From the NCBI GenBank assembly GCA_944391685.1, contig CALXUM010000005.1, positions 1 to 64,000 on the forward strand: a stretch of 64,000 bases of DNA. Direction: 5' to 3'. The notes below the pieces were generated by a model. That model ran no database searches. It was not told the DNA's origin and saw only the letters and a program-made list of their open reading frames with translations. The DNA is from an uncultured Alphaproteobacteria bacterium. Its GTDB lineage: Bacteria > Pseudomonadota > Alphaproteobacteria > RF32 > CAG-239. The position numbers and the translations under genes were made by a program. This document shows, in pieces, positions 1-64,000 of this stretch; the first letter of the stretch is position 1, and every line of letters starts with the position of its first letter.

Positions 1-117
1 TCTTTAATACTAATACTTTCTGTATATGATATATCTTATCACATGACAACAAATGCCGAAATGTTTTTCCACAGAAAATCTTCATATAAATTAGGTTATA
101 GACTTTATATCGGTTAT

Positions 118-146
118 AAAAAAAGCCCCTCTAAAAGAGGGGCTTT
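118..146 (-). terminator. Rho-independent terminator of the 150-1436 gene
   Basis: Read on the minus strand, GCCCCTC (125-131) pairs with GAGGGGC (137-143) around a short loop and is followed by a run of Ts. It lies directly after the stop codon of the minus-strand gene at 150-1436. No gene is visible in bases 1-117. Confidence 0.85.
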
Positions 147-149
147 CAA

Positions 150-1436
150 TTATTTTGTTTTTTGTAATCTCTCCAATACAGCCTTATTAATAGCCGCTTG
201 TGAATTATTCTTAAGAGTCTTTGCTAAAGCCTTTTCAGCCGCTTCTTTTTTATGTTCAGGTGTTTTCTTATTACCTAAACTTTCTTCATTAATGTATTTT
301 TGCAGACTATCAAACATCGTATTTTGTAAATTTGCTTCAGCCTCTCTGATTATTTTTTCATCACCTGAAGCTTTTGCCGCTTTCCATTTTTCACGAGCAT
401 CATTCATCTGTTGACGAAGTTGTTGTTTTTCAATCAATAAAGAAATTTTAGGATGATAATCTTTCAATTCTTCTAAAGCATAAGGTTGTTCAACCTTTAT
501 TCCCACAATAGCTCCAGCTAAAACCAACTTTGCCGCAAAATCTTTGGCCTTTTTTTCATTCAAACTTAAGTGGCCGACCTTTAATACATTGCTTCCGTTT
601 TGGCGAGCTGTTTCTGCCATAACAATAAAATGCTTTAAATCATTACTGTTTAATGTCATTTCTTTTTCATTATGAATGGTCAGACTACCGGTAATTTTGT
701 CTCTTTTTTCTTTATTGCAACCATATAAATTATAAATAATATTAGGATCATTATCCTCATCAACTCTGACAAACTTTAATCTTCTTTGTTTACATACTTT
801 TTCCAAAATATCAGCAGTATTTTGTTGAGGCTTCTTAATTTTATGTTGTAAGGCAGTATCAGGTAAAGGAGGAATTTCATCCTTACTTTGTTCTATGATA
901 ACTGTTTTTTTATCTTCTTCTTTTTGCGGATTATAAAAACGAAGATCTTTTTTCAAATTTCTGTTCAACCACCAAATTTCTTTTTTTTGTTTTTCATCAA
1001 GGTTGTTGTTTTTTACATAGTCTTTAATAATAAGTTGAAAAGCTTCTGCATCATACAAAGAAATTTTTTCAGATTTTTTATCTGCATAATGCCTTTTTAA
1101 TTTCATTAAGCTCAAATTATGAATTTTTTCCAAAGCTTCCAAATATAAATCATGTTTGGGATTATTTTTATATCTGGCAGCTTCGCGTAAATCTCTGATG
1201 ATTTCCGACAAATCAACGGCAGAAAGTTTGCTGAGATCAATTTCAGAATTATTAACGAATGCAAGTGCAAATTCAGCTGAAGCTTTATTTTTTATACTGC
1301 GTTTATTTATTCGTCTCTTGCTTACTGAGGCCCAAATACTTGCTTTGCGAAATCGCTTATTAATAAACCGTGCTTTGCCCAAGTTATAATCGGTTCCTAC
1401 AATCTCAAGAGCCTTAACAAAAGTATTTTCTTTCAT
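150..1436 (-). CDS. Uncharacterised 428-residue basic cytoplasmic protein
   Basis: I do not recognise a defined family. The protein has no signal peptide or membrane segment. It starts with a strongly basic stretch (about residues 25-50), has a Lys-rich helical region to about 190, then a compact alpha/beta segment near 215-330 that includes the motif LTIHNEKEMTLN. That segment recalls the small domains attached to large polyvalent or relaxase-like proteins, but this is only a resemblance. The end (about 340-428) is charged and probably coiled coil. It is transcribed alone: it closes with a clear terminator and 76 bases separate it from the upstream protease gene. A phage or plasmid origin is possible but unproven. 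Confidence 0.6.
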   Translation of the reverse strand: MKENTFVKALEIVGTDYNLGKARFINKRFRKASIWASVSKRRINKRSIKNKASAEFALAFVNNSEIDLSKLSAVDLSEIIRDLREAARYKNNPKHDLYLEALEKIHNLSLMKLKRHYADKKSEKISLYDAEAFQLIIKDYVKNNNLDEKQKKEIWWLNRNLKKDLRFYNPQKEEDKKTVIIEQSKDEIPPLPDTALQHKIKKPQQNTADILEKVCKQRRLKFVRVDEDNDPNIIYNLYGCNKEKRDKITGSLTIHNEKEMTLNSNDLKHFIVMAETARQNGSNVLKVGHLSLNEKKAKDFAAKLVLAGAIVGIKVEQPYALEELKDYHPKISLLIEKQQLRQQMNDAREKWKAAKASGDEKIIREAEANLQNTMFDSLQKYINEESLGNKKTPEHKKEAAEKALAKTLKNNSQAAINKAVLERLQKTK

Positions 1437-1512
1437 AACAGCAAATCCCTTTATTTATATATACAAAGTATAACTTAAAATAAAATTCAACGCAAGCCAA
1501 AATTAGACAAAA

Positions 1513-2880
1513 TTATTCATCAATTAGAGCATCAATACGATTTGCTAAGTCATCAATTTTAAGAGCAAGATTAGGATTGTTATTTAATTCTTTAGCTGTT
1601 TTAACTTGTTCTTTTGCAGCTTTTAATGAGCCTGTTCTTAAAGAATACTCAGCCGATGCATAATTTGCAGCAGCTTCATTTCCTTGTAATCCATAGGCCC
1701 TTGCCAATAAAAGCCAAGAAAAACCCATTGGTCTTGATAATAAAGACTTATTAATTAAATTTATTGCTTTTTGAATTTCTTGAGAAGAGGGGGCATCTTC
1801 CAATATTGCCTGAGCTAGGCTTATCTGCAATAATGCCGAATTCGGCATTAAGGATAACGCCTTTTCATACTGGATTTTAGCCTCTTTTATGTTTCCTGTC
1901 TCTAAAAAAATCTGACCTTTTAACTCATGAAAATAAGGGTTTTGCGGTTGCTCTTTTATCATTTCATCAAGAGCTTGCTGAGCTTTGTTAAATTTTAATT
2001 GCTTAAAATAAGCTATTGCCTGAGCATATTTTGCCGGCAGAGAAGTATTATTACCATATTTTCGAAAAGTTTGGTCAGGGTTATTTAGATAGGCAAACAA
2101 CTTTGCTTTTACCATTTCAAAGTCTTTTTGCAGAGGAGACTCTTTATCTTTATCCTTAGTGTTTTTTAAATTTTCCTCAAAAAAACTAATACGTTCTCTT
2201 GTAATCGGGTGTGTTCTGAAATAAGGGATTTCCTCTACTCCGCTTAAAGAATTTTGTTTTTCAATCCTCTTCATAAATGTAAGCATTCCATATGGACTTT
2301 GTCCTGTTTTTTGTAACAAAGTCATCGCGGCTTCATCGGCTGAACGTTCCTCTTCGGTACGATAGCGTGTATAATGAGTCAAAACAGAACTCTGCGTCCC
2401 CAACATAACAGCCATGGCAGCATCACCGCGTCCGCTCAGAGCTGCGGCTGTTCCGGCCAGTAGTACAGAAGCCAAAGTAACTTCCTGTAAGGATTGATTT
2501 TTTAATTTTTGTCTTAATATGTGTCCACCCTGAATGTGCCCTGTTTCATGTGCAATAACACCGGCCAGTTCATTAACACTGTCTGCCGACATAATTGTAC
2601 CCGTATGCACAAACAAATTGTTGCCATCGGCAACAAAAGCATTTAATGAGCTGTCTTCCACAATAAATATGTGGTTATTACTATAAGAAATTCCCGCAGC
2701 TTTAAACAGAGGCTTAGTAATTGCAGTTAACAATTGTTCGGTTTCTTCATCAGAAATCAACCTTATTTCTTGTGCGTTTGAAGGAACGGAAAAGGCTGTT
2801 AGCAGTAATATACTGCCAATCAGCCCTCGTCCCCCAAAAGATAATATTGTTTTTATCCTTTTATAAGTTTTTTCCACCAA
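1513..2880 (-). CDS. Periplasmic M48-family metalloprotease with TPR repeats (BepA/YfgC-like)
   Basis: Predicted zinc metalloprotease and chaperone acting in outer-membrane protein quality control. A Sec signal peptide covers about residues 1-36 (hydrophobic core, cleavage near SNA-Q). The peptidase domain carries HETGH at 111-115, the zinc-binding HExxH motif, and downstream Glu residues in RTEEERSADEAA supply the third ligand. The C-terminal half (about 265-450) is made of TPR helices, the arrangement of E. coli BepA (YfgC). The start overlaps the 3' end of rne by 28 bases, so the two genes are probably co-transcribed and translationally coupled. BepA itself is an established family; that this copy handles LptD/BAM clients is inference. 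Confidence 0.85.
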   Translation of the reverse strand: MVEKTYKRIKTILSFGGRGLIGSILLLTAFSVPSNAQEIRLISDEETEQLLTAITKPLFKAAGISYSNNHIFIVEDSSLNAFVADGNNLFVHTGTIMSADSVNELAGVIAHETGHIQGGHILRQKLKNQSLQEVTLASVLLAGTAAALSGRGDAAMAVMLGTQSSVLTHYTRYRTEEERSADEAAMTLLQKTGQSPYGMLTFMKRIEKQNSLSGVEEIPYFRTHPITRERISFFEENLKNTKDKDKESPLQKDFEMVKAKLFAYLNNPDQTFRKYGNNTSLPAKYAQAIAYFKQLKFNKAQQALDEMIKEQPQNPYFHELKGQIFLETGNIKEAKIQYEKALSLMPNSALLQISLAQAILEDAPSSQEIQKAINLINKSLLSRPMGFSWLLLARAYGLQGNEAAANYASAEYSLRTGSLKAAKEQVKTAKELNNNPNLALKIDDLANRIDALIDE

Positions 2881-5324
2881 GTCTCTTTTTCCTTTGGCTC
2901 TTCCTTAGTAACTTCTTGTTGTTTGATGTTAATATCTTCATGACTATCATATAAAATAACAGTTTCTTGTTTGGGCTCTTTAGCTTCATCGCCATTGTTG
3001 TTAAAGTTATTATCACGTCTGCGACGACGATCAAAGCGGTTGCGTCCGCGACGACGACCATCTCGACCACTTCTGCGTTCACGATAATTTTCTTCTTCAT
3101 TGCTTTCTACGGCATTATCGTTTGCCAAACTTGCAGCGTCATCTTCAACCAATTCATCATTAACAGGTTCTGTTATAATTTTTTCTTCTTCTATCGGTTT
3201 GCTTATCTTAACTCTTTCAATGCGGAAATCAGCAACACACTTAATACTGTCATCTGCACATATAATTATTTCCATTTTATATTTATGTTCCAAAGAAACC
3301 AACATTTGGCGTTTGTGGTTAAGCAAGAATACCGCTACTTCGGATGGCACAAAAACATTTAATCTTGAAGACCGATTCTTTATCCCTTCTTCTTCGATAC
3401 CTCTCAAGACAAAGAAAGCCGCATTTTCAACAGTACGTATCATTCCTTTGCCCTGACAATAAGGACAAACTTGGTAGTTGCTTTCAAAGAAAGACGAATG
3501 CATTCTCTGACGAGATAGTTCAAGCAAACCAAACATACTCATTTTTCCGACTTGAATTCTTGAACGATCTTTTTTCAAAGCTTCTTTCATTCGTTTTTCA
3601 ACGGCATGATTGTTTGCCGGCTCATCCATATCAATAAAGTCAATAACAACTAATCCGGCCAAATTACGCAATCTTAATTGACGAGCAATTTCATCACAGG
3701 CTTCCAAATTTGTTTTAAGAGCGGTTTCTTCCAAATCTCTTTCTTTTGTAGCTCTGCCGGAGTTAACATCAATTGAAACTAAAGCCTCTGTTGGATTTAT
3801 AACCAAATATCCACCGGATTCCAACTGTGCATTAGTATCATGTAATTTATCTAATTGCGATTCTACTTGAAAGCGTTGGAACAAAGGCATGTCATTATTA
3901 CGATAACTTTTAATCTTTTTTAGGCTTCTGGGCGAAAGAATTTTGAAAAATTCCTTAGCAACATGATATCCTTCATCTCCGGCTACAATGATTTCAGAAA
4001 CCTCTTTTGTATAAATATCACGCAGTGCACGTTTAATCAAATTTCCTTCTTCATGAATTAATGATGGAACCTTACTCTGTAAAGAAGATAATCTGATTTG
4101 ATTCCATGTCCTTATAAGATAGTTATAGTCACGAACAATATCCGCTTTTGTCTTTTCTTCTCCTGCGGTTCTTACAATGATTGACATATCTGGAGTTAAA
4201 GGTAATTCTTTTACAATTCCTTTCAATCTTGCTCTATCCGCGGCATTGGTAATTTTGCGTGAAACACCACCGCTTTTAATACGGTTTGGCATTAATACAC
4301 AATAACGTCCGGCTAAAGATAAATAAGTTGTAAGAGCAGCCCCTTTATTACCTCGTTCCTCTTTAACAACTTGAACTAAAACAATTTGTCCTTCTTTAAT
4401 TACATCTTGAATTTTATTACGATGATAAAGTTTGCGAGCTCTGATTAATTTGCGTTGCAATTCGAAATCGAGCTCGGCATCATTGTCATCATCATCTTCT
4501 TCATCATCAATTTCATCATCAGAAATTATTTCTGGCTTTTCATCAAGTTCTTCACTTATTTTTTCTTCTTCAGTGCCGATATCTTCAGTTAAAACTTTAA
4601 TTGGTTCTTGTTCTTTACTATCTGTAAGCTTTGGCTCTGTTTCAATTTTTTCTTTGTTCAAATTTTCATGCTCAACGGCGGCTTCCTCATTTGCATGTTG
4701 TTTGCGATATTTCTTTTTTAAAACCCGGCGTTTTGTTGCATGTTTTTTCCCACCAGCATTTTCGGCCTCGGCAATAAATTCTTCTTCAGTTTGAATTTTT
4801 GTAAGCTCATCTTTATTTCCATCTTCTTCAATAATCTCTGCTGTAGTTTCATTCAAAACATTTTCAGAAGAAGTTTGTTCTGTTTCAAATTCTGCAGATT
4901 TAGCATTTTCAGCCTCTTCAAGTTCACGTGCTTTAGCCAGTTCAGCTTCTCTTGCCGCTCTGGCCGCAGCCTTTTCTTGTCTGATGCGTTCTCTTTCTGC
5001 TTCACGTTCTTTAATGGCTGTTTTCTTAGCTTCAATAATTTCATCAACTTCTTTTTCTACTTCATCAATTTCTTCTTGCGAAAGATTATAATAATCTGGA
5101 TGAATTTCTCCGAAAGCCATAAAACCATGCTTGTTTCCGCCATAATCAACAAAACAAGCCTGTAATGAAGGCTCAACCCTCATAACTTTGCCAAGATAAA
5201 TATTTCCTTTAATTTGGCGACGATGGCTGGTTTCAAATTCAACATCTTCAAGCTTATTGCCATTTATTACCACAACACGAGTTTCTTCAGGCTGGGTATC
5301 ATCAATCAGCATTCTTTTAATCAT
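2853..5324 (-). CDS. rne: Ribonuclease E/G
   Basis: Endoribonuclease for mRNA decay and rRNA/tRNA processing. The catalytic Mg2+ aspartates are D519 (in SIDVNSG) and D562 (in VVIDFIDM), 43 residues apart as in E. coli RNase E. The Zn-link CPYC is at 620-623. The S1 domain is split: its first strands are at about 35-78 and the rest resumes near 300, separated by a roughly 210-residue acidic/lysine-rich insert, a feature seen in alphaproteobacterial RNase E. The C-terminal tail (about 740-823) is unstructured with an Arg-rich patch (near RRGRNRFDRRRRR), the usual RNA- and degradosome-binding region, but it is much shorter than in E. coli. The long structured leader upstream suggests autoregulation. 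Confidence 0.95.
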   Translation of the reverse strand: MIKRMLIDDTQPEETRVVVINGNKLEDVEFETSHRRQIKGNIYLGKVMRVEPSLQACFVDYGGNKHGFMAFGEIHPDYYNLSQEEIDEVEKEVDEIIEAKKTAIKEREAERERIRQEKAAARAAREAELAKARELEEAENAKSAEFETEQTSSENVLNETTAEIIEEDGNKDELTKIQTEEEFIAEAENAGGKKHATKRRVLKKKYRKQHANEEAAVEHENLNKEKIETEPKLTDSKEQEPIKVLTEDIGTEEEKISEELDEKPEIISDDEIDDEEDDDDNDAELDFELQRKLIRARKLYHRNKIQDVIKEGQIVLVQVVKEERGNKGAALTTYLSLAGRYCVLMPNRIKSGGVSRKITNAADRARLKGIVKELPLTPDMSIIVRTAGEEKTKADIVRDYNYLIRTWNQIRLSSLQSKVPSLIHEEGNLIKRALRDIYTKEVSEIIVAGDEGYHVAKEFFKILSPRSLKKIKSYRNNDMPLFQRFQVESQLDKLHDTNAQLESGGYLVINPTEALVSIDVNSGRATKERDLEETALKTNLEACDEIARQLRLRNLAGLVVIDFIDMDEPANNHAVEKRMKEALKKDRSRIQVGKMSMFGLLELSRQRMHSSFFESNYQVCPYCQGKGMIRTVENAAFFVLRGIEEEGIKNRSSRLNVFVPSEVAVFLLNHKRQMLVSLEHKYKMEIIICADDSIKCVADFRIERVKISKPIEEEKIITEPVNDELVEDDAASLANDNAVESNEEENYRERRSGRDGRRRGRNRFDRRRRRDNNFNNNGDEAKEPKQETVILYDSHEDINIKQQEVTKEEPKEKETWWKKLIKG

Positions 5325-5520
5325 TTAATTATATCTCCGTACAGGCCGCAAAACAAAAGCGGCATATATTTCTACCAAACCGGAGGGGATTAAATACTTG
5401 AAACATTACTGGCGATTCGCCATTGATTTACAAAAAAGTACACTGTTTTTTCAGTGTTCAACAACATCTCAAATTTTTTAACGGAGAGTTTTTCTTGCTT
5501 CATTATTTATGATTCTCCGC
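5325..5520 (-). promoter_or_regulatory. Structured 5' leader of rne
   Basis: The 458-base gap between divergent rne and the amidase gene contains several strong inverted repeats on the rne side: GCCGC/GCGGC (5345-5349 with 5359-5363), GGCGATTCGCC (5411-5421), ACACTG/CAGTGT (5440-5445 with 5452-5457) and CGGAGA/TCTCCG (5482-5487 with 5514-5519). E. coli rne is autoregulated through hairpins in a long 5' UTR; a similar role here is inference. The remainder (5521-5782) is AT-rich and should hold both promoters, including a TATAAT at 5752-5757 facing the amidase gene. Confidence 0.5.
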
Positions 5521-5782
5521 CTTCTAAAACCCGACCGGCAAAATTATTGCCTAAAAACCCAAAGGTGCTTATCTTTGACTTAAGATAAAAGCGGTATCAT
5601 ACTCAAGTTTTTCATCCACTTTTTTCCATCTCATAAAACTTTTTCCGATACAAAATCCCTTTCGATTGATTTTAGAATATACGTTTTGTTTTAAAACTCA
5701 ACAAAAAATTTATTTAATTATCATTTTAAGAGATTGGTAATAAGTAAGTTGTATAATAATCAAAACGAAAGGGTGAAAAGGA

Positions 5783-7036
5783 TTGCTTCAGCACTTGTTT
5801 AAGAATACGATTACCTTAACATATCGGTATTTATTGTTACCGATATTGTTTTTGTTGTGCTTTGTAGATATTACTAATGCTGCTCAAATTTCCAATTTAC
5901 GTATCGGACAGGGTATCGGCAGTGTGCGTATAGTTTTTGATGCCGATTCTAAATTTAATTATAAAGTTTTCTTGTTAACATCTCCTAAAAGATTGGTCGT
6001 CGATACACAAAACATTACCGTAAACCCAAAAATAGAAGCTCAAAAAGAATCAAATAGTTTCGTTTCTCAAATAAGACTTGGTACAGCCGGCGTTGATGGT
6101 ACACGCATAGTCTTTGATCTGCAAAAGCCTGTTGTTATCAAAAAAGTTTTTATATTACCTCCGCAAAGTAATTTTAGCTGGCGTTTTGTTATTGACATGG
6201 AGGTCGCTTCCGAAAGAGAATTTCAAGCCAAAGTAGGTAATGATAATGCATTCAGCAGCGATAATTATTCAAGCTCAACCGCTTCTTCTTCAAAAAGCAA
6301 GTCGTCAAGTTCATCGGCTGTTGCTTCATCATCATCTAAGGCAAAAAGAATAATTGTTTTAGATCCCGGACATGGCGGTGTTGACCCCGGAGCCATTGGC
6401 GTTTCAGGTGTTTATGAAAAAAACATTACTCTAGCCATGGCAAGAGAATTAAAAGCCGAATTGGAAAAACGCAGCCGTTATAAAGTTTATTTAACTCGTA
6501 ATCGCGATATATTTATTCCTTTGCGAGATCGTGTTAAAATAGCTCGTCGTCATGATGCCGATTTATTCTTATCAATTCATGCTGATAGTGCACGTAATCG
6601 CAAAGCAACAGGTTTATCGGTCTATACTTTGTCTGAAAAAGCATCAGATAAAGAGGCGGCGGCTTTGGCTGAAAAAGAAAACAAAGCGGATATTGTTGCC
6701 GGACTAAATTTTGCTGAGCATTCTAAAGAAGTGTCTGATATTTTACTAAATCTCGCTCAAAGAGAAACCCTAAACCGCTCTTCCGAGTTTGCCACTTTCA
6801 TGGTTCAAGAAATGCGTAAATCAACACATACTTTGGATAATACCCATCGTTTTGCAGGATTCGCGGTTCTTAAGGCTCCGGATGTCCCTTCGGTTTTGAT
6901 GGAATTGGGATATTTATCCAATCGCAATGAGGAAAGACTTTTACAACAAAAGTCTTATCGTAAAAAACTTGCGGTTTCGGCAGCAAAAGCTATTGATAAA
7001 TATTTTGAGAACATGAAACATGCTTCTGTATTTTAA
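5783..7036 (+). CDS. amiC: N-acetylmuramoyl-L-alanine amidase (AMIN + Amidase_3)
   Basis: Periplasmic zinc amidase that splits the septal peptidoglycan peptide from MurNAc during daughter-cell separation. An N-terminal hydrophobic signal (about 1-34) precedes an AMIN domain (about 35-145, ISNLRIGQGIGSVRIVFD), a Ser-rich linker (about 155-187), then the Amidase_3 domain. Zinc ligands lie in DPGHGG and LSIHADS, with the catalytic Glu in VLMELGYLSN. The start is a TTG preceded by a GAAAGGG-type ribosome site; no ATG nearby would keep the signal sequence. PBP1A follows 99 bases downstream, giving a cell-wall pair. The symbol amiC reflects domain order; orthology to AmiA/B/C is not resolved. Confidence 0.92.
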   Translation: MLQHLFKNTITLTYRYLLLPILFLLCFVDITNAAQISNLRIGQGIGSVRIVFDADSKFNYKVFLLTSPKRLVVDTQNITVNPKIEAQKESNSFVSQIRLGTAGVDGTRIVFDLQKPVVIKKVFILPPQSNFSWRFVIDMEVASEREFQAKVGNDNAFSSDNYSSSTASSSKSKSSSSSAVASSSSKAKRIIVLDPGHGGVDPGAIGVSGVYEKNITLAMARELKAELEKRSRYKVYLTRNRDIFIPLRDRVKIARRHDADLFLSIHADSARNRKATGLSVYTLSEKASDKEAAALAEKENKADIVAGLNFAEHSKEVSDILLNLAQRETLNRSSEFATFMVQEMRKSTHTLDNTHRFAGFAVLKAPDVPSVLMELGYLSNRNEERLLQQKSYRKKLAVSAAKAIDKYFENMKHASVF

Positions 7037-7135
7037 TGCTTGATTTTAATGTTTAATTCCTGCATATTTCCTTTGCTTTATAAAATAAAATATATTAAAT
7101 TGCAGATTAAACACATCTAAAAAATTGAGTATAAA

Positions 7136-9601
7136 ATGCTAAAAACAATATCATCACTGCTGAGTACGTTTTTCTTTTTTGCGGTTATAGCTCTGGTCTT
7201 GCTGATAACCTCTCTTTGGCAAACGACTCAGGAATTACCTGATTATCTGCAATTGGCAGAATACGAGCCTGCCGTAACTACAAGGCTTTATGCCGGTGAC
7301 GGACAATTACTTATGGAATATGCCGCAGAAAAAAGATTGTTCGTTCCCGAAGAAAAAATTCCTGAACTTGTAAAACAAGCATTTATCTCAGCAGAAGATA
7401 AAAATTTTTATCACCATTTCGGAGTGGATTTTATCGGTATTATCCGAGCCGTCTTAAGTAATATTAAAAATATTGGTACGGGCCGCCGTCCATCTGGAGC
7501 CTCAACCATAACTCAACAAGTTGCTAAGAATTTTCTTTTGTCTTCGGAACTTTCGTATACTCGTAAAATAAAAGAAGCTATTTTGGCAACCAGAATGGAA
7601 CAAGCTTTTACTAAACAGCATATTTTAGAGCTTTATCTTAATGAAATATATTTAGGCAATCGCTCATATGGGGTGGCCGCAGCAGCACTAAATTATTTTG
7701 GCAAGTCTTTAGATGATCTATCTCTGGAAGAGGCGGCATATTTGGCAGCCTTACCCAAGGGGCCAAATAATTATAATCCTAAAACTAAATATGAAGCTGC
7801 CGTCGGCCGCCGCAATTGGGTGATAGACCGTATGGTTGAGGACGGTTATGTTTCTGAAGAAGAAGCTGCCTCCGCAAAAGAAAAACCGTTAAAAACCATA
7901 GATCGTCGCGGTGAATTTGTTCAAGATGCTCAATACTTCAGTGAAGAAGTTCGCCGCCGCGTCAACAAAAAATTTGGAGAAGATGCCCTTTATGAAGGCG
8001 GACTGTTGATCAGAACCACGCTTAATCCGCAACTGCAAAAAATTGCCACTAAAGTATTTCAGGAAGAAATCAAAAATTATGATATTCGTCATGGTTGGCG
8101 TGGAGCCATAACCAATATTCCTGTGGAAGGGGATTATAAAAATACATTAAAAGAGGTTGCGATCCCTGCCGGTAAAGAAGATTCTTGGGTAAAGGCCGTG
8201 GTTTTGGATGTGTCATCTCAAAAGGCCGACATTGAAACGGTTGAAGGCAATAGAGGTCAAATTCCGTTAAAGGTTTTGTCTTGGGCTCGCAAAAATCTAA
8301 AAAATCAAGGCGTAAGTTATCCGCCCAAAAGTGTGGCCGATGTTTTGAAAAAAGGTGATGTGATTTTGGTTGAAAAAGCTTCCGCTAAAGAAATATCTTC
8401 CCAAGGATTGCCTACAGACAGCTATAACTTAAGACAAGTTCCTAATGTCGAGGGTGGTTTGATAGCCATGGATCCACATACCGGTAAAGTCTTGGCAGTG
8501 GTTGGCGGATACTCTTTCCAAAAATCACAGTTTAACAGAGCCACTCAAGCCATGCGTCAAACCGGCTCAGCCTTTAAGCCGATAGTTTATTTAGCCGCAC
8601 TTGATAATGGTTATTCTCCGACTGATTTGATTTTAGATGCTCCATTTGTTTTGGATCAGGGACCTGGGTTGCCCAAATGGAAACCGGTTAACTATTCTAA
8701 AAAATTTTACGGATTAATGACTTTGCGTCAGGGAATAGAAAAATCACGTAATTTAATGACAGTTCGTTTAGCTCAGGATATTGGAATGGATAAGGTTGCC
8801 GAATATGCCAAGAAAATGGGTGTAAACGATAATTTGCCGCACTTGTTGTCAATGTCTTTGGGAGCAGGAGAAACCAAACTGATTAATATGGCTTCGGCAT
8901 ATAGTATAATTGTTAACGGCGGTAAAAAAGTTGAGCCATATTTTATAGAAAGAATACAAGATAGAAACGGTAAAACGATTTTAAAACACGATAAACGTCG
9001 TTGTGAAGACTGTAAACAAGCAAAATGGGAAGGACAATCTGTTCCCGTTTTGGAGGACAATCGAGAACAAGTGGTTGATCCGTTAAGTGCCTATCAAATG
9101 ACAAGCATTTTGGAAGGTGTAGCCCAATATGGTACGGCAGCCCGCTTACGTGCTTTGCACAAACACTTAGCCGGCAAAACCGGAACAACAAATAATAACC
9201 AAGATGCTTGGTTTGTAGGTTTTTCTCCGGATTTGGTTGTGGCCGTTTATGTTGGTTTTGATGAACCGAGAACTTTAGGCCGTTATGAAACCGGTGCGGC
9301 ATCGGCATTGCCCATATTTAACAATTTTATGAAAGAAGCTTTAGCCAATCAAGCTGATATTCCATTCCGTATTCCGGCCGGAATTAAATTGGTCAGAATT
9401 AATCATGATACTGGAAAGCCGGCTCAGCCAACAGATAAAGCAGTTATTGTTGAGGCCTTAAAACCTGAATTTAACTTTGACAGCAAAGAACAAAGGGTAA
9501 TCGGAGCAACTGCTGATCAAGGCTCTCCGGAAGATAATAATCCTCCGGCAATTTTTGAAACAGACACGGATGATGCTGTTCAATTAGGATCACAATATTA
9601 A
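7136..9601 (+). CDS. mrcA: Penicillin-binding protein 1A (bifunctional transglycosylase/transpeptidase)
   Basis: Class A PBP that polymerises lipid II and cross-links peptidoglycan. One N-terminal transmembrane helix (about residues 5-26) anchors it. The GT51 domain has the catalytic Glu in SAEDKNFYHHFG and the GASTITQQ motif; an OB-like insert spans about 320-400. The transpeptidase domain carries SxxK in GSAFKP, the SxN equivalent in KSRN and KTGTT. At 821 residues it is normal size for the family. Convergent cell-wall function links it to the amidase upstream. The gene ends 14 bases before the likely prfB start. Confidence 0.95.
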   Translation: MLKTISSLLSTFFFFAVIALVLLITSLWQTTQELPDYLQLAEYEPAVTTRLYAGDGQLLMEYAAEKRLFVPEEKIPELVKQAFISAEDKNFYHHFGVDFIGIIRAVLSNIKNIGTGRRPSGASTITQQVAKNFLLSSELSYTRKIKEAILATRMEQAFTKQHILELYLNEIYLGNRSYGVAAAALNYFGKSLDDLSLEEAAYLAALPKGPNNYNPKTKYEAAVGRRNWVIDRMVEDGYVSEEEAASAKEKPLKTIDRRGEFVQDAQYFSEEVRRRVNKKFGEDALYEGGLLIRTTLNPQLQKIATKVFQEEIKNYDIRHGWRGAITNIPVEGDYKNTLKEVAIPAGKEDSWVKAVVLDVSSQKADIETVEGNRGQIPLKVLSWARKNLKNQGVSYPPKSVADVLKKGDVILVEKASAKEISSQGLPTDSYNLRQVPNVEGGLIAMDPHTGKVLAVVGGYSFQKSQFNRATQAMRQTGSAFKPIVYLAALDNGYSPTDLILDAPFVLDQGPGLPKWKPVNYSKKFYGLMTLRQGIEKSRNLMTVRLAQDIGMDKVAEYAKKMGVNDNLPHLLSMSLGAGETKLINMASAYSIIVNGGKKVEPYFIERIQDRNGKTILKHDKRRCEDCKQAKWEGQSVPVLEDNREQVVDPLSAYQMTSILEGVAQYGTAARLRALHKHLAGKTGTTNNNQDAWFVGFSPDLVVAVYVGFDEPRTLGRYETGAASALPIFNNFMKEALANQADIPFRIPAGIKLVRINHDTGKPAQPTDKAVIVEALKPEFNFDSKEQRVIGATADQGSPEDNNPPAIFETDTDDAVQLGSQY

Positions 9602-9615
9602 CAAAGGGACAAATG

Positions 9616-10723
9616 ATGCGAGCTGAAATTTATGAGTTAACATCTGAAATTGAGCAGTCTTTAGAGCTGCTGAGGAGGTCTCTTTGACTATGATAATTCT
9701 CGTATTCGCTTAGATGAGCTTAACTCACTGACTGCCGATGGCAATTTATGGAATAACCCTTCGTCGGCTCAAAAACTTATGACGGAAAAAAATAACCTTG
9801 AGTTTCGTTTATCATCTTTTGATGAGATGACGTCATCATTAAAAGACTTAACAGATTTATCGGAGTTGGCGGAATCTGAAAACGACGAACAAGTAATTTC
9901 TGACGTGATTTCACAGCTGGAAGCACTAAAAGCAAAAGTCAAGCACGGGGAACTTGAGGCTTTATTGTCAGGAGAAGTTGACGCTAACGATACTTATCTT
10001 GAAGTCCATTCCGGCAGCGGCGGAACCGAGGCTCAAGATTGGGCTGAAATGCTTTTGCGTATGTACACCCGCTGGGCTGAATCCCATAATTATAAAGTTG
10101 AATATGTTGAAGAAACCGAAGGAGACGTTGCCGGTATAAAGTCAGCTACCATAAAAATTTGCGGACATAATGCCTATGGTTGGTTAAAATCAGAAAGCGG
10201 AGTACACAGACTTGTGCGGATATCTCCGTTTGACAGTAATGCTCGTCGTCACACCAGCTTTGCCTCGGTAGGGGTTTATCCGGTAATTGATGACGAAATA
10301 GAAATAAATATTAATGAAAATGATTGTCGTGTTGATACTTATCGAGCTTCCGGTGCCGGCGGACAACATATTAACAAGACCGATTCTGCTGTTCGCATAA
10401 CTCATATTCCGACCGGCATTGTTGTCCAGTGTCAAAACCAACGTTCTCAATTTCAAAACCGAGATGCAGCTTGGAAAATGTTAAAAGCCAGATTATATGA
10501 GTTAGAGCTTAAAAAACGAGAGGCAGCAGCCGAGGCAGAAAGAGATGCCCAAGGTGATAACGGTTGGGGCTATCAAATCCGTTCATATGTTTTGCAACCA
10601 TATAAAATGGTAAAAGACTTACGAACCAATGCCGAAACATCAGATACCAAAGCAGTTTTGGACGGTGATATCGATATGTTTTTATCAGCAGCTTTAGCTG
10701 ATAAGGTAGGTAAAAATGAATAA
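9616..10723 (+). CDS. prfB: Peptide chain release factor 2, made by programmed +1 frameshift
   Basis: RF2 recognises UGA and UAA. Translation starts at an ATG doublet (9613/9616; 9616 gives the usual MRAE start and the better spacing from GGGA). The first frame runs 23 codons to an in-frame TGA at 9685-9687. A +1 slip at CTT-T places the ribosome in the frame that starts GAC TAT GAT at 9686 and continues to 10723, giving about 368 residues, the normal RF2 length. The specificity tripeptide SPF is in RISPFDS and the catalytic GGQ in SGAGGQHINK. Taking the ATG at 9779 as the start would remove the N-terminal domain. The stop overlaps the next gene by 8 bases. Confidence 0.95.
9673..9687 (+). 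promoter_or_regulatory. prfB programmed frameshift site
   Basis: AGGAGG (9673-9678) is followed by TCT, then the slippery CTT and TGA (9685-9687). The Shine-Dalgarno-like sequence is at the same distance from CTT-TGA as in E. coli prfB (AGG GGG TAT CTT TGA). This lets RF2 level control its own synthesis: scarce RF2 slows termination at UGA and favours the +1 slip. Confidence 0.95.
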
Positions 10724-11555
10724 AAGTAATGTACTGAAGTTTATTGTATTTTTAGTAGCCTGTTACATTGTTTTTTGTCTTTGTGTTTACCTAAAGCCAC
10801 AGTGGTTTTTCTATAATCCGACCACCACCGCCTCAAATCTTAAAACAGCGAGAGTAAAAGGATATCCGGCAACTAAAGTTGAGTATAAAGCGACAGACGG
10901 ACAAGAACTTTATGCCTGGTTTACTAAGCCGCAAACAAAGGGACAAGTAATAGTTTTTATGCATGGTAATTCTTATAATATTGAAAAATTTTATTATAAG
11001 ATGCTTCCTCTTATTAAAGCAGGTTATGGTACGATGATGCCTGAATACAGAGGTTTTGGCGATATCGAAGGCACAATAACGCAAGAAACTATTGGTTCAG
11101 ACGGAATAGCTGCCATTGAATGGCTTTATTCTCAAGGTTATAAGAATAAAGACATTATTGTTTACGGTATGTCTTTGGGGTCATACGCGGCAACCAATGC
11201 TGTTTATACTTTGGGGCAAAAAAATTCTTTTGCCGGTTTGATCTTGGAAGTTCCGTTTGATAATCTTCCCAATGTTGTCCGTGAAGTAGTCTTATTTCCG
11301 TTTCCGCTTTCTTTAATAATAAAAGATGAATATGATAACATATCAAAAATATCTAAGATAAACACACCACTCTTGATAATGGGGGGTAGTGAAGATAAAA
11401 CAGTTCCGGTTAATTTAGCAAAAAATTTATTTTCACAAGCTGTTGAACCTAAAAAAATAATTGTTTATGAAGGAGCAGAGCATAATAATTTATATGATTT
11501 CAAAAATTATCAGGACATCATAAACTGGTTGCAGACAAATGAAAAAACTAGATAA
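10716..11555 (+). CDS. Membrane-anchored alpha/beta hydrolase (Bem46/YfhR type)
   Basis: Serine hydrolase of unknown substrate. A single N-terminal membrane helix (about 6-27) is followed by an alpha/beta-hydrolase fold. The oxyanion motif is in FMHGNSYN, the nucleophile elbow is GMSLGS, the acid is in GSEDKTVP and the His is in EGAEHNNLYD. This order and length match the Bem46/YfhR proteins, which are inner-membrane proteins of poorly known function. It overlaps prfB by 8 bases and the following AsmA-like gene by 17 bases, so it sits inside a tightly packed operon. Confidence 0.8.
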   Translation: MNKSNVLKFIVFLVACYIVFCLCVYLKPQWFFYNPTTTASNLKTARVKGYPATKVEYKATDGQELYAWFTKPQTKGQVIVFMHGNSYNIEKFYYKMLPLIKAGYGTMMPEYRGFGDIEGTITQETIGSDGIAAIEWLYSQGYKNKDIIVYGMSLGSYAATNAVYTLGQKNSFAGLILEVPFDNLPNVVREVVLFPFPLSLIIKDEYDNISKISKINTPLLIMGGSEDKTVPVNLAKNLFSQAVEPKKIIVYEGAEHNNLYDFKNYQDIINWLQTNEKTR

Positions 11556-14500
11556 TCGCAAATACAGGCTTCGCCGAATTTTTGACTATATTGGAGTTAT
11601 CTTTCTGATAACGCTACTATTGTTTATTTGGCAATTATATCGTGGAGCAATAGCGGTTCCTTTTCTAAAACCATACATAATCAAGGCCCTAAATCATGAT
11701 GATACCGAATATCAGGTTACCTTAGATGAAGTAAATCTTGAACTTGTAAGATCCATAAAACCATTACGCATTATTGCCACCAATGTTGTTTATCGTAAAA
11801 ATAATGAGGAACTGATTGTCAATGCCCCTCGTACATCAGTATCTTTTAGTATAAAGGCTTTGTTAAACGGTGTCATTGCTCCAAGCTCAATAGAGATAGA
11901 CAAACCAAAGGTTTATATTTTTACCAGCTATGGCATCAATAAAGAAAAAAAAGAAAATGTAAGCCAGAAAAAATTGGAATATTATTTTGACTATATGCAA
12001 GATTTTATGGAAAGATTTAATTCTGAAGATCAATCATACCCTGAAAGTTATATTAATGATATAGAAATCAACAATGCAGAAGTAGAATTTCATGAAGTTG
12101 ATCTTGGCAAAAAATGGGTTTTTTCAGATGTCAATTATCATTTTGACCGTGGTTTTACGGGTATAGAAACCGATATAAGTGCTTTGCTAAAATTTAACGG
12201 AGTTCCATCTTCTGTTGGACTTGAAGCGGTATACCGTTCAATGAGCAATAAAATGGCATTGCGTTTCTATTTTGCTGATATTATACCGGCCAACTTGATG
12301 GATCTGTTAACTATAGAAGGTAAAGATGAACTCTATAAAGTTAATGTTCCTTTTAATGGAACGATAGAGGCAATGATTAACCTTGAAGAGGTAATAAAAA
12401 ATAAAAATGATTTGTTAAACGGTATGGATAAAGCCGTTGAAAAAATTAACTTTGCTCTTGAAGGCGGGCAGGGATATGTTGCTTTTTCAGATAATAAGGA
12501 GCAAGATTATAAAATATCATCACTGTCTTTTAATGGTGAAATAAGCGGAGGCTTAGATAAATTAAGTATTGATAATGCAATTTTAAATCTTGATGGCCAA
12601 AAGGCAATTTTAGGTTTGGAAGCAAACGGTATAAAAGATTATTTATTAGCCTCATCTCTTGATAAATTGAAACTGGCTCTCAAGGCACAAGTTCCATATT
12701 TAAAAGTTAATGATCTATATGATTATTGGCCACAATACATTGCCACCAAAGCATGGAATTGGTGCAAAGCAAGCCTTTTTGACGGCGAGATAACAGATGC
12801 CGGTTTTACCTTTAATTTCGCTTACGATAAAAAAGGCAAAAAACTTGCCTTTACAGGTCTTGATGGTCAGGCAAAAGTCTCCGGAGCATCACTGGATTAT
12901 TTGACCGGTATGCCTAAAGTTACAGATATTTACGGAACGGTAAATTTTGCCACAGACAGTTTAAAGATTATATTTGATAAAGGAGTTTCAGACGATGTTA
13001 TTGTTAACCAAGGTTATGTCTATCTTTATGATTTGAATAAGAATGATAACTTCGCCAAAATTAATTTAGATGCGGTTGGTTCGATAAAAGATGTTTTAAA
13101 ATTGATTGATCATAAACCTTTAGGCTACACATCTGAGATGGGAATAAATCCCGACACCATCAAAGGTAGTGCAACGACAAATCTTGATTTGGAATTTGAA
13201 TTAAAAGAAAACTTAACTCCTGAAGAGGTTAAAGTAGCGGTAAAATCAAAACTTGTAGATGTTGTGATTGAAAAAGTCATCAAAGGAAAAGCTATAGAAG
13301 CAAAAAAATTAGATCTAGAAGTCAGTAATTCAGGGCTTCTTATTAGTGGAGTTACCAGCTTTGAAGGAATTCCGATAAATCTTGTTTGGAATGAAAATTT
13401 TGATAGCAAAGAATACCAAAGTCGTTATCAATTAAGCTTTAATTTTGACAGTAATTTAAGACAGAAGCTGGGCATTGATTTTTCAGCACTTGAAAGCCCG
13501 TTTGTTGAAGGCTCTATACCGGCACAAGCTGTTATAACTTCATACAAAGGTGATAAGATGCAAATAGATGTTAACGGTAATTTACAAGGGGCCGACATAG
13601 ATTATGGCTTTTTAGGATTTAAGAAAAAATCTGGTGTTGAAGGTGTTGTTTCTGCTCGCATTGATTTAGAACAAGGAAGCATTAAATCAATTCCGATGAT
13701 TAGCCTCTCTAAACCTGAATTTAATCTAAAAGGTAAAATTTTATTTAGTAAACAAGGGGATATTCAAAGTATTGATATTGAAGATATTAAGGGAGAAAAA
13801 ACATCTGCCAAAGCAAAGATTGACTTTATAAAAGATAAAACTGAAAAATTAAAAATCACAATTTCCGGTAACAGTTATAATCTATCAGATTTCTTTAGTA
13901 AAGATGAAGAAGATATAAAAGAGGCTAAAGAACGCCGCCGTTTATTAAAGCTTGAAGACAGATTCAAACCCGAACAAGAAGATGATAACCAATGGGAAAA
14001 TGTTAGTGATATGGACATTAATATTGCGGTAAATAGTCTTTGGACCAATAAAGATATTGCTATTAATAATTTTGCTGGTTCTGCCCAAATTCGCAATAAA
14101 ACAGGAATTGAAAGTATGCACCTTATAGGTAGCTTTCCTTCAAGCCGTAAAAATTCAAAAACGGTTTCCAGATTAAAACTTGATTATGTTCCTCGCCCTA
14201 ATAAAGAATATTTATTGACGGTTGAAAGTGATGATGCCGGCTCCACTTTGAAGTTTTTACGCCTTTATGATGATATGAGCGGAGGTACATTAAGCATAAA
14301 TGCCAAACGCGGAGCCGATAAAAATATGATTGGCCATGCCAAAATCAGAGACTTTAATATACATAATACCCCGGTTTTTGCCAAATTGCTTACTGTAGCA
14401 TCTTTAAGTGGTATGGTTAATCTTTTAACCGGAGACGGCATGGCTTTTTCACATTTTGATGCTCCGTTTGAGTATCAACAAAATATTTTAAAAGTAAATG

Positions 14501-14796
14501 ATGCTAAAGCTTTTGGTAATGTACTCGGAATAAGTGGCAAAGGATCTTATAATATGCGATATCAGGAGTTTGATATTAAAGGATTAATTGCTCCGGCATA
14601 TCGCCTCAATACATTTATTGGTAACATTCCTCTTGTTGGTAGCCTTTTGAGTGGTAAAGATGGCACGGTATTTGCCGCTAATTATAGCATCACCGGAGAT
14701 ATTGATGATCCTAAAATTAGCATTAATCCGCTTTCGGCCCTTAGTCCAAACTCACTAAAAGACGCGCTTAACTCTTTATTTGGAAACAAAGAATGA
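11539..14796 (+). CDS. AsmA/YhdP-family envelope protein (DUF3971-like)
   Basis: Very large (1085 residues) protein with one N-terminal membrane helix (about 15-37) and then beta-rich repeats across the periplasm, ending in an AsmA-like C-terminal region (LLTVASLSGMVNLLTGDGMAFSHFD region, about 950-1075). The YhdP/TamB/AsmA families form elongated grooves that are proposed to carry phospholipids between the two membranes. The ends and the 'GKGSYNMRYQEFDIKG' strand pattern fit YhdP best. The upstream gene overlaps its start by 17 bases and its last four bases overlap the next gene. Functional assignment to lipid transport is by family, not by direct motif. Confidence 0.8.
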   Translation: MKKLDNRKYRLRRIFDYIGVIFLITLLLFIWQLYRGAIAVPFLKPYIIKALNHDDTEYQVTLDEVNLELVRSIKPLRIIATNVVYRKNNEELIVNAPRTSVSFSIKALLNGVIAPSSIEIDKPKVYIFTSYGINKEKKENVSQKKLEYYFDYMQDFMERFNSEDQSYPESYINDIEINNAEVEFHEVDLGKKWVFSDVNYHFDRGFTGIETDISALLKFNGVPSSVGLEAVYRSMSNKMALRFYFADIIPANLMDLLTIEGKDELYKVNVPFNGTIEAMINLEEVIKNKNDLLNGMDKAVEKINFALEGGQGYVAFSDNKEQDYKISSLSFNGEISGGLDKLSIDNAILNLDGQKAILGLEANGIKDYLLASSLDKLKLALKAQVPYLKVNDLYDYWPQYIATKAWNWCKASLFDGEITDAGFTFNFAYDKKGKKLAFTGLDGQAKVSGASLDYLTGMPKVTDIYGTVNFATDSLKIIFDKGVSDDVIVNQGYVYLYDLNKNDNFAKINLDAVGSIKDVLKLIDHKPLGYTSEMGINPDTIKGSATTNLDLEFELKENLTPEEVKVAVKSKLVDVVIEKVIKGKAIEAKKLDLEVSNSGLLISGVTSFEGIPINLVWNENFDSKEYQSRYQLSFNFDSNLRQKLGIDFSALESPFVEGSIPAQAVITSYKGDKMQIDVNGNLQGADIDYGFLGFKKKSGVEGVVSARIDLEQGSIKSIPMISLSKPEFNLKGKILFSKQGDIQSIDIEDIKGEKTSAKAKIDFIKDKTEKLKITISGNSYNLSDFFSKDEEDIKEAKERRRLLKLEDRFKPEQEDDNQWENVSDMDINIAVNSLWTNKDIAINNFAGSAQIRNKTGIESMHLIGSFPSSRKNSKTVSRLKLDYVPRPNKEYLLTVESDDAGSTLKFLRLYDDMSGGTLSINAKRGADKNMIGHAKIRDFNIHNTPVFAKLLTVASLSGMVNLLTGDGMAFSHFDAPFEYQQNILKVNDAKAFGNVLGISGKGSYNMRYQEFDIKGLIAPAYRLNTFIGNIPLVGSLLSGKDGTVFAANYSITGDIDDPKISINPLSALSPNSLKDALNSLFGNKE

Positions 14797-15275
14797 GTAA
14801 GATAAAAATAGGTTTAGACTACCACGGGGTTATTAGCCGTCATCCACATTGTTTTTCCCAATTAAGTAAAGAAGTTTTATCAAGAGGGTATGAACTCCAC
14901 ATTATTACCGGAGGTCCTCAAAAAATCATAGAAAACAGATTAAAACAAGAACATATTTACTACAGTCATATTTTTGCAATTTTAGATTATTATGAAACTC
15001 TTGGAGAGGTAAAATATTTTTCTAATGGTGAGTTCAAGATTGATGATATGCTATGGAATAAGGCTAAAGCAGAATATTGTCTTAAAAACAATATAGATAT
15101 TCATATTGATGATAGCTTTTGTTATGGCCGCTGGTTTAACACTCCGTATTGTTTCTATGATCCTCATGAACAAATATGTATGATAAATAATTTATATAAA
15201 ATAAATTTTAATCAATCTCCTCTTAAAATCTTAGAAGAAATAGAAAATTTTGTTTGTTTGAATAAAACTTTTTAA
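14793..15275 (+). CDS. Small HAD-like protein, function unknown
   Basis: A 160-residue cytoplasmic protein. The N-terminus KIGLDYHGVIS looks like HAD motif I (DxDxV/T), but the second acid is His, so phosphatase chemistry may be altered. A possible motif II Thr is in HIITGGP, and IHIDDSF near residue 106 could be motif IV. It begins with an ATGA overlap with the AsmA-like gene, so the two are translationally coupled. Short HAD-like proteins of this kind act on nucleotides or sugars in other systems; nothing here points to a substrate. Confidence 0.6.
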   Translation: MSKIKIGLDYHGVISRHPHCFSQLSKEVLSRGYELHIITGGPQKIIENRLKQEHIYYSHIFAILDYYETLGEVKYFSNGEFKIDDMLWNKAKAEYCLKNNIDIHIDDSFCYGRWFNTPYCFYDPHEQICMINNLYKINFNQSPLKILEEIENFVCLNKTF

Positions 15276-15335
15276 AGCTTTACTATTTTTTTAGATATTT
15301 TTTGTATTAAATAACCAAATTAAAAGGTACATTTA

Positions 15336-16019
15336 ATGATTCGGGAAGAGATTGTTCATATAAATGAAATACCGAAAAAACTTTTGGTATTCTTACATGG
15401 TTATATAGACAGTTCAGATTCTATAGACCGTAAGATTTCTCTTCTTGATAATCTTCAAGATTTTGCCATTCATATTCCGCAAGCTCCACTTGAATGTGAA
15501 ATTCATGAAAGTAAACGTCAATGGTATTCCATGCATAAATTTGATCCCGAAGATGAACGCAGAACCGTGCCTACAATGGACGAATGTATAGCATTATACA
15601 ATAGAATGGCCCCAGGTCTTGCCGAAGCTAATGATTATATTCAACCTTATATTGAAAACGCCCTAGATGAGTATGGACTGGATTATAAAGATCTATTTTT
15701 GTGTGGCTTTTCTCAAGGAGCTATGTGTGCTTTATATACTGGGCTAATGTTTCCCCAAAAAATAGGCGGTGTTATAAGTTTTAGTGGAATTCTTGCCGGA
15801 CACAAACGAGCACTAAAAGAGGCAAAAACTCACCCTGACATTCTGCTCATACATGGAAACTCTGATAACTTGGTGCGTTACGAAGCTATGGATTTTACAG
15901 CTTCAAAATTAAAAGAAATAGGTTGTAAAGTTGAGACCTACACGGTTAAAAACGGTAATCATATGATAACCCCAGATGCTTTGGTTCAGGCCGCATATTT
16001 TATTAGAGATAGAGTTTAG
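15336..16019 (+). CDS. Phospholipase/carboxylesterase-family serine hydrolase (YpfH-like)
   Basis: Alpha/beta hydrolase of the lysophospholipase/carboxylesterase family. It has no signal peptide. The nucleophile Ser is in GFSQGA, the catalytic Asp in HGNSDNLV and the His in NGNHMITPD. The N-terminal strand LLVFLHGYIDSSDS supplies the oxyanion region. At 227 residues it matches bacterial YpfH-type esterases. An AAAAGG ribosome site precedes the ATG. The end overlaps the convergent amino-acid binding protein gene by four bases. The physiological substrate is unknown. Confidence 0.8.
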   Translation: MIREEIVHINEIPKKLLVFLHGYIDSSDSIDRKISLLDNLQDFAIHIPQAPLECEIHESKRQWYSMHKFDPEDERRTVPTMDECIALYNRMAPGLAEANDYIQPYIENALDEYGLDYKDLFLCGFSQGAMCALYTGLMFPQKIGGVISFSGILAGHKRALKEAKTHPDILLIHGNSDNLVRYEAMDFTASKLKEIGCKVETYTVKNGNHMITPDALVQAAYFIRDRV

Positions 16020-17035
16020 AGGAAAGGTTGAGCTGAAATAAGTCCGCCTTTTTCTAACAAATAATTCTTTTTCCTTTCAATTTGTAGTGGAGAATCTTCA
16101 CCCAAATTACGTTCATAAATTTCACCATAATTACCTCGTTGTTCAACAGCCTTTTTAACCCAATCAGGATATACGCCGAACTCTTTCCATAATTCCATGT
16201 CTACCCCTAATAAATTACGAAGGGAAGGGTCGTTCAATCCGATAAAGGTATTAACATTTTTCGAGTTCATTCCTTGTTGTTCAGCAAGTTTTAATGCATT
16301 TATTATCCATTTTGTAGTTATGCGTAGAGAAGAATTATCTTTGTGTACATAAGCAAAAATAGGACGATATGATATTATTTCAGGTAAAACATTGGTTTCA
16401 TCATTTTTAGCGACTAAAGAATTGGCAATACCTTTAAGATAAATTTCACTTCCGCTTATGAGTTGGCAACGGTTAAGATAGAATGCTTCTTTGGCGGCAT
16501 TTAAGTTAGGAAACTCTAAAATTTTAAATTCTAAAGCATAGCGATGATTAAATTCATTTAAGTTTGCCAAGTCCATTGAATCCGCCAAAACACAAACCTT
16601 ACTTCCCTTAAAATCTTCCATCGAAGAACTGTTTGTTTTTTTGCGAGATGCAAAAACTTGTTTGTCATAATACAAAAGATCAACCGCATTTATGGGCTTT
16701 GTTATTTCTTGCTTGGCGGATAATACATTATTACCCAACATAATATCCACTTTGTTATTATCCAGAGCCCAGGCTATTTTATCAGCCGGTACATCACGAA
16801 GCTTAAAACTTTCAGGATTGCCTAAAATAGCATGAGCAAAAGTACGACATATATCAGCATCTATTCCACGCCAAATTTTAGCCTCATCTTTATAAGCTAA
16901 TGTCTTTCCGCTTAAATCAGTTCCGCAAATAATGTATCCTCGATTATTGATATAACGTAATCCGGCATCGGCAGCTAAAGCTGCTGATGAATAAGCTAAA
17001 CAACAAAAATAAAAAAATACTGTTTTAAGTTTCAT
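16016..17035 (-). CDS. Periplasmic amino-acid ABC transporter substrate-binding protein (AapJ-like)
   Basis: Type II periplasmic binding protein, best matching the general L-amino acid receptor AapJ group: the mature start reads LRYINNRGYIICGTDLSG, followed by the ligand-binding segment WRGIDADICR. The start is set at the ATG at 17035, because it opens a clean signal peptide (MKLKTVFF to SAALA); a TTG 12 bases further upstream is possible but poor. No permease or ATPase gene is adjacent, so the rest of the transporter must be elsewhere, or the protein is an orphan receptor. Its 3' end overlaps the convergent esterase gene by four bases. Confidence 0.8.
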   Translation of the reverse strand: MKLKTVFFYFCCLAYSSAALAADAGLRYINNRGYIICGTDLSGKTLAYKDEAKIWRGIDADICRTFAHAILGNPESFKLRDVPADKIAWALDNNKVDIMLGNNVLSAKQEITKPINAVDLLYYDKQVFASRKKTNSSSMEDFKGSKVCVLADSMDLANLNEFNHRYALEFKILEFPNLNAAKEAFYLNRCQLISGSEIYLKGIANSLVAKNDETNVLPEIISYRPIFAYVHKDNSSLRITTKWIINALKLAEQQGMNSKNVNTFIGLNDPSLRNLLGVDMELWKEFGVYPDWVKKAVEQRGNYGEIYERNLGEDSPLQIERKKNYLLEKGGLISAQPFL

Positions 17036-17092
17036 TTTATTAACCAATTTATGCTAAAATAAAAACATAATAAAAGTATAAGGCAAAATTTT

Positions 17093-17746
17093 ATGAAAAG
17101 TAACTTTTTTTTACGAGTTATTATCGCAGTTTTAATGTTTTTTTATTCTTTTTCTTTATGTGCCGCTCCGGTTAAAGAAAAAGATGCCCTGCATTGGGCA
17201 GATGAAAAAGGCCGCTTATTGCTTGAAACTTTTCAAATTAAAGATTTAAATACCAGATATTCTGAGTTAGATAAACTGTTACTTTCAAATGTTGACTTAG
17301 ATTATATTTCACAATTTATCATCGGCAAATATTGGAAAACCATGACCGATGAGCAGAAAATAAAATATCAAGATATCTTCAAACGATATGCTTTAGGAAC
17401 ATATAAGAGGTTTCCTCTGGATTTTGCCGACAGTATAACCTATAAGTTGGGCTCGGCACAAAATGATGGCGAGTTTACGTTAGTTTCTGCCGTGGTTAAC
17501 GTAAGCTTGGATCCTTCACAGCCGCCGCAGGATTTTTTGCTACAATTTAGAATCTGGCAAAAAGATGGTAAGATCCTACTCGTTGATATTAAATTGGCCG
17601 AAAGCAGCCTGATTTTGTCTTACCGCAGCAAGTTTTATGAAATGATAGCAAGTCTGGACGGAGAAATGGAGTGGTTTTTGGAAGATCTGGAAGCTCAGAC
17701 CATATCCATTGAGAGGAGTAATTTACGTCAGTTGGGCAGATTATAA
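17093..17746 (+). CDS. mlaC: MlaC-family phospholipid-binding periplasmic protein
   Basis: Member of the MlaC/Ttg2D family, soluble carriers that shuttle phospholipids between outer-membrane MlaA and the inner-membrane MlaFEDB transporter. A signal peptide (about 1-24, ending SLCAA) precedes a helical/beta domain with the typical FIIGKYWKTMTDEQ and IFKRYALGTY segments; the family signature 'G.YWR..s..Q' is recognisable. The 217-residue length is normal. It is divergent from the AapJ-like gene and no other mla gene is near. The short gap to gltX (73 bases) shows no clear terminator. Confidence 0.82.
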   Translation: MKSNFFLRVIIAVLMFFYSFSLCAAPVKEKDALHWADEKGRLLLETFQIKDLNTRYSELDKLLLSNVDLDYISQFIIGKYWKTMTDEQKIKYQDIFKRYALGTYKRFPLDFADSITYKLGSAQNDGEFTLVSAVVNVSLDPSQPPQDFLLQFRIWQKDGKILLVDIKLAESSLILSYRSKFYEMIASLDGEMEWFLEDLEAQTISIERSNLRQLGRL

Positions 17747-17819
17747 AAATATCCTTGAATTTATAACATAAAGCTTATAATATCATGCCAAAGTTTTAAT
17801 AACACGGAATATTGTTTCA

Positions 17820-19142
17820 ATGAGTAATGTAAAAGTAAGATTTGCGCCGAGCCCTACGGGTTATATGCATATCGGCAACACCCGTACGGCGGTTTTTAAC
17901 TGGTTGTTGGCTCTCAAACTTGGTGGAAGTTTCATGTTACGCATAGATGATACAGATGTCTTGCGTTCAAAGCCTGAATATGAGGCCGCCATCAGAGATA
18001 TTTTAACCTGGCTTGGAATTTCTTGGTCGGAAGAAGCCAGACAGTCAGCCCGTTTAGATAGATATAAAGAAGTTGTTGAAAAGCTCAAAGCCGAAGGCCG
18101 TATTTATGCTTGCTATGAAACGGCAGAAGAGCTTGAGGTTATGCGCAAGCAGCTGATGACCAAAGGTTTGCCGCCAATTTATGATCGCCGAGCTTTAAAG
18201 TTGACGGCAAAAGAGATCGCAGCCTATGAGGCAGAAGGTAGAAAACCGCATTATCGTTTTAAATTAATTCCCGGTATAATTGAATGGGATGATATGGTTA
18301 GAGGTAAATGCCGTTATGATGCCGCCAATTTGGCTGATCCGGTAATCATTAGAGAAGATGGCAGTTTCTTATATCATCTTCCGTCGGTTATAGATGATGC
18401 TGATTTTGGCATCACTCATATTATCCGTGGAGAAGATCACGTTACAAATACTGCATCACAAATTCAAATGTTTGAGGCACTGGGAGCAAAAATTCCGCAG
18501 TTTGCTCACCTACCGTTGTTAACAGGCAGTGAAGGCAAATTGTCTAAACGTTTGGGTTCTTTGGGCGTAAGAGAACTCCGTGCCGAGGGAATGGAAGCCA
18601 TGGCCATTTCATCATTTTTAGCCAAGTTAGGTACTTCTGAGGCCATAGAGCCATATTATGATTGGTCATCTCTGGCCGCAACTTTAGATCTGAACAAACT
18701 TGGGCGTTCACAGCCACGTTTTGATGAAGAAGAATTAAAGTTGTTTAACACTCGCTATGTTCACACCTTACCATACGAAAAAGTAAAAGACAGAATAGAT
18801 GCCGATTCGTCTTTCTGGAATGCCGTACGTGGTAATTTGAATATAGTTGAAGATGTTGTTGAATGGGAAAATATTTGCCACAAAAAACTTAAACCAATTG
18901 TTGAAGATAAAGAGCTAACATCTTTGGCTGCGGAGCTTTTACCAGCTGAGCCATGGGATGAGAACACTTTTTCCGATTGGAGTGAAGCCGTAAAAAATCA
19001 AAGCGGCAAAAAAGGCAAATCCTTGTTCCATCCGTTACGCCTGGCTTTAACGGCTCAGGAAAACGGTCCGGAATTAAAGAAACTTTTACCGCTCATCGGT
19101 AGAGAAAGAGCATTCAAACGCCTTAACGGGCAAGAGGCTTAA
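17820..19142 (+). CDS. gltX: Glutamyl-tRNA synthetase
   Basis: Class I synthetase that charges tRNA-Glu. The ATP-binding HIGH motif is HIGN at 17-20 after FAPSPTGYM, and the KMSKS motif appears as KLSKRLG. The protein is 440 residues, a little short but with complete catalytic and anticodon-binding regions. Alphaproteobacteria often carry two GltX paralogues, one of which can charge tRNA-Gln for the amidotransferase route; which one this is cannot be told from the sequence alone. cysS follows after 19 bases, so the two form one operon closed by the terminator at 20545. Confidence 0.94.
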   Translation: MSNVKVRFAPSPTGYMHIGNTRTAVFNWLLALKLGGSFMLRIDDTDVLRSKPEYEAAIRDILTWLGISWSEEARQSARLDRYKEVVEKLKAEGRIYACYETAEELEVMRKQLMTKGLPPIYDRRALKLTAKEIAAYEAEGRKPHYRFKLIPGIIEWDDMVRGKCRYDAANLADPVIIREDGSFLYHLPSVIDDADFGITHIIRGEDHVTNTASQIQMFEALGAKIPQFAHLPLLTGSEGKLSKRLGSLGVRELRAEGMEAMAISSFLAKLGTSEAIEPYYDWSSLAATLDLNKLGRSQPRFDEEELKLFNTRYVHTLPYEKVKDRIDADSSFWNAVRGNLNIVEDVVEWENICHKKLKPIVEDKELTSLAAELLPAEPWDENTFSDWSEAVKNQSGKKGKSLFHPLRLALTAQENGPELKKLLPLIGRERAFKRLNGQEA

Positions 19143-19161
19143 AATTTTTAGTGAGAATACT

Positions 19162-20538
19162 ATGACCACAATTTATCTATACAACACCTTGCATCGTCGC
19201 AAAGAAGAATTTAAACCCATAGATTCTGATAATGTCCGTATGTATGTATGCGGTCCTACGGTTTATGATCGTGCACACCTCGGTAATGCTAAAACACCGG
19301 TTGTGTTTGATGTTTTATACAGATTGTTGTGTCATGTTTACGGCAAAAACCATGTTACTTATGTTTCCAATATCACCGATGTAGATGATAAGATTTTGAA
19401 CAAACATAAAGAAACCGGAAAGTCGATTCGCGAAATTACCGAGCAAACCTATCAATGGTATATTGATGATATGGAAAAGCTAAATGTATTACCGCCAAAT
19501 CATCGCCCGCGTGCCACCGAATATATTAATGAAATGATAGAATTGGTAAAACTCCTTTTGCAAAACGGTCATGCATATGAGGCTGAGGGGCATGTCTTGT
19601 TTGATGTCGATTCTATGCCTGGTTATGGTTATTTATCAGGTCGTTCCATGAAAGAAATGTTGGCCGGAGCCAGAATAGAAGTAGCAGATTATAAAAAAAA
19701 CCCGGCTGATTTTGTGCTCTGGAAACCATCAGAAGCCGACCAACCGGGGTGGAACAGCCCGTGGGGATATGGTCGTCCCGGCTGGCATTTGGAATGCTCA
19801 GCCATGAGTTCAAAATTGCTGGGTAATTCTTTTGATATTCACGGCGGTGGTTCTGATTTGATTTTTCCGCACCATGAAAATGAATGTGCTCAGTCAATGT
19901 GTGCTCATCCTAATGATACTTTTGCCAATTACTGGGTTCATGGTGGTATGTTGATGGTAGATGGCGTAAAAATGTCAAAATCACTTGGTAATTTTTATAC
20001 CATAGACGAGGTTTTAGAAAAATCACCGGCTGAGGCTTTACGTCTTTTGTTTTTGACTACTCACTATCATCAGCCGTTTAATTTTACGTTTGAAGGTTTG
20101 GCTCAAAGCAAAAATGTTTTAGACAAGTTTTACAATGCCTTATTAAGGGTTGAAGATATTAAAGTTGAAGAAACGAAAGCTGATGACCGTATTATAGAGG
20201 CTTTGGCAGATGATCTCAACACCCCGCAGGCTTTGTTGGTTTTACACGAAATTACGGCCAAACTAAACAAGTCAGAAACCGAAGAAGATAAATGCCAAAA
20301 CAAGTCCCTGTTGCTTGGTAGTGCCAATTTGTTAGGCTTGTTGTGGCAATCTCCGCAAGATTGGTTCAAAGGCGGCAAAGATGATGAAACAGCAGATATT
20401 GAGGCCAAAATCAAAGCTCGTGCTGAGGCTAAGAAGAGCAAAGATTATGCCCTGGCCGATAAAATTCGCAATGAGCTAAAAGAGCAAGGCATTATACTGG
20501 AAGATACACCTCAAGGAACAACTTGGAAAAAGGCGTAG
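19162..20538 (+). CDS. cysS: Cysteinyl-tRNA synthetase
   Basis: Class I synthetase that attaches cysteine to tRNA-Cys. C30 in YVCGPTVYD is the first zinc ligand, the HIGH equivalent is HLGN at 39-42, further Zn ligands lie in WHLECSAMS and HHENECAQS, and the ATP loop is KMSKSLGN. The 458-residue length is typical. It is the second gene of the gltX-cysS operon and ends just before a strong terminator. Confidence 0.96.
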   Translation: MTTIYLYNTLHRRKEEFKPIDSDNVRMYVCGPTVYDRAHLGNAKTPVVFDVLYRLLCHVYGKNHVTYVSNITDVDDKILNKHKETGKSIREITEQTYQWYIDDMEKLNVLPPNHRPRATEYINEMIELVKLLLQNGHAYEAEGHVLFDVDSMPGYGYLSGRSMKEMLAGARIEVADYKKNPADFVLWKPSEADQPGWNSPWGYGRPGWHLECSAMSSKLLGNSFDIHGGGSDLIFPHHENECAQSMCAHPNDTFANYWVHGGMLMVDGVKMSKSLGNFYTIDEVLEKSPAEALRLLFLTTHYHQPFNFTFEGLAQSKNVLDKFYNALLRVEDIKVEETKADDRIIEALADDLNTPQALLVLHEITAKLNKSETEEDKCQNKSLLLGSANLLGLLWQSPQDWFKGGKDDETADIEAKIKARAEAKKSKDYALADKIRNELKEQGIILEDTPQGTTWKKA

Positions 20539-20544
20539 AAACTT

Positions 20545-20574
20545 AAAGCCCCTCCAAATAGAGGGGTTTTTTTT
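20545..20574 (+). terminator. Rho-independent terminator after cysS
   Basis: CCCCTC (20549-20554) pairs with GAGGGG (20561-20566) and is followed by eight Ts. It ends the gltX-cysS operon and isolates the flagellin gene. Confidence 0.92.
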
Positions 20575-20654
20575 GTTGAAAATTAAGCATTTTTGATTGT
20601 CCACACTCTCATAATGCCTTATAAAAATAACAAGGAATAAAACAACGAGGTATT

Positions 20655-22289
20655 ATGAGTGGAATAAGCCTGACAGCAAGCATGCGCTCAAATTTGCTCA
20701 GTCTGCAAAATATCAGCAGACAAGTTGATTCTACCCAAAACAAACTTTCCACTGGTAAAAAGGTCAATTCCGCCATAGATAATCCCAGCTCATATTACAC
20801 CGCGCGTTCACTTACCAACCGGGCCAGTGATTTAGATGCCTTGCTAGATTCCATGGGGCAGGCGGTATCAACCATCAAGGCGGCCACAGAGGCTTTAGAG
20901 AGTGCGGCTGATTTTTTGGAACAAGCCAAGGCCGTTGCCAGTCAAATGCTGGAAACAATGCCTGAAATATTCATAAAACAATTAAGCGGTATCAGTGATG
21001 ATGCCTCTATCAGAAACACCAGTTTGTTTGACGGACGTGCCAACACCCAAGCGATGATAGATCAAATAGGAGATGATGCTTTAGCTGCCACGGCATGTAA
21101 TCAATTTTATGCTCCGGGTGTAGATAAAAATGATGCCAACTTCGGACAGGGGCAATGGTATCTGCCGGCCATCGGTGAATTGATGGAAATGTACGGCTTT
21201 GATGTTGGAGGAATAACTCAGGCAAGTGATACAACCGGAAATACAGGAAATGGAATAGCGGCAATCAATGATGCTCTTTTAATTTTAAAAAATAAAGGTG
21301 TCGATGCAGAAATATTTTCTAAAGATTATTATTGGACATCTACAGAAAAAGACAATGCCAGTACATGGACTATAAGTATGGGTAGTGGCTCTCGTAATTT
21401 TACTTATAAAGGAGGGCAAGGATACGGGCTCAATATTCGTTGTTTTTCTAAAGTTAATATTGATATATCCAATAATATTCCTCAAATAGGAGATGTTTTA
21501 TATTCAGATGGTAGTTATAGCAAAGCTAATGAATATGATGGCAATAAAACCGTTGTTGGTGTAATATCCGGAATTTCAGAAGACGGAAACTCCGTTAAAA
21601 TTGTTAATTTAAAAAACTTAAATTTTGTCTCTAGGGATAATGTAAATAACTTTAATCCCGATAATCCATACACCGGAAATGTTAATAACACGTATCATAC
21701 AACAGCATCAAAGTCGTGGGAAGACATCTCAAACATTGAAGACTGTAGTCAACATCAGTTTTTATCAGCTTTTCAAGAAGCAGCTGCTGAGAGTTCGGCC
21801 AAATATAATAATACAATCTCACAATACATCTCTATCATCAGCCAATATGATTCATTAATCAAAGATGCCGGATATAAAGTGGTGAATCTCCTGCAAGAAC
21901 AAGATTTGAAAGTAACCTTTAATGAGGGGAGAACATCTTGGCTTGATGTGATAGGCAAGGATGCATCATCAGCCGCTCTTGGTTTAACCACCTTAGAGTG
22001 GAACACGAAAGAAGATGTTGAGAAATCAATTGAGGAACTAACCAACGCCACAAATCAAATTCGCTCCATGTCTGCAGAGTTGGGAAGTTATTATAACATT
22101 GTTTTATCTCGCCAAGATTTTACTGAGAATTTGATAAATGTCTTGGAAGAAGGGGCTGATAAGCTAACCTTAGCGGATATGAACGAAGAGAGTGCTAACA
22201 TGCTCGCCCTGCAAACAAGACAGCAACTTGCAATCAATTCTTTATCACTTGCCTCACAAGCCGCACAGGGAATATTGAGATTGTTTTAG
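20655..22289 (+). CDS. Flagellin with an inserted FISUMP/DUF1566-like domain
   Basis: Flagellar filament protein. The N-terminal D0/D1 helices (about 1-140; SGISLTASMRSNLLSLQ and STGKKVNSAIDNPSSYYTA) and the C-terminal helices (about 400-544; ALQTRQQLAINSLSLASQAAQG) are clear flagellin. Between them, about 145-265, lies a segment with the hallmark pattern of Fibrobacter-type FISUMP/DUF1566 domains: QWYLPAIGEL (W168), YYWTSTE (W227) and a closing IRCFSKV (R262, C263). A further beta-rich stretch follows to about 395. The fold is C-type-lectin-like in related families, so the filament surface may display a ligand-binding domain. The gene is monocistronic and has its own AACAACGAGG ribosome site. 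Confidence 0.88.
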   Translation: MSGISLTASMRSNLLSLQNISRQVDSTQNKLSTGKKVNSAIDNPSSYYTARSLTNRASDLDALLDSMGQAVSTIKAATEALESAADFLEQAKAVASQMLETMPEIFIKQLSGISDDASIRNTSLFDGRANTQAMIDQIGDDALAATACNQFYAPGVDKNDANFGQGQWYLPAIGELMEMYGFDVGGITQASDTTGNTGNGIAAINDALLILKNKGVDAEIFSKDYYWTSTEKDNASTWTISMGSGSRNFTYKGGQGYGLNIRCFSKVNIDISNNIPQIGDVLYSDGSYSKANEYDGNKTVVGVISGISEDGNSVKIVNLKNLNFVSRDNVNNFNPDNPYTGNVNNTYHTTASKSWEDISNIEDCSQHQFLSAFQEAAAESSAKYNNTISQYISIISQYDSLIKDAGYKVVNLLQEQDLKVTFNEGRTSWLDVIGKDASSAALGLTTLEWNTKEDVEKSIEELTNATNQIRSMSAELGSYYNIVLSRQDFTENLINVLEEGADKLTLADMNEESANMLALQTRQQLAINSLSLASQAAQGILRLF

Positions 22290-22311
22290 TATTGTCTATT
22301 CCGCTTAGCAT

Positions 22312-22881
22312 TTAGGCTCGGCCGGAAAAAAGACTCAAACGAGAAAGATCGACGCCCAAGGTTTCAATAGCTTTTTCCCATTTATCCTCATCTTTGGTTT
22401 TAAAAACAAGCTCAGGAGAGGATGGTGCTACCAACCAAAAATTATTGATAATTTCTTGCTCAAGTTGATTCGGTGCCCAACTGGCATATCCCAGAGCAAT
22501 AATGTTTTCGGCCGGTCCGTTGCCGACGGCAATATCGGTTAATATATCAATTGAGGAAGAAATAGCCACCCCACCACCGGTTTCAATACTGTCACCTTTA
22601 AGATAATCTGTTGAATGCAAAACAAACCCTCGAACTCTGTCCAAAGGACCTCCTTGATACAGACTCACTGGTGCTACATGAGGGCTGAAAGTTATGGGTA
22701 TTTGCTCAGCCAAATCAGAAAAAGAGAATTCCTTAATTTTTTTATTTACGACAAAACCCATTGCACCGTTATTATTGTGTGCACAAATATAAATCAATGA
22801 CTTTTCAAAACGCTCATCACCAAGGTTTGGCATTGAAATCAGGCATTTCCCGGTCAAATATTTTATACCATCTTTTTCCAT
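22312..22881 (-). CDS. yqgE: YqgE/AlgH family protein (DUF179)
   Basis: Conserved cytoplasmic protein of unknown biochemical role. Signature segments are LTGKCLISMPNLGDERFEKS at the start, HNNNGAMGFVVNK, and YQGGPLDRVRGFVLH. The 189-residue length is typical. AlgH was first linked to alginate regulation in Pseudomonas. It converges on the flagellin gene, with 22 bases between them, and diverges from the DsbD-like gene. Confidence 0.9.
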   Translation of the reverse strand: MEKDGIKYLTGKCLISMPNLGDERFEKSLIYICAHNNNGAMGFVVNKKIKEFSFSDLAEQIPITFSPHVAPVSLYQGGPLDRVRGFVLHSTDYLKGDSIETGGGVAISSSIDILTDIAVGNGPAENIIALGYASWAPNQLEQEIINNFWLVAPSSPELVFKTKDEDKWEKAIETLGVDLSRLSLFSGRA

Positions 22882-22978
22882 CTTATCCCTGTAAAACGTT
22901 CATCATCCATTCAATACTTGTATTTTAACACATTTTATCATAATTTAAAAATAAATATTCACATAAGATAAAAAAATA

Positions 22979-25630
22979 ATGCAAAAGTTTTGGTTATTCA
23001 TATTTTTAGGACTTTTTTTGGCATTTTCCTCCCCATTGTCGGCACAAGAAAGTGGCGGTAAAGTGATTCTTGATCTAAAAGAAGACGAGGAACCTAAAGA
23101 ACATCTGAATCTAGGACACCTTAAGCAATATATTACCGATGTGGAAGAATATGATATCAAATATCCTGGTGATAAAATAAATGAAGATTTTATTGACGAT
23201 ATAAGAGCATCTTATCCTGATTATACTTTTGATGGAGCTGCTATTCGTGAAAGTTTGGTTAGAAAAGGTGTAAAAGGATATAGAATTTATAAACACCTTA
23301 AATCCAAATTTCAAAAATTTATGCTTGAAAATGAAATACCTTTATGGGTTTCGGATGAAGATTATGAAGACGGCACAATGCCTGAATATCAACCTACAGA
23401 TAAGCCTTTAATTATAAAAGATTTTAAAAAAGTTATATCTTATTCTGTTTCTAAAAGAGACCAAGCTGCAGCAAAAGAAAAAGAGGCAGAACGTGCCGGT
23501 GAAATGCCTTATAGCGAAAAATTACGTATTATGAAACAAGCTATAATCAAAGGAGATTGGAAAACCGTGTTCTCATATGGCTTGTTTGACGGTAAACCTA
23601 TAGAAGATAAAAGAGGAATAGGCCAATGGTATGGTAAACCGCAACAACTTCGAGCCAGAATAGTATCTGCATTTAAAACTACCGGTAAACAAGAAAAAAT
23701 TACAGGAGCTTTACAACTTTACATTCCCCAAGGCGAATTTTTACTGAGTAAACATTTTAGAGATAATAAATCCATAAAAATAGATTACTCAAATTCAGAA
23801 AACATTAAAAATCTGTATTTCAATTGGCCGATTCCTTATCGTCTTCCGTTGGGACAAGGTGACGATTTAAACGGTTATATAGGGTCGGTTGTTATTCCTT
23901 TTGATCTTGAAGTTAAAGATGTTTTAAAACCAATTTTATTAAAAATAAATATTTCGGCAAGTTTGTGTAATTCAATCAGATGCCAACCGGAAAGCGTTAA
24001 AACAGAGTTGGAATTAGATATCGGTGATGAAATCCAAAATTCAAGCATGGCTTCATTTTTAGATTTAATACGCCATGGTTTGCCGCAGACAAAACATGAT
24101 GATTTACAACTTTTGCATTTGGTTGTTGAAGAAAATCCTTCCGGAGGTCAAATCCTTCGTTTAGAAGCTAAAGTTTCAGAAGAACCTGCTTCATTTAATG
24201 TATTTATTGAAGGAAAAGAACAAGATGAGTTTGCCGCTCCTCGCATCAGAATAGACGGATCAAAAGTAATTGCCCGTTTTCAAGCTCTTGATAAAAATGT
24301 TGATTACGCAGATAAAAGCATAACATTCGTTGCTGCCACGCCTTCAGATGTTTCTGTACGACAAACACTTAAGGCTGAAAAAACTTCTCAATTTGATAGC
24401 GAAACAAACAATCTAACACTAAAATTAATATTATTTGCACTTTTGGGTGGTTTTTTATTAAATTTTATGCCTTCTGTATTGCCGATTATATTATTAAGAT
24501 TTGTTTCTCTTTGCAAGTTCGGAAGCAAAAATTATAAGCAAATTATATCGGAAATTCGTTTTAATATTTTGGGTATTGTATTAAGTTTTGTCGGTTTGAT
24601 TATTATTTTACTGGTAATAAAATTTTATTATCACTCAATTACATGGGGAATTCAATTTCAAAACAAAGCACTCATTGTCTTAACAATGTTTTTAATGGGC
24701 TGGACATTGGCTTATATTTGGAATTTTGTTTCATTAAGATCACCGAGTGAAGATTATAAATTGAAATCTGTAATATATGGTATCGGCATGGTATTTCTTG
24801 CAGTCCTTTTCCCATCTCCTTATTTGAGTACGGCTTTAAGTTTTGCTTTTGACAGTGGCGTTTTAGATACCATTATTTTAATGTCCTTTGTTTGTCTTGG
24901 CATATCTTTACCATATATTATAATTCTAATGTTTCCTGACTTTCTGGCCTTGTTGCCGCATCCGGGAAAATGGACAAGAGTTGTTTATTTTCTTAATACT
25001 TGTCTGTTAATTATTGCTTTGTTTTGGCTAATGCTTCTGTTATCTTTACAAACATCTGGAAATATATTTTGGCACTTTATTGTAATTTTACTGTGCTTTT
25101 GGTTTGTTTTGCTTTTAAGAAAATTGTTTCTGCAATCGCTTACAGAGCAAGAAGACGATCCTAAGATTTTCAAAAAAATAAGCCTGCTTTTTAACTCTGT
25201 AAGTTTTGTTCTAATTTTAACATTACTCTCTGTTTCTTTTTATGACGTATATACATATGATGACACTTCCAAAGAACAAAATGTAGAAAATAATCAAATT
25301 GATATGAAAATAATTAACAATGAAATAAGGCAGGGAAGATCCGTACTTGTCAAAGTTACGGCAGATTGGTGCTTAAGCTGTAGATATAATGATCTTATAG
25401 TATTCAATGCGGAATCAATAAAAGAAATGTTTTCAGATGCTGAAATTATGGTTTTAGAAATAAACTATGATTATCAAGATAAGTCTGTCTTGGATTTAAT
25501 GAAAACTTTTGGTCGTCGAGATATTCCTTTTTATGTTATATTCACTCCCAGAATTCCTGAAGGCATTGTTTTGCCTAAAATAATGAGTGATGCAGGTATT
25601 AGAAAGATTATTGATAATTTACGTTATTAG
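22979..25630 (+). CDS. DsbD/ScsB-like membrane protein lacking the transmembrane redox cysteines
   Basis: Three-part architecture of DsbD/ScsB thiol-disulfide transporters: a signal peptide (about 1-22), a periplasmic alpha domain with a Cys pair at C330/C335 (SLCNSIRC), a membrane domain of about eight helices (roughly 480-740), and a C-terminal thioredoxin domain with C798-L-S-C801 in ADWCLSC. In DsbD, electrons pass through two membrane cysteines in MPCVLP and SPCT. Here those motifs read MPSVLP (S499) and SPYLS (Y615), so both are gone while the outer pairs remain. A novel 130-residue N-terminal segment (about 23-150) has no match I recognise. The last bases overlap the convergent gene at 25627. 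Confidence 0.8.
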   Translation: MQKFWLFIFLGLFLAFSSPLSAQESGGKVILDLKEDEEPKEHLNLGHLKQYITDVEEYDIKYPGDKINEDFIDDIRASYPDYTFDGAAIRESLVRKGVKGYRIYKHLKSKFQKFMLENEIPLWVSDEDYEDGTMPEYQPTDKPLIIKDFKKVISYSVSKRDQAAAKEKEAERAGEMPYSEKLRIMKQAIIKGDWKTVFSYGLFDGKPIEDKRGIGQWYGKPQQLRARIVSAFKTTGKQEKITGALQLYIPQGEFLLSKHFRDNKSIKIDYSNSENIKNLYFNWPIPYRLPLGQGDDLNGYIGSVVIPFDLEVKDVLKPILLKINISASLCNSIRCQPESVKTELELDIGDEIQNSSMASFLDLIRHGLPQTKHDDLQLLHLVVEENPSGGQILRLEAKVSEEPASFNVFIEGKEQDEFAAPRIRIDGSKVIARFQALDKNVDYADKSITFVAATPSDVSVRQTLKAEKTSQFDSETNNLTLKLILFALLGGFLLNFMPSVLPIILLRFVSLCKFGSKNYKQIISEIRFNILGIVLSFVGLIIILLVIKFYYHSITWGIQFQNKALIVLTMFLMGWTLAYIWNFVSLRSPSEDYKLKSVIYGIGMVFLAVLFPSPYLSTALSFAFDSGVLDTIILMSFVCLGISLPYIIILMFPDFLALLPHPGKWTRVVYFLNTCLLIIALFWLMLLLSLQTSGNIFWHFIVILLCFWFVLLLRKLFLQSLTEQEDDPKIFKKISLLFNSVSFVLILTLLSVSFYDVYTYDDTSKEQNVENNQIDMKIINNEIRQGRSVLVKVTADWCLSCRYNDLIVFNAESIKEMFSDAEIMVLEINYDYQDKSVLDLMKTFGRRDIPFYVIFTPRIPEGIVLPKIMSDAGIRKIIDNLRY

Positions 25631-26244
25631 TTCTTTGACCAATCAAAAAGAGACATCATTTTTTGTAATAACTTATTTTTAGGTTTAAGCTGTTTAAGAA
25701 TATATTGATTAACACCTTTTTCTTTTGCAACTTTATAAGCATCATTACAATCAATTATCAGATTATCCAAAGAAAGTCCGTAAATCTTATGTGCATATGG
25801 AAGGTTGCTTAAATTTATTTTGGGAGCGTAACACAAAGCAACATCGGCTCTTACCTTGCTATAATCAAATTGTTGTTGATGTATCCTAAAAATATCTACA
25901 TCAAAATAACCATTCTTATCTTTTGAGGCAAAGTAATTATGTTCCATATATTGTTCAAATGTTTGCGGAATTAAATTAGTCATAACTCCGGTTCTTGTTT
26001 TAGGAAGTGATGAGTATTCTTTTACCATGCCATTGTCAACAATAGCTTTGTCTACGATAACACGACTCCAATCCAAACCGGCTAAAACATCATTTTGAGT
26101 TATTTTTAATATGCCGTTAAAATAATTTTGTTTAGGCTTAATTCTATCTAAAATCTTTTCTTGACAAAGAAATTCCAGATAATCTTCAACTGTTTGAAAA
26201 GTTTTTTTATCTTTAACTAAAGTAGCGTTTCTTGCCGTTTCCAT
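25627..26244 (-). CDS. Uncharacterised 205-residue cytoplasmic protein
   Basis: Not recognised. The ATG at 26244 (METARNAT) has an AGGAA ribosome site eight bases upstream and is preferred to an earlier start at 26292, which would add a hydrophobic lead with no support. The chain has no signal peptide or membrane helix and mixes helices with aromatic-rich strands; it contains VRADVALCYAPK near the middle and ends in a basic tail with FDWSKN. It converges on the DsbD-like gene with a four-base overlap and lies downstream of rnhA by 76 bases. Confidence 0.6.
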   Translation of the reverse strand: METARNATLVKDKKTFQTVEDYLEFLCQEKILDRIKPKQNYFNGILKITQNDVLAGLDWSRVIVDKAIVDNGMVKEYSSLPKTRTGVMTNLIPQTFEQYMEHNYFASKDKNGYFDVDIFRIHQQQFDYSKVRADVALCYAPKINLSNLPYAHKIYGLSLDNLIIDCNDAYKVAKEKGVNQYILKQLKPKNKLLQKMMSLFDWSKN

Positions 26245-26320
26245 CAAATAAATTCCTGTTATTTGCGTTTTTGTATAGACAAATAATAGCATAATACGTC
26301 TATTTAGGCAAGATTTTTTA

Positions 26321-26770
26321 TCAAATTTGTCCGTTTATAAATTTTTGAGCTTCTTTTCTGGCTAAATTATCAACTCTTTCGTTTTCTGGATGCCCGTTAT
26401 GTCCTTTAACCCAAAGCCACTTTACATTATATTTTTGCAAAAGGGCATCAAGTTCTTGCCACAAATCAAGATTCTTGACAGGGGATTTTTTATTGGCTGT
26501 TTTCCATCCGTTTTGTTTCCAGTTTGGTAGCCATTGCAAAACTCCATCCATAACATAACGGCTGTCGGTAGAGATAATTATTTCACAATCTTTCTTTATG
26601 GCTTTTAAGGCTTCAATAACAGCGGTTAGCTCCATACGGTTATTTGTTGTTTCAGCTTCTCCGCCGGAAAGTTCTTTTTCTGTTTTGCCATAACGCAAAA
26701 CAGCACCCCAGCCTCCGGGGCCAGGGTTTCCGGAACATGCCCCGTCAGTAAAAATCTCAACCGCAGGCAT
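26321..26770 (-). CDS. rnhA: Ribonuclease HI
   Basis: Degrades the RNA strand of RNA-DNA hybrids, including R-loops and replication primers. All four catalytic acids are present at E. coli-like positions: D9 ([14 protein letters not shown]), E47 (NNRMELTA), D69 (STDSRYV) and D134 (NERVDNLAR). The length of 149 residues is normal. The start shares one base with the stop of the upstream AlbA_2 gene, indicating coupling. Confidence 0.96.
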
Positions 26771-27837
26771 TAAAATTCTCCTCTGAAGAAATCAGTAAAG
26801 AATTCATTCATCACTACATTTTTGTCTTCATCACCTTTTATGATTCTGGCAACAAAAGAGCGTAATCTGTTTTTGGCAATATATATTCTAAAATCTCTGG
26901 GAGCAGCTTGGTCAGCACCGATAACACCTTCAAGTAGAAAATCACTCTCAATAAAAGGAGATAAAATAATTTCAACATTACAAAATTTTAGAATTCCGCG
27001 AGGTGGTAATCTTAGTTCCGGTCTGGTTATCAGGTTTAGTTGACCTTCAATTCCGGGGATTGTATCCATCTGGTTATAATTTAAAAACCTAACCTTGTTA
27101 TATTCACTGCCGTTATCAACCGTGCGGCAAGACAAATAAAGTTCCCGGGCAATCACATTACTGCTGTTTGATGCTTGAATGGAAAAACTTACCTTAACAT
27201 ATTGTTCCGGCGGATTATCAATACTGTTGGGGTAGAGCATATCTTCATCTTTATTTTCAAGAGCTTCAATGTTTTTCGCATCAATAATTAATTCCACATT
27301 GGGCTGAGGAGTGCGTCCGAACATTCCGGCAATAACGGCATAAGGTGCGGGAACATTATTTGAGCCGGAGCGGATATATATTGCACTGTTGCTGGCCGTC
27401 ATCAGTGGGGCAATTTCGCACTTAGGTATAAATGTTGCCAAAAATCCATCGCCGTTTTCATCACAGCTTATAATATGGTTGCGTACTTTATTATGACTGG
27501 GTATCGTGCAGCCGGATATTGCATTTTCAATCCAACTCAAAAAGCGATGCACGTTTTGAATCTTAACTTTAGCCTGCGCCACATCGCCGGCTTCCATATC
27601 TCGTGAGCATTCGACTCCCCAAATAATAACACCGCCTTCAGAGTTTCCAAAACCGGAAATCGCTTTGGCTAAATTTTTCCTATCATCACGGTGCAGAGTT
27701 GTAAAATTTTTACCGCTTGACACTGCCTGCTTAAAATCCAAGAACAACTCTTCGGTTTGCCTGTTTAAGATAAATTCATCAAGTGCATCTTCACCGAAAT
27801 ATATAAGTTTTTGAAAAATATCCTCAGCTCTAGACAT
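26770..27837 (-). CDS. AlbA_2 (Schlafen-like) domain protein
   Basis: Contains an AlbA_2 putative nucleic-acid-binding/ATP-binding domain at about 20-160, recognised by [25 protein letters not shown] and VIIWGVE. The rest (about 200-355) is beta-rich and unassigned. AlbA_2 proteins are often annotated as transcriptional regulators or divergent ATPases and some are defence-associated, but nothing nearby indicates a defence role. The gene sits between ispH (17 bases away) and rnhA (one-base overlap), so it is probably co-transcribed with them. Confidence 0.75.
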
Positions 27838-27854
27838 CAGAAACTCTCCGATAA

Positions 27855-28787
27855 TTATTTTTTAAATTCAATATTCTCTTCCGCTACTATAACATCATGA
27901 ATCTTAAGATTCTCATAATGATTTTTCAGGGCTTCAACAACTTGTTGTACCAAGATTTCCGGTGCAGATGCACCGGCACTTATTCCGATGTTTTTAAACT
28001 CAATCAATTCATTCCACGGCAGTTCTGAGGCGTCATCAATAAGCCATGCTTTCCTAGCTCCTGAACTTAAAGCTGTTTTTTTTAATTGTAATGAGTTGGA
28101 AGAATTTTTTGATCCTATTACGATAACAGCTTCCGCCTTTTCGGAAATAGCCTTTATTGCAGCTTGACGATGTGTTGTTGCATAGCAAATATCACTGCGT
28201 TTAAAATCTTGCAAATAAGCAAACTTCTGTTTTAAGGCTGTCATTATTTTTTCCACATCATCAACCGCAAGGGTTGTTTGTGTAACCACACCTACGTCAG
28301 CATCTTGATCTAAAGGCAAATTATCAACTTCCTCAAAAGAGTTGATAACAAACAAGTCATCTTGCTTTTCAATTTGTCCGATAGTTCCTATAATTTCCGG
28401 GTGCTTTGCCTTACCGATAACAATAATTATTTTATTTTGTTCTGCTAAACGTTTTATTTGTTTGTGAACTTTTTCAACCAAAGGGCAGGTAGCATCAATA
28501 ATTTTTAATCCCAATTTTTGGGCGGTGTCATAAACTTCTTTTGCCGCCCCGTGAGCAGAAATTACAATTGGTCTGCTTTTATCAAAAACTTCATTTAAGT
28601 TTTCTATAAAAATAACACCTTTGTTTTTTAATTTTTCTACCACATAACGATTATGCACAATTTCGTGATGTACAAATATGGGAGCTCCATATTGAGTCAA
28701 AGCATCTTCCACCAAAGAAATTGCTCTCTTAACACCGGCACAAAACCCTCTGGGAAAAGCCATATATAAATTTATGGTATCGGTCAT
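27855..28787 (-). CDS. ispH: 4-hydroxy-3-methylbut-2-enyl diphosphate reductase
   Basis: Last enzyme of the MEP isoprenoid pathway, a [4Fe-4S] protein that makes IPP and DMAPP. The three cluster cysteines are C16 (PRGFCAGVKRA), one in DATCPLVEK and one in DICYATTHRQ; the conserved His residues in VHHEIVHN and SAHGA are also present. It is 310 residues, the usual size. The M16 peptidase gene ends 5 bases upstream. The product feeds the HpnCDE genes a few kilobases away. Confidence 0.96.
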   Translation of the reverse strand: MTDTINLYMAFPRGFCAGVKRAISLVEDALTQYGAPIFVHHEIVHNRYVVEKLKNKGVIFIENLNEVFDKSRPIVISAHGAAKEVYDTAQKLGLKIIDATCPLVEKVHKQIKRLAEQNKIIIVIGKAKHPEIIGTIGQIEKQDDLFVINSFEEVDNLPLDQDADVGVVTQTTLAVDDVEKIMTALKQKFAYLQDFKRSDICYATTHRQAAIKAISEKAEAVIVIGSKNSSNSLQLKKTALSSGARKAWLIDDASELPWNELIEFKNIGISAGASAPEILVQQVVEALKNHYENLKIHDVIVAEENIEFKK

Positions 28788-28792
28788 TGTTT

Positions 28793-30055
28793 TTAAGCTT
28801 TTAACAAATCCTGAATTTTATCATACTCCAAACGATGATCAATTGCTCCTAAAAGAGCATAGGTAGGTTTAGAAGAAAAAATACTTTGAGCCGTTTGGCG
28901 AATATCTTCCAAAGTCACTCTTTCGATTCTTTCAACCATTTCTTCAACCGGAATAATGCGGTTATAAATTAGCATTTGTCGGGCCAATATTTCAGCGGTT
29001 GATGATGAGCTTTCTAAAGACATCAACATGCTGGCTTTAAGCTGGGTTTTGGCTCTTCGCAGCTCTTTTTCGCTAACCAAATCATTACAAACTTTTTTAA
29101 TTTCATCAACCACTACCGGCAAAAGTTCTTTTAATTCATCTGGTCCGGTTCCGGCATATATGCCCAAAACACCGTCATTGGTGTGAGAGGCGGTAAAGCT
29201 GTATACCGAATATACTAAGCCGCGTTTTTCTCTGATTTCCTGGAACAAACGTGATGACATTCCGCCGCCAAACAGTGTAGAGAACAAAGCACAAGGATAG
29301 TAGCTCTCAGTTTCATAAGGGACACCCTTAAACCCAAGCATAACATGAGCTTGCTCAATGTCTCTTTTTTCAAAAAAAGATCCGCCGACATAATTTTGTT
29401 TATCCGGAACAAAACTGGTTTTGCTTCTGAAATCACCCATACGATTTTCAATCATTTTTACAAAATTATCATGGTCAATTTTTCCCACCGCACAAGCAAC
29501 CATATTTTCCGCTGCATAGTTGGTGTTAAGATAGTTTTGCAAAGTTTCTTTGCCAAAGGAGCGAACTTTTTCCGCCGGACCCAAAATTGAACGTCCCAAA
29601 GCCTGATTTGGAAAGGCAGCCTCTTGAAAATAGTCAAAAATAATATCATCAGGGGTATCAATAGATTGTTTTATTTCTTGAACAACCACTTCTCTTTCCT
29701 TAATCAATTCTTCTTCAGGAAAGGTCGAATTTTTAATTGAGTCTGTTAAAACATCGGCAGCCAATTCTGCATCGTCTTTAAGCATTTTGGCATAATAAGC
29801 CGTAAATTCACGAGATGTATAAGCGTTTGATTGTCCGCCCACATCTTCAATTGCCTCAGAGATTTCTTTAGTGGTTCTTTTTTCCGTTCCCTTAAAAGAC
29901 ATATGTTCCAAAAAGTGTGATATTCCGTTCACTTCAGGTTTTTCATATGCCGAACCGGTCTTTACCCACAAACCCAAAGACACTGATTCAAGTTGCGGAA
30001 AGTTTGCCGTAATAACACGTAAACCGTTTTTTAGAGTAGATATTTTTGACTGCAT
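28793..30055 (-). CDS. M16 family zinc peptidase (processing-peptidase-like)
   Basis: Zinc metallopeptidase of the mitochondrial processing peptidase beta/PqqL group. The inverted zinc motif HFLEH lies in ISHFLEHMSFKGT, with the distal Glu in the ELIKEREVVVQEIK helix. A Gly-rich loop LFGGGMSSRLFQEIREKRGLVYSVY matches the substrate-binding region of MPP. No signal peptide is seen, so it is probably cytoplasmic. The ATG at 30055 (MQSKIST) is preferred to one 21 bases upstream because it begins at the conserved N-terminus. It is divergent from elbB and heads an ispH-containing operon. Confidence 0.9.
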   Translation of the reverse strand: MQSKISTLKNGLRVITANFPQLESVSLGLWVKTGSAYEKPEVNGISHFLEHMSFKGTEKRTTKEISEAIEDVGGQSNAYTSREFTAYYAKMLKDDAELAADVLTDSIKNSTFPEEELIKEREVVVQEIKQSIDTPDDIIFDYFQEAAFPNQALGRSILGPAEKVRSFGKETLQNYLNTNYAAENMVACAVGKIDHDNFVKMIENRMGDFRSKTSFVPDKQNYVGGSFFEKRDIEQAHVMLGFKGVPYETESYYPCALFSTLFGGGMSSRLFQEIREKRGLVYSVYSFTASHTNDGVLGIYAGTGPDELKELLPVVVDEIKKVCNDLVSEKELRRAKTQLKASMLMSLESSSSTAEILARQMLIYNRIIPVEEMVERIERVTLEDIRQTAQSIFSSKPTYALLGAIDHRLEYDKIQDLLKA

Positions 30056-30138
30056 AATTTTTATGTTCCACTTCAATTTTCAAAAATTTGTTGTATATTT
30101 CTTATATCTGAATTTTATCAAAAAAGAAAGGAATATTT

Positions 30139-30825
30139 ATGAATAATAACGCCCCTCGTTTTGCCGTAGTATTATCAGGTTGCGGTGTTTTTGACGGCTC
30201 TGAAATCCATGAAGCTGTTTGCACCATGTTGGCCATCGAACAATCAGGCTGCACTTATCAATGTTTTGCGCCCAACACTTGGCAGGCCCGCACCATAGAC
30301 CATTTTACCGGACACGCGGTTGCCATTGCCGGTGATGAAGATAACCGCAATGTTTTGGCTGAATCAGCCCGCATAGCCCGCGGCAATGTTAAAGATTTAT
30401 CTGAATTCAAAGCCAAAGATTTTGAAGGAATTGTCTTTCCTGGAGGTTTTGGTGCCGCTCTTAATTTAAGCGATTTTGCCGTCAAAGGAGCTGATTGCGA
30501 TATTAATGTTGAAGTTCGTCGTGCGGTAGAAGAAAGTTACCGCGAAGGTATTGTTATCGGTGCCATGTGTATTGCTCCGACCGTAATTGCCAGAATTTTA
30601 GGTAAAGAGCATGTAAAAGTAACTATCGGCAATGATAAAAATGTAGCTTCCGGCATTGAAAAAATGGGTGCCAAACATCAAAGCTGCAATGCAACAGATG
30701 TTTGTGTCGATTCGGAACACAAAGTGGTAACCACCCCATGCTACATGCTAGCCACCTCAATAAAAGAAATTTATGACGGAACTCGTAACCTGATAGATGA
30801 AATGTTGGAGCTAATGGATTATTAA
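30139..30825 (+). CDS. elbB: ElbB-type DJ-1/PfpI superfamily glyoxalase
   Basis: Isoprenoid biosynthesis-associated protein ElbB (enhancing lycopene biosynthesis protein 2), reported to have glyoxalase activity in E. coli. Landmarks are LSGCGVFDGSEIHEAV at the start, FPGGFGAALNLS, and the nucleophile elbow IGAMCIAP with the reactive Cys. At 228 residues it is full length. An AAAGAAAGGA ribosome site precedes the ATG. Its position among ispH and hpn genes agrees with the isoprenoid link, but the biochemical connection is not established. Confidence 0.9.
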   Translation: MNNNAPRFAVVLSGCGVFDGSEIHEAVCTMLAIEQSGCTYQCFAPNTWQARTIDHFTGHAVAIAGDEDNRNVLAESARIARGNVKDLSEFKAKDFEGIVFPGGFGAALNLSDFAVKGADCDINVEVRRAVEESYREGIVIGAMCIAPTVIARILGKEHVKVTIGNDKNVASGIEKMGAKHQSCNATDVCVDSEHKVVTTPCYMLATSIKEIYDGTRNLIDEMLELMDY

Positions 30826-31898
30826 TACTTCATGGCTTCTTTAACCGCTCTTTCAGCAGATAAAAAGGCGGTTTCCATGCAGCATGGAAAATCTTTCATA
30901 GTCCAGTCTCCGGCCACAAAAACATTAGGATAAACGGTTCTAGCCGAAAGAGGACGTAAGCTGTTGGTGGCTTTGTCTTGGCTTATGGTTGCTGTTTTGT
31001 GATGAAAAATCTTAAAAGACGGAACAAAAGCCGAGTTAACACCTCGCAAACGGTCAATTTCCAACCAAATATTTCGTGCCAATTCTTGCAAATCCCCAGG
31101 TTCTTCCGGAGCTGCAGATATGGTAACCGCCAAAATATTTTCATTGGCAAAAATCCAATCGGCTAATCCGCGATAAATGCCCATAAAGTTAATGTTATCA
31201 GGCAAATAAATCTTTTGTGATGTGCGATAAAATATATTTATAATGCCGTTGTGTTTTAAAGGAGTACCTCCCATAATTCGACAAAAGCTTTTGTTGTCAA
31301 CCGCCAAAATAACTTTGTCATTGGCTCCGATATCAACTTGTTTTTTCCAAAAAGTAAGCTGTGCTGCATTACCAAATTGAGTATCTATTTTTATCAACTT
31401 GCTGTTAAATAAAATTTCATCAGCATAAGAGGTAAACAAATTAACGATTCTTTGACTCAAATCATTTTTTGAAAAATAAATTCTTCGTTGTCTTTTTCCC
31501 CAAGGAAATGTCTTCCATAAAATTTTTTTTACTATTTCCGGAGCAACTTCTTTAGGCTGAGTATTAGTGATTGATTTTATGATAAGCTCAGGAAAATCCT
31601 TATAGTTAGAACTGACATTCTCACTATGGGCATCCCAAAATTTGCATTCTTGCTCCCATTCGTCCTTATTAATAAAACGGGCCATGTTTTTATTGGCTCC
31701 GATAATGGCATGAGTGGCATTATCCAAACGACACCCCAAATCTGCATCTTCATAAGAATAACATCTTCCACCTGGTTTGTCAGCGGCTTCATATACAACA
31801 ATTCTTGCCCAAGGGGATTTTTCTTTTATTATTTTGGCACAAGCCAAACCGGCAATTCCCGACCCGATAATGTGATATGTTACCGGTTTTTGCTCCAT
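30822..31898 (-). CDS. hpnE: Hydroxysqualene dehydroxylase-like FAD enzyme
   Basis: FAD-dependent amine-oxidase-fold protein that reduces hydroxysqualene to squalene in the HpnCDE pathway. The Rossmann start is YHIIGSGIAGLACA with the FAD-binding PGGRCYSYED; a C-terminal FAD motif is VFVAGDWTMKDFP. The ATG at 31898 (MEQKPV) directly follows the hpnD stop with a two-base gap and fits better than a start 36 bases upstream. At 358 residues it is somewhat shorter than many HpnE. The 3' end overlaps elbB by four bases. Assignment rests on the operon as much as on the sequence. Confidence 0.85.
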   Translation of the reverse strand: MEQKPVTYHIIGSGIAGLACAKIIKEKSPWARIVVYEAADKPGGRCYSYEDADLGCRLDNATHAIIGANKNMARFINKDEWEQECKFWDAHSENVSSNYKDFPELIIKSITNTQPKEVAPEIVKKILWKTFPWGKRQRRIYFSKNDLSQRIVNLFTSYADEILFNSKLIKIDTQFGNAAQLTFWKKQVDIGANDKVILAVDNKSFCRIMGGTPLKHNGIINIFYRTSQKIYLPDNINFMGIYRGLADWIFANENILAVTISAAPEEPGDLQELARNIWLEIDRLRGVNSAFVPSFKIFHHKTATISQDKATNSLRPLSARTVYPNVFVAGDWTMKDFPCCMETAFLSAERAVKEAMKY

Positions 31899-31900
31899 AC

Positions 31901-32734
31901 TTATTTTCCCATAAAAGCTTTTAATGCCAAACAAAATTTCTTAAATTTACCAATATGTGGTTTGGGTGAAATAATTTCCCAACCGCGATTATTCATGATA
32001 TCAAAATATTGACGATAAATATAGGCAATAGCCTTAACCGGTTTAGCCGTTGAGCGATCAAGATTTTTTATCAATTCAAAGGCTTTCTTGTAATCTTTAT
32101 CCGCAACTTTAGCCAATTCTTCACGAGCGATTGCCAAATTTTTATCAACCACCACAGATAGAGGATCTTTAGACTTAATCCCCGCATGTTTTAATATTTC
32201 TTCAGGAATGTATAAGCGTTGAGCCATTGCATCTTCTTTAACGTCGCGTAATATGTTTGTGATTTGTAAGGCATTTCCTAAAGATACAGCCAATTCTTCA
32301 ATCAATTTTTCATCGGAGCAACCAAATATTCGCAAAGATAAACTTCCCGGTACTCCGGCAACTCCGCGGCAATATTTAATAAATTTATCCATAGTCGGAG
32401 CCTGTACGGGGTTAGGCAAATCCATGGATATACTATCAATCATTTTAATAAACTCTTCTTTGGGCAGCTTGAAACGCATACAATTTTTATAAATTTTGCG
32501 TCCGATTTCAGTGGTAGGAACTTTTTTGTCGTAAATATTATCAAGTTCTTGTCTCCAAGCTTCCAAAAGTTCCATCTTTTCTTCTAGTGGAGCATCACCG
32601 TCAACAATATCATCAATATGCCTAAAAAAAGCATAAATGGTATACATGGCATTCCTTTTAGCCCTGGGCAACAAGCTCATGCTCCAAAAAAAAGATGTGC
32701 CTGATTTTTTTACCATTTTCTTGATATTGTTCAT
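31901..32734 (-). CDS. hpnD: Presqualene diphosphate synthase
   Basis: Trans-isoprenyl diphosphate synthase of the squalene/phytoene family that joins two farnesyl diphosphates to presqualene diphosphate. The first Asp-rich motif is FRHIDDIVDGD and the second is ITNILRDVKEDA, both complete; LYIPEEIL also matches the family. The ATG at 32734 (MNNIKK) overlaps the hpnC stop as ATGA and is preferred to an upstream in-frame ATG at 32764. It is translationally coupled to hpnC and hpnE. Confidence 0.92.
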   Translation of the reverse strand: MNNIKKMVKKSGTSFFWSMSLLPRAKRNAMYTIYAFFRHIDDIVDGDAPLEEKMELLEAWRQELDNIYDKKVPTTEIGRKIYKNCMRFKLPKEEFIKMIDSISMDLPNPVQAPTMDKFIKYCRGVAGVPGSLSLRIFGCSDEKLIEELAVSLGNALQITNILRDVKEDAMAQRLYIPEEILKHAGIKSKDPLSVVVDKNLAIAREELAKVADKDYKKAFELIKNLDRSTAKPVKAIAYIYRQYFDIMNNRGWEIISPKPHIGKFKKFCLALKAFMGK

Positions 32735-33585
32735 ATTCTCGTCCTGAAGTTCTTTACTCTGCAAAATAATCCGCTTAAAGCCCCAATCGTCATAGCCTTA
32801 AACCAATCAAAAGATGACAGTTTGATTTCCGTAGTTAAAACATCACCTTTTTCTATCCTTTTTAACATGGAATTGGTTAAGGAAATGATAACGCCGAGTT
32901 CGGCTTTGAGGCTCAGGCTTTTAACAATAGCTGGTAATATTGCTGCATCATCAAGCATTTTTCGCAGTCTTTGACAAATATCATCAATAAGCAGTTTCAA
33001 AGGTTGTGAGCATTTATTGAGAAATATGTCGCTCTCAACTACCCCATAGTGTTGCATCATTTGTCGTGGCAGGTAAAAACGTTTGTTGCTTATGGCGTCA
33101 TACTTCATATCTTGCAAATGATTAACAATTTGTAAGACGGCACACAATGTTTCTGCCGGCAAATAAGTAGCAGGGTTTTCATCATGAATTGCCAACACAA
33201 ACCGTCCTACCGGGGCGGCCGAATATTTGCAATAATCCAAAAGCTGTTCCCAAATTTCTATTTTTTGATTTTCACTATCGCGGCGAAAAGCCACCAACAA
33301 ATCAGTATACAAACCGACAGACAAATTTTCTTTTTGAAACAGTTTACCCAACTCAAACATTTCAGGGTATGATTTTGCTAAGCTTTCCTTTCCGTAAAAA
33401 GCTCTCTCAGCATCATCAAGTTGTGTCATTTTATCTTTTGAAGACAAGTCAGGGTTATCCGCAATGTCATCGGCACTTCTGGCCGCTTTGTAATAAGCTT
33501 TTACTAGATGACGTAGTTTTTTAGATATCAATTTCCCGACCGGAAAATTTTCATCTTTGCTTTGTTTGTGTCGTGTTTTTATCAT
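32731..33585 (-). CDS. hpnC: Hydroxysqualene synthase
   Basis: Squalene/phytoene synthase homologue that converts presqualene diphosphate to hydroxysqualene. The N-terminal half has [12 protein letters not shown] in place of the first DxxxD motif; the second region reads [11 protein letters not shown] with RFYLPRQMM. The ATG at 33585 overlaps the trmFO stop as ATGA, which decides the start over an ATG at 33600. HpnC, HpnD and HpnE together make squalene from FPP without the NADPH-dependent eukaryotic-type synthase. No squalene-hopene cyclase is in the window, so the end product is unknown. Confidence 0.9.
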
Positions 33586-34925
33586 ATATTTTTTATCCAA
33601 TCTTCAATGTCATTAAGAGCTCTTTTGCAATAGGCTTCTTTGCGTTCCATCCCTTTGATTTTCCGAAATTTGCCATTGGCGGTTACTTCTCCTTGAATCA
33701 TCGGAAATAGTCCGAAATTAATATTCATCGGTTGAAAATCGTCAATGTTGGTGTCATCACGTAAATGCTTTAACATCGCTCCAATGGCTGTTGTATCCGG
33801 AGGTAATAATGCTTTGCATCCTAACATTTCGCAGGCCGTAAAATATCCGCAAGCCAAACCTACGGCAGCACTTTCAACATATCCTTCACAGCCGGTTATT
33901 TGCCCTGCAAAACGAATATGTGGTTTTGTTTTTAATCTTAACTGATTATCAAGCAATATTGGGCTTTTAATAAAAGTGTTTTTGTGAATTCCGCCAAGTC
34001 TGGCAAACTCGGCATTTTCCAGCCCGGGGATCATTTTGAATATGCGTTTCTGCTCTCCATATTTCATTTTGGTTTGAAAACCAACCATATTTCGCAGAGT
34101 ATCTTCTTTATTGTCTTGTCTTAGCTGTACTACGGCATAAGGTTTTTCTTTTGGGTTATGCGGATTAGTCAAACCCACCGGTTTCATCGGACCAAAAACT
34201 AATGTTTCCAAACCTCTTTCCGCCATAACCTCAATTGGCAGGCAACCATCAAAATATTCGGCTTTTTCAAAGTCGTGGAATTCAGTCTTTTCCGCCTTAA
34301 GCAATTCTTCAACAAAATTATAATATTCATCACGAGTTAAAGGACAATTGATGTAATCAAATTTATCCCCTTTATCATAGCGTGATTGATACCATGCCTT
34401 GTCAAAATTTATACTGTCTTTAAAAACCACAGGAGCAATTGCATCATAAAAGTTTAAGAATTGATTGTCTGTTGCTTCTAAAATTGATTTTATCAATGCA
34501 GGAGAGGTTAGGGGTCCACTAGCAATAATATATTTATCGCCATCATTTTTCGGCAAAGAAGTTATTTCCTCATTAACAAAAGAAATTTTTGAGTGTTGAT
34601 GCAGTTTCTCGGTAACTTTTTGTGCAAAGCCGTCTCTATCAACGGCCAAGGCACCGCCGGCAGGTACTCTTGTTGCATCGGCACAAGCCATAATCAAAGA
34701 GCCGGCCAAACGCATTTCCTGATGCAACAAGCCAATAGCACTGTTTGTATAATCATCTGAACGTAAAGAGTTAGAGCAAACCAGTTCAGCACAAAAATCA
34801 GTTTTGTGAGCTGGAGACGTCTTTTGTGGTCGCATTTCATGGACAACAACATCAATTCCTTTTTGTGCTAATTGCCATGCCGCCTCTGAACCGGCCAGTC
34901 CGACACCTATAACATGAGCTTTCAT
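33582..34925 (-). CDS. trmFO: Folate/FAD-dependent tRNA (uracil-5-)-methyltransferase
   Basis: Makes m5U54 in the T-loop of tRNA using methylenetetrahydrofolate and FAD instead of SAM. The N-terminus [17 protein letters not shown] is the FAD Rossmann motif; [19 protein letters not shown] and the C-terminal [16 protein letters not shown] are family signatures, with the catalytic Cys in the last. Its length of 447 is normal. It is first in the trmFO-hpnC-hpnD-hpnE operon and is separated from the divergent secreted-protein gene by about 150 bases. Confidence 0.95.
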
Positions 34926-35077
34926 TGTCGTAAAAATCTTTCAATTAAAGTTTCAAAATTTATACGTTGATTTCACAAAAAAGTAAATAAAAACTTCTTA
35001 TGATAAGTTGCGTATAATGTTTGCTATCTTTAACAAAAGTGCTTATAGTAGTAAAAAACAACAATAAGAATATAACA

Positions 35078-36202
35078 ATGCCTTATGTCTTTATCATAAG
35101 CCTTTTGGCTGTTTTATTAGCCCCATTTGGTTCTTTTGCCAGCGAGGATGCTGATCCTTTTGCCTTCGGGGCAAATGTAGATGTTGAAGTTGTTGATCAG
35201 CAGGAAAACGCTTCCGATGAAGATATGACCCCGATAAACATACCATCTTCTCAACCGAAATTTGATTTTACACCGCCAGAAAGTTCTTCAATCTCTGAAG
35301 AAAATTATATAAATCAAATAAAAGATGAAAATAATCAGAATCAAACAGAGGAAAATAAATCTGCAAAAATTGATAAAGATCAAGCTTTAACGGAAACGCT
35401 AAAAAAAGATAAGGTTCCTTCTCAAGAGATCTTGCCGCTTCCTAAAGTTGAGGGAACCTGGGTTGAAAACATCGCATCTTCAAATCCGTTATCAATTTTA
35501 AATTCGGATGAAACATCAACTGATAATGTCAAAGAAGAAGATTTAAGTTTGGAAGGAATGGTCAACAGAGCCAGAAATTCAGCATCAACAGGACAAGGAC
35601 GTTCCAATGCATCTGTTTTTGATATTTCAGGCATCATGTTACGCATGAGCCTAAAACAGGTTGATGAAACCATGCAAAATCGTGGTTTCAGGAAAATTAT
35701 GCAAAAATACCAAATTCCTAACTTTATAAAATGGCGTAATGAAGAAAAATGCCGAAATGATGGTGTTGTAGGATATGAAAGGGTTGAGGCTTGTGTTAAT
35801 GATCGTTCAAAAAAAGCAGGCCATCAATATGTACAGACCGCAAAGTATCAAAAATTTGATACTAAAGAAGACATAGAAGTAACATTTACCAGCAACTTTA
35901 CCGAAAACAAAGTTTATCGTATTATATATAAAAGCCAAGCGGCATCAATTAGGGGTAATAGTCCTAAAGCTGTTTATATGCGAAATATTAAAGTTTATGA
36001 CTTTTGGAAAAAAATTAACCAAAAATATGGTAAACCGGATAATAAAGATAATGTAACTTGGGGAATGGGAGGTAATAAGCCGTATCTTAAGGCAAAAACA
36101 GGATACCTTTTGCTTGAAGACCCGATGTTTAGGGAGCTGGATTATACTCGCATGTCGAGAGAAGACCAACGTTATATGAACACAGATTTATATAGTTTTT
36201 AG
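35078..36202 (+). CDS. Secreted protein of unknown function upstream of chpT
   Basis: Not recognised. The ATG at 35078 begins a clear Sec signal peptide (MPYVFIISLLAVLLAPFGSFA); a TTG at 35021 in the same frame would bury the signal and is rejected. Residues about 25-170 are acidic and low-complexity (many Asp, Glu, Asn, Ser), and the C-terminal half (about 175-374) is a folded basic domain with two Cys residues in EEKCRNDG and VEACVND. It is 9 bases ahead of chpT, so it may share the chemotaxis/cell-cycle operon. A periplasmic or surface role is all that can be inferred. Confidence 0.65.
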   Translation: MPYVFIISLLAVLLAPFGSFASEDADPFAFGANVDVEVVDQQENASDEDMTPINIPSSQPKFDFTPPESSSISEENYINQIKDENNQNQTEENKSAKIDKDQALTETLKKDKVPSQEILPLPKVEGTWVENIASSNPLSILNSDETSTDNVKEEDLSLEGMVNRARNSASTGQGRSNASVFDISGIMLRMSLKQVDETMQNRGFRKIMQKYQIPNFIKWRNEEKCRNDGVVGYERVEACVNDRSKKAGHQYVQTAKYQKFDTKEDIEVTFTSNFTENKVYRIIYKSQAASIRGNSPKAVYMRNIKVYDFWKKINQKYGKPDNKDNVTWGMGGNKPYLKAKTGYLLLEDPMFRELDYTRMSREDQRYMNTDLYSF

Positions 36203-36211
36203 GATAAAGTA

Positions 36212-36820
36212 ATGCAAAATTTAAATACCACGATTACTGAACTAGTATGCACTCGTATAAGTCATGATCTTATTGGCAATATTGGAGCAGTATCTAATGC
36301 TGTTGAGCTTTTTGAAGATGGTGATGATGATTTTTTAGATGATATAAAGTCAATTCTTAAAACTAGTTCTTTTGTTCTCAGCTCAAGGCTAAAATTTTTC
36401 CGTATGGCTTTTGGTCTTGATAATTCAAATACATCAAATTTAGAATCTGTTGCGAAAGTTTGTGAGAATTATCTTAAAACACTGGGTAATCCCAATACGC
36501 CTATTATTTTGGATTTTAAATTAGATAATCCGCATTATGCAAAAATATCGATGTTAGGTATTATGGTATTGGCCGATTCTATTGTCCGTGGAGGAGAGAT
36601 TAAAGTTTTTTCAAAAGATGGAAAAATAATAGTATGTTTTGAAAAAGGAACTCGTTTTTCGGAAGAAAAATTTGCTAAAATAAAAGAACTGGCTCAAAGA
36701 GGCGATATTGAAAATAATGCTCAATTTGCCCCATTATACTACCTTTTATCATTACTTTCCGAACAGGAAATAAAATTTTATGTCATTAATTCGGATTTAC
36801 CCGGATTAGTGTTTGAATAA
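36212..36820 (+). CDS. chpT: ChpT-like histidine phosphotransferase
   Basis: Resembles Caulobacter ChpT, the dimeric phosphotransferase that relays phosphate from CckA to CtrA and CpdR. The phospho-acceptor is H18 in CTRISHDLIGNIGAV, at the start of the helical hairpin; the remainder is a degenerate HATPase-like fold with no ATP motif. At 202 residues the size fits. Its neighbours are a single-domain response regulator, cheR and convergent ctrA, so the phosphorelay components are grouped. A CckA homologue is not in the window. Confidence 0.85.
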   Translation: MQNLNTTITELVCTRISHDLIGNIGAVSNAVELFEDGDDDFLDDIKSILKTSSFVLSSRLKFFRMAFGLDNSNTSNLESVAKVCENYLKTLGNPNTPIILDFKLDNPHYAKISMLGIMVLADSIVRGGEIKVFSKDGKIIVCFEKGTRFSEEKFAKIKELAQRGDIENNAQFAPLYYLLSLLSEQEIKFYVINSDLPGLVFE

Positions 36821-36830
36821 GGAGATTTTC

Positions 36831-37196
36831 ATGCCGCGTTGTCTTATAGCAGATGATTCAAAAATTATGCGTATGTTGCTAAGTAAGATTATGGAGAACT
36901 TCGGTTTTGAGGTTAATGAGGCTGAAGACGGAGAAGAAGTTCTGGAACAATGCATATCGTTTCAGCCGGATTTAATAGTCAGTGATTGGCGTTTGCCACT
37001 GATTGAAGGAATAGATGTGCTTTATAAAATTAGGGCGGATCGTAAAATTAAGCAGCCAAAATTTATTTTTTGTTCATATATTACGGATGTAGCTACTATA
37101 AAACAAGCCATAGAAGGCGGAGCCGATGATTTTATCATGCGTCCTTTTGATGAAGATATAATTGCTTCCAAATTAGCAATATTAGGTATGCTGTAA
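36831..37196 (+). CDS. Single-domain response regulator with Arg in place of the conserved Lys
   Basis: CheY-like receiver of 121 residues with no output domain. The acid pocket is D8/D9 (ADDSKIM) and the phospho-acceptor is D52 (IVSDWRLP). The usual Thr is S82 and the invariant Lys of the KPF motif is R104 (IMRPFDED), so the activation switch may be altered. The start is the ATG at 36831 with AAGGAG just upstream; a TTG at 36813 is rejected. It lies 10 bases after chpT and 11 before cheR, so it is a plausible ChpT or motility target. Confidence 0.88.
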   Translation: MPRCLIADDSKIMRMLLSKIMENFGFEVNEAEDGEEVLEQCISFQPDLIVSDWRLPLIEGIDVLYKIRADRKIKQPKFIFCSYITDVATIKQAIEGGADDFIMRPFDEDIIASKLAILGML

Positions 37197-37207
37197 GGAG
37201 TAAGAGG

Positions 37208-38155
37208 ATGAAAAGACAGGATTTCGAATTTTTGGTAGACTTACTCAGAAAAAATGCCGGTTGGGAGTTTGATGAAGAACAATATTTTGTCGTAGATAAA
37301 AAAATCTCCAATTTTATCAGAGAAAAAGGGTATGCCTCGGTTGAGGATTTAATTGCAGAATTAAAAAACGGGAATAAACCGCTAATAGCACAAGTTGTCG
37401 AAAATATGGCCTTCTCAGATACATCTTTTTATCGTGATTATGATGTCTTTTCTCGTTTTGAAAATTCTCTTCTTCCTCATTTAAAAGAAAGTAACCGAGC
37501 AACAAAAAAACTTCGCTTTTGGAGTTTGGGTTGCAGCACCGGACAAGAAACATATTCTATAGCCATGTGTATAAAAAATAAATTTATTGGTTATCATGAT
37601 TGGGATATTGACATTTTAGGAACAGATATATCATCTATGGCCATAGCTAAAGGCCAAAGAGGGTTATATAATAATTTTGAAGTCCAGATGGGATTAAATG
37701 CCAGATCTATACTTGAATTTTTTACTCCTATGCGAGATCAATGGCAAGTTAATGATGATTTACGAAGAATGGTTGAATTTCGTCGTTATAATATGCTTGA
37801 AGAAGTTACGTTTACATCAAAATTTGAGGTCATCTTTTGTCGTAATGTGCTGCGTTACTTTGCTAAAGATTATCAAGACATAATATTAGAACGTATTAGC
37901 CGCATCCAACCGGAAGGTGGAATTCTATATTTAGGTAAAAATGAGCGAGTAAAAGCGGTTGAAAAATATTATGATAAACTGGAAGGGTATAATGGTGTAT
38001 ATATCTTAAAAAGAATTGTCCATGATACTCACCAAATAAGTCCGGAAAGCAAAAAAGACGATAACGGAATGCCGCATTTTGTTCGTCCGGTTGCATTGCT
38101 CAACCAAATGCCGTTTGCCGCTGACAAATTAAAAACGGATAAAAAAGATAAATAA
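37208..38155 (+). CDS. cheR: Chemotaxis methyltransferase
   Basis: SAM-dependent methyltransferase that methylates glutamates on chemoreceptors. The N-terminal helical domain contains AFSDTSFYRDYD, equivalent to the T-x-FFRD stretch; the SAM loop is FWSLGCSTGQETYSIAM and FCRNVLRYF matches the family motif. A 60-residue C-terminal extension (about 250-315) of unknown role follows. No cheB, cheA or cheW is near, so the gene stands apart from a che operon and sits instead with chpT and a response regulator. Confidence 0.9.
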   Translation: MKRQDFEFLVDLLRKNAGWEFDEEQYFVVDKKISNFIREKGYASVEDLIAELKNGNKPLIAQVVENMAFSDTSFYRDYDVFSRFENSLLPHLKESNRATKKLRFWSLGCSTGQETYSIAMCIKNKFIGYHDWDIDILGTDISSMAIAKGQRGLYNNFEVQMGLNARSILEFFTPMRDQWQVNDDLRRMVEFRRYNMLEEVTFTSKFEVIFCRNVLRYFAKDYQDIILERISRIQPEGGILYLGKNERVKAVEKYYDKLEGYNGVYILKRIVHDTHQISPESKKDDNGMPHFVRPVALLNQMPFAADKLKTDKKDK

Positions 38156-38156
38156 T

Positions 38157-38187
38157 AAAAAAGCCGCTGATTAAAGCGGCTTTTTTA
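38157..38187. terminator. Bidirectional terminator between cheR and ctrA
   Basis: GCCGCT (38163-38168) pairs with AGCGGC (38175-38180). An A-run on the left and a T-run on the right let it stop transcription from both converging genes. Confidence 0.9.
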
Positions 38188-38192
38188 TAAGG

Positions 38193-38882
38193 CTATTTTT
38201 TCACTTCATCGGGATCTCTTAGAACATATCCTCGACCCCAAACGGTCTCAATATAATTTTTACCGCCGGATGCTTTTTCAAGCTTTTTGCGTAGCTTACA
38301 GATAAATACATCAATAATTTTTAGTTCAGGCTCGTCAATTCCACCGTATAAATGGTTCAAAAACTGATCTTTATTTAAAGTAGATCCCTTGCGTAATGAT
38401 AACAATTCCATAATTCCATATTCTTTTCCCGTCAAATGTAAAGGCTTTCCGCATACAGAAACGGTTTGATTATCAAGATTTACTTCAACATCTCCGGTTT
38501 TAATCAAAGAATTGGAGTGTCCTTTTGAGCGTCTTACAACGGCCTGAATTCTGGCTAAAAGCTCTGCTTTGTCAAACGGTTTGGTTAAATAATCATCAGC
38601 ACCGTATCCAAGCCCTTTAACTTTTTTATCCGGCTCGCTAAGGCCGGAAAGTATAAGCACAGGAGTATTAATTTTTGCTGCACGCAAATTTTTCAATACC
38701 TCATAACCATTCATATCCGGCAGCATTAAATCTAGAATTATTATATCATAATCATATAGTTTTCCAATCTCGAGTCCGTCTTCACCCAAATCTGTAGTAT
38801 CAACAATCATACCTTCTTTTTTGAGCATGGTTTCAATACTTTGCGAGATTGCATAATCATCTTCCACCAACAAAACACGCAT
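38193..38882 (-). CDS. ctrA: Cell-cycle response regulator CtrA
   Basis: OmpR-type DNA-binding response regulator, the alphaproteobacterial master regulator of the cell cycle and flagellar genes. The receiver has E7/D8/D9, phospho-acceptor D51 ([11 protein letters not shown]) and the KPFDK loop. The winged helix shows the characteristic [14 protein letters not shown] and [19 protein letters not shown] of CtrA. Its 229 residues are normal. A strong GGAAGGGGAAG ribosome site precedes the ATG. It lies convergent to chpT-RR-cheR, so the phosphorelay and its target are physically close. Confidence 0.95.
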
Positions 38883-38946
38883 TTTTTGCTTCCCCTTCCA
38901 TATATTCGTTTTTTTATATTTATGAAAACATCTTAATATTTTATTT

Positions 38947-38990
38947 TTAATTTGTTAACTTTTTTGACAAGGCTGTTAATAAATATTAAC
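38947..38990 (-). promoter_or_regulatory. TTAA-rich inverted repeats upstream of ctrA
   Basis: Two near-palindromic elements lie in the ctrA promoter region: TTAA-TTTG-TTAA (38947-38958) and GTTAATAAATATTAAC (38975-38990). They resemble, but do not equal, the CtrA box TTAA-N7-TTAA, since their spacers are 4 and 6 bases. Autoregulation is a reasonable guess. Nothing else is seen in the 38883-39122 gap. Confidence 0.3.
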
Positions 38991-39122
38991 ATAATAAAAA
39001 ATATGTTTAAGCAACTGAAAACCAAACAAAAAACTCAATTATTAAAGTAGTGGACAATAAAATATTTTTATTATAAAATACCTAACAAAAGATTCCGTTT
39101 GCAAAATCGGATATGTGTGGAT

Positions 39123-39152
39123 AAAAAAACCCTCTGTGCAGAGGGTTTTTTT
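39123..39152 (-). terminator. Terminator of the cysteine-rich protein gene
   Basis: Minus-strand hairpin CCCTCTG (39130-39136) with CAGAGGG (39139-39145) and a T-run beyond it, immediately after the stop at 39157. Confidence 0.88.
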
Positions 39153-39156
39153 ATTT

Positions 39157-41310
39157 TTACTGATTTGTAACTTGACATGATGAAGAAGAACAACTAATAC
39201 ATTTTTTACCTGAATAGTAAGAGCTTCCTCCAATTGTCAATGTTCCAGAACTTATGTTAAAGCATTGGCTTGTCGTTTGTCCCTTTTGCGGTAAAGGAAT
39301 AGATATTGAAGATCCACTGCCAATTGTTAATGGATTTGAAGGCACCGTAATTATTCCATTGCTGGCAAGTCCACTTATGCTTAACCTAGAATTCTTAATC
39401 TCTCTAATTGAAATATTAAACGAACTATATGAATTGGTATTCGAAATATTTCCAATTGATATATCGTTATATATTGGAATAAGAGTTAGCCCGCTACCAG
39501 TGCTTCCGCCATTTACTACAATATTGTTTACGTAAGTTGAAGCACTGGATGTTGATCCGGTATCACCCTGAATGGTAAGCCCCTTATCATATGGTAAATT
39601 TAATTTTCCTTTTAGTTCGATAGTACCCTTGTTGGTAATAGTTGTAGAAAATTCTAAACTTACGTTTATTGAAGAGGTAGATGTCGCCAGAGTTGCTCCG
39701 TTGTTTACAATAATGGAAGGAGCACTGTTATATGAGCTACATTCCGCTTTACTTATATATCTTGATAAATCATAAAGCGTTACGTTTTTATTGAAAGTAA
39801 TACTTCCTGATATTGTTAAGTTTTTAGCTATATACAAATTTGTCTTTCCATTGCTTATAGCAGATTGTAAATCACTAAAGCTTTCTATAAAGGCATCATA
39901 GTCACCGCTTGCAACAGTTGTTTTACAAGTTCTGGCAACACATTTTCCGCAAACGTCATTACCATAATATGTTGTTGATTGCTCATAATCTTCATTGCTT
40001 CCGCAACTTGATGCAGTTATTCCTGCTGTAAATCCGTAAGGACATTGTTTTTTAACACAACGTGTACAACTTACTCCATTTAAAGTTCCGTTCTTACTAA
40101 GTGTCCAACCGCTTGACCCTGTTGTACCGCAATTTTTAACATCCTGAATACTTGTACTGTAATTTTGAGGACAAGATGAAACTATGCAAGTTCCGCATCT
40201 GTTGTTTCCTGAGTAATAAGAATTAGCAGTCCACGTAGCATTACTAGCACAATTTGCCGCAGCTTGAATTGTTCCAACCTGACAAGCTTTGGCAACGCAT
40301 TTATACAAAGTTTTTGCTCCGGCATAACATTTGTCTGTAGAACTTAACGTCCATCCGCTAGCTCCTGTGGTTTGACAACTTGCAGCAGTTGTTTGATAAG
40401 TGTTTGTGCATGTGTTTTCTTTACAATATCCACACTGAGTTTCTCCAGTATAGCTGGTCGTTCCTGTCCATTTCCAACCATTTGATCCGTTGGTTTGGCT
40501 ATAACAATCTTTTTGTGTCTTTTGATCAGAAGGACAATTTAGAGGGTTACAATAAGCACATTCAGTATTACCATTATAACGAGTTTTGTCAACAAGCCTG
40601 CTATACCCGCTACCGCATGTTGTCACACCGGAAAGATAAGGGCTGTTACAACTCAAAGCTTTACAAGTACCATACAGTTTATCACCGGAATAACAATAAC
40701 TTCCCGATGAAGTCTTATCAAGAGTCCATCCAAGAGATCCCGTGGTTCCGCATTGTGAAACTGTTTCTTTATATTTATTTGTGTCACATTGTTTTGTCTT
40801 ACAGGTACCATACAAATCATCACCGGAATAACAATAATTTCCCGCTGTTGTAGTGTCAAGCGTCCATCCTAGAGATCCCGTAGTTCCACATTTTGAAACT
40901 GTTTCTTTATATCTATTTGTGTCACATGTATTTTTCTCACAAAGTCCACATTTTAGTTCCCCTGAATATCCTTTATAAGAATACTTCCAACCGCTTTTAT
41001 TGGTAGTATTACCGCAATTATCAATTGATTGATATTTTGTGCTATATCCTGAAGCACAATTTAGAGGTTCACAAATATAACAAATAAGATGATCTCTTTT
41101 TTCTATAACATCATCTTTTCTGCATGAATATCTAGTTCCATCTTTAGGGGCAGTAAATCTTCCTTCTGGACAAACATAACCGTGGTTACTGTAATCATCA
41201 TTACCACGATTCAAGTTATCTCCCAAATAGTCAGGAAGCCAATGTACACCAGCATAAGCCGCACCGGAAAACAAAATCAAACCTAAAATTAAAGATAAAA
41301 GCTTTTTCAT
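39157..41310 (-). CDS. Large secreted cysteine-rich repeat protein
   Basis: A 717-residue exported protein with no known function. The ATG at 41310 (MKKLLSLI) is 7 bases after GGAG; the ATG at 41316 is too close to it. A signal peptide ends near AAYAG. Residues about 40-450 consist of around nine to ten modules of roughly 40-46 residues, each with a Cys-rich core such as CGTTGSLGWTLD followed by GxxxYCYSGD and C-x-x-x-x-C pairs. The C-terminal part (about 460-715) is low-charge, Ser/Thr/Asn-rich and beta-helix-like (SITFNKNVTLYDLS), ending with more Cys. The disulfide-rich repeat plan suggests a surface or adhesin-like protein; that role is inference. Confidence 0.75.
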   Translation of the reverse strand: MKKLLSLILGLILFSGAAYAGVHWLPDYLGDNLNRGNDDYSNHGYVCPEGRFTAPKDGTRYSCRKDDVIEKRDHLICYICEPLNCASGYSTKYQSIDNCGNTTNKSGWKYSYKGYSGELKCGLCEKNTCDTNRYKETVSKCGTTGSLGWTLDTTTAGNYCYSGDDLYGTCKTKQCDTNKYKETVSQCGTTGSLGWTLDKTSSGSYCYSGDKLYGTCKALSCNSPYLSGVTTCGSGYSRLVDKTRYNGNTECAYCNPLNCPSDQKTQKDCYSQTNGSNGWKWTGTTSYTGETQCGYCKENTCTNTYQTTAASCQTTGASGWTLSSTDKCYAGAKTLYKCVAKACQVGTIQAAANCASNATWTANSYYSGNNRCGTCIVSSCPQNYSTSIQDVKNCGTTGSSGWTLSKNGTLNGVSCTRCVKKQCPYGFTAGITASSCGSNEDYEQSTTYYGNDVCGKCVARTCKTTVASGDYDAFIESFSDLQSAISNGKTNLYIAKNLTISGSITFNKNVTLYDLSRYISKAECSSYNSAPSIIVNNGATLATSTSSINVSLEFSTTITNKGTIELKGKLNLPYDKGLTIQGDTGSTSSASTYVNNIVVNGGSTGSGLTLIPIYNDISIGNISNTNSYSSFNISIREIKNSRLSISGLASNGIITVPSNPLTIGSGSSISIPLPQKGQTTSQCFNISSGTLTIGGSSYYSGKKCISCSSSSCQVTNQ
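40661..40936 (-). repeat. Two near-identical 138-bp tandem units within the cysteine-rich gene
   Basis: Units 40661-40798 and 40799-40936 share TTACAAGTACCATACA / TTACAGGTACCATACA starts and long matching blocks including TATCACCGGAATAACAATAA. Each unit encodes one 46-residue module. The similarity is much higher than between other modules, so this duplication is recent. Confidence 0.85.
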
Positions 41311-41460
41311 GTCCATACTCCAAATGGTATACTAACCCTTATTTATAAGTTTAACTTAATAAAAATTTTTAGTCAATCAAGAATAGAAAAAGTTACGTAA
41401 ATTTAACAAAATTGTCACAAAACTATTTTGTTTTTATTCACATATATATGAGAATTGTTG

Positions 41461-41501
41461 TAAAATTGATATAAAATTGATATAAAATTGATATAAAATT
41501 G
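41461..41501 (+). repeat. 11-bp tandem repeat upstream of fliI
   Basis: TAAAATTGATA is repeated three full times (41461-41493) plus TAAAATTG. It ends 23 bases before the fliI start, between divergent genes. The repeats are A-tract rich and close to one helical turn apart. Slippage could change promoter spacing. Confidence 0.85.
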
Positions 41502-41524
41502 CAAAAAAAAGGTCAGTTTTTATA

Positions 41525-42865
41525 ATGGCAGATTTTACCGCAAACATACTTCAAGAACTAAACAAAATGGATACCGCGTCTTACTACGGCAAGGTAACAG
41601 GTGTCCAAGGATTGTTTATTGAAGTTAGCGGGATTCTTTCTCAGTTGTCCATAGGAGATCGTTGTAATGTAATTAACAACAATAACCAAAAAGTTCCCTG
41701 TGAAGTTGTTAGTTTTAGGGAAGATAAACTTCTTTTGATGCCATATGCCTCATTGGAAGGAATAGGTTTAGGATGTGTTGTTGAGGTTGAAGATGCCAGA
41801 CCGGTAATTTATCCTCATCCATCGTGGCTTGGCCGTATCATTAATGCCTTTGGTGAAGCAATTGACGGTAAGGGCCCCCTCATTAAAGGCAATAAGCCTT
41901 ATTTTATCAAGTCATCACCGCCGCCGGCACAGTTCAGAGACAGGGTTAAGGGCAAGGTTGATTTGGGTGTTAAGGCTGTAAACACTTTTTTGACTATTTG
42001 CAAGGGGCAGCGTATGGGCATTTTTGCCGGCTCCGGCGTTGGTAAATCTACTCTAATGTCAATGATGGCACGCAATACCGATTCTGATGTTTCGGTTATA
42101 GGTTTGGTGGGTGAACGCGGACGTGAGGCTAAAGAATTTGTTGAGGATGTTTTGGGAGAAGAAGGACTTGCTAAATCTGTTCTTGTTTTGGCAACATCTG
42201 ATGAAAGTCCCTTATTACGCCGTCAAGCAGCATACGTTACCATGGCGGTTGCCGAATATTTTCGTGATGAAAACAAAGATGTTTTGTGTATGATGGATTC
42301 TATCACTCGTTTTGCCATGGCTCAAAGAGAGATAGCTTTATCAATCGGTGAGCCTCCGGCATCTAAGGGCTATACGCCAAGTGTTTTTTCAGAACTTCCC
42401 AAATTGTTGGAAAGGGCGGGCCCAGGAGCCGGAACCGGAACTATTACCGGTTTGTTTACGGTTTTGGTGGATGGAGATGATCATAACGAACCTGTGGCCG
42501 ACGCGGTTCGCTCAATTTTGGATGGACATATTGTCTTAGACAGGTCTATTGCCGAGCGTAATCGTTATCCGGCAATTAATATCTTGCGTTCAATCTCTCG
42601 TACCATGCCGGACTGTGATACAGAAGAAGAATATGCCCTTGTGGCCAAAGCTCGTCAATATATATCATCATATGAAGATATGGCAGAGCTAATACGCCTC
42701 GGAGCTTATAAAAAAGGTTCAAACCGTGAAGTTGACGAAGCAATATTTTATTATCCCAAAATTGAAGAATTTTTATCACAAGGCAAAAAAGAAAAAGTTA
42801 GCCTTGCCGAAGGATATGAGCTTTTAGGAAATATACTGGCTCAACCGTATAATCCCGGAGCTTGA
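41525..42865 (+). CDS. fliI: Flagellum-specific ATPase
   Basis: Hexameric ATPase of the flagellar type III export apparatus. Walker A is GSGVGKST at 169-176, the Walker B and arginine-finger region is VLCMMDSITRFAMAQREIALSIGEPP, and the characteristic PGAGTGTITGLFTVLV follows. The 446-residue length matches FliI and F1-beta relatives. The gene is separated from fliJ by 5 bases. It supports a flagellated cell, together with the flagellin at 20.7 kb. A short 11-bp tandem repeat lies just upstream. Confidence 0.94.
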   Translation: MADFTANILQELNKMDTASYYGKVTGVQGLFIEVSGILSQLSIGDRCNVINNNNQKVPCEVVSFREDKLLLMPYASLEGIGLGCVVEVEDARPVIYPHPSWLGRIINAFGEAIDGKGPLIKGNKPYFIKSSPPPAQFRDRVKGKVDLGVKAVNTFLTICKGQRMGIFAGSGVGKSTLMSMMARNTDSDVSVIGLVGERGREAKEFVEDVLGEEGLAKSVLVLATSDESPLLRRQAAYVTMAVAEYFRDENKDVLCMMDSITRFAMAQREIALSIGEPPASKGYTPSVFSELPKLLERAGPGAGTGTITGLFTVLVDGDDHNEPVADAVRSILDGHIVLDRSIAERNRYPAINILRSISRTMPDCDTEEEYALVAKARQYISSYEDMAELIRLGAYKKGSNREVDEAIFYYPKIEEFLSQGKKEKVSLAEGYELLGNILAQPYNPGA

Positions 42866-42870
42866 TATAG

Positions 42871-43314
42871 ATGAAGAATTCTCTTCCCTCTCTGACACAG
42901 ATTCAAAAGTTCAAAATTGATGAGCAACGAAAACTCCTTTCCGAACAACTTGAGTTGGAAGAAAAAATTATCAATAATATCAAAATGCTTGATGCCAAAT
43001 ATAATGAAGAAAAAGCCTTTGCCTTAAAAAATCCGCTTGTTGGAGATTTTGGCATTTATACCAAAAGGTATCTTGAGCTTCGCCAACGCGAACAAGATAA
43101 TCTTCAGGCCGTTCGTCACCGAATAGAAGAAATCAAAGATATTATAGCCGATATGTTTAAAGAACAAAAAACTTATGAAATAGTTGATGATCATCGTCGC
43201 AAGACAGCTCAACAAGAAGCCGATCATAAAGAACAAAACATGCTTGATGAAATCGGAACCAATGCTTATATAAAACAACATGACAACAATCATGAAGGAG
43301 AAAAAAATGTTTGA
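42871..43314 (+). CDS. fliJ: Flagellar export protein FliJ
   Basis: Small (147-residue) coiled-coil protein recognised mainly by its place directly after fliI and by the alternating charged heptads throughout (EEKIINNIKMLDAKYNEEKA and REQDNLQAVRHRIEEIK). FliJ is the gamma-subunit-like stalk that activates the FliI hexamer. Its sequence is poorly conserved across bacteria, so position is the main evidence. The last 8 bases overlap the sodB start. Confidence 0.8.
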   Translation: MKNSLPSLTQIQKFKIDEQRKLLSEQLELEEKIINNIKMLDAKYNEEKAFALKNPLVGDFGIYTKRYLELRQREQDNLQAVRHRIEEIKDIIADMFKEQKTYEIVDDHRRKTAQQEADHKEQNMLDEIGTNAYIKQHDNNHEGEKNV

Positions 43315-43876
43315 GATGATAAAACTGCCGTATTCTGCAGATGCTCTTAAGCCTTATATGTCGGATAAGACATTTGAGTTTCACTACGGTAAACACTATA
43401 AAACTTATGTCGATACCCTAAATAAATTGGTTGAAGGAACCAAATTTTCTCAAATGTCTTTGGAAGAAATAATTCGTCAAACCCATGGACAAGATGAATA
43501 TAAAGCAATATTTAATAATGCCGGACAAGCTTGGAATCACCAGTTTTTCTGGCAGTCAATGAGCCCAAACGGCGGTAAACCCAAAGGAAAACTGCTTGAA
43601 AAAATCATTGCTCAATACGGAGATTATGAAAAATTCAAACAGGAACTCAAAAATGCGGCCGTAACTCAGTTTGGCAGCGGTTGGGCATGGGTTGTTGATA
43701 ATGAAGGTGTTTTGCAAATCTTAAAAACCGCAAACGCCGATACTCCGGTATCTTTGGGGCTAAAGCCGATTATTTGTATAGACGTTTGGGAACACGCATA
43801 TTATTTTGATTATCAAAACCGTCGTGCTGATTATGTTGAAGCTTTCTTAGAGCATTTGGCTAATTGGCAAGAATAA
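43307..43876 (+). CDS. sodB: Iron superoxide dismutase
   Basis: Dismutates superoxide in the cytoplasm. Metal ligands are H26 (FEFHYGKHY), a His in GQAWNHQFFWQSM, and the Asp/His pair of DVWEHAYYFDYQNRRADYV. The pattern fits the Fe/cambialistic group more than strict Mn-SOD, but the choice is not certain. The ATG at 43307 (MFEMIKLPY) follows GAAGGAG and is chosen over one at 43280. It overlaps fliJ by 8 bases, an unusual partner for a flagellar operon, and ends at a strong terminator. Confidence 0.94.
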   Translation: MFEMIKLPYSADALKPYMSDKTFEFHYGKHYKTYVDTLNKLVEGTKFSQMSLEEIIRQTHGQDEYKAIFNNAGQAWNHQFFWQSMSPNGGKPKGKLLEKIIAQYGDYEKFKQELKNAAVTQFGSGWAWVVDNEGVLQILKTANADTPVSLGLKPIICIDVWEHAYYFDYQNRRADYVEAFLEHLANWQE

Positions 43877-43906
43877 AAAACAGCGGTCGAAAGACCGCTT
43901 TTTTTA
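43876..43906 (+). terminator. Terminator after sodB
   Basis: AGCGGTC (43882-43888), GAAA loop, GACCGCT (43893-43899), then seven Ts. It closes the fliI-fliJ-sodB transcription unit. Confidence 0.93.
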
Positions 43907-43972
43907 TGCCTTGTATATTAATTAAAACTTAAACAGTTTGTGCTACATATAAAACAATTAGTTTTTATTGTA

Positions 43973-44001
43973 TTGACAAATTTTGTCTAAAATGATATAT
44001 T
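43973..44001 (+). promoter_or_regulatory. Consensus sigma-70 promoter for the 44040 operon
   Basis: A perfect -35 TTGACA (43973-43978), a 17-base spacer and TATATT (43996-44001) lie about 40 bases before the ATG at 44040. The match to consensus is among the best in the window, so the unknown gene pair should be well expressed. Confidence 0.85.
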
Positions 44002-44039
44002 CTTAATTGATAAAGGTATTCACAAGCAAGGACGCTAAA

Positions 44040-44633
44040 ATGGTAGAAGTTGTTAAAAAAGGTAAAGAAGGTAAAGAAGGTAAAGAAGGTAAAGATAAAT
44101 ACTTTAAGGTAGAAGTAAATCTGAGCAGCATAAAAAGAAATTTTGTTAGTGGTGCTAAATTAGTTGGTTATGGAGCAGCAATTGCTGGCGGAAAATTGCT
44201 TTATTCAGCTGGTTTTCATATGCCTAGTTCTCCTGCCGACGGTTACATTGGTGGTGCAACCTCAATGTTTGGCGGATTTGTTATGGTTGCTTCTGTTGCC
44301 GGTATTGCATATACCATAAATAAAAATGAAGATCTAAAAAAAGCCTTTTTATATGCTGCCAAAAAACTAGGCCAGGGAATTGAACTAGGATACAAGGGAT
44401 ATACCAAAGCAGCAGCTTTTTATAATAAAAAAATTTCTCCGTTTGTTAAGGTCGCAGCCGAAAAAGTCAGTCAAGAAGCTAACAACTATTTTGGTAATGA
44501 AGGAATGGATGTTTACGGCCCTCGTAAAAACGGCAAAAGCGGAACGGAGTATTATGGCACCATATTAGACAACGGCAAAAAAATTGTAAAACCGCTCACT
44601 TGGTTGCGGAGTCATTTTAATAAAGGGAGATAA
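44040..44633 (+). CDS. Unknown 197-residue protein with GKE tandem repeats and hydrophobic segments
   Basis: Not recognised. The ATG at 44040 has AAGGA upstream; a TTG at 44007 is rejected. The N-terminus has GKEGKEGKEGKDK, encoded by a 9-bp tandem repeat (GGTAAAGAA, about 44069-44095). Then come two Gly/Ala-rich hydrophobic stretches (about residues 35-60 and 70-95) that could be membrane helices, and a basic C-terminal half. It is followed after 6 bases by a small acidic gene with the same strand and terminator, so the two form an operon under the consensus promoter. Confidence 0.65.
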   Translation: MVEVVKKGKEGKEGKEGKDKYFKVEVNLSSIKRNFVSGAKLVGYGAAIAGGKLLYSAGFHMPSSPADGYIGGATSMFGGFVMVASVAGIAYTINKNEDLKKAFLYAAKKLGQGIELGYKGYTKAAAFYNKKISPFVKVAAEKVSQEANNYFGNEGMDVYGPRKNGKSGTEYYGTILDNGKKIVKPLTWLRSHFNKGR

Positions 44634-44639
44634 GCATAA

Positions 44640-44999
44640 ATGTCATCTTTTGAAACCGAAAAGGAGTTCATTATTGCTGAAGGGGACAATGATGAAATTT
44701 ATTTTTTCATCAAAGCTAAAAAAGCACATCCTGATTCTCCTGTGATTTTTTATGATGGTGGTGATCACGCAGTTTTTCGCCGTTCTGAGGAAGAAAAAAT
44801 AATACTTGACTATATAAATCCTCAAATCAGAGAAAGACTTCGCAAAGTAAAAGAAGTGATTATGGTTGAAACTATATTGGATAATATCAAAGAAAGCTAC
44901 TATACTCCACTACAATTCGTGGAAAAAATTCCTGTTAATTGGCAAAAATTGGGGCTCAAAACTTGGGAAGAAGTTTCCATGCAAATGGCTAACAAATAA
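44640..44999 (+). CDS. Unknown 119-residue acidic protein, partner of the 44040 gene
   Basis: Not recognised. No signal peptide or membrane helix. The chain is acidic with short strands (EKEFIIAEGDNDEIYFFIK) and a helical second half ending QMANK. AGATAAGCATAAATG shows a GGGAGA ribosome site inside the upstream gene's end. It is second in the two-gene operon and closes with the terminator at 45028. A toxin-antitoxin or immunity pair was considered, but no family motif supports it. Confidence 0.6.
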   Translation: MSSFETEKEFIIAEGDNDEIYFFIKAKKAHPDSPVIFYDGGDHAVFRRSEEEKIILDYINPQIRERLRKVKEVIMVETILDNIKESYYTPLQFVEKIPVNWQKLGLKTWEEVSMQMANK

Positions 45000-45027
45000 A
45001 GCATCTAATCATTTTATTAAAAAATCA

Positions 45028-45055
45028 AAAAAAAGTGCCGTTTTGGCACTTTTTT
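45028..45055 (+). terminator. Terminator after the 44640 gene
   Basis: AGTGCC (45034-45039) pairs with GGCACT (45045-45050) and is followed by six Ts. Confidence 0.88.
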
Positions 45056-45057
45056 GA

Positions 45058-45078
45058 ATTGGTGATGCTTAACTCACG
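45058..45078. repeat. 21-bp motif, copy 1
   Basis: ATTGGTGATGCTTAACTCAC plus G, identical to 45993-46013. On the minus strand it ends ATCACCA, the same terminal bases as the adjacent tRNA-Glu with its CCA, and carries GTGAGTT, similar to the tRNA T-arm CGCGAGTT. It lies downstream of the 45149 gene. Confidence 0.85.
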
Positions 45079-45097
45079 TTTCACGAGCAATTTATAT

Positions 45098-45127
45098 TTA
45101 AAAAGGTGCTTGCATTGTACAAGCACC
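45098..45127 (-). terminator. Terminator of the 45149 gene
   Basis: On the minus strand GGTGCTTG (45120-45127 complement) pairs with CAAGCACC (45105-45112 complement), followed by a T-run (45100-45104 complement). Confidence 0.8.
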
Positions 45128-45148
45128 CATGTAAACAACAATAGTTTA

Positions 45149-45553
45149 TTAGCTGAAAATTGCCTCTACAGCTTCCTCAAATGGTATTGGATTAGGATTG
45201 GTCCAACATCCATTGAGAAGAACGTACTCAGGGCGTTTACTCCATATGTAGAGTTCACGTGGATTCGTTGCCAGGTGAAGAAACTCAGAAGCACTAACTG
45301 AACCACCAAAAGTTTCTTTCAGTGCATCAGCATGTTCCTTTGTGCCCACAAAATACTGTGCATCCAAAGATAGCACTTCGAAGTCGATACCATGTCTGAT
45401 ACTTCCGTAGTATACTACATCTCGTAGTACACAACCTGCATCAAGATATGTAAAAAATACTTTACCGACATTCTTTACGAATGCTTCAGAACCACACATA
45501 TTGTTTTCTAATTCAGCTTTAATTGCTGCTAGTTTTTCTTTTTTTGTTTTCAT
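45149..45553 (-). CDS. Unknown 134-residue protein in repeat-bounded module 1
   Basis: Not recognised. Lys-rich N-terminal helix (MKTKKEKLAAIKAELE), then a mixed alpha/beta body ending ELYIWSKRPEYVLLNGCW, with Cys near residues 20 and 41. It is visibly less AT-rich than its neighbours, which fits recent acquisition. The ribosome site is weak (TTTAAGAAAATG). A promoter lies about 150 bases upstream and a terminator directly after the stop. It sits between the 21-bp motif and the 166-bp repeat, the same plan as the acetyltransferase gene next door. Confidence 0.6.
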   Translation of the reverse strand: MKTKKEKLAAIKAELENNMCGSEAFVKNVGKVFFTYLDAGCVLRDVVYYGSIRHGIDFEVLSLDAQYFVGTKEHADALKETFGGSVSASEFLHLATNPRELYIWSKRPEYVLLNGCWTNPNPIPFEEAVEAIFS

Positions 45554-45703
45554 TTTCTTAAATTAATTAATTTATTCGTTAATAACCAGATTTCACAACT
45601 AACCAAACCATCACAGTGCACGATATTCTCAAAGTAATGGTAAAAACCATAAAATAATGAAAACAATTTATAACGCATCTATAATAATTTGGAATAGGAT
45701 TTT

Positions 45704-45732
45704 ATTATACCACAAAATTAGAGATAAAACAA
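45704..45732 (-). promoter_or_regulatory. Putative promoter of the 45149 gene
   Basis: On the minus strand TTGTTT (45732-45727), a 17-base spacer and TATAAT (45709-45704). The gap 45554-45820 between gene and repeat is otherwise AT-rich with no gene that I can see; the implied 5' UTR is roughly 145 bases. Confidence 0.55.
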
Positions 45733-45820
45733 TATTAAATTGTACTGTCTAGAATGAAGAAGTTTATAATATATTGAAAAACAATGATAACCAGTGTTGT
45801 GAGTTCGTGAAAATTATAAA

Positions 45821-45986
45821 AACAGCTATTTTTGAAAAACAAACATTCGAAACTGCTGAAAGGCTTGGAAATAAAAGAACCTTCTCTTAGCTTTGCTAGG
45901 CTTTAGCCGCAGCAAAGGTTAGTTGGTCGCGCAAGTAGGAAACTTGTTTCCGTAGCGGCGCAAACAGCAGCCATTTTCATGACTGC
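45821..45986. repeat. 166-bp structured repeat, copy A
   Basis: Matches 46601-46766 exactly offset by 780 bases. From about 45858 to 45986 only one base differs (G45958 versus A46738). Strong hairpins: CTTTGCT/AGCAAAG enclosing GGC-TTTA-GCC; GGAAAC-TT-GTTTCC; and on the minus strand GCAGTCAT-GAAA-ATGGCTGC, an 8-bp stem with a GNRA tetraloop. It may encode a small RNA or be a recombination element. No protein reading frame spans it. Confidence 0.85.
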
Positions 45987-45992
45987 TATTTT

Positions 45993-46013
45993 ATTGGTGA
46001 TGCTTAACTCACG
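45993..46013. repeat. 21-bp motif, copy 2
   Basis: Identical to 45058-45078. It lies three bases from the stop of the acetyltransferase gene (minus strand) and six bases from repeat copy A, so each gene module has one motif just downstream of its gene. Confidence 0.85.
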
Positions 46014-46015
46014 AT

Positions 46016-46471
46016 TTACGAGTTAATTTTTCTTTTTAGTATATAATGAGGATAATATATTCCAGAAGTATCAAACTCTTCTTTTGAGAATATCTCAAAA
46101 CCAAATTTTTGGTATAAATGCAAGGCCACTTTATTTGTTGGCTTAACCCCTATAGTCATTTCATCTTGGTATGCATCAAGCACATATTTTATTAACTTAC
46201 TACCAATCCCTTTATTCATATATTCAGGTAAAACATATAACATTTTTATAAGTTTTTTTTCTTGCCAATAGCTTATATATGCTACTACTATACCATCAAC
46301 TTCAAAAACATATGTATCATACGTAGGATACGAAAAAGACATCAAATTTTTATACAAAGCTGACCACTCATCATCAGCTAAAACATCTGTTGTTCTTAGA
46401 GCTTTATCAAAAATATTGATTAACGTAGGCCAATCTTTAATCTCCGCTTTTCTAATTGTATAACCATTCAT
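46016..46471 (-). CDS. GNAT-family N-acetyltransferase in repeat-bounded module 2
   Basis: A 151-residue acetyl-CoA-dependent acetyltransferase. The acetyl-CoA pyrophosphate loop is in MNKGIGSKLIKYVLD, after the strand KMLYVLPEY, and the C-terminal LHLYQKFGFEIFS is the typical GNAT beta4/alpha4 region. The substrate is unknown; resistance, toxin or metabolite acetylation are all possible. An AGGAG ribosome site precedes the ATG. It lies between the 21-bp motif and repeat copy B, close to tRNA-Glu, as an isolated gene. Confidence 0.85.
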   Translation of the reverse strand: MNGYTIRKAEIKDWPTLINIFDKALRTTDVLADDEWSALYKNLMSFSYPTYDTYVFEVDGIVVAYISYWQEKKLIKMLYVLPEYMNKGIGSKLIKYVLDAYQDEMTIGVKPTNKVALHLYQKFGFEIFSKEEFDTSGIYYPHYILKRKINS

Positions 46472-46600
46472 AATACAATTCTCCTAATACATTATAGTCC
46501 AATAATAAGATATAAAACATTTATATTTTACTAAAAATATATTGAATATTTAATTTATTAAAAACAAATAGAGTTCAAATCATTTCGAATATTTGCCTAA

Positions 46601-46766
46601 AACATCGATTTTTGAAAAAGTAACACTCGAAACTGATAAAAGGCTTGGAAATAAAAGAACCTTCTCTTAGCTTTGCTAGGCTTTAGCCGCAGCAAAGGTT
46701 AGTTGGTCGCGCAAGTAGGAAACTTGTTTCCGTAGCGACGCAAACAGCAGCCATTTTCATGACTGC
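46601..46766. repeat. 166-bp structured repeat, copy B
   Basis: Second copy of the 45821-45986 element, ending 10 bases from the tRNA-Glu 3' end. The single core difference (A46738 for G45958) changes a U-G to a U-A pair in a GTCGC/GCGRC stem if read on the plus strand, so pairing is kept. Confidence 0.85.
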
Positions 46767-46775
46767 CGTTTGAAA

Positions 46776-46851
46776 TGGTGATCCCAGCGAGACTCGAACT
46801 CGCGTTACCGCCGTGAGAGGGCGATGTCCTAGGCCACTAGACGATGGGACC
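46776..46851 (-). tRNA. tRNA-Glu (anticodon CTC), CCA encoded
   Basis: The minus strand folds as a full cloverleaf. The acceptor stem is GGTCCCA with TGGGATC, the discriminator is A and an encoded CCA ends at 46776. The anticodon loop is CT-CTC-AC between CCGCC and GGCGG, reading GAG codons. The T-arm is GCGAGTTCGAGTCTCGC. It sits at the edge of the two accessory gene modules, a typical neighbourhood for insertion. Confidence 0.93.
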
Positions 46852-46975
46852 TCTATATTTTAAGAACATCACTTTAATAATCTAAAAAAAAACAATATGC
46901 AAGAAATTTTTATAAAAAAATGTAAATCACTTGCTGTGAGTTAAGCTAACTGCAAAAAAAATAGCATTTTTAAGG

Positions 46976-47004
46976 TTGACATAATAATAAAAAGTTTATA
47001 TAAA
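46976..47004 (+). promoter_or_regulatory. Consensus sigma-70 promoter upstream of ffh
   Basis: TTGACA (46976-46981), a 17-base spacer and TATAAA (46999-47004). Transcription would begin near 47011 and produce a leader of about 260 bases before the ffh start. Confidence 0.82.
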
Positions 47005-47130
47005 AAGCACAGGTTTTTCATATTAATAACCGAAAACTCAATACACTCCAAGGAGTGCCGCCAGTCAGCGAGGGTTCGCACACTGGCGTGCAATAGTATG
47101 TAGGTATTAGGTTTGGTATGAAATAGGATT

Positions 47131-47159
47131 AAGTAGCGGGGTAATGCCCCTACTGCAAA
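47131..47159 (+). repeat. 29-bp palindromic repeat, copy 1
   Basis: AAG followed by TAGCGGGGTAATGCCCCTA and CTGCAAA, identical to 47238-47266. The core GTAGCGGGGTAATGCCCCTAC can form a tight hairpin (GTAG/GGGG with CCCC/CTAC). Confidence 0.88.
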
Positions 47160-47237
47160 ACTAAAAACGAACTTCAAGGTGCTGATTCTTAAGATAGTGC
47201 AGGGAGCAAGCATCGCGGGTTCAACAGGAAAGAGGAG

Positions 47238-47266
47238 AAGTAGCGGGGTAATGCCCCTACTGCAAA
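47238..47266 (+). repeat. 29-bp palindromic repeat, copy 2, between an SD-like sequence and the ffh start
   Basis: Second identical copy. It begins right after GAGGAG (about 47232-47237) and ends three bases before the GTG of ffh at 47270, so it separates the ribosome site from the start by a hairpin. Confidence 0.85.
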
Positions 47267-47269
47267 GTA

Positions 47270-48664
47270 GTGTTTGAGACGCTGACGGACAAATTGAGTG
47301 CTGTTTTTAATAAAATCACTTCACGCGGGGTGCTTAGTGAAGATGATATAAACAACACCATGCGTGAAATCCGCATTGCTTTATTGGAAGCGGATGTCTC
47401 TTTGCCTGTGGTAAAAGATTTTATTGCCAAGGTTAAGGAACAAGCTTTAGGTGAGAAGGTTGTCCGTTCAATTCAACCTGGTCAGATGGTTGTAAAAATT
47501 GTCCATGATGAGTTGGTAAAGCTTTTGGAATCAGGTAACGGAGAGCTTAATTTGCAGTCTGTTCCTCCCGTTTGCATCTTAATGGTAGGATTACAGGGTT
47601 CAGGTAAAACAACTTCTTCAGCTAAAATAGCCCGTCGTTTGAGCCAAAGGAATAAAAAGAAGGTTTTGCTGGCATCGTTGGATGTCTATCGTCCGGCCGC
47701 ACAAGAACAATTGGCACAGTTGGCCTCACAGGTAGGAGTTGCCAGTTTGCCGATTATAAAGGGAGAAAAACCGGCAGCAATTACCAAAAGAGCTTTGGAT
47801 TATGCCAAAAAAGGCGGTTTTGATGTTATTATATTAGATACGGCAGGACGTCAACAGATCAACCAAGAACTTATGGATGAAGTTGTTGAGATTAAAAAGC
47901 TTTCTAACCCGACTGAGGTTTTGCTGGTTGCCGATGCCATGATTGGGCAAGAAGCATGCAATGTTGCCAAGGAGTTTAACGATCAGGTTGGCATTACAGG
48001 TTTAGTTTTGACCAGAATAGACGGTTCCAGCCGTGCCGGTGCAGCTTTGTCAATGAAAATGGTTGCCGGCGTTCCGATAAAATTTTTAGGCACCGGTGAA
48101 AAGACCGATGAAATAGAAGAGTTCCATGCTGACCGTTTGGCCGGCAGGATTTTAGGGCAGGGCGACGTTGTGTCTTTGGTTGAAAGAGCCATTGAAAACG
48201 TTGACCGCGAAGAAACCGAGAAAATGGCCGCCAAGATGATGAAAGGCCGTTTTGACTTGACTGATATGCTAACCCAGTTAAGACAGGTTCAAAAATTGGG
48301 CTCACTCGGGGGAATTATATCAATGATACCCGGTTTGTCCAAATTTAAGAGTCAGATTGAAGCTGCCGGAGTCGGCGACAATCTGATAAAAAAACAAGAG
48401 GCGATAATTCTTTCCATGACCACAGAGGAAAGGAAAAATCCCGATATTATCAAAGCATCCCGCAAGAAAAGAATTGCGGCCGGCTCCGGAGTAGAAGTTC
48501 ATGAGGTTAACAAATTGCTCAAATCGTATGAGCAAATGTCAACTATGATGAAAAGAATGGGCAAGATGGGCGGCCTTAAAGGTATGCCCAATCCTGCAAT
48601 GTTAAAAAATTCTCCGTTAGGCGGAATGTTTGGCGGAGGAATGGGAAAATTCCCGTTTAAGTAA
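47270..48664 (+). CDS. ffh: Signal recognition particle protein Ffh
   Basis: SRP54 GTPase that targets nascent inner-membrane proteins to FtsY. The N domain starts MFETLTDKLSAVF. The P-loop is GLQGSGKT (107-114), followed by DTAGRQQ and LTRIDGSSRAGAALS. The Met-rich M domain ends with KGMPNPAML. The 464-residue length is normal. Translation starts at a GTG at 47270; the nearest Shine-Dalgarno-like sequence (GAGGAG) is about 32 bases upstream, with a 21-base hairpin between. It heads the conserved ffh-rpsP-rimM-trmD-rplS cluster. Confidence 0.95.
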   Translation: MFETLTDKLSAVFNKITSRGVLSEDDINNTMREIRIALLEADVSLPVVKDFIAKVKEQALGEKVVRSIQPGQMVVKIVHDELVKLLESGNGELNLQSVPPVCILMVGLQGSGKTTSSAKIARRLSQRNKKKVLLASLDVYRPAAQEQLAQLASQVGVASLPIIKGEKPAAITKRALDYAKKGGFDVIILDTAGRQQINQELMDEVVEIKKLSNPTEVLLVADAMIGQEACNVAKEFNDQVGITGLVLTRIDGSSRAGAALSMKMVAGVPIKFLGTGEKTDEIEEFHADRLAGRILGQGDVVSLVERAIENVDREETEKMAAKMMKGRFDLTDMLTQLRQVQKLGSLGGIISMIPGLSKFKSQIEAAGVGDNLIKKQEAIILSMTTEERKNPDIIKASRKKRIAAGSGVEVHEVNKLLKSYEQMSTMMKRMGKMGGLKGMPNPAMLKNSPLGGMFGGGMGKFPFK

Positions 48665-48684
48665 ACAAATTGAAAGGAAAATAA

Positions 48685-49101
48685 ATGTCAGTACGTATCA
48701 GACTGTCTCGTGGTGGTTCTAAAAAACGTCCGTTTTATCGTGTAGTTGCAGCAGATCAACGTGCACCTCGCGATGGTCGTTTCATTGAAAGATTGGGTTC
48801 ATATAATCCGATGCTTCCTCAAGACCATGCAGATCGTTTTACCATTAATGAAGAGCGTGTAAAATACTGGTTGTCAAAAGGTGCTCAACCAACAGAAAGA
48901 TTGCAGAAAATGTTATCTGCACTTGGTTTGGTATCAGCTCCTGCATTGCGTGAACAACCAAACAAATCTGCTCCTAAAGCTAAAGCTCAGGAAAGATTAA
49001 AGGAAAAAGAAGAAAAAGCCAAAGCCGCCGCTGAAGCTGCTGCTCAGGCTGCCGCTGCTCCTGCAGAAGAAGCTCCGGCTGAAGAAGCTTCTGCCGAATA
49101 A
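48685..49101 (+). CDS. rpsP: 30S ribosomal protein bS16
   Basis: Small-subunit protein that helps assemble the 5' domain of 16S rRNA. The N-terminal core ([19 protein letters not shown], then [12 protein letters not shown]) covers about residues 1-85. A Lys/Ala/Glu-rich tail of about 55 residues extends the chain to 138, longer than the 82-residue E. coli protein; similar tails occur in alphaproteobacteria. It lies 20 bases after ffh, with an AAAGGA ribosome site. Confidence 0.96.
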
Positions 49102-49136
49102 GACAAATTATTAGTTGCCTTTAAGGATTTTGTATT

Positions 49137-49667
49137 ATGACGGAAAGAAAAATTTGTTTGGGAGCTATTGTCGGGGTTCATGGTATCAAAGGAGAGGTAA
49201 AAGTAAAGAGCTTTACCTCTGATGAGAAAAACCTGACCAAATATGGCTGCTTGTCTGATAAAGACGGAAACAAGTTTTTCAACCTTAAAATAAACGGACA
49301 CTCTAAAGAACTTCTCCGCGTTAAGATTGAAGGAGTTGACGACCGTAACCAAGCCGAAAGTTTAATCGGTACCGGGCTTTATATTGAACGCAGCCTGCTG
49401 CCAGAATTGGAAGAAGAAGAGTTTTATCATGCTGATTTGATTGGTCTGAAAGCTCTTGACGCCAAAGGAACCGAGCTTGGAGTTGTCAATGCCTTATACA
49501 ATTTTGGGGCAGGAGATTTGCTAGAGCTGAAAATGGTAAACAACTCTTTAGAAATGTTGCCGTTTACAAAAGAATATGTTCCGGTCATTAATATAAAAGA
49601 CGGTTTTATTATTGTTGAAATGGTGCACTACGCCGCTGAAGAAGAGGAGAAATCCATTGAAAGTTAA
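49137..49667 (+). CDS. rimM: Ribosome maturation factor RimM
   Basis: Assists 30S head maturation and binds uS19. RimM N-domain motifs are GAIVGVHGIKGEVKVKSFT and the PRC-barrel C-domain begins DLIGLKALDAKGTELG. The length of 176 residues is typical. It lies 35 bases after rpsP and overlaps the trmD start by 11 bases. Confidence 0.94.
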   Translation: MTERKICLGAIVGVHGIKGEVKVKSFTSDEKNLTKYGCLSDKDGNKFFNLKINGHSKELLRVKIEGVDDRNQAESLIGTGLYIERSLLPELEEEEFYHADLIGLKALDAKGTELGVVNALYNFGAGDLLELKMVNNSLEMLPFTKEYVPVINIKDGFIIVEMVHYAAEEEEKSIES

Positions 49668-50346
49668 GGTTCTGACAATTTTTCCGGAGCTTTTTCCGGG
49701 ATTTTTGGGATATTCCTTAACCGGCAAAGCTCTTGCCGATGGCAAATGGTCTTTAGATGCGGTAAACATAAGAGATTTTGCTTTTGACAAGCATGGTTCT
49801 GTTGATGACACCCCCACAGGTGGCGGAGCCGGAATGGTAATGCGTCCTGATGTTTTGGGTGCAGCGTTAAAAGAGCACTACCATGGCGGCAGGCTCATAA
49901 ACATGAGCCCTCGCGGCAAAACATTGGACCAAAAATTGGTTCATGAGCTGTCTCAAGAAAAGGAACTGACAATCATATGCAGTCGCTTTGAGGGGATAGA
50001 TGAACGTGTGTTGGAAGCTTTTGGTGCAGAAGATATTTCCATAGGAGACTATATTCTGACCGGAGGCGAACAGGCTGCTCAAATCATGCTTGATGCCGTA
50101 ATCAGGTTGTTACCTGGAGTTTTGGGTAATAGCTGTTCGGTAGATGAAGAAAGCTTTGAGAATAATCTTTTGGAATATCCGCAATATACCAAGCCGGCGG
50201 TTTGGGAAGGTAGAGAGACGCCGGAAGTATTATTGAGTGGGCATCATAAAAACATTGCCGACTGGAGATTGCAGGAGGCGCAAAAGGCAACCAAGGCCAG
50301 ACGGCCTGATTTGTGGAAAAAATATCTTGATTCTAAAAAGAATTAG
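49657..50346 (+). CDS. trmD: tRNA (guanine-N1-)-methyltransferase
   Basis: SAM-dependent SPOUT enzyme making m1G37 in tRNAs with G36-G37, which protects reading frame. Knot motifs are TPTGGGAGMVMRPDV and IGDYILTGGEQAA; RFEGIDERV is also conserved. The TTG at 49657 with AGGAG eight bases before it is the right start (LKVKVLTIFPELF); an upstream in-frame TTG at 49612 would add 15 unsupported residues. The mature length is 229. Confidence 0.95.
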   Translation: MKVKVLTIFPELFPGFLGYSLTGKALADGKWSLDAVNIRDFAFDKHGSVDDTPTGGGAGMVMRPDVLGAALKEHYHGGRLINMSPRGKTLDQKLVHELSQEKELTIICSRFEGIDERVLEAFGAEDISIGDYILTGGEQAAQIMLDAVIRLLPGVLGNSCSVDEESFENNLLEYPQYTKPAVWEGRETPEVLLSGHHKNIADWRLQEAQKATKARRPDLWKKYLDSKKN

Positions 50347-50386
50347 GTGTAAAAGCTAACAAAATACTTATAAAAGGGTAAAAGTG

Positions 50387-50791
50387 ATGAACATTATAGA
50401 AAATATAGAAAAAGAGCAGATGGCAAAGCTCATGGAAGGTAAAGACATTCCGAACTTCAAGCCAGGCGATACTTTGAAGGTTCACACCAAGGTAAAAGAA
50501 GGTGACCGCGAACGTATCCAGGTTTATGAAGGTGTTTGCATTGCCCGCAAAAATGACGGTTTAAACTCTTCTTTCACGGTTAGAAAAATTTCTTTCGGTG
50601 AGGGTGTTGAGCGTGTATTCCCGCTTTATTCTCCCAATGTAGCCAAGATTGAAGTTGCCCGTATCGGTAAAATTCGTCGTGCTAAATTGTATTTCTTGCG
50701 TGCATTGCGCGGACGTTCTGCTCGTATTGCTGATGACTTGAGCGCTGCAGCTAAAGCTCGTGAAGAAGCTGCTTCTCAAGAAAGCGAATAA
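50387..50791 (+). CDS. rplS: 50S ribosomal protein bL19
   Basis: Large-subunit protein at the 30S-50S interface. Signatures are [22 protein letters not shown] and the closing [25 protein letters not shown]. It has a short helical C-terminal extension ending ASQESE. The ATG at 50387 follows a GTG at 50384; either could serve. It completes the ffh-rplS cluster and is followed by a terminator. Confidence 0.96.
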
Positions 50792-50810
50792 GCTTTAACA
50801 TAAGAAAATA

Positions 50811-50841
50811 AAAACCCCGCCTTAATTAAAGCGGGGTTTTT
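50811..50841. terminator. Terminator between rplS and hisS
   Basis: CCCCGC (50815-50820) pairs with GCGGGG (50831-50836); T-runs in both directions allow bidirectional use for the two converging genes. Confidence 0.9.
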
Positions 50842-50853
50842 ATTATAACTTTT

Positions 50854-52158
50854 TTATTTCTTTATCTCTTGAATTAAGTCATTAAGGTTAAGCGTTTTTT
50901 GCTCTCCAGATAGCATATTTTTCAGTGTATAGGTACTGTTGGCAACTTCATCTTCACCTATAATTACCAAATAAGGAACTTTTATTTTATTGGCATATTC
51001 CATTTTCTTTTTAAATTTACAATCACGCAGCATAACATCAGCGGCAATATCGCTTTGGCGTAATTTTCCGGAAAGAGTTATAGCTTTATCGGCAAAATCA
51101 GGATTTTGAGTAATGATCAAAACCTTAATTGGCGTTGGCCCTGCAATTTTCAAAAGATTATTAGCCCTCAATTGATCAAATAAACGAGTCAAACCGATTG
51201 AAATACCTACACCGGGAAATTTCTTATCCATGAACACACTTGAAAGGTTATCATAACGTCCACCGGAGCAAACCGAACCAAACTGAGGATATTCATCAAA
51301 AAATGTTTCATAAACCGTACCGGTGTAATAATCAAGTCCGCGAGTAATGCTTAAGTCAATCTGTATATTTTGCGGATTAATCCCTAAATTAATTGCTTGA
51401 GCAATAACGATTTTAATTTCACTTAGTCCGTTTTGATAATTTCCATTTTGAATTTTAAAATCTTCAAGTTTTGCTATAATTTCATCGTTTGAGCCTTTGA
51501 TTTTTATAAATTCTAGCAACTTTTTGTTTTTGTCTTCAGGTAATCCCAAATCAGCCAACTCAGCTAAAAAGGCCTCTTCTGGTATCTTTTTAATCTTGTC
51601 AACCAAACGCAAAACATCAACTGTTTTATCGGCAATATCCAAACTTTCCAAAAATCCGGAAAGCAGTTTGCGGTTGTTCAAATAAATTTTGAATGCCGGT
51701 AACTCAAGTTTATTAAATACAGTGTAAATAACCGCCAAAACTTCAGCATCATAAACAATGTTAAGCTCATCACGATCAATAATATCAATATCGCACTGAT
51801 AAAACTCACGAAAACGTCCCTTTTGCGGACGCTCACCACGATAAACCTTGCCGATTTGATAGCGTTTGAACGGAAAAGTCAGATTGTTATTGTAAAGAGC
51901 GACATATTTTGCCAAAGGTACGGTTAAATCAAAACGCATGGCCAAATTGGTATCGCCTTTTTTGAATTCATAAATTTGTTTTTCGGTATCACCGCCTGAT
52001 TTGGATAGTAAGACTTCAGCAAGTTCCAAAACTGGGGTGTCTAATGGAGCAAAACCAAACAACTCATAAGTATGAGCAATGACAGCCTTCATCTTTTCCA
52101 TCACAATTTGCTCTTCGGGCAAAAGTTCCATAAAGCCTTGTAGTGTACGTGCCGTCAT
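50854..52158 (-). CDS. hisS: Histidyl-tRNA synthetase
   Basis: Class II synthetase. Motif 2 is YRGERPQKGRFREFYQCDIDII, and the His-specific region is TRGLDYYTGTVYETF. The C-terminal anticodon-binding domain (about 330-430) includes VLIITQNPDFADKA. Length is 434. It is convergent with rplS. A long minus-strand frame at 52155-52694 beyond it is a shadow of the next gene. Confidence 0.95.
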   Translation of the reverse strand: MTARTLQGFMELLPEEQIVMEKMKAVIAHTYELFGFAPLDTPVLELAEVLLSKSGGDTEKQIYEFKKGDTNLAMRFDLTVPLAKYVALYNNNLTFPFKRYQIGKVYRGERPQKGRFREFYQCDIDIIDRDELNIVYDAEVLAVIYTVFNKLELPAFKIYLNNRKLLSGFLESLDIADKTVDVLRLVDKIKKIPEEAFLAELADLGLPEDKNKKLLEFIKIKGSNDEIIAKLEDFKIQNGNYQNGLSEIKIVIAQAINLGINPQNIQIDLSITRGLDYYTGTVYETFFDEYPQFGSVCSGGRYDNLSSVFMDKKFPGVGISIGLTRLFDQLRANNLLKIAGPTPIKVLIITQNPDFADKAITLSGKLRQSDIAADVMLRDCKFKKKMEYANKIKVPYLVIIGEDEVANSTYTLKNMLSGEQKTLNLNDLIQEIKK

Positions 52159-52341
52159 TTTTTCATCCTTAAAATTAAAATATTAAAAAACCGGCTTTTA
52201 ATTAAGCCCAAAAAGCTTGTTTTGTCAAGGTTAAAGGCAATACAAAAAAAATATCCCCTTGAGGTAGAAGATACTTGTATTTTTTTTAATAAAAATGCTA
52301 TTATCTTTTTCAAGTGATTAAGATTGCATAAAGGAATAAAA

Positions 52342-53340
52342 ATGAAAAAAATTGCAGTAATTGGTGTTGAAGAAGGTCTTGGTCGTGAAGTCCTCAATCT
52401 ATTGGCCGAACAAGGTGTTAAAGCAAAAGATGTTGCAGCATTGGAACCGCGTTCTGCTTTAGGAAACATGGTCTCCTTTGGTGAAGATGAAGATATTGAT
52501 GTTTTAAGTCTTGAAGGGTTTGATTTTAAAACAGTTAAGGCTGCGGTTTTTGCAGTTTCTAAAGATGTTGCCAAAAAGTACATTTCATCAGCCATCACTG
52601 CCGGGATTAAGATTGTTGATTGCTCTTCTTTTTTACAAGGAGAACCTGATGTACCGATGATTGTATGCGGAATTAACGATAATGAAATTACCAAAGCTAA
52701 GCGAGGAATAATATCTGTTCCTTCGGCAGACGTAACTCAAATGTTAATTCCTTTGCAAAAATTACATAAAGAGTATCAGATTAAAAGATTAGTTGTTTCA
52801 ACTTATACATCAACATCTTCCTATGGGCATGCCGCCATGGATGAGCTGTTCAATCAAACTCGTCGTATTTTTATGAATGATACGTTAGCTGACGATAAAG
52901 CTATTTTTCATAAACAAATCGCCTTTAACGTTATTCCTCACATAGGAGATTTTATTGGTGAAGAAACTTTATTTGAATGGGAGTTTAATGCTCAAAGCAA
53001 GCAGGTATTAGGTCCCCAAGTTAAAGTTCATGCCAATTGTGCTGTTATTCCGGCATTTATTGGTTCTGCTCAATATATTAATGTCGAGTTTGCCAAGGAA
53101 GTTGAGGTTGATAAGGCTCGTGAACTTATAAAAAAGGTCAAAGGAGTAGTCGTTTTTGACAAACAAACTGATGGCGGCTATGTAACCCTTAACGATGTCC
53201 AAGGTGAAAATGATGTATATATCAGTCGTTTACGTCAAGATAACAGCGTAGATAACGGCATCAGCTTTTGGTGTGTTGCTGATAATATGCGTGTTGCTGC
53301 CGGAAATATTTTATCTGCAATAAAATTGTTTGAAAAATAA
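52342..53340 (+). CDS. Aspartate-semialdehyde dehydrogenase homologue without catalytic residues (Usg-like)
   Basis: It has the ASADH fold from end to end: an NAD(P)-binding N-terminus (KKIAVIGVEEGLGREV), VSTYTSTSSYGHAAMDELF, and a C-terminal region ending WCVADNMRVAAGNILSA. The catalytic Cys motif PNCST is replaced by VPSADV (A129), the active-site His region GHSE by GSAQ (S242), and the substrate Arg region CVRVP by CAVIP. E. coli Usg, a non-catalytic ASADH relative, shows the same sort of loss. I therefore do not call it asd. The ATG at 52342 has AAAGGAA upstream. mscS follows 23 bases later. Confidence 0.85.
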   Translation: MKKIAVIGVEEGLGREVLNLLAEQGVKAKDVAALEPRSALGNMVSFGEDEDIDVLSLEGFDFKTVKAAVFAVSKDVAKKYISSAITAGIKIVDCSSFLQGEPDVPMIVCGINDNEITKAKRGIISVPSADVTQMLIPLQKLHKEYQIKRLVVSTYTSTSSYGHAAMDELFNQTRRIFMNDTLADDKAIFHKQIAFNVIPHIGDFIGEETLFEWEFNAQSKQVLGPQVKVHANCAVIPAFIGSAQYINVEFAKEVEVDKARELIKKVKGVVVFDKQTDGGYVTLNDVQGENDVYISRLRQDNSVDNGISFWCVADNMRVAAGNILSAIKLFEK

Positions 53341-53363
53341 GTCATAATTTTTAGGAAATAAAG

Positions 53364-55814
53364 ATGAAAAAATTTGGGCTTTTATTTATTGTTTTTAATC
53401 TCTTTTTTATGGCTTTTATATCTATTGCCAATGCAAAAGATGCACAATCAGTTAATGTTATTGCGTCTGATCTAAGTTATACAGAAGTAAGCAACTCTCT
53501 CAAAGATATGGAAACCAAAATAAAGGCAGAAAAAGTTTCGGCAGCCGATTTAACGACATATGTCGACTATATAAACGATATTCGATCACGTCTTATGACA
53601 AGTAAAAAAAATATTGAAAATGACATAAAATTTGTTGAAAAAAGGATTGAAGCTTTAGGAGCCGCACCGGCAGATGGCAATGAGGTAGGAATAATTGCTC
53701 AAAAGAGAAAGGAATTTAATCAAGAGTTGGCCAACGAAAAAGCCCGTATTTCTGAAGCAGATATTTTGCTTACCAAACTTGATGAAATAGACTTAATGAT
53801 TTTTAATATCAGGAACCAAGAGCTTTGGGGCAATTTATTGGTAGGAGGAGAGCCATTAGTATATCCGGTTCATTTTCTGCATTCTACAAAGCTTTTTTTA
53901 GGAATGGTTATCGACATTGTCGAATCACCTTATCAATGGTATGAAAAGCTTACACCGGAACAAAAAAATACCGTTCATAAAAAATTGATTCCCATTTTCT
54001 TTATTGTTGCTTTTATATCTTGGGTTGGTTGGTTCTTAAGAAAATTTATTATTCGTCGTCTTGGCTACCGTGCAGATGTTGAACATCCTCGCTTTGGTAG
54101 CAAAATCTTAGCAGCAATAGCTGTTTGGGTTGCTTATGGGGTAATTCCTACATTAATAATCGGATTTTTTATTGCCTGGATAATGAGTGGTAAAATTCTT
54201 ACATCTGGATTCTTTGGTTTAGCCTTAAATAGCTTTTTGTTTTATTCTCTATATGTTATTATGGGCAGAGCCATTTGCCGAGTTATATTAACTCCTTATA
54301 ATGAAAAATGGCGTCTGATAAACATATCGACCGAAAAGGCCAAAAGGGTCACAAAGGCTCTGTATGTATTTGTATTCTTAACAGGTATTTTATCTTATTT
54401 TATTCATATAGTAAAAGTTCATAACTATCCGATAGAACTTATGACTTATTTGGTTGCCATATCATCGGTAGTTAAAACTTTTTGTATTGTTTGGATTATC
54501 CACCGCTTTTTCTGGGATGGAGATTCTGATACAGATGATGAAGAAGATGATGAAGAAAACGAAGAGGATGCTGATAATAATGATGATAACCTCGTTTTTC
54601 AGGTTAATTTCTTCACATTCTTATATGCTCTTATAATTTTAAGTATGGCCGTATTCGGTTATCCATATTTGGCAAGCTTTATTACTACCAGAATCATCTT
54701 TTCAGTATTGTTAGTTGGAATATTCATAGGTTTTCGTAAAATAATTTATGAAGCATTACATCGGTTAATGGTCTTGCGTTTTTGGGTTAAGACTTTCCGT
54801 ATGCGTCGTAGGATGATTCGCAAAATAGATTTCTGGCTTGGTATAATAATAGATCCTCTTCTTGTATTAGGTGGAATATTTTTCCTTTTGGCCTTATGGG
54901 GAATGCCGGCTGATATATTAAGGGGTATTGTCTACAAACTTTTTACAGGGTTTACCGTAGGGGGGATTCGGGTATCTTTAATCTCAATTATCCTTGGAAT
55001 AGCCGTATTTTTTATTGCCATAGCAATTGTTAGAATTTTACGCAACCGAATAGAGAATAATATTCTTGCTCGTATGGAAATAGATGAGGGAACCAGACAT
55101 TCCTTAGCTGCCGGTTTTTCATTTTTGGGTTATGTAGCTTCAGCCCTGCTGGCAATAGCGATTATGGGTGGAAACTTAAACAACGTTGCCTTGGTAGCCG
55201 GTGCTCTTTCCGTTGGTATCGGTCTTGGTTTACAAAACATAGTTAATAACTTTGTTTCCGGTATAATTTTATTATTTGAACGTCCGGTCAAGGTTGGTGA
55301 CTGGGTTGTCATAAATGGTGAAGAAGGAAAAATTAAACAAATTAATATCCGTGCAACCGAGGTTGAAACTTTTAATCGAGCCAGCGTTATTATTCCCAAT
55401 GCAACGTTACTCTCTACCTCGGTTACCAATTTAACTCACGGCAATAATTGGATGCGTTTTAAGGTTGCGGTTGGTGTGGCATATGGTTCAGATGTTGAAA
55501 AAGTAAAACAAATCTTATTGGAAGTTGCCGCTAACAATAAAAAAGTATTAAAAAAGCCGGAGCCTTATGTCTTGTTCCAGGATTTTGGAGCCAGTAGTTT
55601 AAATTTTGAACTTCGTGGTTATTCAAGCGATATCTGGAGCGGTTGGACCATTCCCAGTGATTTGCGTTTTGAAATCAACAGACGCTTTATAGAGGAAGGG
55701 ATTGAGATTCCGTTTAATCAATTGGTTGTTCATACCGGGAGTGAAGTGTCAGACGCTACGGAAAATCAATTTTATGCAGCCAAGAAAAAAGAGAAAAAAG
55801 ATGCTGATAAGTGA
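53364..55814 (+). CDS. Large MscS-family mechanosensitive channel
   Basis: An 816-residue inner-membrane channel that vents solutes on hypo-osmotic shock. A signal peptide (about 1-24) is followed by a periplasmic coiled-coil (about 35-150) and a long series of helices. The MscS pore helix is GALSVGIGLGLQNIVNNF, then VSGIILLFERPVKVGDWV starts the beta domain. A very acidic loop (about 388-412, DSDTDDEEDDEENEED) faces the cytoplasm or periplasm between helices. This architecture resembles MscK/YbiO-type channels. Its C-terminus overlaps the murD start by 14 bases. Confidence 0.9.
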   Translation: MKKFGLLFIVFNLFFMAFISIANAKDAQSVNVIASDLSYTEVSNSLKDMETKIKAEKVSAADLTTYVDYINDIRSRLMTSKKNIENDIKFVEKRIEALGAAPADGNEVGIIAQKRKEFNQELANEKARISEADILLTKLDEIDLMIFNIRNQELWGNLLVGGEPLVYPVHFLHSTKLFLGMVIDIVESPYQWYEKLTPEQKNTVHKKLIPIFFIVAFISWVGWFLRKFIIRRLGYRADVEHPRFGSKILAAIAVWVAYGVIPTLIIGFFIAWIMSGKILTSGFFGLALNSFLFYSLYVIMGRAICRVILTPYNEKWRLINISTEKAKRVTKALYVFVFLTGILSYFIHIVKVHNYPIELMTYLVAISSVVKTFCIVWIIHRFFWDGDSDTDDEEDDEENEEDADNNDDNLVFQVNFFTFLYALIILSMAVFGYPYLASFITTRIIFSVLLVGIFIGFRKIIYEALHRLMVLRFWVKTFRMRRRMIRKIDFWLGIIIDPLLVLGGIFFLLALWGMPADILRGIVYKLFTGFTVGGIRVSLISIILGIAVFFIAIAIVRILRNRIENNILARMEIDEGTRHSLAAGFSFLGYVASALLAIAIMGGNLNNVALVAGALSVGIGLGLQNIVNNFVSGIILLFERPVKVGDWVVINGEEGKIKQINIRATEVETFNRASVIIPNATLLSTSVTNLTHGNNWMRFKVAVGVAYGSDVEKVKQILLEVAANNKKVLKKPEPYVLFQDFGASSLNFELRGYSSDIWSGWTIPSDLRFEINRRFIEEGIEIPFNQLVVHTGSEVSDATENQFYAAKKKEKKDADK

Positions 55815-57114
55815 TCTAAAAGATCAAAAGATATTAATTTGGGGCATGGGCAGCGAGGGAAAGTCTGTTTATGATTATCTTGCCCGTCACCAAGTTTCCT
55901 CATTTATCGAAACTTATAACGATGATGAAGGGGAATTAGGCCTAAACAAAGTCTGGAATTGTGATGTAATTATTCGCTCTCCCGGTGTCAGCATTTATAA
56001 GCAAGAAATAATAAAAGCTAAAGAAAAGGGGATTAAAATAACCTCATCTTCGGATTTGTTTTTGAATGAAATGCAAAAAAATCACCCCAAAACCAAGGTG
56101 ATTGGCATCACAGGTTCCAAGGGCAAAAGCACCAGCGTCAGCATGTTGTTCCATATGCTAAAAGAATTGGGTCTTAACGTTGCTTTAGGCGGCAACATCG
56201 GCAAGCCTTTAATTGAACTAATAGACGGCGAATATGATTATGTGGTTGGAGAGTTTTCAAGTTATCAGGCCAGTGATTTAACCGCATCGCCCAATATTGT
56301 AATGTTTACCAATTTGTTTTCGGTTCACACAGATTGGCACGGCGGGCATGAAAACTATTGCCGAGATAAGGTGCATTTAGCCGCCAATCAAAAAAAAGGT
56401 GATGTTTGCATTGTCAATCGTAACAACCAGCAACTTATAAAATATTGCCGCAATTTGCAGAGGGTAGTTTATTATGGCGGTTCTGATGAGTTTCATGCCG
56501 AAGGTAAAGATTTGTTTTATCGGCAAGAAAAGCTCATAAGCCTTGATGAGCTAAAATTAAGCGGCAACCATAATATGGACAATTTGGCCGGCGTTATGAG
56601 TATCATAAAAGAGCTCGGCCTAGATTTTAGAAAAGCAGTCGGTTACTTAAAAACATTTGAGCCTTTGCCGCACCGCTTGCAAAAGGTAGGCACGATTAAC
56701 GGTGTGCTTTTTATTAATGACAGCATCTCCACCGCACCTGAGGCTGCAATCGGAGCCATGCAAAGCTTTGATGAAAATATTGTTATTATCTCAGGCGGTA
56801 TCGAAAATAAACAAGACTATACCGACTATGCTCGCTTTATTCAGGCCAATCCTAAAGTCAAGGCTGCGATAACATTGTTTCAGTGTGGTCCGCAAATTGC
56901 CGATTCTATAAAAAAATATGTCAGCCGCAAAGATTTCAGGCTCATTGAGAGCAATGATTTAGCCCAAGGCGTAAAACAAGCTTACGATATATTAATAGAA
57001 GAGGGCGGTGGCTTGGTATTATTTTCTCCCACGGCTCCAAGCTTTGGTTATTATAAAAACTTCATGGAAAGAGGCGAACATTTCATCAGCATCGTAAAAA
57101 CACTTGCCAAATAA
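55801..57114 (+). CDS. murD: UDP-N-acetylmuramoylalanine--D-glutamate ligase
   Basis: Adds D-Glu to UDP-MurNAc-L-Ala in peptidoglycan precursor synthesis. The ATP motif is GITGSKGKST; the Mur ligase landmarks ELSS-like EFSSYQ, GNHNMDN and LPHRLQ follow, with a C-terminal INDSISTAPEA. The ATG at 55801 (MLISDLK) is used; an upstream in-frame start at 55702 lies inside mscS. The protein has 437 residues. No other mur or fts gene is beside it, unlike the usual dcw cluster. Confidence 0.92.
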   Translation: MLISDLKDQKILIWGMGSEGKSVYDYLARHQVSSFIETYNDDEGELGLNKVWNCDVIIRSPGVSIYKQEIIKAKEKGIKITSSSDLFLNEMQKNHPKTKVIGITGSKGKSTSVSMLFHMLKELGLNVALGGNIGKPLIELIDGEYDYVVGEFSSYQASDLTASPNIVMFTNLFSVHTDWHGGHENYCRDKVHLAANQKKGDVCIVNRNNQQLIKYCRNLQRVVYYGGSDEFHAEGKDLFYRQEKLISLDELKLSGNHNMDNLAGVMSIIKELGLDFRKAVGYLKTFEPLPHRLQKVGTINGVLFINDSISTAPEAAIGAMQSFDENIVIISGGIENKQDYTDYARFIQANPKVKAAITLFQCGPQIADSIKKYVSRKDFRLIESNDLAQGVKQAYDILIEEGGGLVLFSPTAPSFGYYKNFMERGEHFISIVKTLAK

Positions 57115-57141
57115 ATTTTGCTGTTGTAAAAGAAAAGCCAT

Positions 57142-57217
<76 letters not shown>

Positions 57218-57225
57218 TTTTTTAA

Positions 57226-58185
57226 TCAGCACCCGTTGAGGTGCTTTTTTTTATATTCTCTAAAAGCGTCGGTAATCATTTCCTCATCATTATATTGGGG
57301 TTGCCAATCCAAATCTTTTTTGGTTTTCGAGATGTCAATTACATAATCTTCATCGGCAATCATATATTGCTCTTTATACATAATCTCCAGTCCCATGGAA
57401 CCCAACAAAGCCAAAATAGCTTTAATTCCTTTTCCCCAAGTAGGTATAACCAAAGAATGTGATCTCACATTGCGAATAAGTCCCTGCAAAAGGTTTCTTA
57501 CTCTTGGAGGATTCTCCGACCCTAGATTATATTCATTATTAGGCACACCTTTTTGAACCGCGGCAATGGCTGCTGTTGCACAGTCTGCCACCGCCACCAT
57601 CTGATAACAATTTTTTCCGCTACCGATTGTCGGCACCGGCAAATTAAGCTCAATCAACTTAAACAGCTTTTTCAAAATTCCCAAACGACCTCTGCCAATA
57701 ATCATTCTTGGCCGAAAAATCGTAATCTTAAACCCTTTTTGCCTAAATTCTTGGCAAATATCTTCAGCAGCCTTTTTGCTTTGTCCGTAAAACCCAAATG
57801 GCTGACATGGGTGATCGGTTGTAATTGGCAAAAATTGTGGCTTACCATAAACCATATCAGTGCTGAAAAATATCATCTTATCAGCCTTATCTTGCTGCAT
57901 CTTTTCCAAAATATTGCGAGTTCCGTTTACGTTAACCTCAAAGAAAAACTCTTTTCTTCCTTTTTTAGGGACTTTATGGTGATATTGGTTAGCCGCCAAA
58001 TGAACCACAATATCGTCAGGCAAAAATTGAAAGTCAATAGGTTTTGTTATGTCTTGATAAAAATAAGGGGCCTCAAAGTCAGGTTTTTGAATATCTAAAA
58101 TAACAAAATCATCATTTTTTTCATGCAGCTGATGAGCCAGCTCTTTTCCTACGAAACCTGCTCCACCGATAATAACAAATCTCAT
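57226..58185 (-). CDS. Extended-SDR NAD-dependent epimerase/dehydratase
   Basis: Nucleotide-sugar epimerase/dehydratase family. The Rossmann motif is IGGAGFVGKELAHQL, the catalytic tyrosine is in YGQSKKAAED and the preceding Ser is in FFSTDMVYG. The ATG at 58185 (MRFVIIGG) shares one base with the stop of the SMR gene (TAATG) and is preferred to a start 45 bases upstream. The product has 319 residues. Its place after ubiA, pgpA and an SMR gene suggests it acts on a lipid-linked or nucleotide-linked sugar; the actual substrate is not shown. Confidence 0.88.
   Translation of the reverse strand: MRFVIIGGAGFVGKELAHQLHEKNDDFVILDIQKPDFEAPYFYQDITKPIDFQFLPDDIVVHLAANQYHHKVPKKGRKEFFFEVNVNGTRNILEKMQQDKADKMIFFSTDMVYGKPQFLPITTDHPCQPFGFYGQSKKAAEDICQEFRQKGFKITIFRPRMIIGRGRLGILKKLFKLIELNLPVPTIGSGKNCYQMVAVADCATAAIAAVQKGVPNNEYNLGSENPPRVRNLLQGLIRNVRSHSLVIPTWGKGIKAILALLGSMGLEIMYKEQYMIADEDYVIDISKTKKDLDWQPQYNDEEMITDAFREYKKKHLNGC
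57228..57252 (+). terminator. tRNA-Thr terminator overlapping the convergent epimerase gene end
   Basis: AGCACC (57228-57233) pairs with GGTGCT (57240-57245), followed by seven Ts. It covers the last codons of the minus-strand epimerase gene; the other strand lacks a T-run, so it only serves the tRNA. Confidence 0.85.
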
Positions 58186-58565
58186 TATACCAACTCTCCG
58201 CTTCTGGTTAAAATAAATACTCCCAAACAAATAATAAGAATACCGATAATCTTTTGCAAGGTAAGGGGTTCTTGTAGAATAAAATAAGCCAACACTGCAG
58301 TGATTATATAACCGATGCTCAAAAACGGATAAGCAATTGAAACATTAACTTTAGACAATACAACCATCCACAAAATAATGCTGATTGCATAACTGAACAT
58401 TCCGGCCAATAAATAGATATTGGTAAACACAGCCAAAATCATATTAAAAATTTGTTCTGCATTAAGACTGATCTTTCCTAGCTTCAACATTCCTTGACGA
58501 ATAAAAAGCTGAGCAAAAGCATTCAAAGCCACACTTGATAAAATAAGAGATAAATTATAAAACAT
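58185..58565 (-). CDS. SMR/EamA-type small membrane transporter (possible lipid-sugar flippase)
   Basis: A 126-residue protein of four transmembrane helices, with a Gln/Arg near the start (NAFAQLFIRQGML) and the SMR-like VSIAYPFLSIGYIITAV and ILQEPLTLQKIIGILIICLG. Small proteins of this sort include EmrE drug exporters and ArnE/F undecaprenyl-aminoarabinose flippase subunits. Its position between a polyprenyl-phosphate phosphoribosyltransferase homologue and an epimerase favours the flippase role; that is inference. Confidence 0.8.
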   Translation of the reverse strand: MFYNLSLILSSVALNAFAQLFIRQGMLKLGKISLNAEQIFNMILAVFTNIYLLAGMFSYAISIILWMVVLSKVNVSIAYPFLSIGYIITAVLAYFILQEPLTLQKIIGILIICLGVFILTRSGELV

Positions 58566-58573
58566 GATATCAC

Positions 58574-59452
58574 CTATATAATTTTAAGAAAAATAGCCAA
58601 CACATATGCCACAAACAAAATACAAGCCAACATTAATCCCTTGTCTTTAAACAAATTTTCTGTTGGATCATCTGCATCAGATGATGAATTTAGAATATAA
58701 ATATAACGAAACATTCCATACACCACAAAAATTACGCTGTAAATCAGACGATTAGTGTCAAACCTATTCAAAGTTTGTGGCTCAAGCGTATACAGTGCAT
58801 AACACATAATCGTTAATGTCGCAGTGATTATTATATATTGATTAACCATTGCTTCTGAGTACTTGGCTAAAACTTGTCTTGTATGGCTTCCGCTTTTTAA
58901 CAGTTCTGATTTTCTCTTAGTAAAACCTAAAAACAGAGCCAAAAACAATGTTGTCATAAAAATAAAGCTGGAAACCGGAACCTCAATTGCATATGCACCA
59001 GCATATACCCTCAAAATAAATCCCATTGCAATAGTCATAACATCAGCTAGAACAATGTGTTTGAGTGCAATTGAATAAAAAACGTTCAATATCACATAAA
59101 CAACTATAACGATTGCGGTCTTGTCGTTTTCCAGAATGCCGATACAGATTAAAGAGAATACCAAAATTATTCCAGCATATACCCATGCTAACAAAGGGCT
59201 AATTCTTCCGCTGGCAATTGGACGATGTTTTTTACGTGGATGCTGTGCATCTTTTTTCCGATCCATAATATCGTTTAATATATAAATGAAAGATGCTGCA
59301 AAACAAAAGGCAAAGAAAGCTAAAGTTGCATTTATATCAGAGTTATAATCAATAAATTTCAAAGAAAACAACAATGGTGCAAGGACAAAAGCATTCTTAA
59401 CCCATTGCTTAACTCTAATCAGCTTTAAAAAATCTCTTACCATACTAACCAT
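58574..59452 (-). CDS. UbiA-family decaprenyl-phosphate phosphoribosyltransferase homologue
   Basis: Polytopic UbiA-superfamily prenyltransferase. The N-terminus LIRVKQWVKNAFVLAPLLF and FIYILNDIMDRKKDAQHPRKKHRPIASG closely follow mycobacterial DPPR synthase (Rv3806c), including NDxxDxxxD. A second Asp motif is in LKHIVLADVM. DPPR synthase moves ribose-5-phosphate from PRPP to decaprenyl phosphate. The gene overlaps pgpA by 16 bases. Nearby PgpA-like phosphatase, SMR flippase and epimerase could complete a decaprenyl-phosphoryl-pentose route; this pathway is proposed, not shown. Confidence 0.85.
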   Translation of the reverse strand: MVSMVRDFLKLIRVKQWVKNAFVLAPLLFSLKFIDYNSDINATLAFFAFCFAASFIYILNDIMDRKKDAQHPRKKHRPIASGRISPLLAWVYAGIILVFSLICIGILENDKTAIVIVVYVILNVFYSIALKHIVLADVMTIAMGFILRVYAGAYAIEVPVSSFIFMTTLFLALFLGFTKRKSELLKSGSHTRQVLAKYSEAMVNQYIIITATLTIMCYALYTLEPQTLNRFDTNRLIYSVIFVVYGMFRYIYILNSSSDADDPTENLFKDKGLMLACILFVAYVLAIFLKII

Positions 59453-59925
59453 CCCGTATATGTATAAATCAAGTAAAGAACTATTGATGCATAAATTCCG
59501 GCAAACACATCATCAAGCATAACACCCCAAGCATTTAATACTTTTGTGTCAGCCCATTTTGCAGGTTGAGGTTTCCAAATATCAAACAATCTAAATAATA
59601 AAAATCCAACCAGATAAACAGACCATGCATGCAAATTGTTGTGCAAACTTTCTGCCACCAAGGCAAAAGACAAAAGTTGTCCGACAACTTCATCAATAAT
59701 TATTATTGATGGGTCATGTTTGGTGTACTTCAACACTTCTTTAGAGGCAATAACTCCGATTATAAAACTAAACAAAGCAAGAGCAATAATTCCCCATACT
59801 CCGTAAAAATAAGCAGCCGCAAAAGCAAATGGTAAAGTGGCAAAAGATCCAGCAGTTCCTGATGCAAAAGGGAAGTATCCAACTCCAAACCCACTTACAG
59901 CGGTATAACACAAAAATTTATACAT
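59437..59925 (-). CDS. pgpA: PgpA-family phosphatase
   Basis: Membrane phosphatase of the phosphatidylglycerophosphatase A family. Conserved segments are FPFASGTAGSFATLP, IIIDEVVGQLLSF, FDIWKPQPA and MLDDVFAGIYA. It has about four membrane helices over 162 residues. The standard role is dephosphorylating phosphatidylglycerophosphate. Because it overlaps the DPPR-synthase-like gene, dephosphorylation of decaprenyl-phosphoryl-ribose-5-phosphate is an alternative worth testing. The start follows the broken GtrII-like gene by three bases. Confidence 0.9.
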   Translation of the reverse strand: MYKFLCYTAVSGFGVGYFPFASGTAGSFATLPFAFAAAYFYGVWGIIALALFSFIIGVIASKEVLKYTKHDPSIIIIDEVVGQLLSFALVAESLHNNLHAWSVYLVGFLLFRLFDIWKPQPAKWADTKVLNAWGVMLDDVFAGIYASIVLYLIYTYTGWLVW

Positions 59926-59928
59926 TAG

Positions 59929-61512
59929 TTAATTCCTTCTATTTCTATTTCTTCTAATTTTTGCTTTAAGCCTATTAAGTTCTCTTTGATTTGCAACCAC
60001 AAGAATATAATTATCACTGACATATACAGAATTTCTTTGTGGCCAAGCTTCTGCTTTATTAAGAATAAAATCAGATAGCTCTCTATCCATTTTTTTATCA
60101 TATTTTTCAATTAGTTGTCCTATTTTTATGTATTCATAATGAAAAAATTCAGGATACAAAAAATTAAACACAAACATAGGTTTACCTTTAAGTTGATAAC
60201 GGAAATTCAACATTTCTCCCGATGCTTGATCATATTTATCCGGATAATATTGTTGAGAAAATCCCTGAAATACTCCGACTTGCAAATAAGTATAATCTTT
60301 TTTTGAAGAATAATTTTCATTATAAGTAATTCTATTTATCACGCTATAGTATAGCCTCATCTCATTATCAAAAGCAAGCTTCCATATTTTTTGAGCCTGT
60401 ATATCATTAACTGAGCTTATAAAAATGGCAATAACTATTAATAAATTTCCAATATTTTTAATCACAATATTGCCGTATTTCATAATTAAAGCTACACACA
60501 AAGCATAAAAATAAGTAATCCCAAAAAATTGGAGCCTAATTCCAAAAGCACTGTCAGAAGACGCCAACAAACCAGCCAATTGTGTTAAAAAGAGGGTCAA
60601 TATTCCCATTCCCATAAAAATTACAAATTTATATAAATTTAATAATGGCTTTTTAAACATTAAACGAGCAACAGAAACAATTGCAACAAGAATTATCCCC
60701 ATCAAAACAAGTTTGTATTTTTCCGTTATAAAAGGGAACGTAGTTGTAAGTAAAGCAAAAGATATACTTAAGGTATCAAGAATTTTTTGCGGTAAATCTG
60801 CAATTTCAACAAATTTTGTATTATATGCGTTAGGATCATATATTCCGTTATAGTATAAAATTTTTAATGTTATCACATATACAAAAGCACTGGCTAAAGC
60901 AACATATAAAACCCAAATATGAGAAAAGAAAGCTTTTTTACAAAACTCTTTGAATCTACCACTATCTATAAATTCAATAATTAACTTACCTAAAAAGACA
61001 ACGGCTAAAGTAGTTAATGACGGAGAGTATGCCAAAAGAGAAAATGACAAAAACAAAAAGCTGCAAATGAAATAAAGCACTTTGTTTTTGCCTCGTTCAT
61101 TTGGAATTTTATCAGCAAATATCAAAGATGATATCATCAAAAAAGGCAATCAACCAAAATTCATGGTTACATGGGCATAAAACAACCAAGATAAAGTATA
61201 TGGCTGCAACACCAAAAATAAAGCCAAAAGGATAAAAATATAAAATTTTCGAGGCAGTTGCCAATAAATTGCTAAAGCTACGGCTGAAAAAGCTAATCCG
61301 GTAAAATAAACAACATTATTTATAATAGGAAGTAATTGCCCACCAAATATCTGAGGTATAACAACGGCAGTAAAACGTCCGAGAGCCCAAAGAGTTTTCC
61401 AGCTCAATCCGCTGTATATCCAAACAAAATCATGATCTCCCCACAAAAAATGAACGGTATGATACAAGAACACAAGGTTAAGAACGATAAAAGTTATCCA
61501 AAAAGTCCTTTT
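59929..61512 (-). pseudogene. GtrII-like membrane glucosyltransferase interrupted by an in-frame TGA
   Basis: One continuous frame reads from 61512 to 59929, interrupted only by TGA at 61150-61152. The first part (after the TAG at 61513-61515) starts KRTFWITFIVLNLVFL and includes HFLWGDHDFVWIYSG and WALGRFT, the pattern of GtrII-type (Glucos_trans_II) membrane glucosyltransferases. The second part, from LPFLMISS, has about eight more helices and a soluble end. TTT-GGT-TGA-TTG would read F-G-W-L if TGA were TGG, so a single-base change explains the break. No good ATG starts the first part, since the frame is continuous with the gene upstream. Confidence 0.75.
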
Positions 61513-62202
61513 CTACAGGGGATCAATTGATTTATACTTACAAACAATAGCTTCTAACCAATCTTTAGAAAAAAATGACAAAATAGATTTAGATAAGTTT
61601 GTTTTTAAAATAATAGATTTAAGATAATTTATAACTCTAAAAATATATAAACATGCATGGTTAAAAGTTTTTTTAGTGCATTCAAATCCTCTTGCCAACA
61701 ATTTTTTACGTTGATTAAGAATAATAACTAAATAAAATAAACAAGCGCATACTAACGTCAAAAATAATTTATAAAAATTTATTTCAGACTTTCCTTTTAC
61801 TTTAAAAGGTATTTTGTTAAAGATATAAGCATTCTCATCATCCGTAGATATCTTTAAGTCTTTAGATTCCAGAAACACAACATTCTTTCCTCGAAGAGAT
61901 ATGTTCTTAACTGAACTAACTCCGTCACCAAAAATAATTTTTAATGAGCTTATTTTGTGATATGGAATAACAAAAGATATTTGGGATTTATCGGGGGATA
62001 CTTCTATGGAAAAAGAGTTTTTTGTTGTAAAAATTTTTTTGGAAGATGAACTGTAAAAAACTTCAATGTCAGATTCTGATTTAGCATTTAATGTAGCTGA
62101 AAAATCTATTACCTTATCGGTATAAAAATTATAACCGCCAAGCACAAAAATTAAGAAAATGATTCCAAACTTTATTCTAGACAACTCAACCTCCAAGAAC
62201 AT
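61513..62202 (-). CDS. Unknown two-helix membrane protein, in frame with the following GtrII-like frame
   Basis: Not recognised. An N-terminal helix (near IKFGIIFLIFVLGGYNFY), an extracytoplasmic beta-sandwich-like region of about 110 residues, a second helix (KLFLTLVCACLFYLVIIL) and a basic C-terminal tail ending FFSKDWLEAIVCKYKSIDPL. The start may be ATG 62202 or TTG 62184, which has a strong GGAGG at 5 bases. It ends at TAG 61513, after which the same frame continues into the GtrII-like sequence (KRTFWITF), so the TAG may itself be a lesion. The tail looks like the cytoplasmic start of a GtrII protein. Confidence 0.6.
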   Translation of the reverse strand: MFLEVELSRIKFGIIFLIFVLGGYNFYTDKVIDFSATLNAKSESDIEVFYSSSSKKIFTTKNSFSIEVSPDKSQISFVIPYHKISSLKIIFGDGVSSVKNISLRGKNVVFLESKDLKISTDDENAYIFNKIPFKVKGKSEINFYKLFLTLVCACLFYLVIILNQRKKLLARGFECTKKTFNHACLYIFRVINYLKSIILKTNLSKSILSFFSKDWLEAIVCKYKSIDPL

Positions 62203-62341
62203 AAACCCCACTCAACAGTTATATAAAATAAACCTAATTAACGTTCAAGAATTTTTTATCACAACCAACAGTTGATTCAACAAATTAACAGTCCTCAAAA
62301 ATATGTGAATATTTAATTTAGTTAGATAAATATATTATACT

Positions 62342-63339
62342 TTACAAAACCAAACATACTAAAGTTAAGAATAAAATGGCCAATATAACCAGTGTAAGTC
62401 TATAACAATATCTACTTATCTTAAGCTCTTTGATTTTTTTAGCCCGCTTGCTATCGTTTTCTTCTAAAACAGATAAAATCTGCTTTCTTATCTTTTTCTG
62501 TTCTGAATATATTTTCTCCAACTCATCTTTTGTAGTGTTTTTAAGTTCAGATAAAAGCTGATTATAATACTTTCTTATAGCATTTGGAGCGTTGCGCTCA
62601 TTTATATTAAGTTTCATCAAGTTATGCCTCAGTAAATCTTCTTCTTTCTTAGAAACTGAGATTTTTATTACATATTGCCATACATAAGAATGCCAATCAC
62701 TAAATAAGAAATATTTGATATCATCAGACAATACGCCATAAGGATCATTAGGCTGAGAGCCATTTTTATGCTTAGTGGTAAATTGACACTCGTCAATTTT
62801 TAATCCTGCTTCATTTAGGCTTTCGGCAATAGTCTTATAGGTAAACAAATGTATATGAGTTTCATCCAATAATCCAAGAGGAGTATACGTAAAATCATTA
62901 ACTAATAGATTAGCTTTTATACTCATATGTGCAACATTAGGTATTGACGCAATTATAAATCCATCATCTTTAACATACGTTTTTAATATTTTAAAAGTCT
63001 CTGTAGGATTATGCAAATGTTCCAAAACATCATTACAAACAATATAATCGAATTTATTTTTATATTGAGAAAAACCATCTAAGGATAGTTTATCAATATC
63101 TACTTGATATACTTCCTTATGTGGCAGTTGTTTTAGTTATTTCTACTGATACTTGATTATATTCCATGCCCATACGTTTGAGCATTTTTAGATTCTTTTA
63201 GGGCAACACCCAAATCGCCGCAAGCACATCCAACGTCTAAAACACAAGCATTATCATGCACACTTTTAACACTCATTGATCTTGGATTTACAGCATTCAA
63301 ATCAATAAGAAGCTTATATTTTTTTCCATCTTCATTCAT
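62342..63339 (-). pseudogene. SAM methyltransferase with C-terminal membrane anchor, broken by two +1 shifts
   Basis: The N-terminal part (63339 to about 63171) starts MNEDGKKYKLLIDL and has the SAM loop VLDVGCACGDLGVAL. The frame ends at TAA just after YGHG. Removing one G from GGG (63169-63171) gives YGMEYNQVSVEITKTT. Removing one C near 63124-63125 then joins HKEVYQVDIDKLS to FDYIVCNDVLEHLHNPTETF in the downstream frame. The repaired product would have about 331 residues, matching Methyltransf_23 proteins of O-antigen loci, with a C-terminal helix (YCYRLTLVILAILFLTLVCLVL). Either a pseudogene or two insertion errors. Confidence 0.8.
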
Positions 63340-63370
63340 GTCAGAACTCTTTCATACCAAAGCTATGTAT

Positions 63371-64000
63371 TTAAATGTCGTACAACTTTTTTATCCACAG
63401 CCAATGCTTATCGTTAAAAATGTTATCATAACAATTACAATAATTTGATGCTTTAGCATTTTTATATCTGGTATCATAATCTTCCACCATCGATACTGCT
63501 TGCCGTAATTTTTGCAACAAAGAATCTACGGATGGCTTGCCGGCAATAATATTATTGCAAATATTTTTTAATTCTTTCTCATCCTTATTCTTATATGTAT
63601 TTGTTACAACAATAGCTCCTGATAAAGACAAATCAATTGGAACCATTGATGGATGAGGTGACAACATTAAAGATAGTCCAACATCAACACCTGTTATCCA
63701 TTTTTTATATTCTTCAACAGACATGTATAGAAGGGCATGCATCTTTACACCATTAGAAAGATATAGTGTTCTTTCCTTTGCCCCTACAGAATAAAAATCC
63801 CAATCTTTTTTATTTAAAATACCTTGTTCTATTGCTTGAATTATTACATAAATTCCCAAGTCAAACATATTTCTGTCCCTTTTAGGACGTCCGTAAAACA
63901 CAAAACGTTTTTTAGTCTCTCTATTATTTTTAAATTCATTATATTCAGGTAAATTAGCAATTGCCGCCGTATCAAAAGTTTCATAAGATTTATTTTCGAT
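63371..64000 (-). CDS. WsaF-like glycosyltransferase, 5' end outside the window
   Basis: The frame is open through base 64000, so the N-terminus lies beyond the window. The visible C-terminal part has VFYGRPKRDRNMFDLGIYVI, which matches the FYARPSTPRN-type nucleotide-sugar site of WsaF/rhamnan-synthesis glycosyltransferases, and SPHPSMVPIDLSLSGAIVVTN, the usual loop that binds donor diphosphate. A GTG at 63901 is internal and not the start. It is the first gene, in minus-strand order, of the glycan cluster seen here. Confidence 0.8.
   Translation of the reverse strand: MENKSYETFDTAAIANLPEYNEFKNNRETKKRFVFYGRPKRDRNMFDLGIYVIIQAIEQGILNKKDWDFYSVGAKERTLYLSNGVKMHALLYMSVEEYKKWITGVDVGLSLMLSPHPSMVPIDLSLSGAIVVTNTYKNKDEKELKNICNNIIAGKPSVDSLLQKLRQAVSMVEDYDTRYKNAKASNYCNCYDNIFNDKHWLWIKKLYDI

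Follow-up and report, generated by a model that had tools for sequence, protein, structure and literature searches.

For the middle regions of flagellins, 61 domain types have been described, as have proteolytic flagellins (Eckhard et al. 2017, PMC5595980). Proteins with a DUF1566 domain, in turn, are the most common annotated targets of diversity-generating retroelements (DGRs) (PMC6642488). In the Legionella adhesin Lcl, it is the C-terminal region that carries a DUF1566 domain, shows resemblance to C-type-lectin-like domains, and acts as a glycosaminoglycan binder (PMC11162425). In the open-access literature that we searched, the link between flagellins and DGRs amounts to one word in one survey: "flagellin" appears once in the 2019 survey (PMC6642488), in a list of DGR-target annotations and without further study, and flagella go unmentioned in the main text of the large 2021 DGR survey (PMC8144416). 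DUF1566 is absent from the ten domains given in the main text of the flagellin study (PMC5595980), and our search of open-access publications found no paper on DUF1566 flagellins or DGR-diversified flagella.

Here, we describe a flagellin gene in a 64,000-nucleotide stretch of DNA (the window) from an uncultured, gut-type alphaproteobacterium, together with related flagellins of its genus. The D0/D1 scaffold of this protein can be aligned throughout to FljK of Caulobacter (8uxj) and its relatives among the alphaproteobacterial flagellins; unlike the window protein, FljK, with its 270 amino acids, carries no insert. As in flagellinolysin and other domain-bearing flagellins (PMC5595980), a foreign globular domain is located in the middle of the protein and would be displayed on the filament. 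However, flagellinolysin is a peptidase, whereas the insert in the window protein is lectin-like, is situated in a helical turn of D1, and belongs to a multigene set with apparently interchangeable inserts. With the Lcl C-terminal domain (8q4e) it shares the DUF1566-type domain of a surface adhesin, as indicated by a sequence-profile match (E = 1.2e-9), but Lcl is a trimeric, collagen-like glycosaminoglycan binder devoid of flagellin parts. A putative DGR in a sister species, G002, corresponds to the described DUF1566/C-type-lectin targets in domain type, place of the variable repeat (VR), and possession of RT, Avd, and template (PMC6642488, PMC8144416); in contrast to the surveyed targets, the protein targeted here is a subunit of the flagellar filament whose variable domain lies mid-protein. 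Known kinds of protein, domain-bearing flagellins and DUF1566 DGR targets, are combined here in an unexpected way.

RESULTS

A flagellin gene with a lectin-like insert

The initial annotation, based on the DNA letters alone, described the gene at 20655-22289 as a flagellin whose variable central region is replaced by a FISUMP/DUF1566-like domain. The ORF is intact at exactly these positions on the + strand, and both ends of its product exceed their Pfam cut-offs (Flagellin_N, residues 11-98, 38.2 bits versus 26.6; Flagellin_C, residues 461-544, 34.7 bits versus 23), in agreement with a flagellin carrying a non-flagellin middle domain. The gene is composed as follows:

20655..22289, + strand: flagellin gene with central insert; intact ORF, 544 amino acids, Flagellin_N and Flagellin_C above cut-off
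20655..20942, + strand: D0 plus the first helix of D1 (residues 1-96); Pfam, profile alignment to Caulobacter FljK residues 13-107
20943..21827, + strand: insert (residues 97-391) separating the two N-terminal helices of D1; HMM-bounded, FljK alignment resumes at 104
21018..21458, + strand: Lcl_C/DUF1566-like (C-type-lectin-type) domain, about residues 122-268; Pfam Lcl_C, profile matches to 8q4e and 4eps
21333..21446, + strand: equivalent of a DGR variable repeat, residues 227-264 (WTSTE...IRCF); codon comparison, alignment, motif scan
21480..21644, + strand: small second domain of the insert, approximately residues 276-330 (GDVLYSD...KTVVGVI...); alignment of lectin-type flagellins
21828..22289, + strand: rest of D1 and C-terminal D0; Pfam Flagellin_C, FljK residues 104-270

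A profile of 28 flagellins covered the whole of FljK (8uxj, 270 amino acids) in two stretches, FljK residues 13-107 and 104-270. The D0/D1 ends of the insert flagellins are full-length up to the C-terminal LF, and the last 150 residues share 93% mean identity among the flagellin copies of the window genome. According to the HMM and FljK alignments, the insert comprises about 290 amino acids, starting near residue 97-104 and ending at about 391; the boundaries first proposed, 140-400, began some 40 residues too late. In the profile alignment, the insertion point falls at about FljK residue 105; in flagellin structures, this is where the chain turns from the first to the second N-terminal helix of D1. 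The D2 domain of Salmonella flagellin leaves D1 at the same end as this helical turn, and thus the insert should face outwards. The middle domain is indeed foreign, but its site is the D1 turn and not that of the canonical D2/D3, as a replaced central region had implied. A canonical D2/D3 identity of the insert itself was considered and rejected, given this placement and the lack of any Pfam D2/D3 or Flagellin_IN match in the insert among the 28 members examined.

The lectin-like unit at about residues 122-268 bears WYLP, YWSS/YWTS, and RCF motifs, and the YWTSTE and RCF signature noticed initially maps to its residues 226-231 and 262-264. Lcl_C (PF07603, formerly DUF1566) matched residues 161-257 with E = 1.4e-5 and 25.8 bits, below the curated cut-off of 34.9, and we therefore refer to the unit as DUF1566-like. 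All six Lcl_C matches in the window genome are flagellins (best score 34.2 bits, none reaching the cut-off), and 25 of 28 related flagellins matched Lcl_C independently (best E = 1.1e-7), which argues against a chance resemblance. A profile of the unit built with phage relatives retrieved 8q4e at E = 1.2e-9 and the C-terminal end of 4eps, annotated as a hypothetical protein and with no flagellin ends known, at E = 2.8e-6. With a flagellin-only profile, 8q4e was matched at E = 0.0026, and the single window sequence used alone as a query did not match it. 4eps is probably a pilus protein of Bacteroides and would then represent a parallel case. At profile level, the insert domain is homologous to the Legionella Lcl C-terminal adhesin domain. 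Two AlphaFold models were of poor confidence (pLDDT 51 and 46), and in a Foldseek search with such a low-confidence model 8q4e ranked fourth, with E = 1.1; these models do not enter the evidence for or against the fold.

The initial classification held for the DUF1566 type and failed for FISUMP proper, since Fib_succ_major (PF09603) gave E = 0.03 and 15 bits against a cut-off of 33.9. Flagellinolysin was rejected as well: no peptidase match was obtained in the window flagellin or the 28 members, and the window sequence contains no HExxH. For the second unit (GDVLYSD...KTVVGVI), no Pfam match was found; a protein of a viral contig matches window flagellin residues 276-409 at 27%.

Flagellar export and chemotaxis genes are present within the 64-kb window, and the genome is predicted to encode flagellar export parts, including the following:

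41525..43314, + strand: fliI-like export ATPase and fliJ-like gene; Pfam, FliJ below its own cut-off

Also in the window, a gene for a cysteine-rich secreted repeat protein of 719 amino acids without Pfam match (39157-41316, - strand) contains two tandem 138-nt copies, 85% identical, at 40661-40936. A direct repeat of 173 nt (94% identical) occurs at 45819-45991 and 46599-46771, with a spacing of 780 nt.

Flagellin repertoire of the genome and the genus

About 12 flagellin loci were found in the window genome (G000; 1.57 Mb, 25 contigs), six with lectin-like inserts, four with beta-helix-type inserts, and two with neither. Three of the six lectin-like loci end at contig ends and one has an internal TGA; at least one of the four beta-helix loci is split into two frames. 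The beta-helix-type flagellins G000:C18:16929-18265 and C1:119206-121179 are interrupted by frameshifts, located close to where the first D1 helix stops or close to the N terminus, and these could reflect decay, assembly error, or phase variation.

Flagellins are present in 33 of 35 genomes of the genus, and a single genome can have as many as 20 Flagellin_N matches and 27 first-look candidates. In a set of 121 different flagellins that possess both ends, picked mainly for their inserts, the insertion point holds 18-23 residues in most plain flagellins, 118-139 in a few, and 242-552 in the long class. Two large groups stand out among the long inserts, lectin-like (n = 26) and beta-helix-like (n = 51), and a small number of the beta-helix-like inserts match the pectate-lyase-like adhesive domain. 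When related alphaproteobacteria were surveyed, the lectin-type insert recurred in sister species of the genus, and none was seen outside the genus in a class-wide sample of 385 genomes with the best few candidates scored per genome. Outside the genus, the same D1 insertion point bears other domains, e.g., in L295 from another family. G353, also from another family and with a 33% full-length match, was considered as an example of the lectin insert beyond the genus and rejected, because its insert is a different domain.

Sister species furthermore encode giant secreted proteins of 1300-1800 amino acids (L174:2123-7528, L182:3696-8933, and L183), which pair the lectin-like unit with the second unit and contain up to three DUF1566-like units each; they may be donors of flagellin inserts. 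Upstream of the G004 insert flagellins and several of the window genome (examples are L106, L108, L113, and L114) lies a common box with a length of about 85 nt (CTGTGGAAAAG...TTTGTTG...TAATATATT), and further upstream the sequence is locus-specific. The window's own flagellin copy does not have this box.

Probable exchange of inserts between loci

We compared loci with neighbor gene names assigned by eye. At the locus adjoining bactofilin-like and hook-protein-like genes, the window genome has a beta-helix insert versus a lectin-like insert in G004, and a second syntenic locus differs likewise. At the cysS locus, which harbors the window flagellin, the insert is lectin-like in both genomes. 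For 52 insert flagellins, a tree computed from their flagellin ends grouped mainly by species and required 10 changes of insert class, at least 8 of them forced by well-supported branches, compared with 15.7 for shuffled labels. Lectin-like and beta-helix copies within one genome have nearly identical ends. Considering the syntenic class differences and the core tree, we infer that the ends are homogenized within a genome and the inserts exchanged, which makes these inserts appear as interchangeable cassettes on a conserved flagellin scaffold.

A putative diversity-generating retroelement at a sister-species flagellin

A complete flagellin-targeting DGR is known here from one MAG, that of the sister species G002 (CALXTU010000002.1, uncultured Alphaproteobacteria BRZ_PK__bin103). 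A segment of about 4.5 kb (L176/L226) comprises, in this order, a 119-nt template repeat (TR), RT, Avd, and a flagellin of 786 amino acids with the VR inside its lectin-like insert. The segment is chromosomal, with housekeeping genes on both flanks. TR and VR differ at 15 of 119 nt, and in 13 of these 15 cases the template base is an adenine (P = 1.9e-5). The remaining two mismatches lie side by side close to the 5' edge, and in their final stretch the repeats do not differ, up to CTGCTTTT. A 6-bp stem with a 5-nt loop was noted downstream of the VR at a distance of a few tens of bases, the regional fold being no better than that of shuffles.

The RT bears IGNLTSQ and YVDD motifs and matches Pfam RVT_1 and the PHROGs RT (1.8e-96); the Avd protein matches Pfam bAvd (1.5e-16) and PHROGs Avd (2.8e-25). 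The closest relatives of the RT occur in genomes of Flavobacteriales and Parabacteroides as well as in phages, including Bordetella phages; none were found in the viral contigs searched. Judged by gene order, motifs, and mismatch pattern, the G002 segment has the anatomy of a DGR, with all parts present and an insert flagellin as its target.

Footprints in other species and the state of the window copy

The alignment of lectin-type flagellins revealed a fixed framework, YYWSSSE...SW...NG.R...K....YVRCF, with hypervariable positions in between. In the four lectin-type flagellins of G003, mismatch frequencies at codon positions 1/2/3 of the VR were 0.49/0.40/0.13, compared with 0.13/0.12/0.29 and 0.08/0.02/0.20 in the flanks, aligned by codon since indels on the 3' side spoilt the ungapped version, and about 0.01/0.01/0.14 at the flagellin N end. 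Variation in the G003 VR is depleted at third positions (P = 0.0002); A and G are frequent where the sequences vary. The variable segment of G004 presents a mixed picture with more frequent third-position changes. Neither a template repeat nor a matching RT for the flagellin was found in the assemblies of G003, G004, and the window genome, possibly due to loss or to assembly gaps. Because flagellin RT and template are missing from those assemblies, the G003 and G004 patterns are read as footprints, not as running systems.

In the window copy, the segment equivalent to the VR is diverged and lacks the conserved 3' tail CAGCTTTTAGAAAAT, and no codon-position signature of the G003 type was detected in this segment among the paralogs of the window genome. 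Since these features are missing and the genome has neither a flagellin template repeat nor a suitable RT, the window copy is probably not a DGR target and not diversified at present. We infer that it descends from a diversified ancestor.

The window genome does contain a phage-type DGR, at L032:10629-10962 (G000:C2), with a 113-nt template and a variable repeat beside the RT; this template type recurs in G018 (L191). Its prophage-type RT, the sole RT of the genome, was rejected as part of a flagellin DGR because the 113-nt template matches only its own target. A TGA inside the C18 copy was likewise discarded as a DGR by-product, as other copies have CGA at this position, which points to a C-to-T change and not to adenine mutagenesis.

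DISCUSSION

We consider it likely that the genus combines polymerizing lectin-domain flagellins, swappable inserts spread over many genes, and, in at least one sister species, DGR-mutated loops to produce varied binding filaments. The window gene would encode a flagellin that assembles into filaments and exposes, where D1 ends on its outer side, a C-type-lectin-like binding domain of the DUF1566 type, as one member of a multigene set with interchangeable lectin-like or beta-helix inserts. Recombination in the conserved flagellin ends would carry inserts between loci, and in at least one sister species a chromosomal DGR would mutate the lectin loops at adenines, now or until recently. The outcome would be filaments with varied ligand-binding surfaces, for adhesion and/or escape from antibodies and flagellum-binding phages. 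An adhesin function of the insert flagellins is plausible, and ligand binding with changing specificity is favored because of the fixed framework with variable loops, the kinship to a glycan-binding adhesin, and the display on a polymer.

The main rival to ligand binding is escape from antibodies or phages, and both may act together. In the form that dispenses with ligand binding, the inserts would be decoys against host antibodies or flagellotropic phages, held as a reservoir for antigenic variation. Numerous copies, interchangeability of unrelated inserts, an expected surface position, and hypervariable loops are all compatible with this, but the DUF1566-like framework is kept while variation falls on the loops, and among solved structures the closest to it is that of a glycan-binding adhesin. 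Moreover, cellular DGR targets mostly bind extracellular partners (PMC8144416), and we regard a pure decoy role as rather unlikely.

It also seems quite unlikely that the insert is an ordinary hypervariable flagellin domain, that is, an unrelated D2-type insert kept by drift and recombination, with the DGR as a local peculiarity of G002. Flagellin middle regions hold at least 61 domain types (PMC5595980), plain flagellins of the genus and L295 have different inserts at the same D1 site, and the window copy itself has no DGR. However, the adenine-type footprint, with codon positions 1 and 2 variable and position 3 fixed, is strong in G003, a different species.

The proteins might, alternatively, have ceased to polymerize and be exported by the flagellar machine as free adhesins. 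Inserts reach 552 amino acids, plain flagellins of the same genome could build the filament, and flagellin-homologous proteins of Vibrio are reported to be secreted in excess (PMC6692518). Conservation of the D0/D1 ends down to the C-terminal LF, their 93% mean identity, and their alignment along all of FljK make such a loss of polymerization improbable. Strong positive selection combined with gene conversion, instead of a DGR, would accommodate the lack of an RT in G003 and G004, but is similarly improbable as the source of the codon-position bias in the VR, given the template, RT, Avd, and mismatches on template adenines in G002 and the G003 third positions conserved below flank level next to highly variable first and second positions.

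With binding filaments as the preferred reading, it is tempting to go one step further. Tens of flagellin genes carrying lectin-like or beta-helix inserts, lectin loops hypermutated by a chromosomal DGR, and cassettes shuffled through recombination among loci might together give the flagella of this genus an antibody-like repertoire, with many binding filaments per population; we put this forward as a tentative possibility.

Flagellin is among the best-studied bacterial surface proteins and a main antigen of gut bacteria. If a filament subunit served as the scaffold on which a retroelement generates diversity, two well-known systems would be united, and the ways in which motile commensals change their adhesion or escape from antibodies, innate recognition, or flagellum-binding phages would become testable. 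Cassettes carried on one conserved scaffold also suggest a display platform provided by nature, in which each filament would bear thousands of copies.
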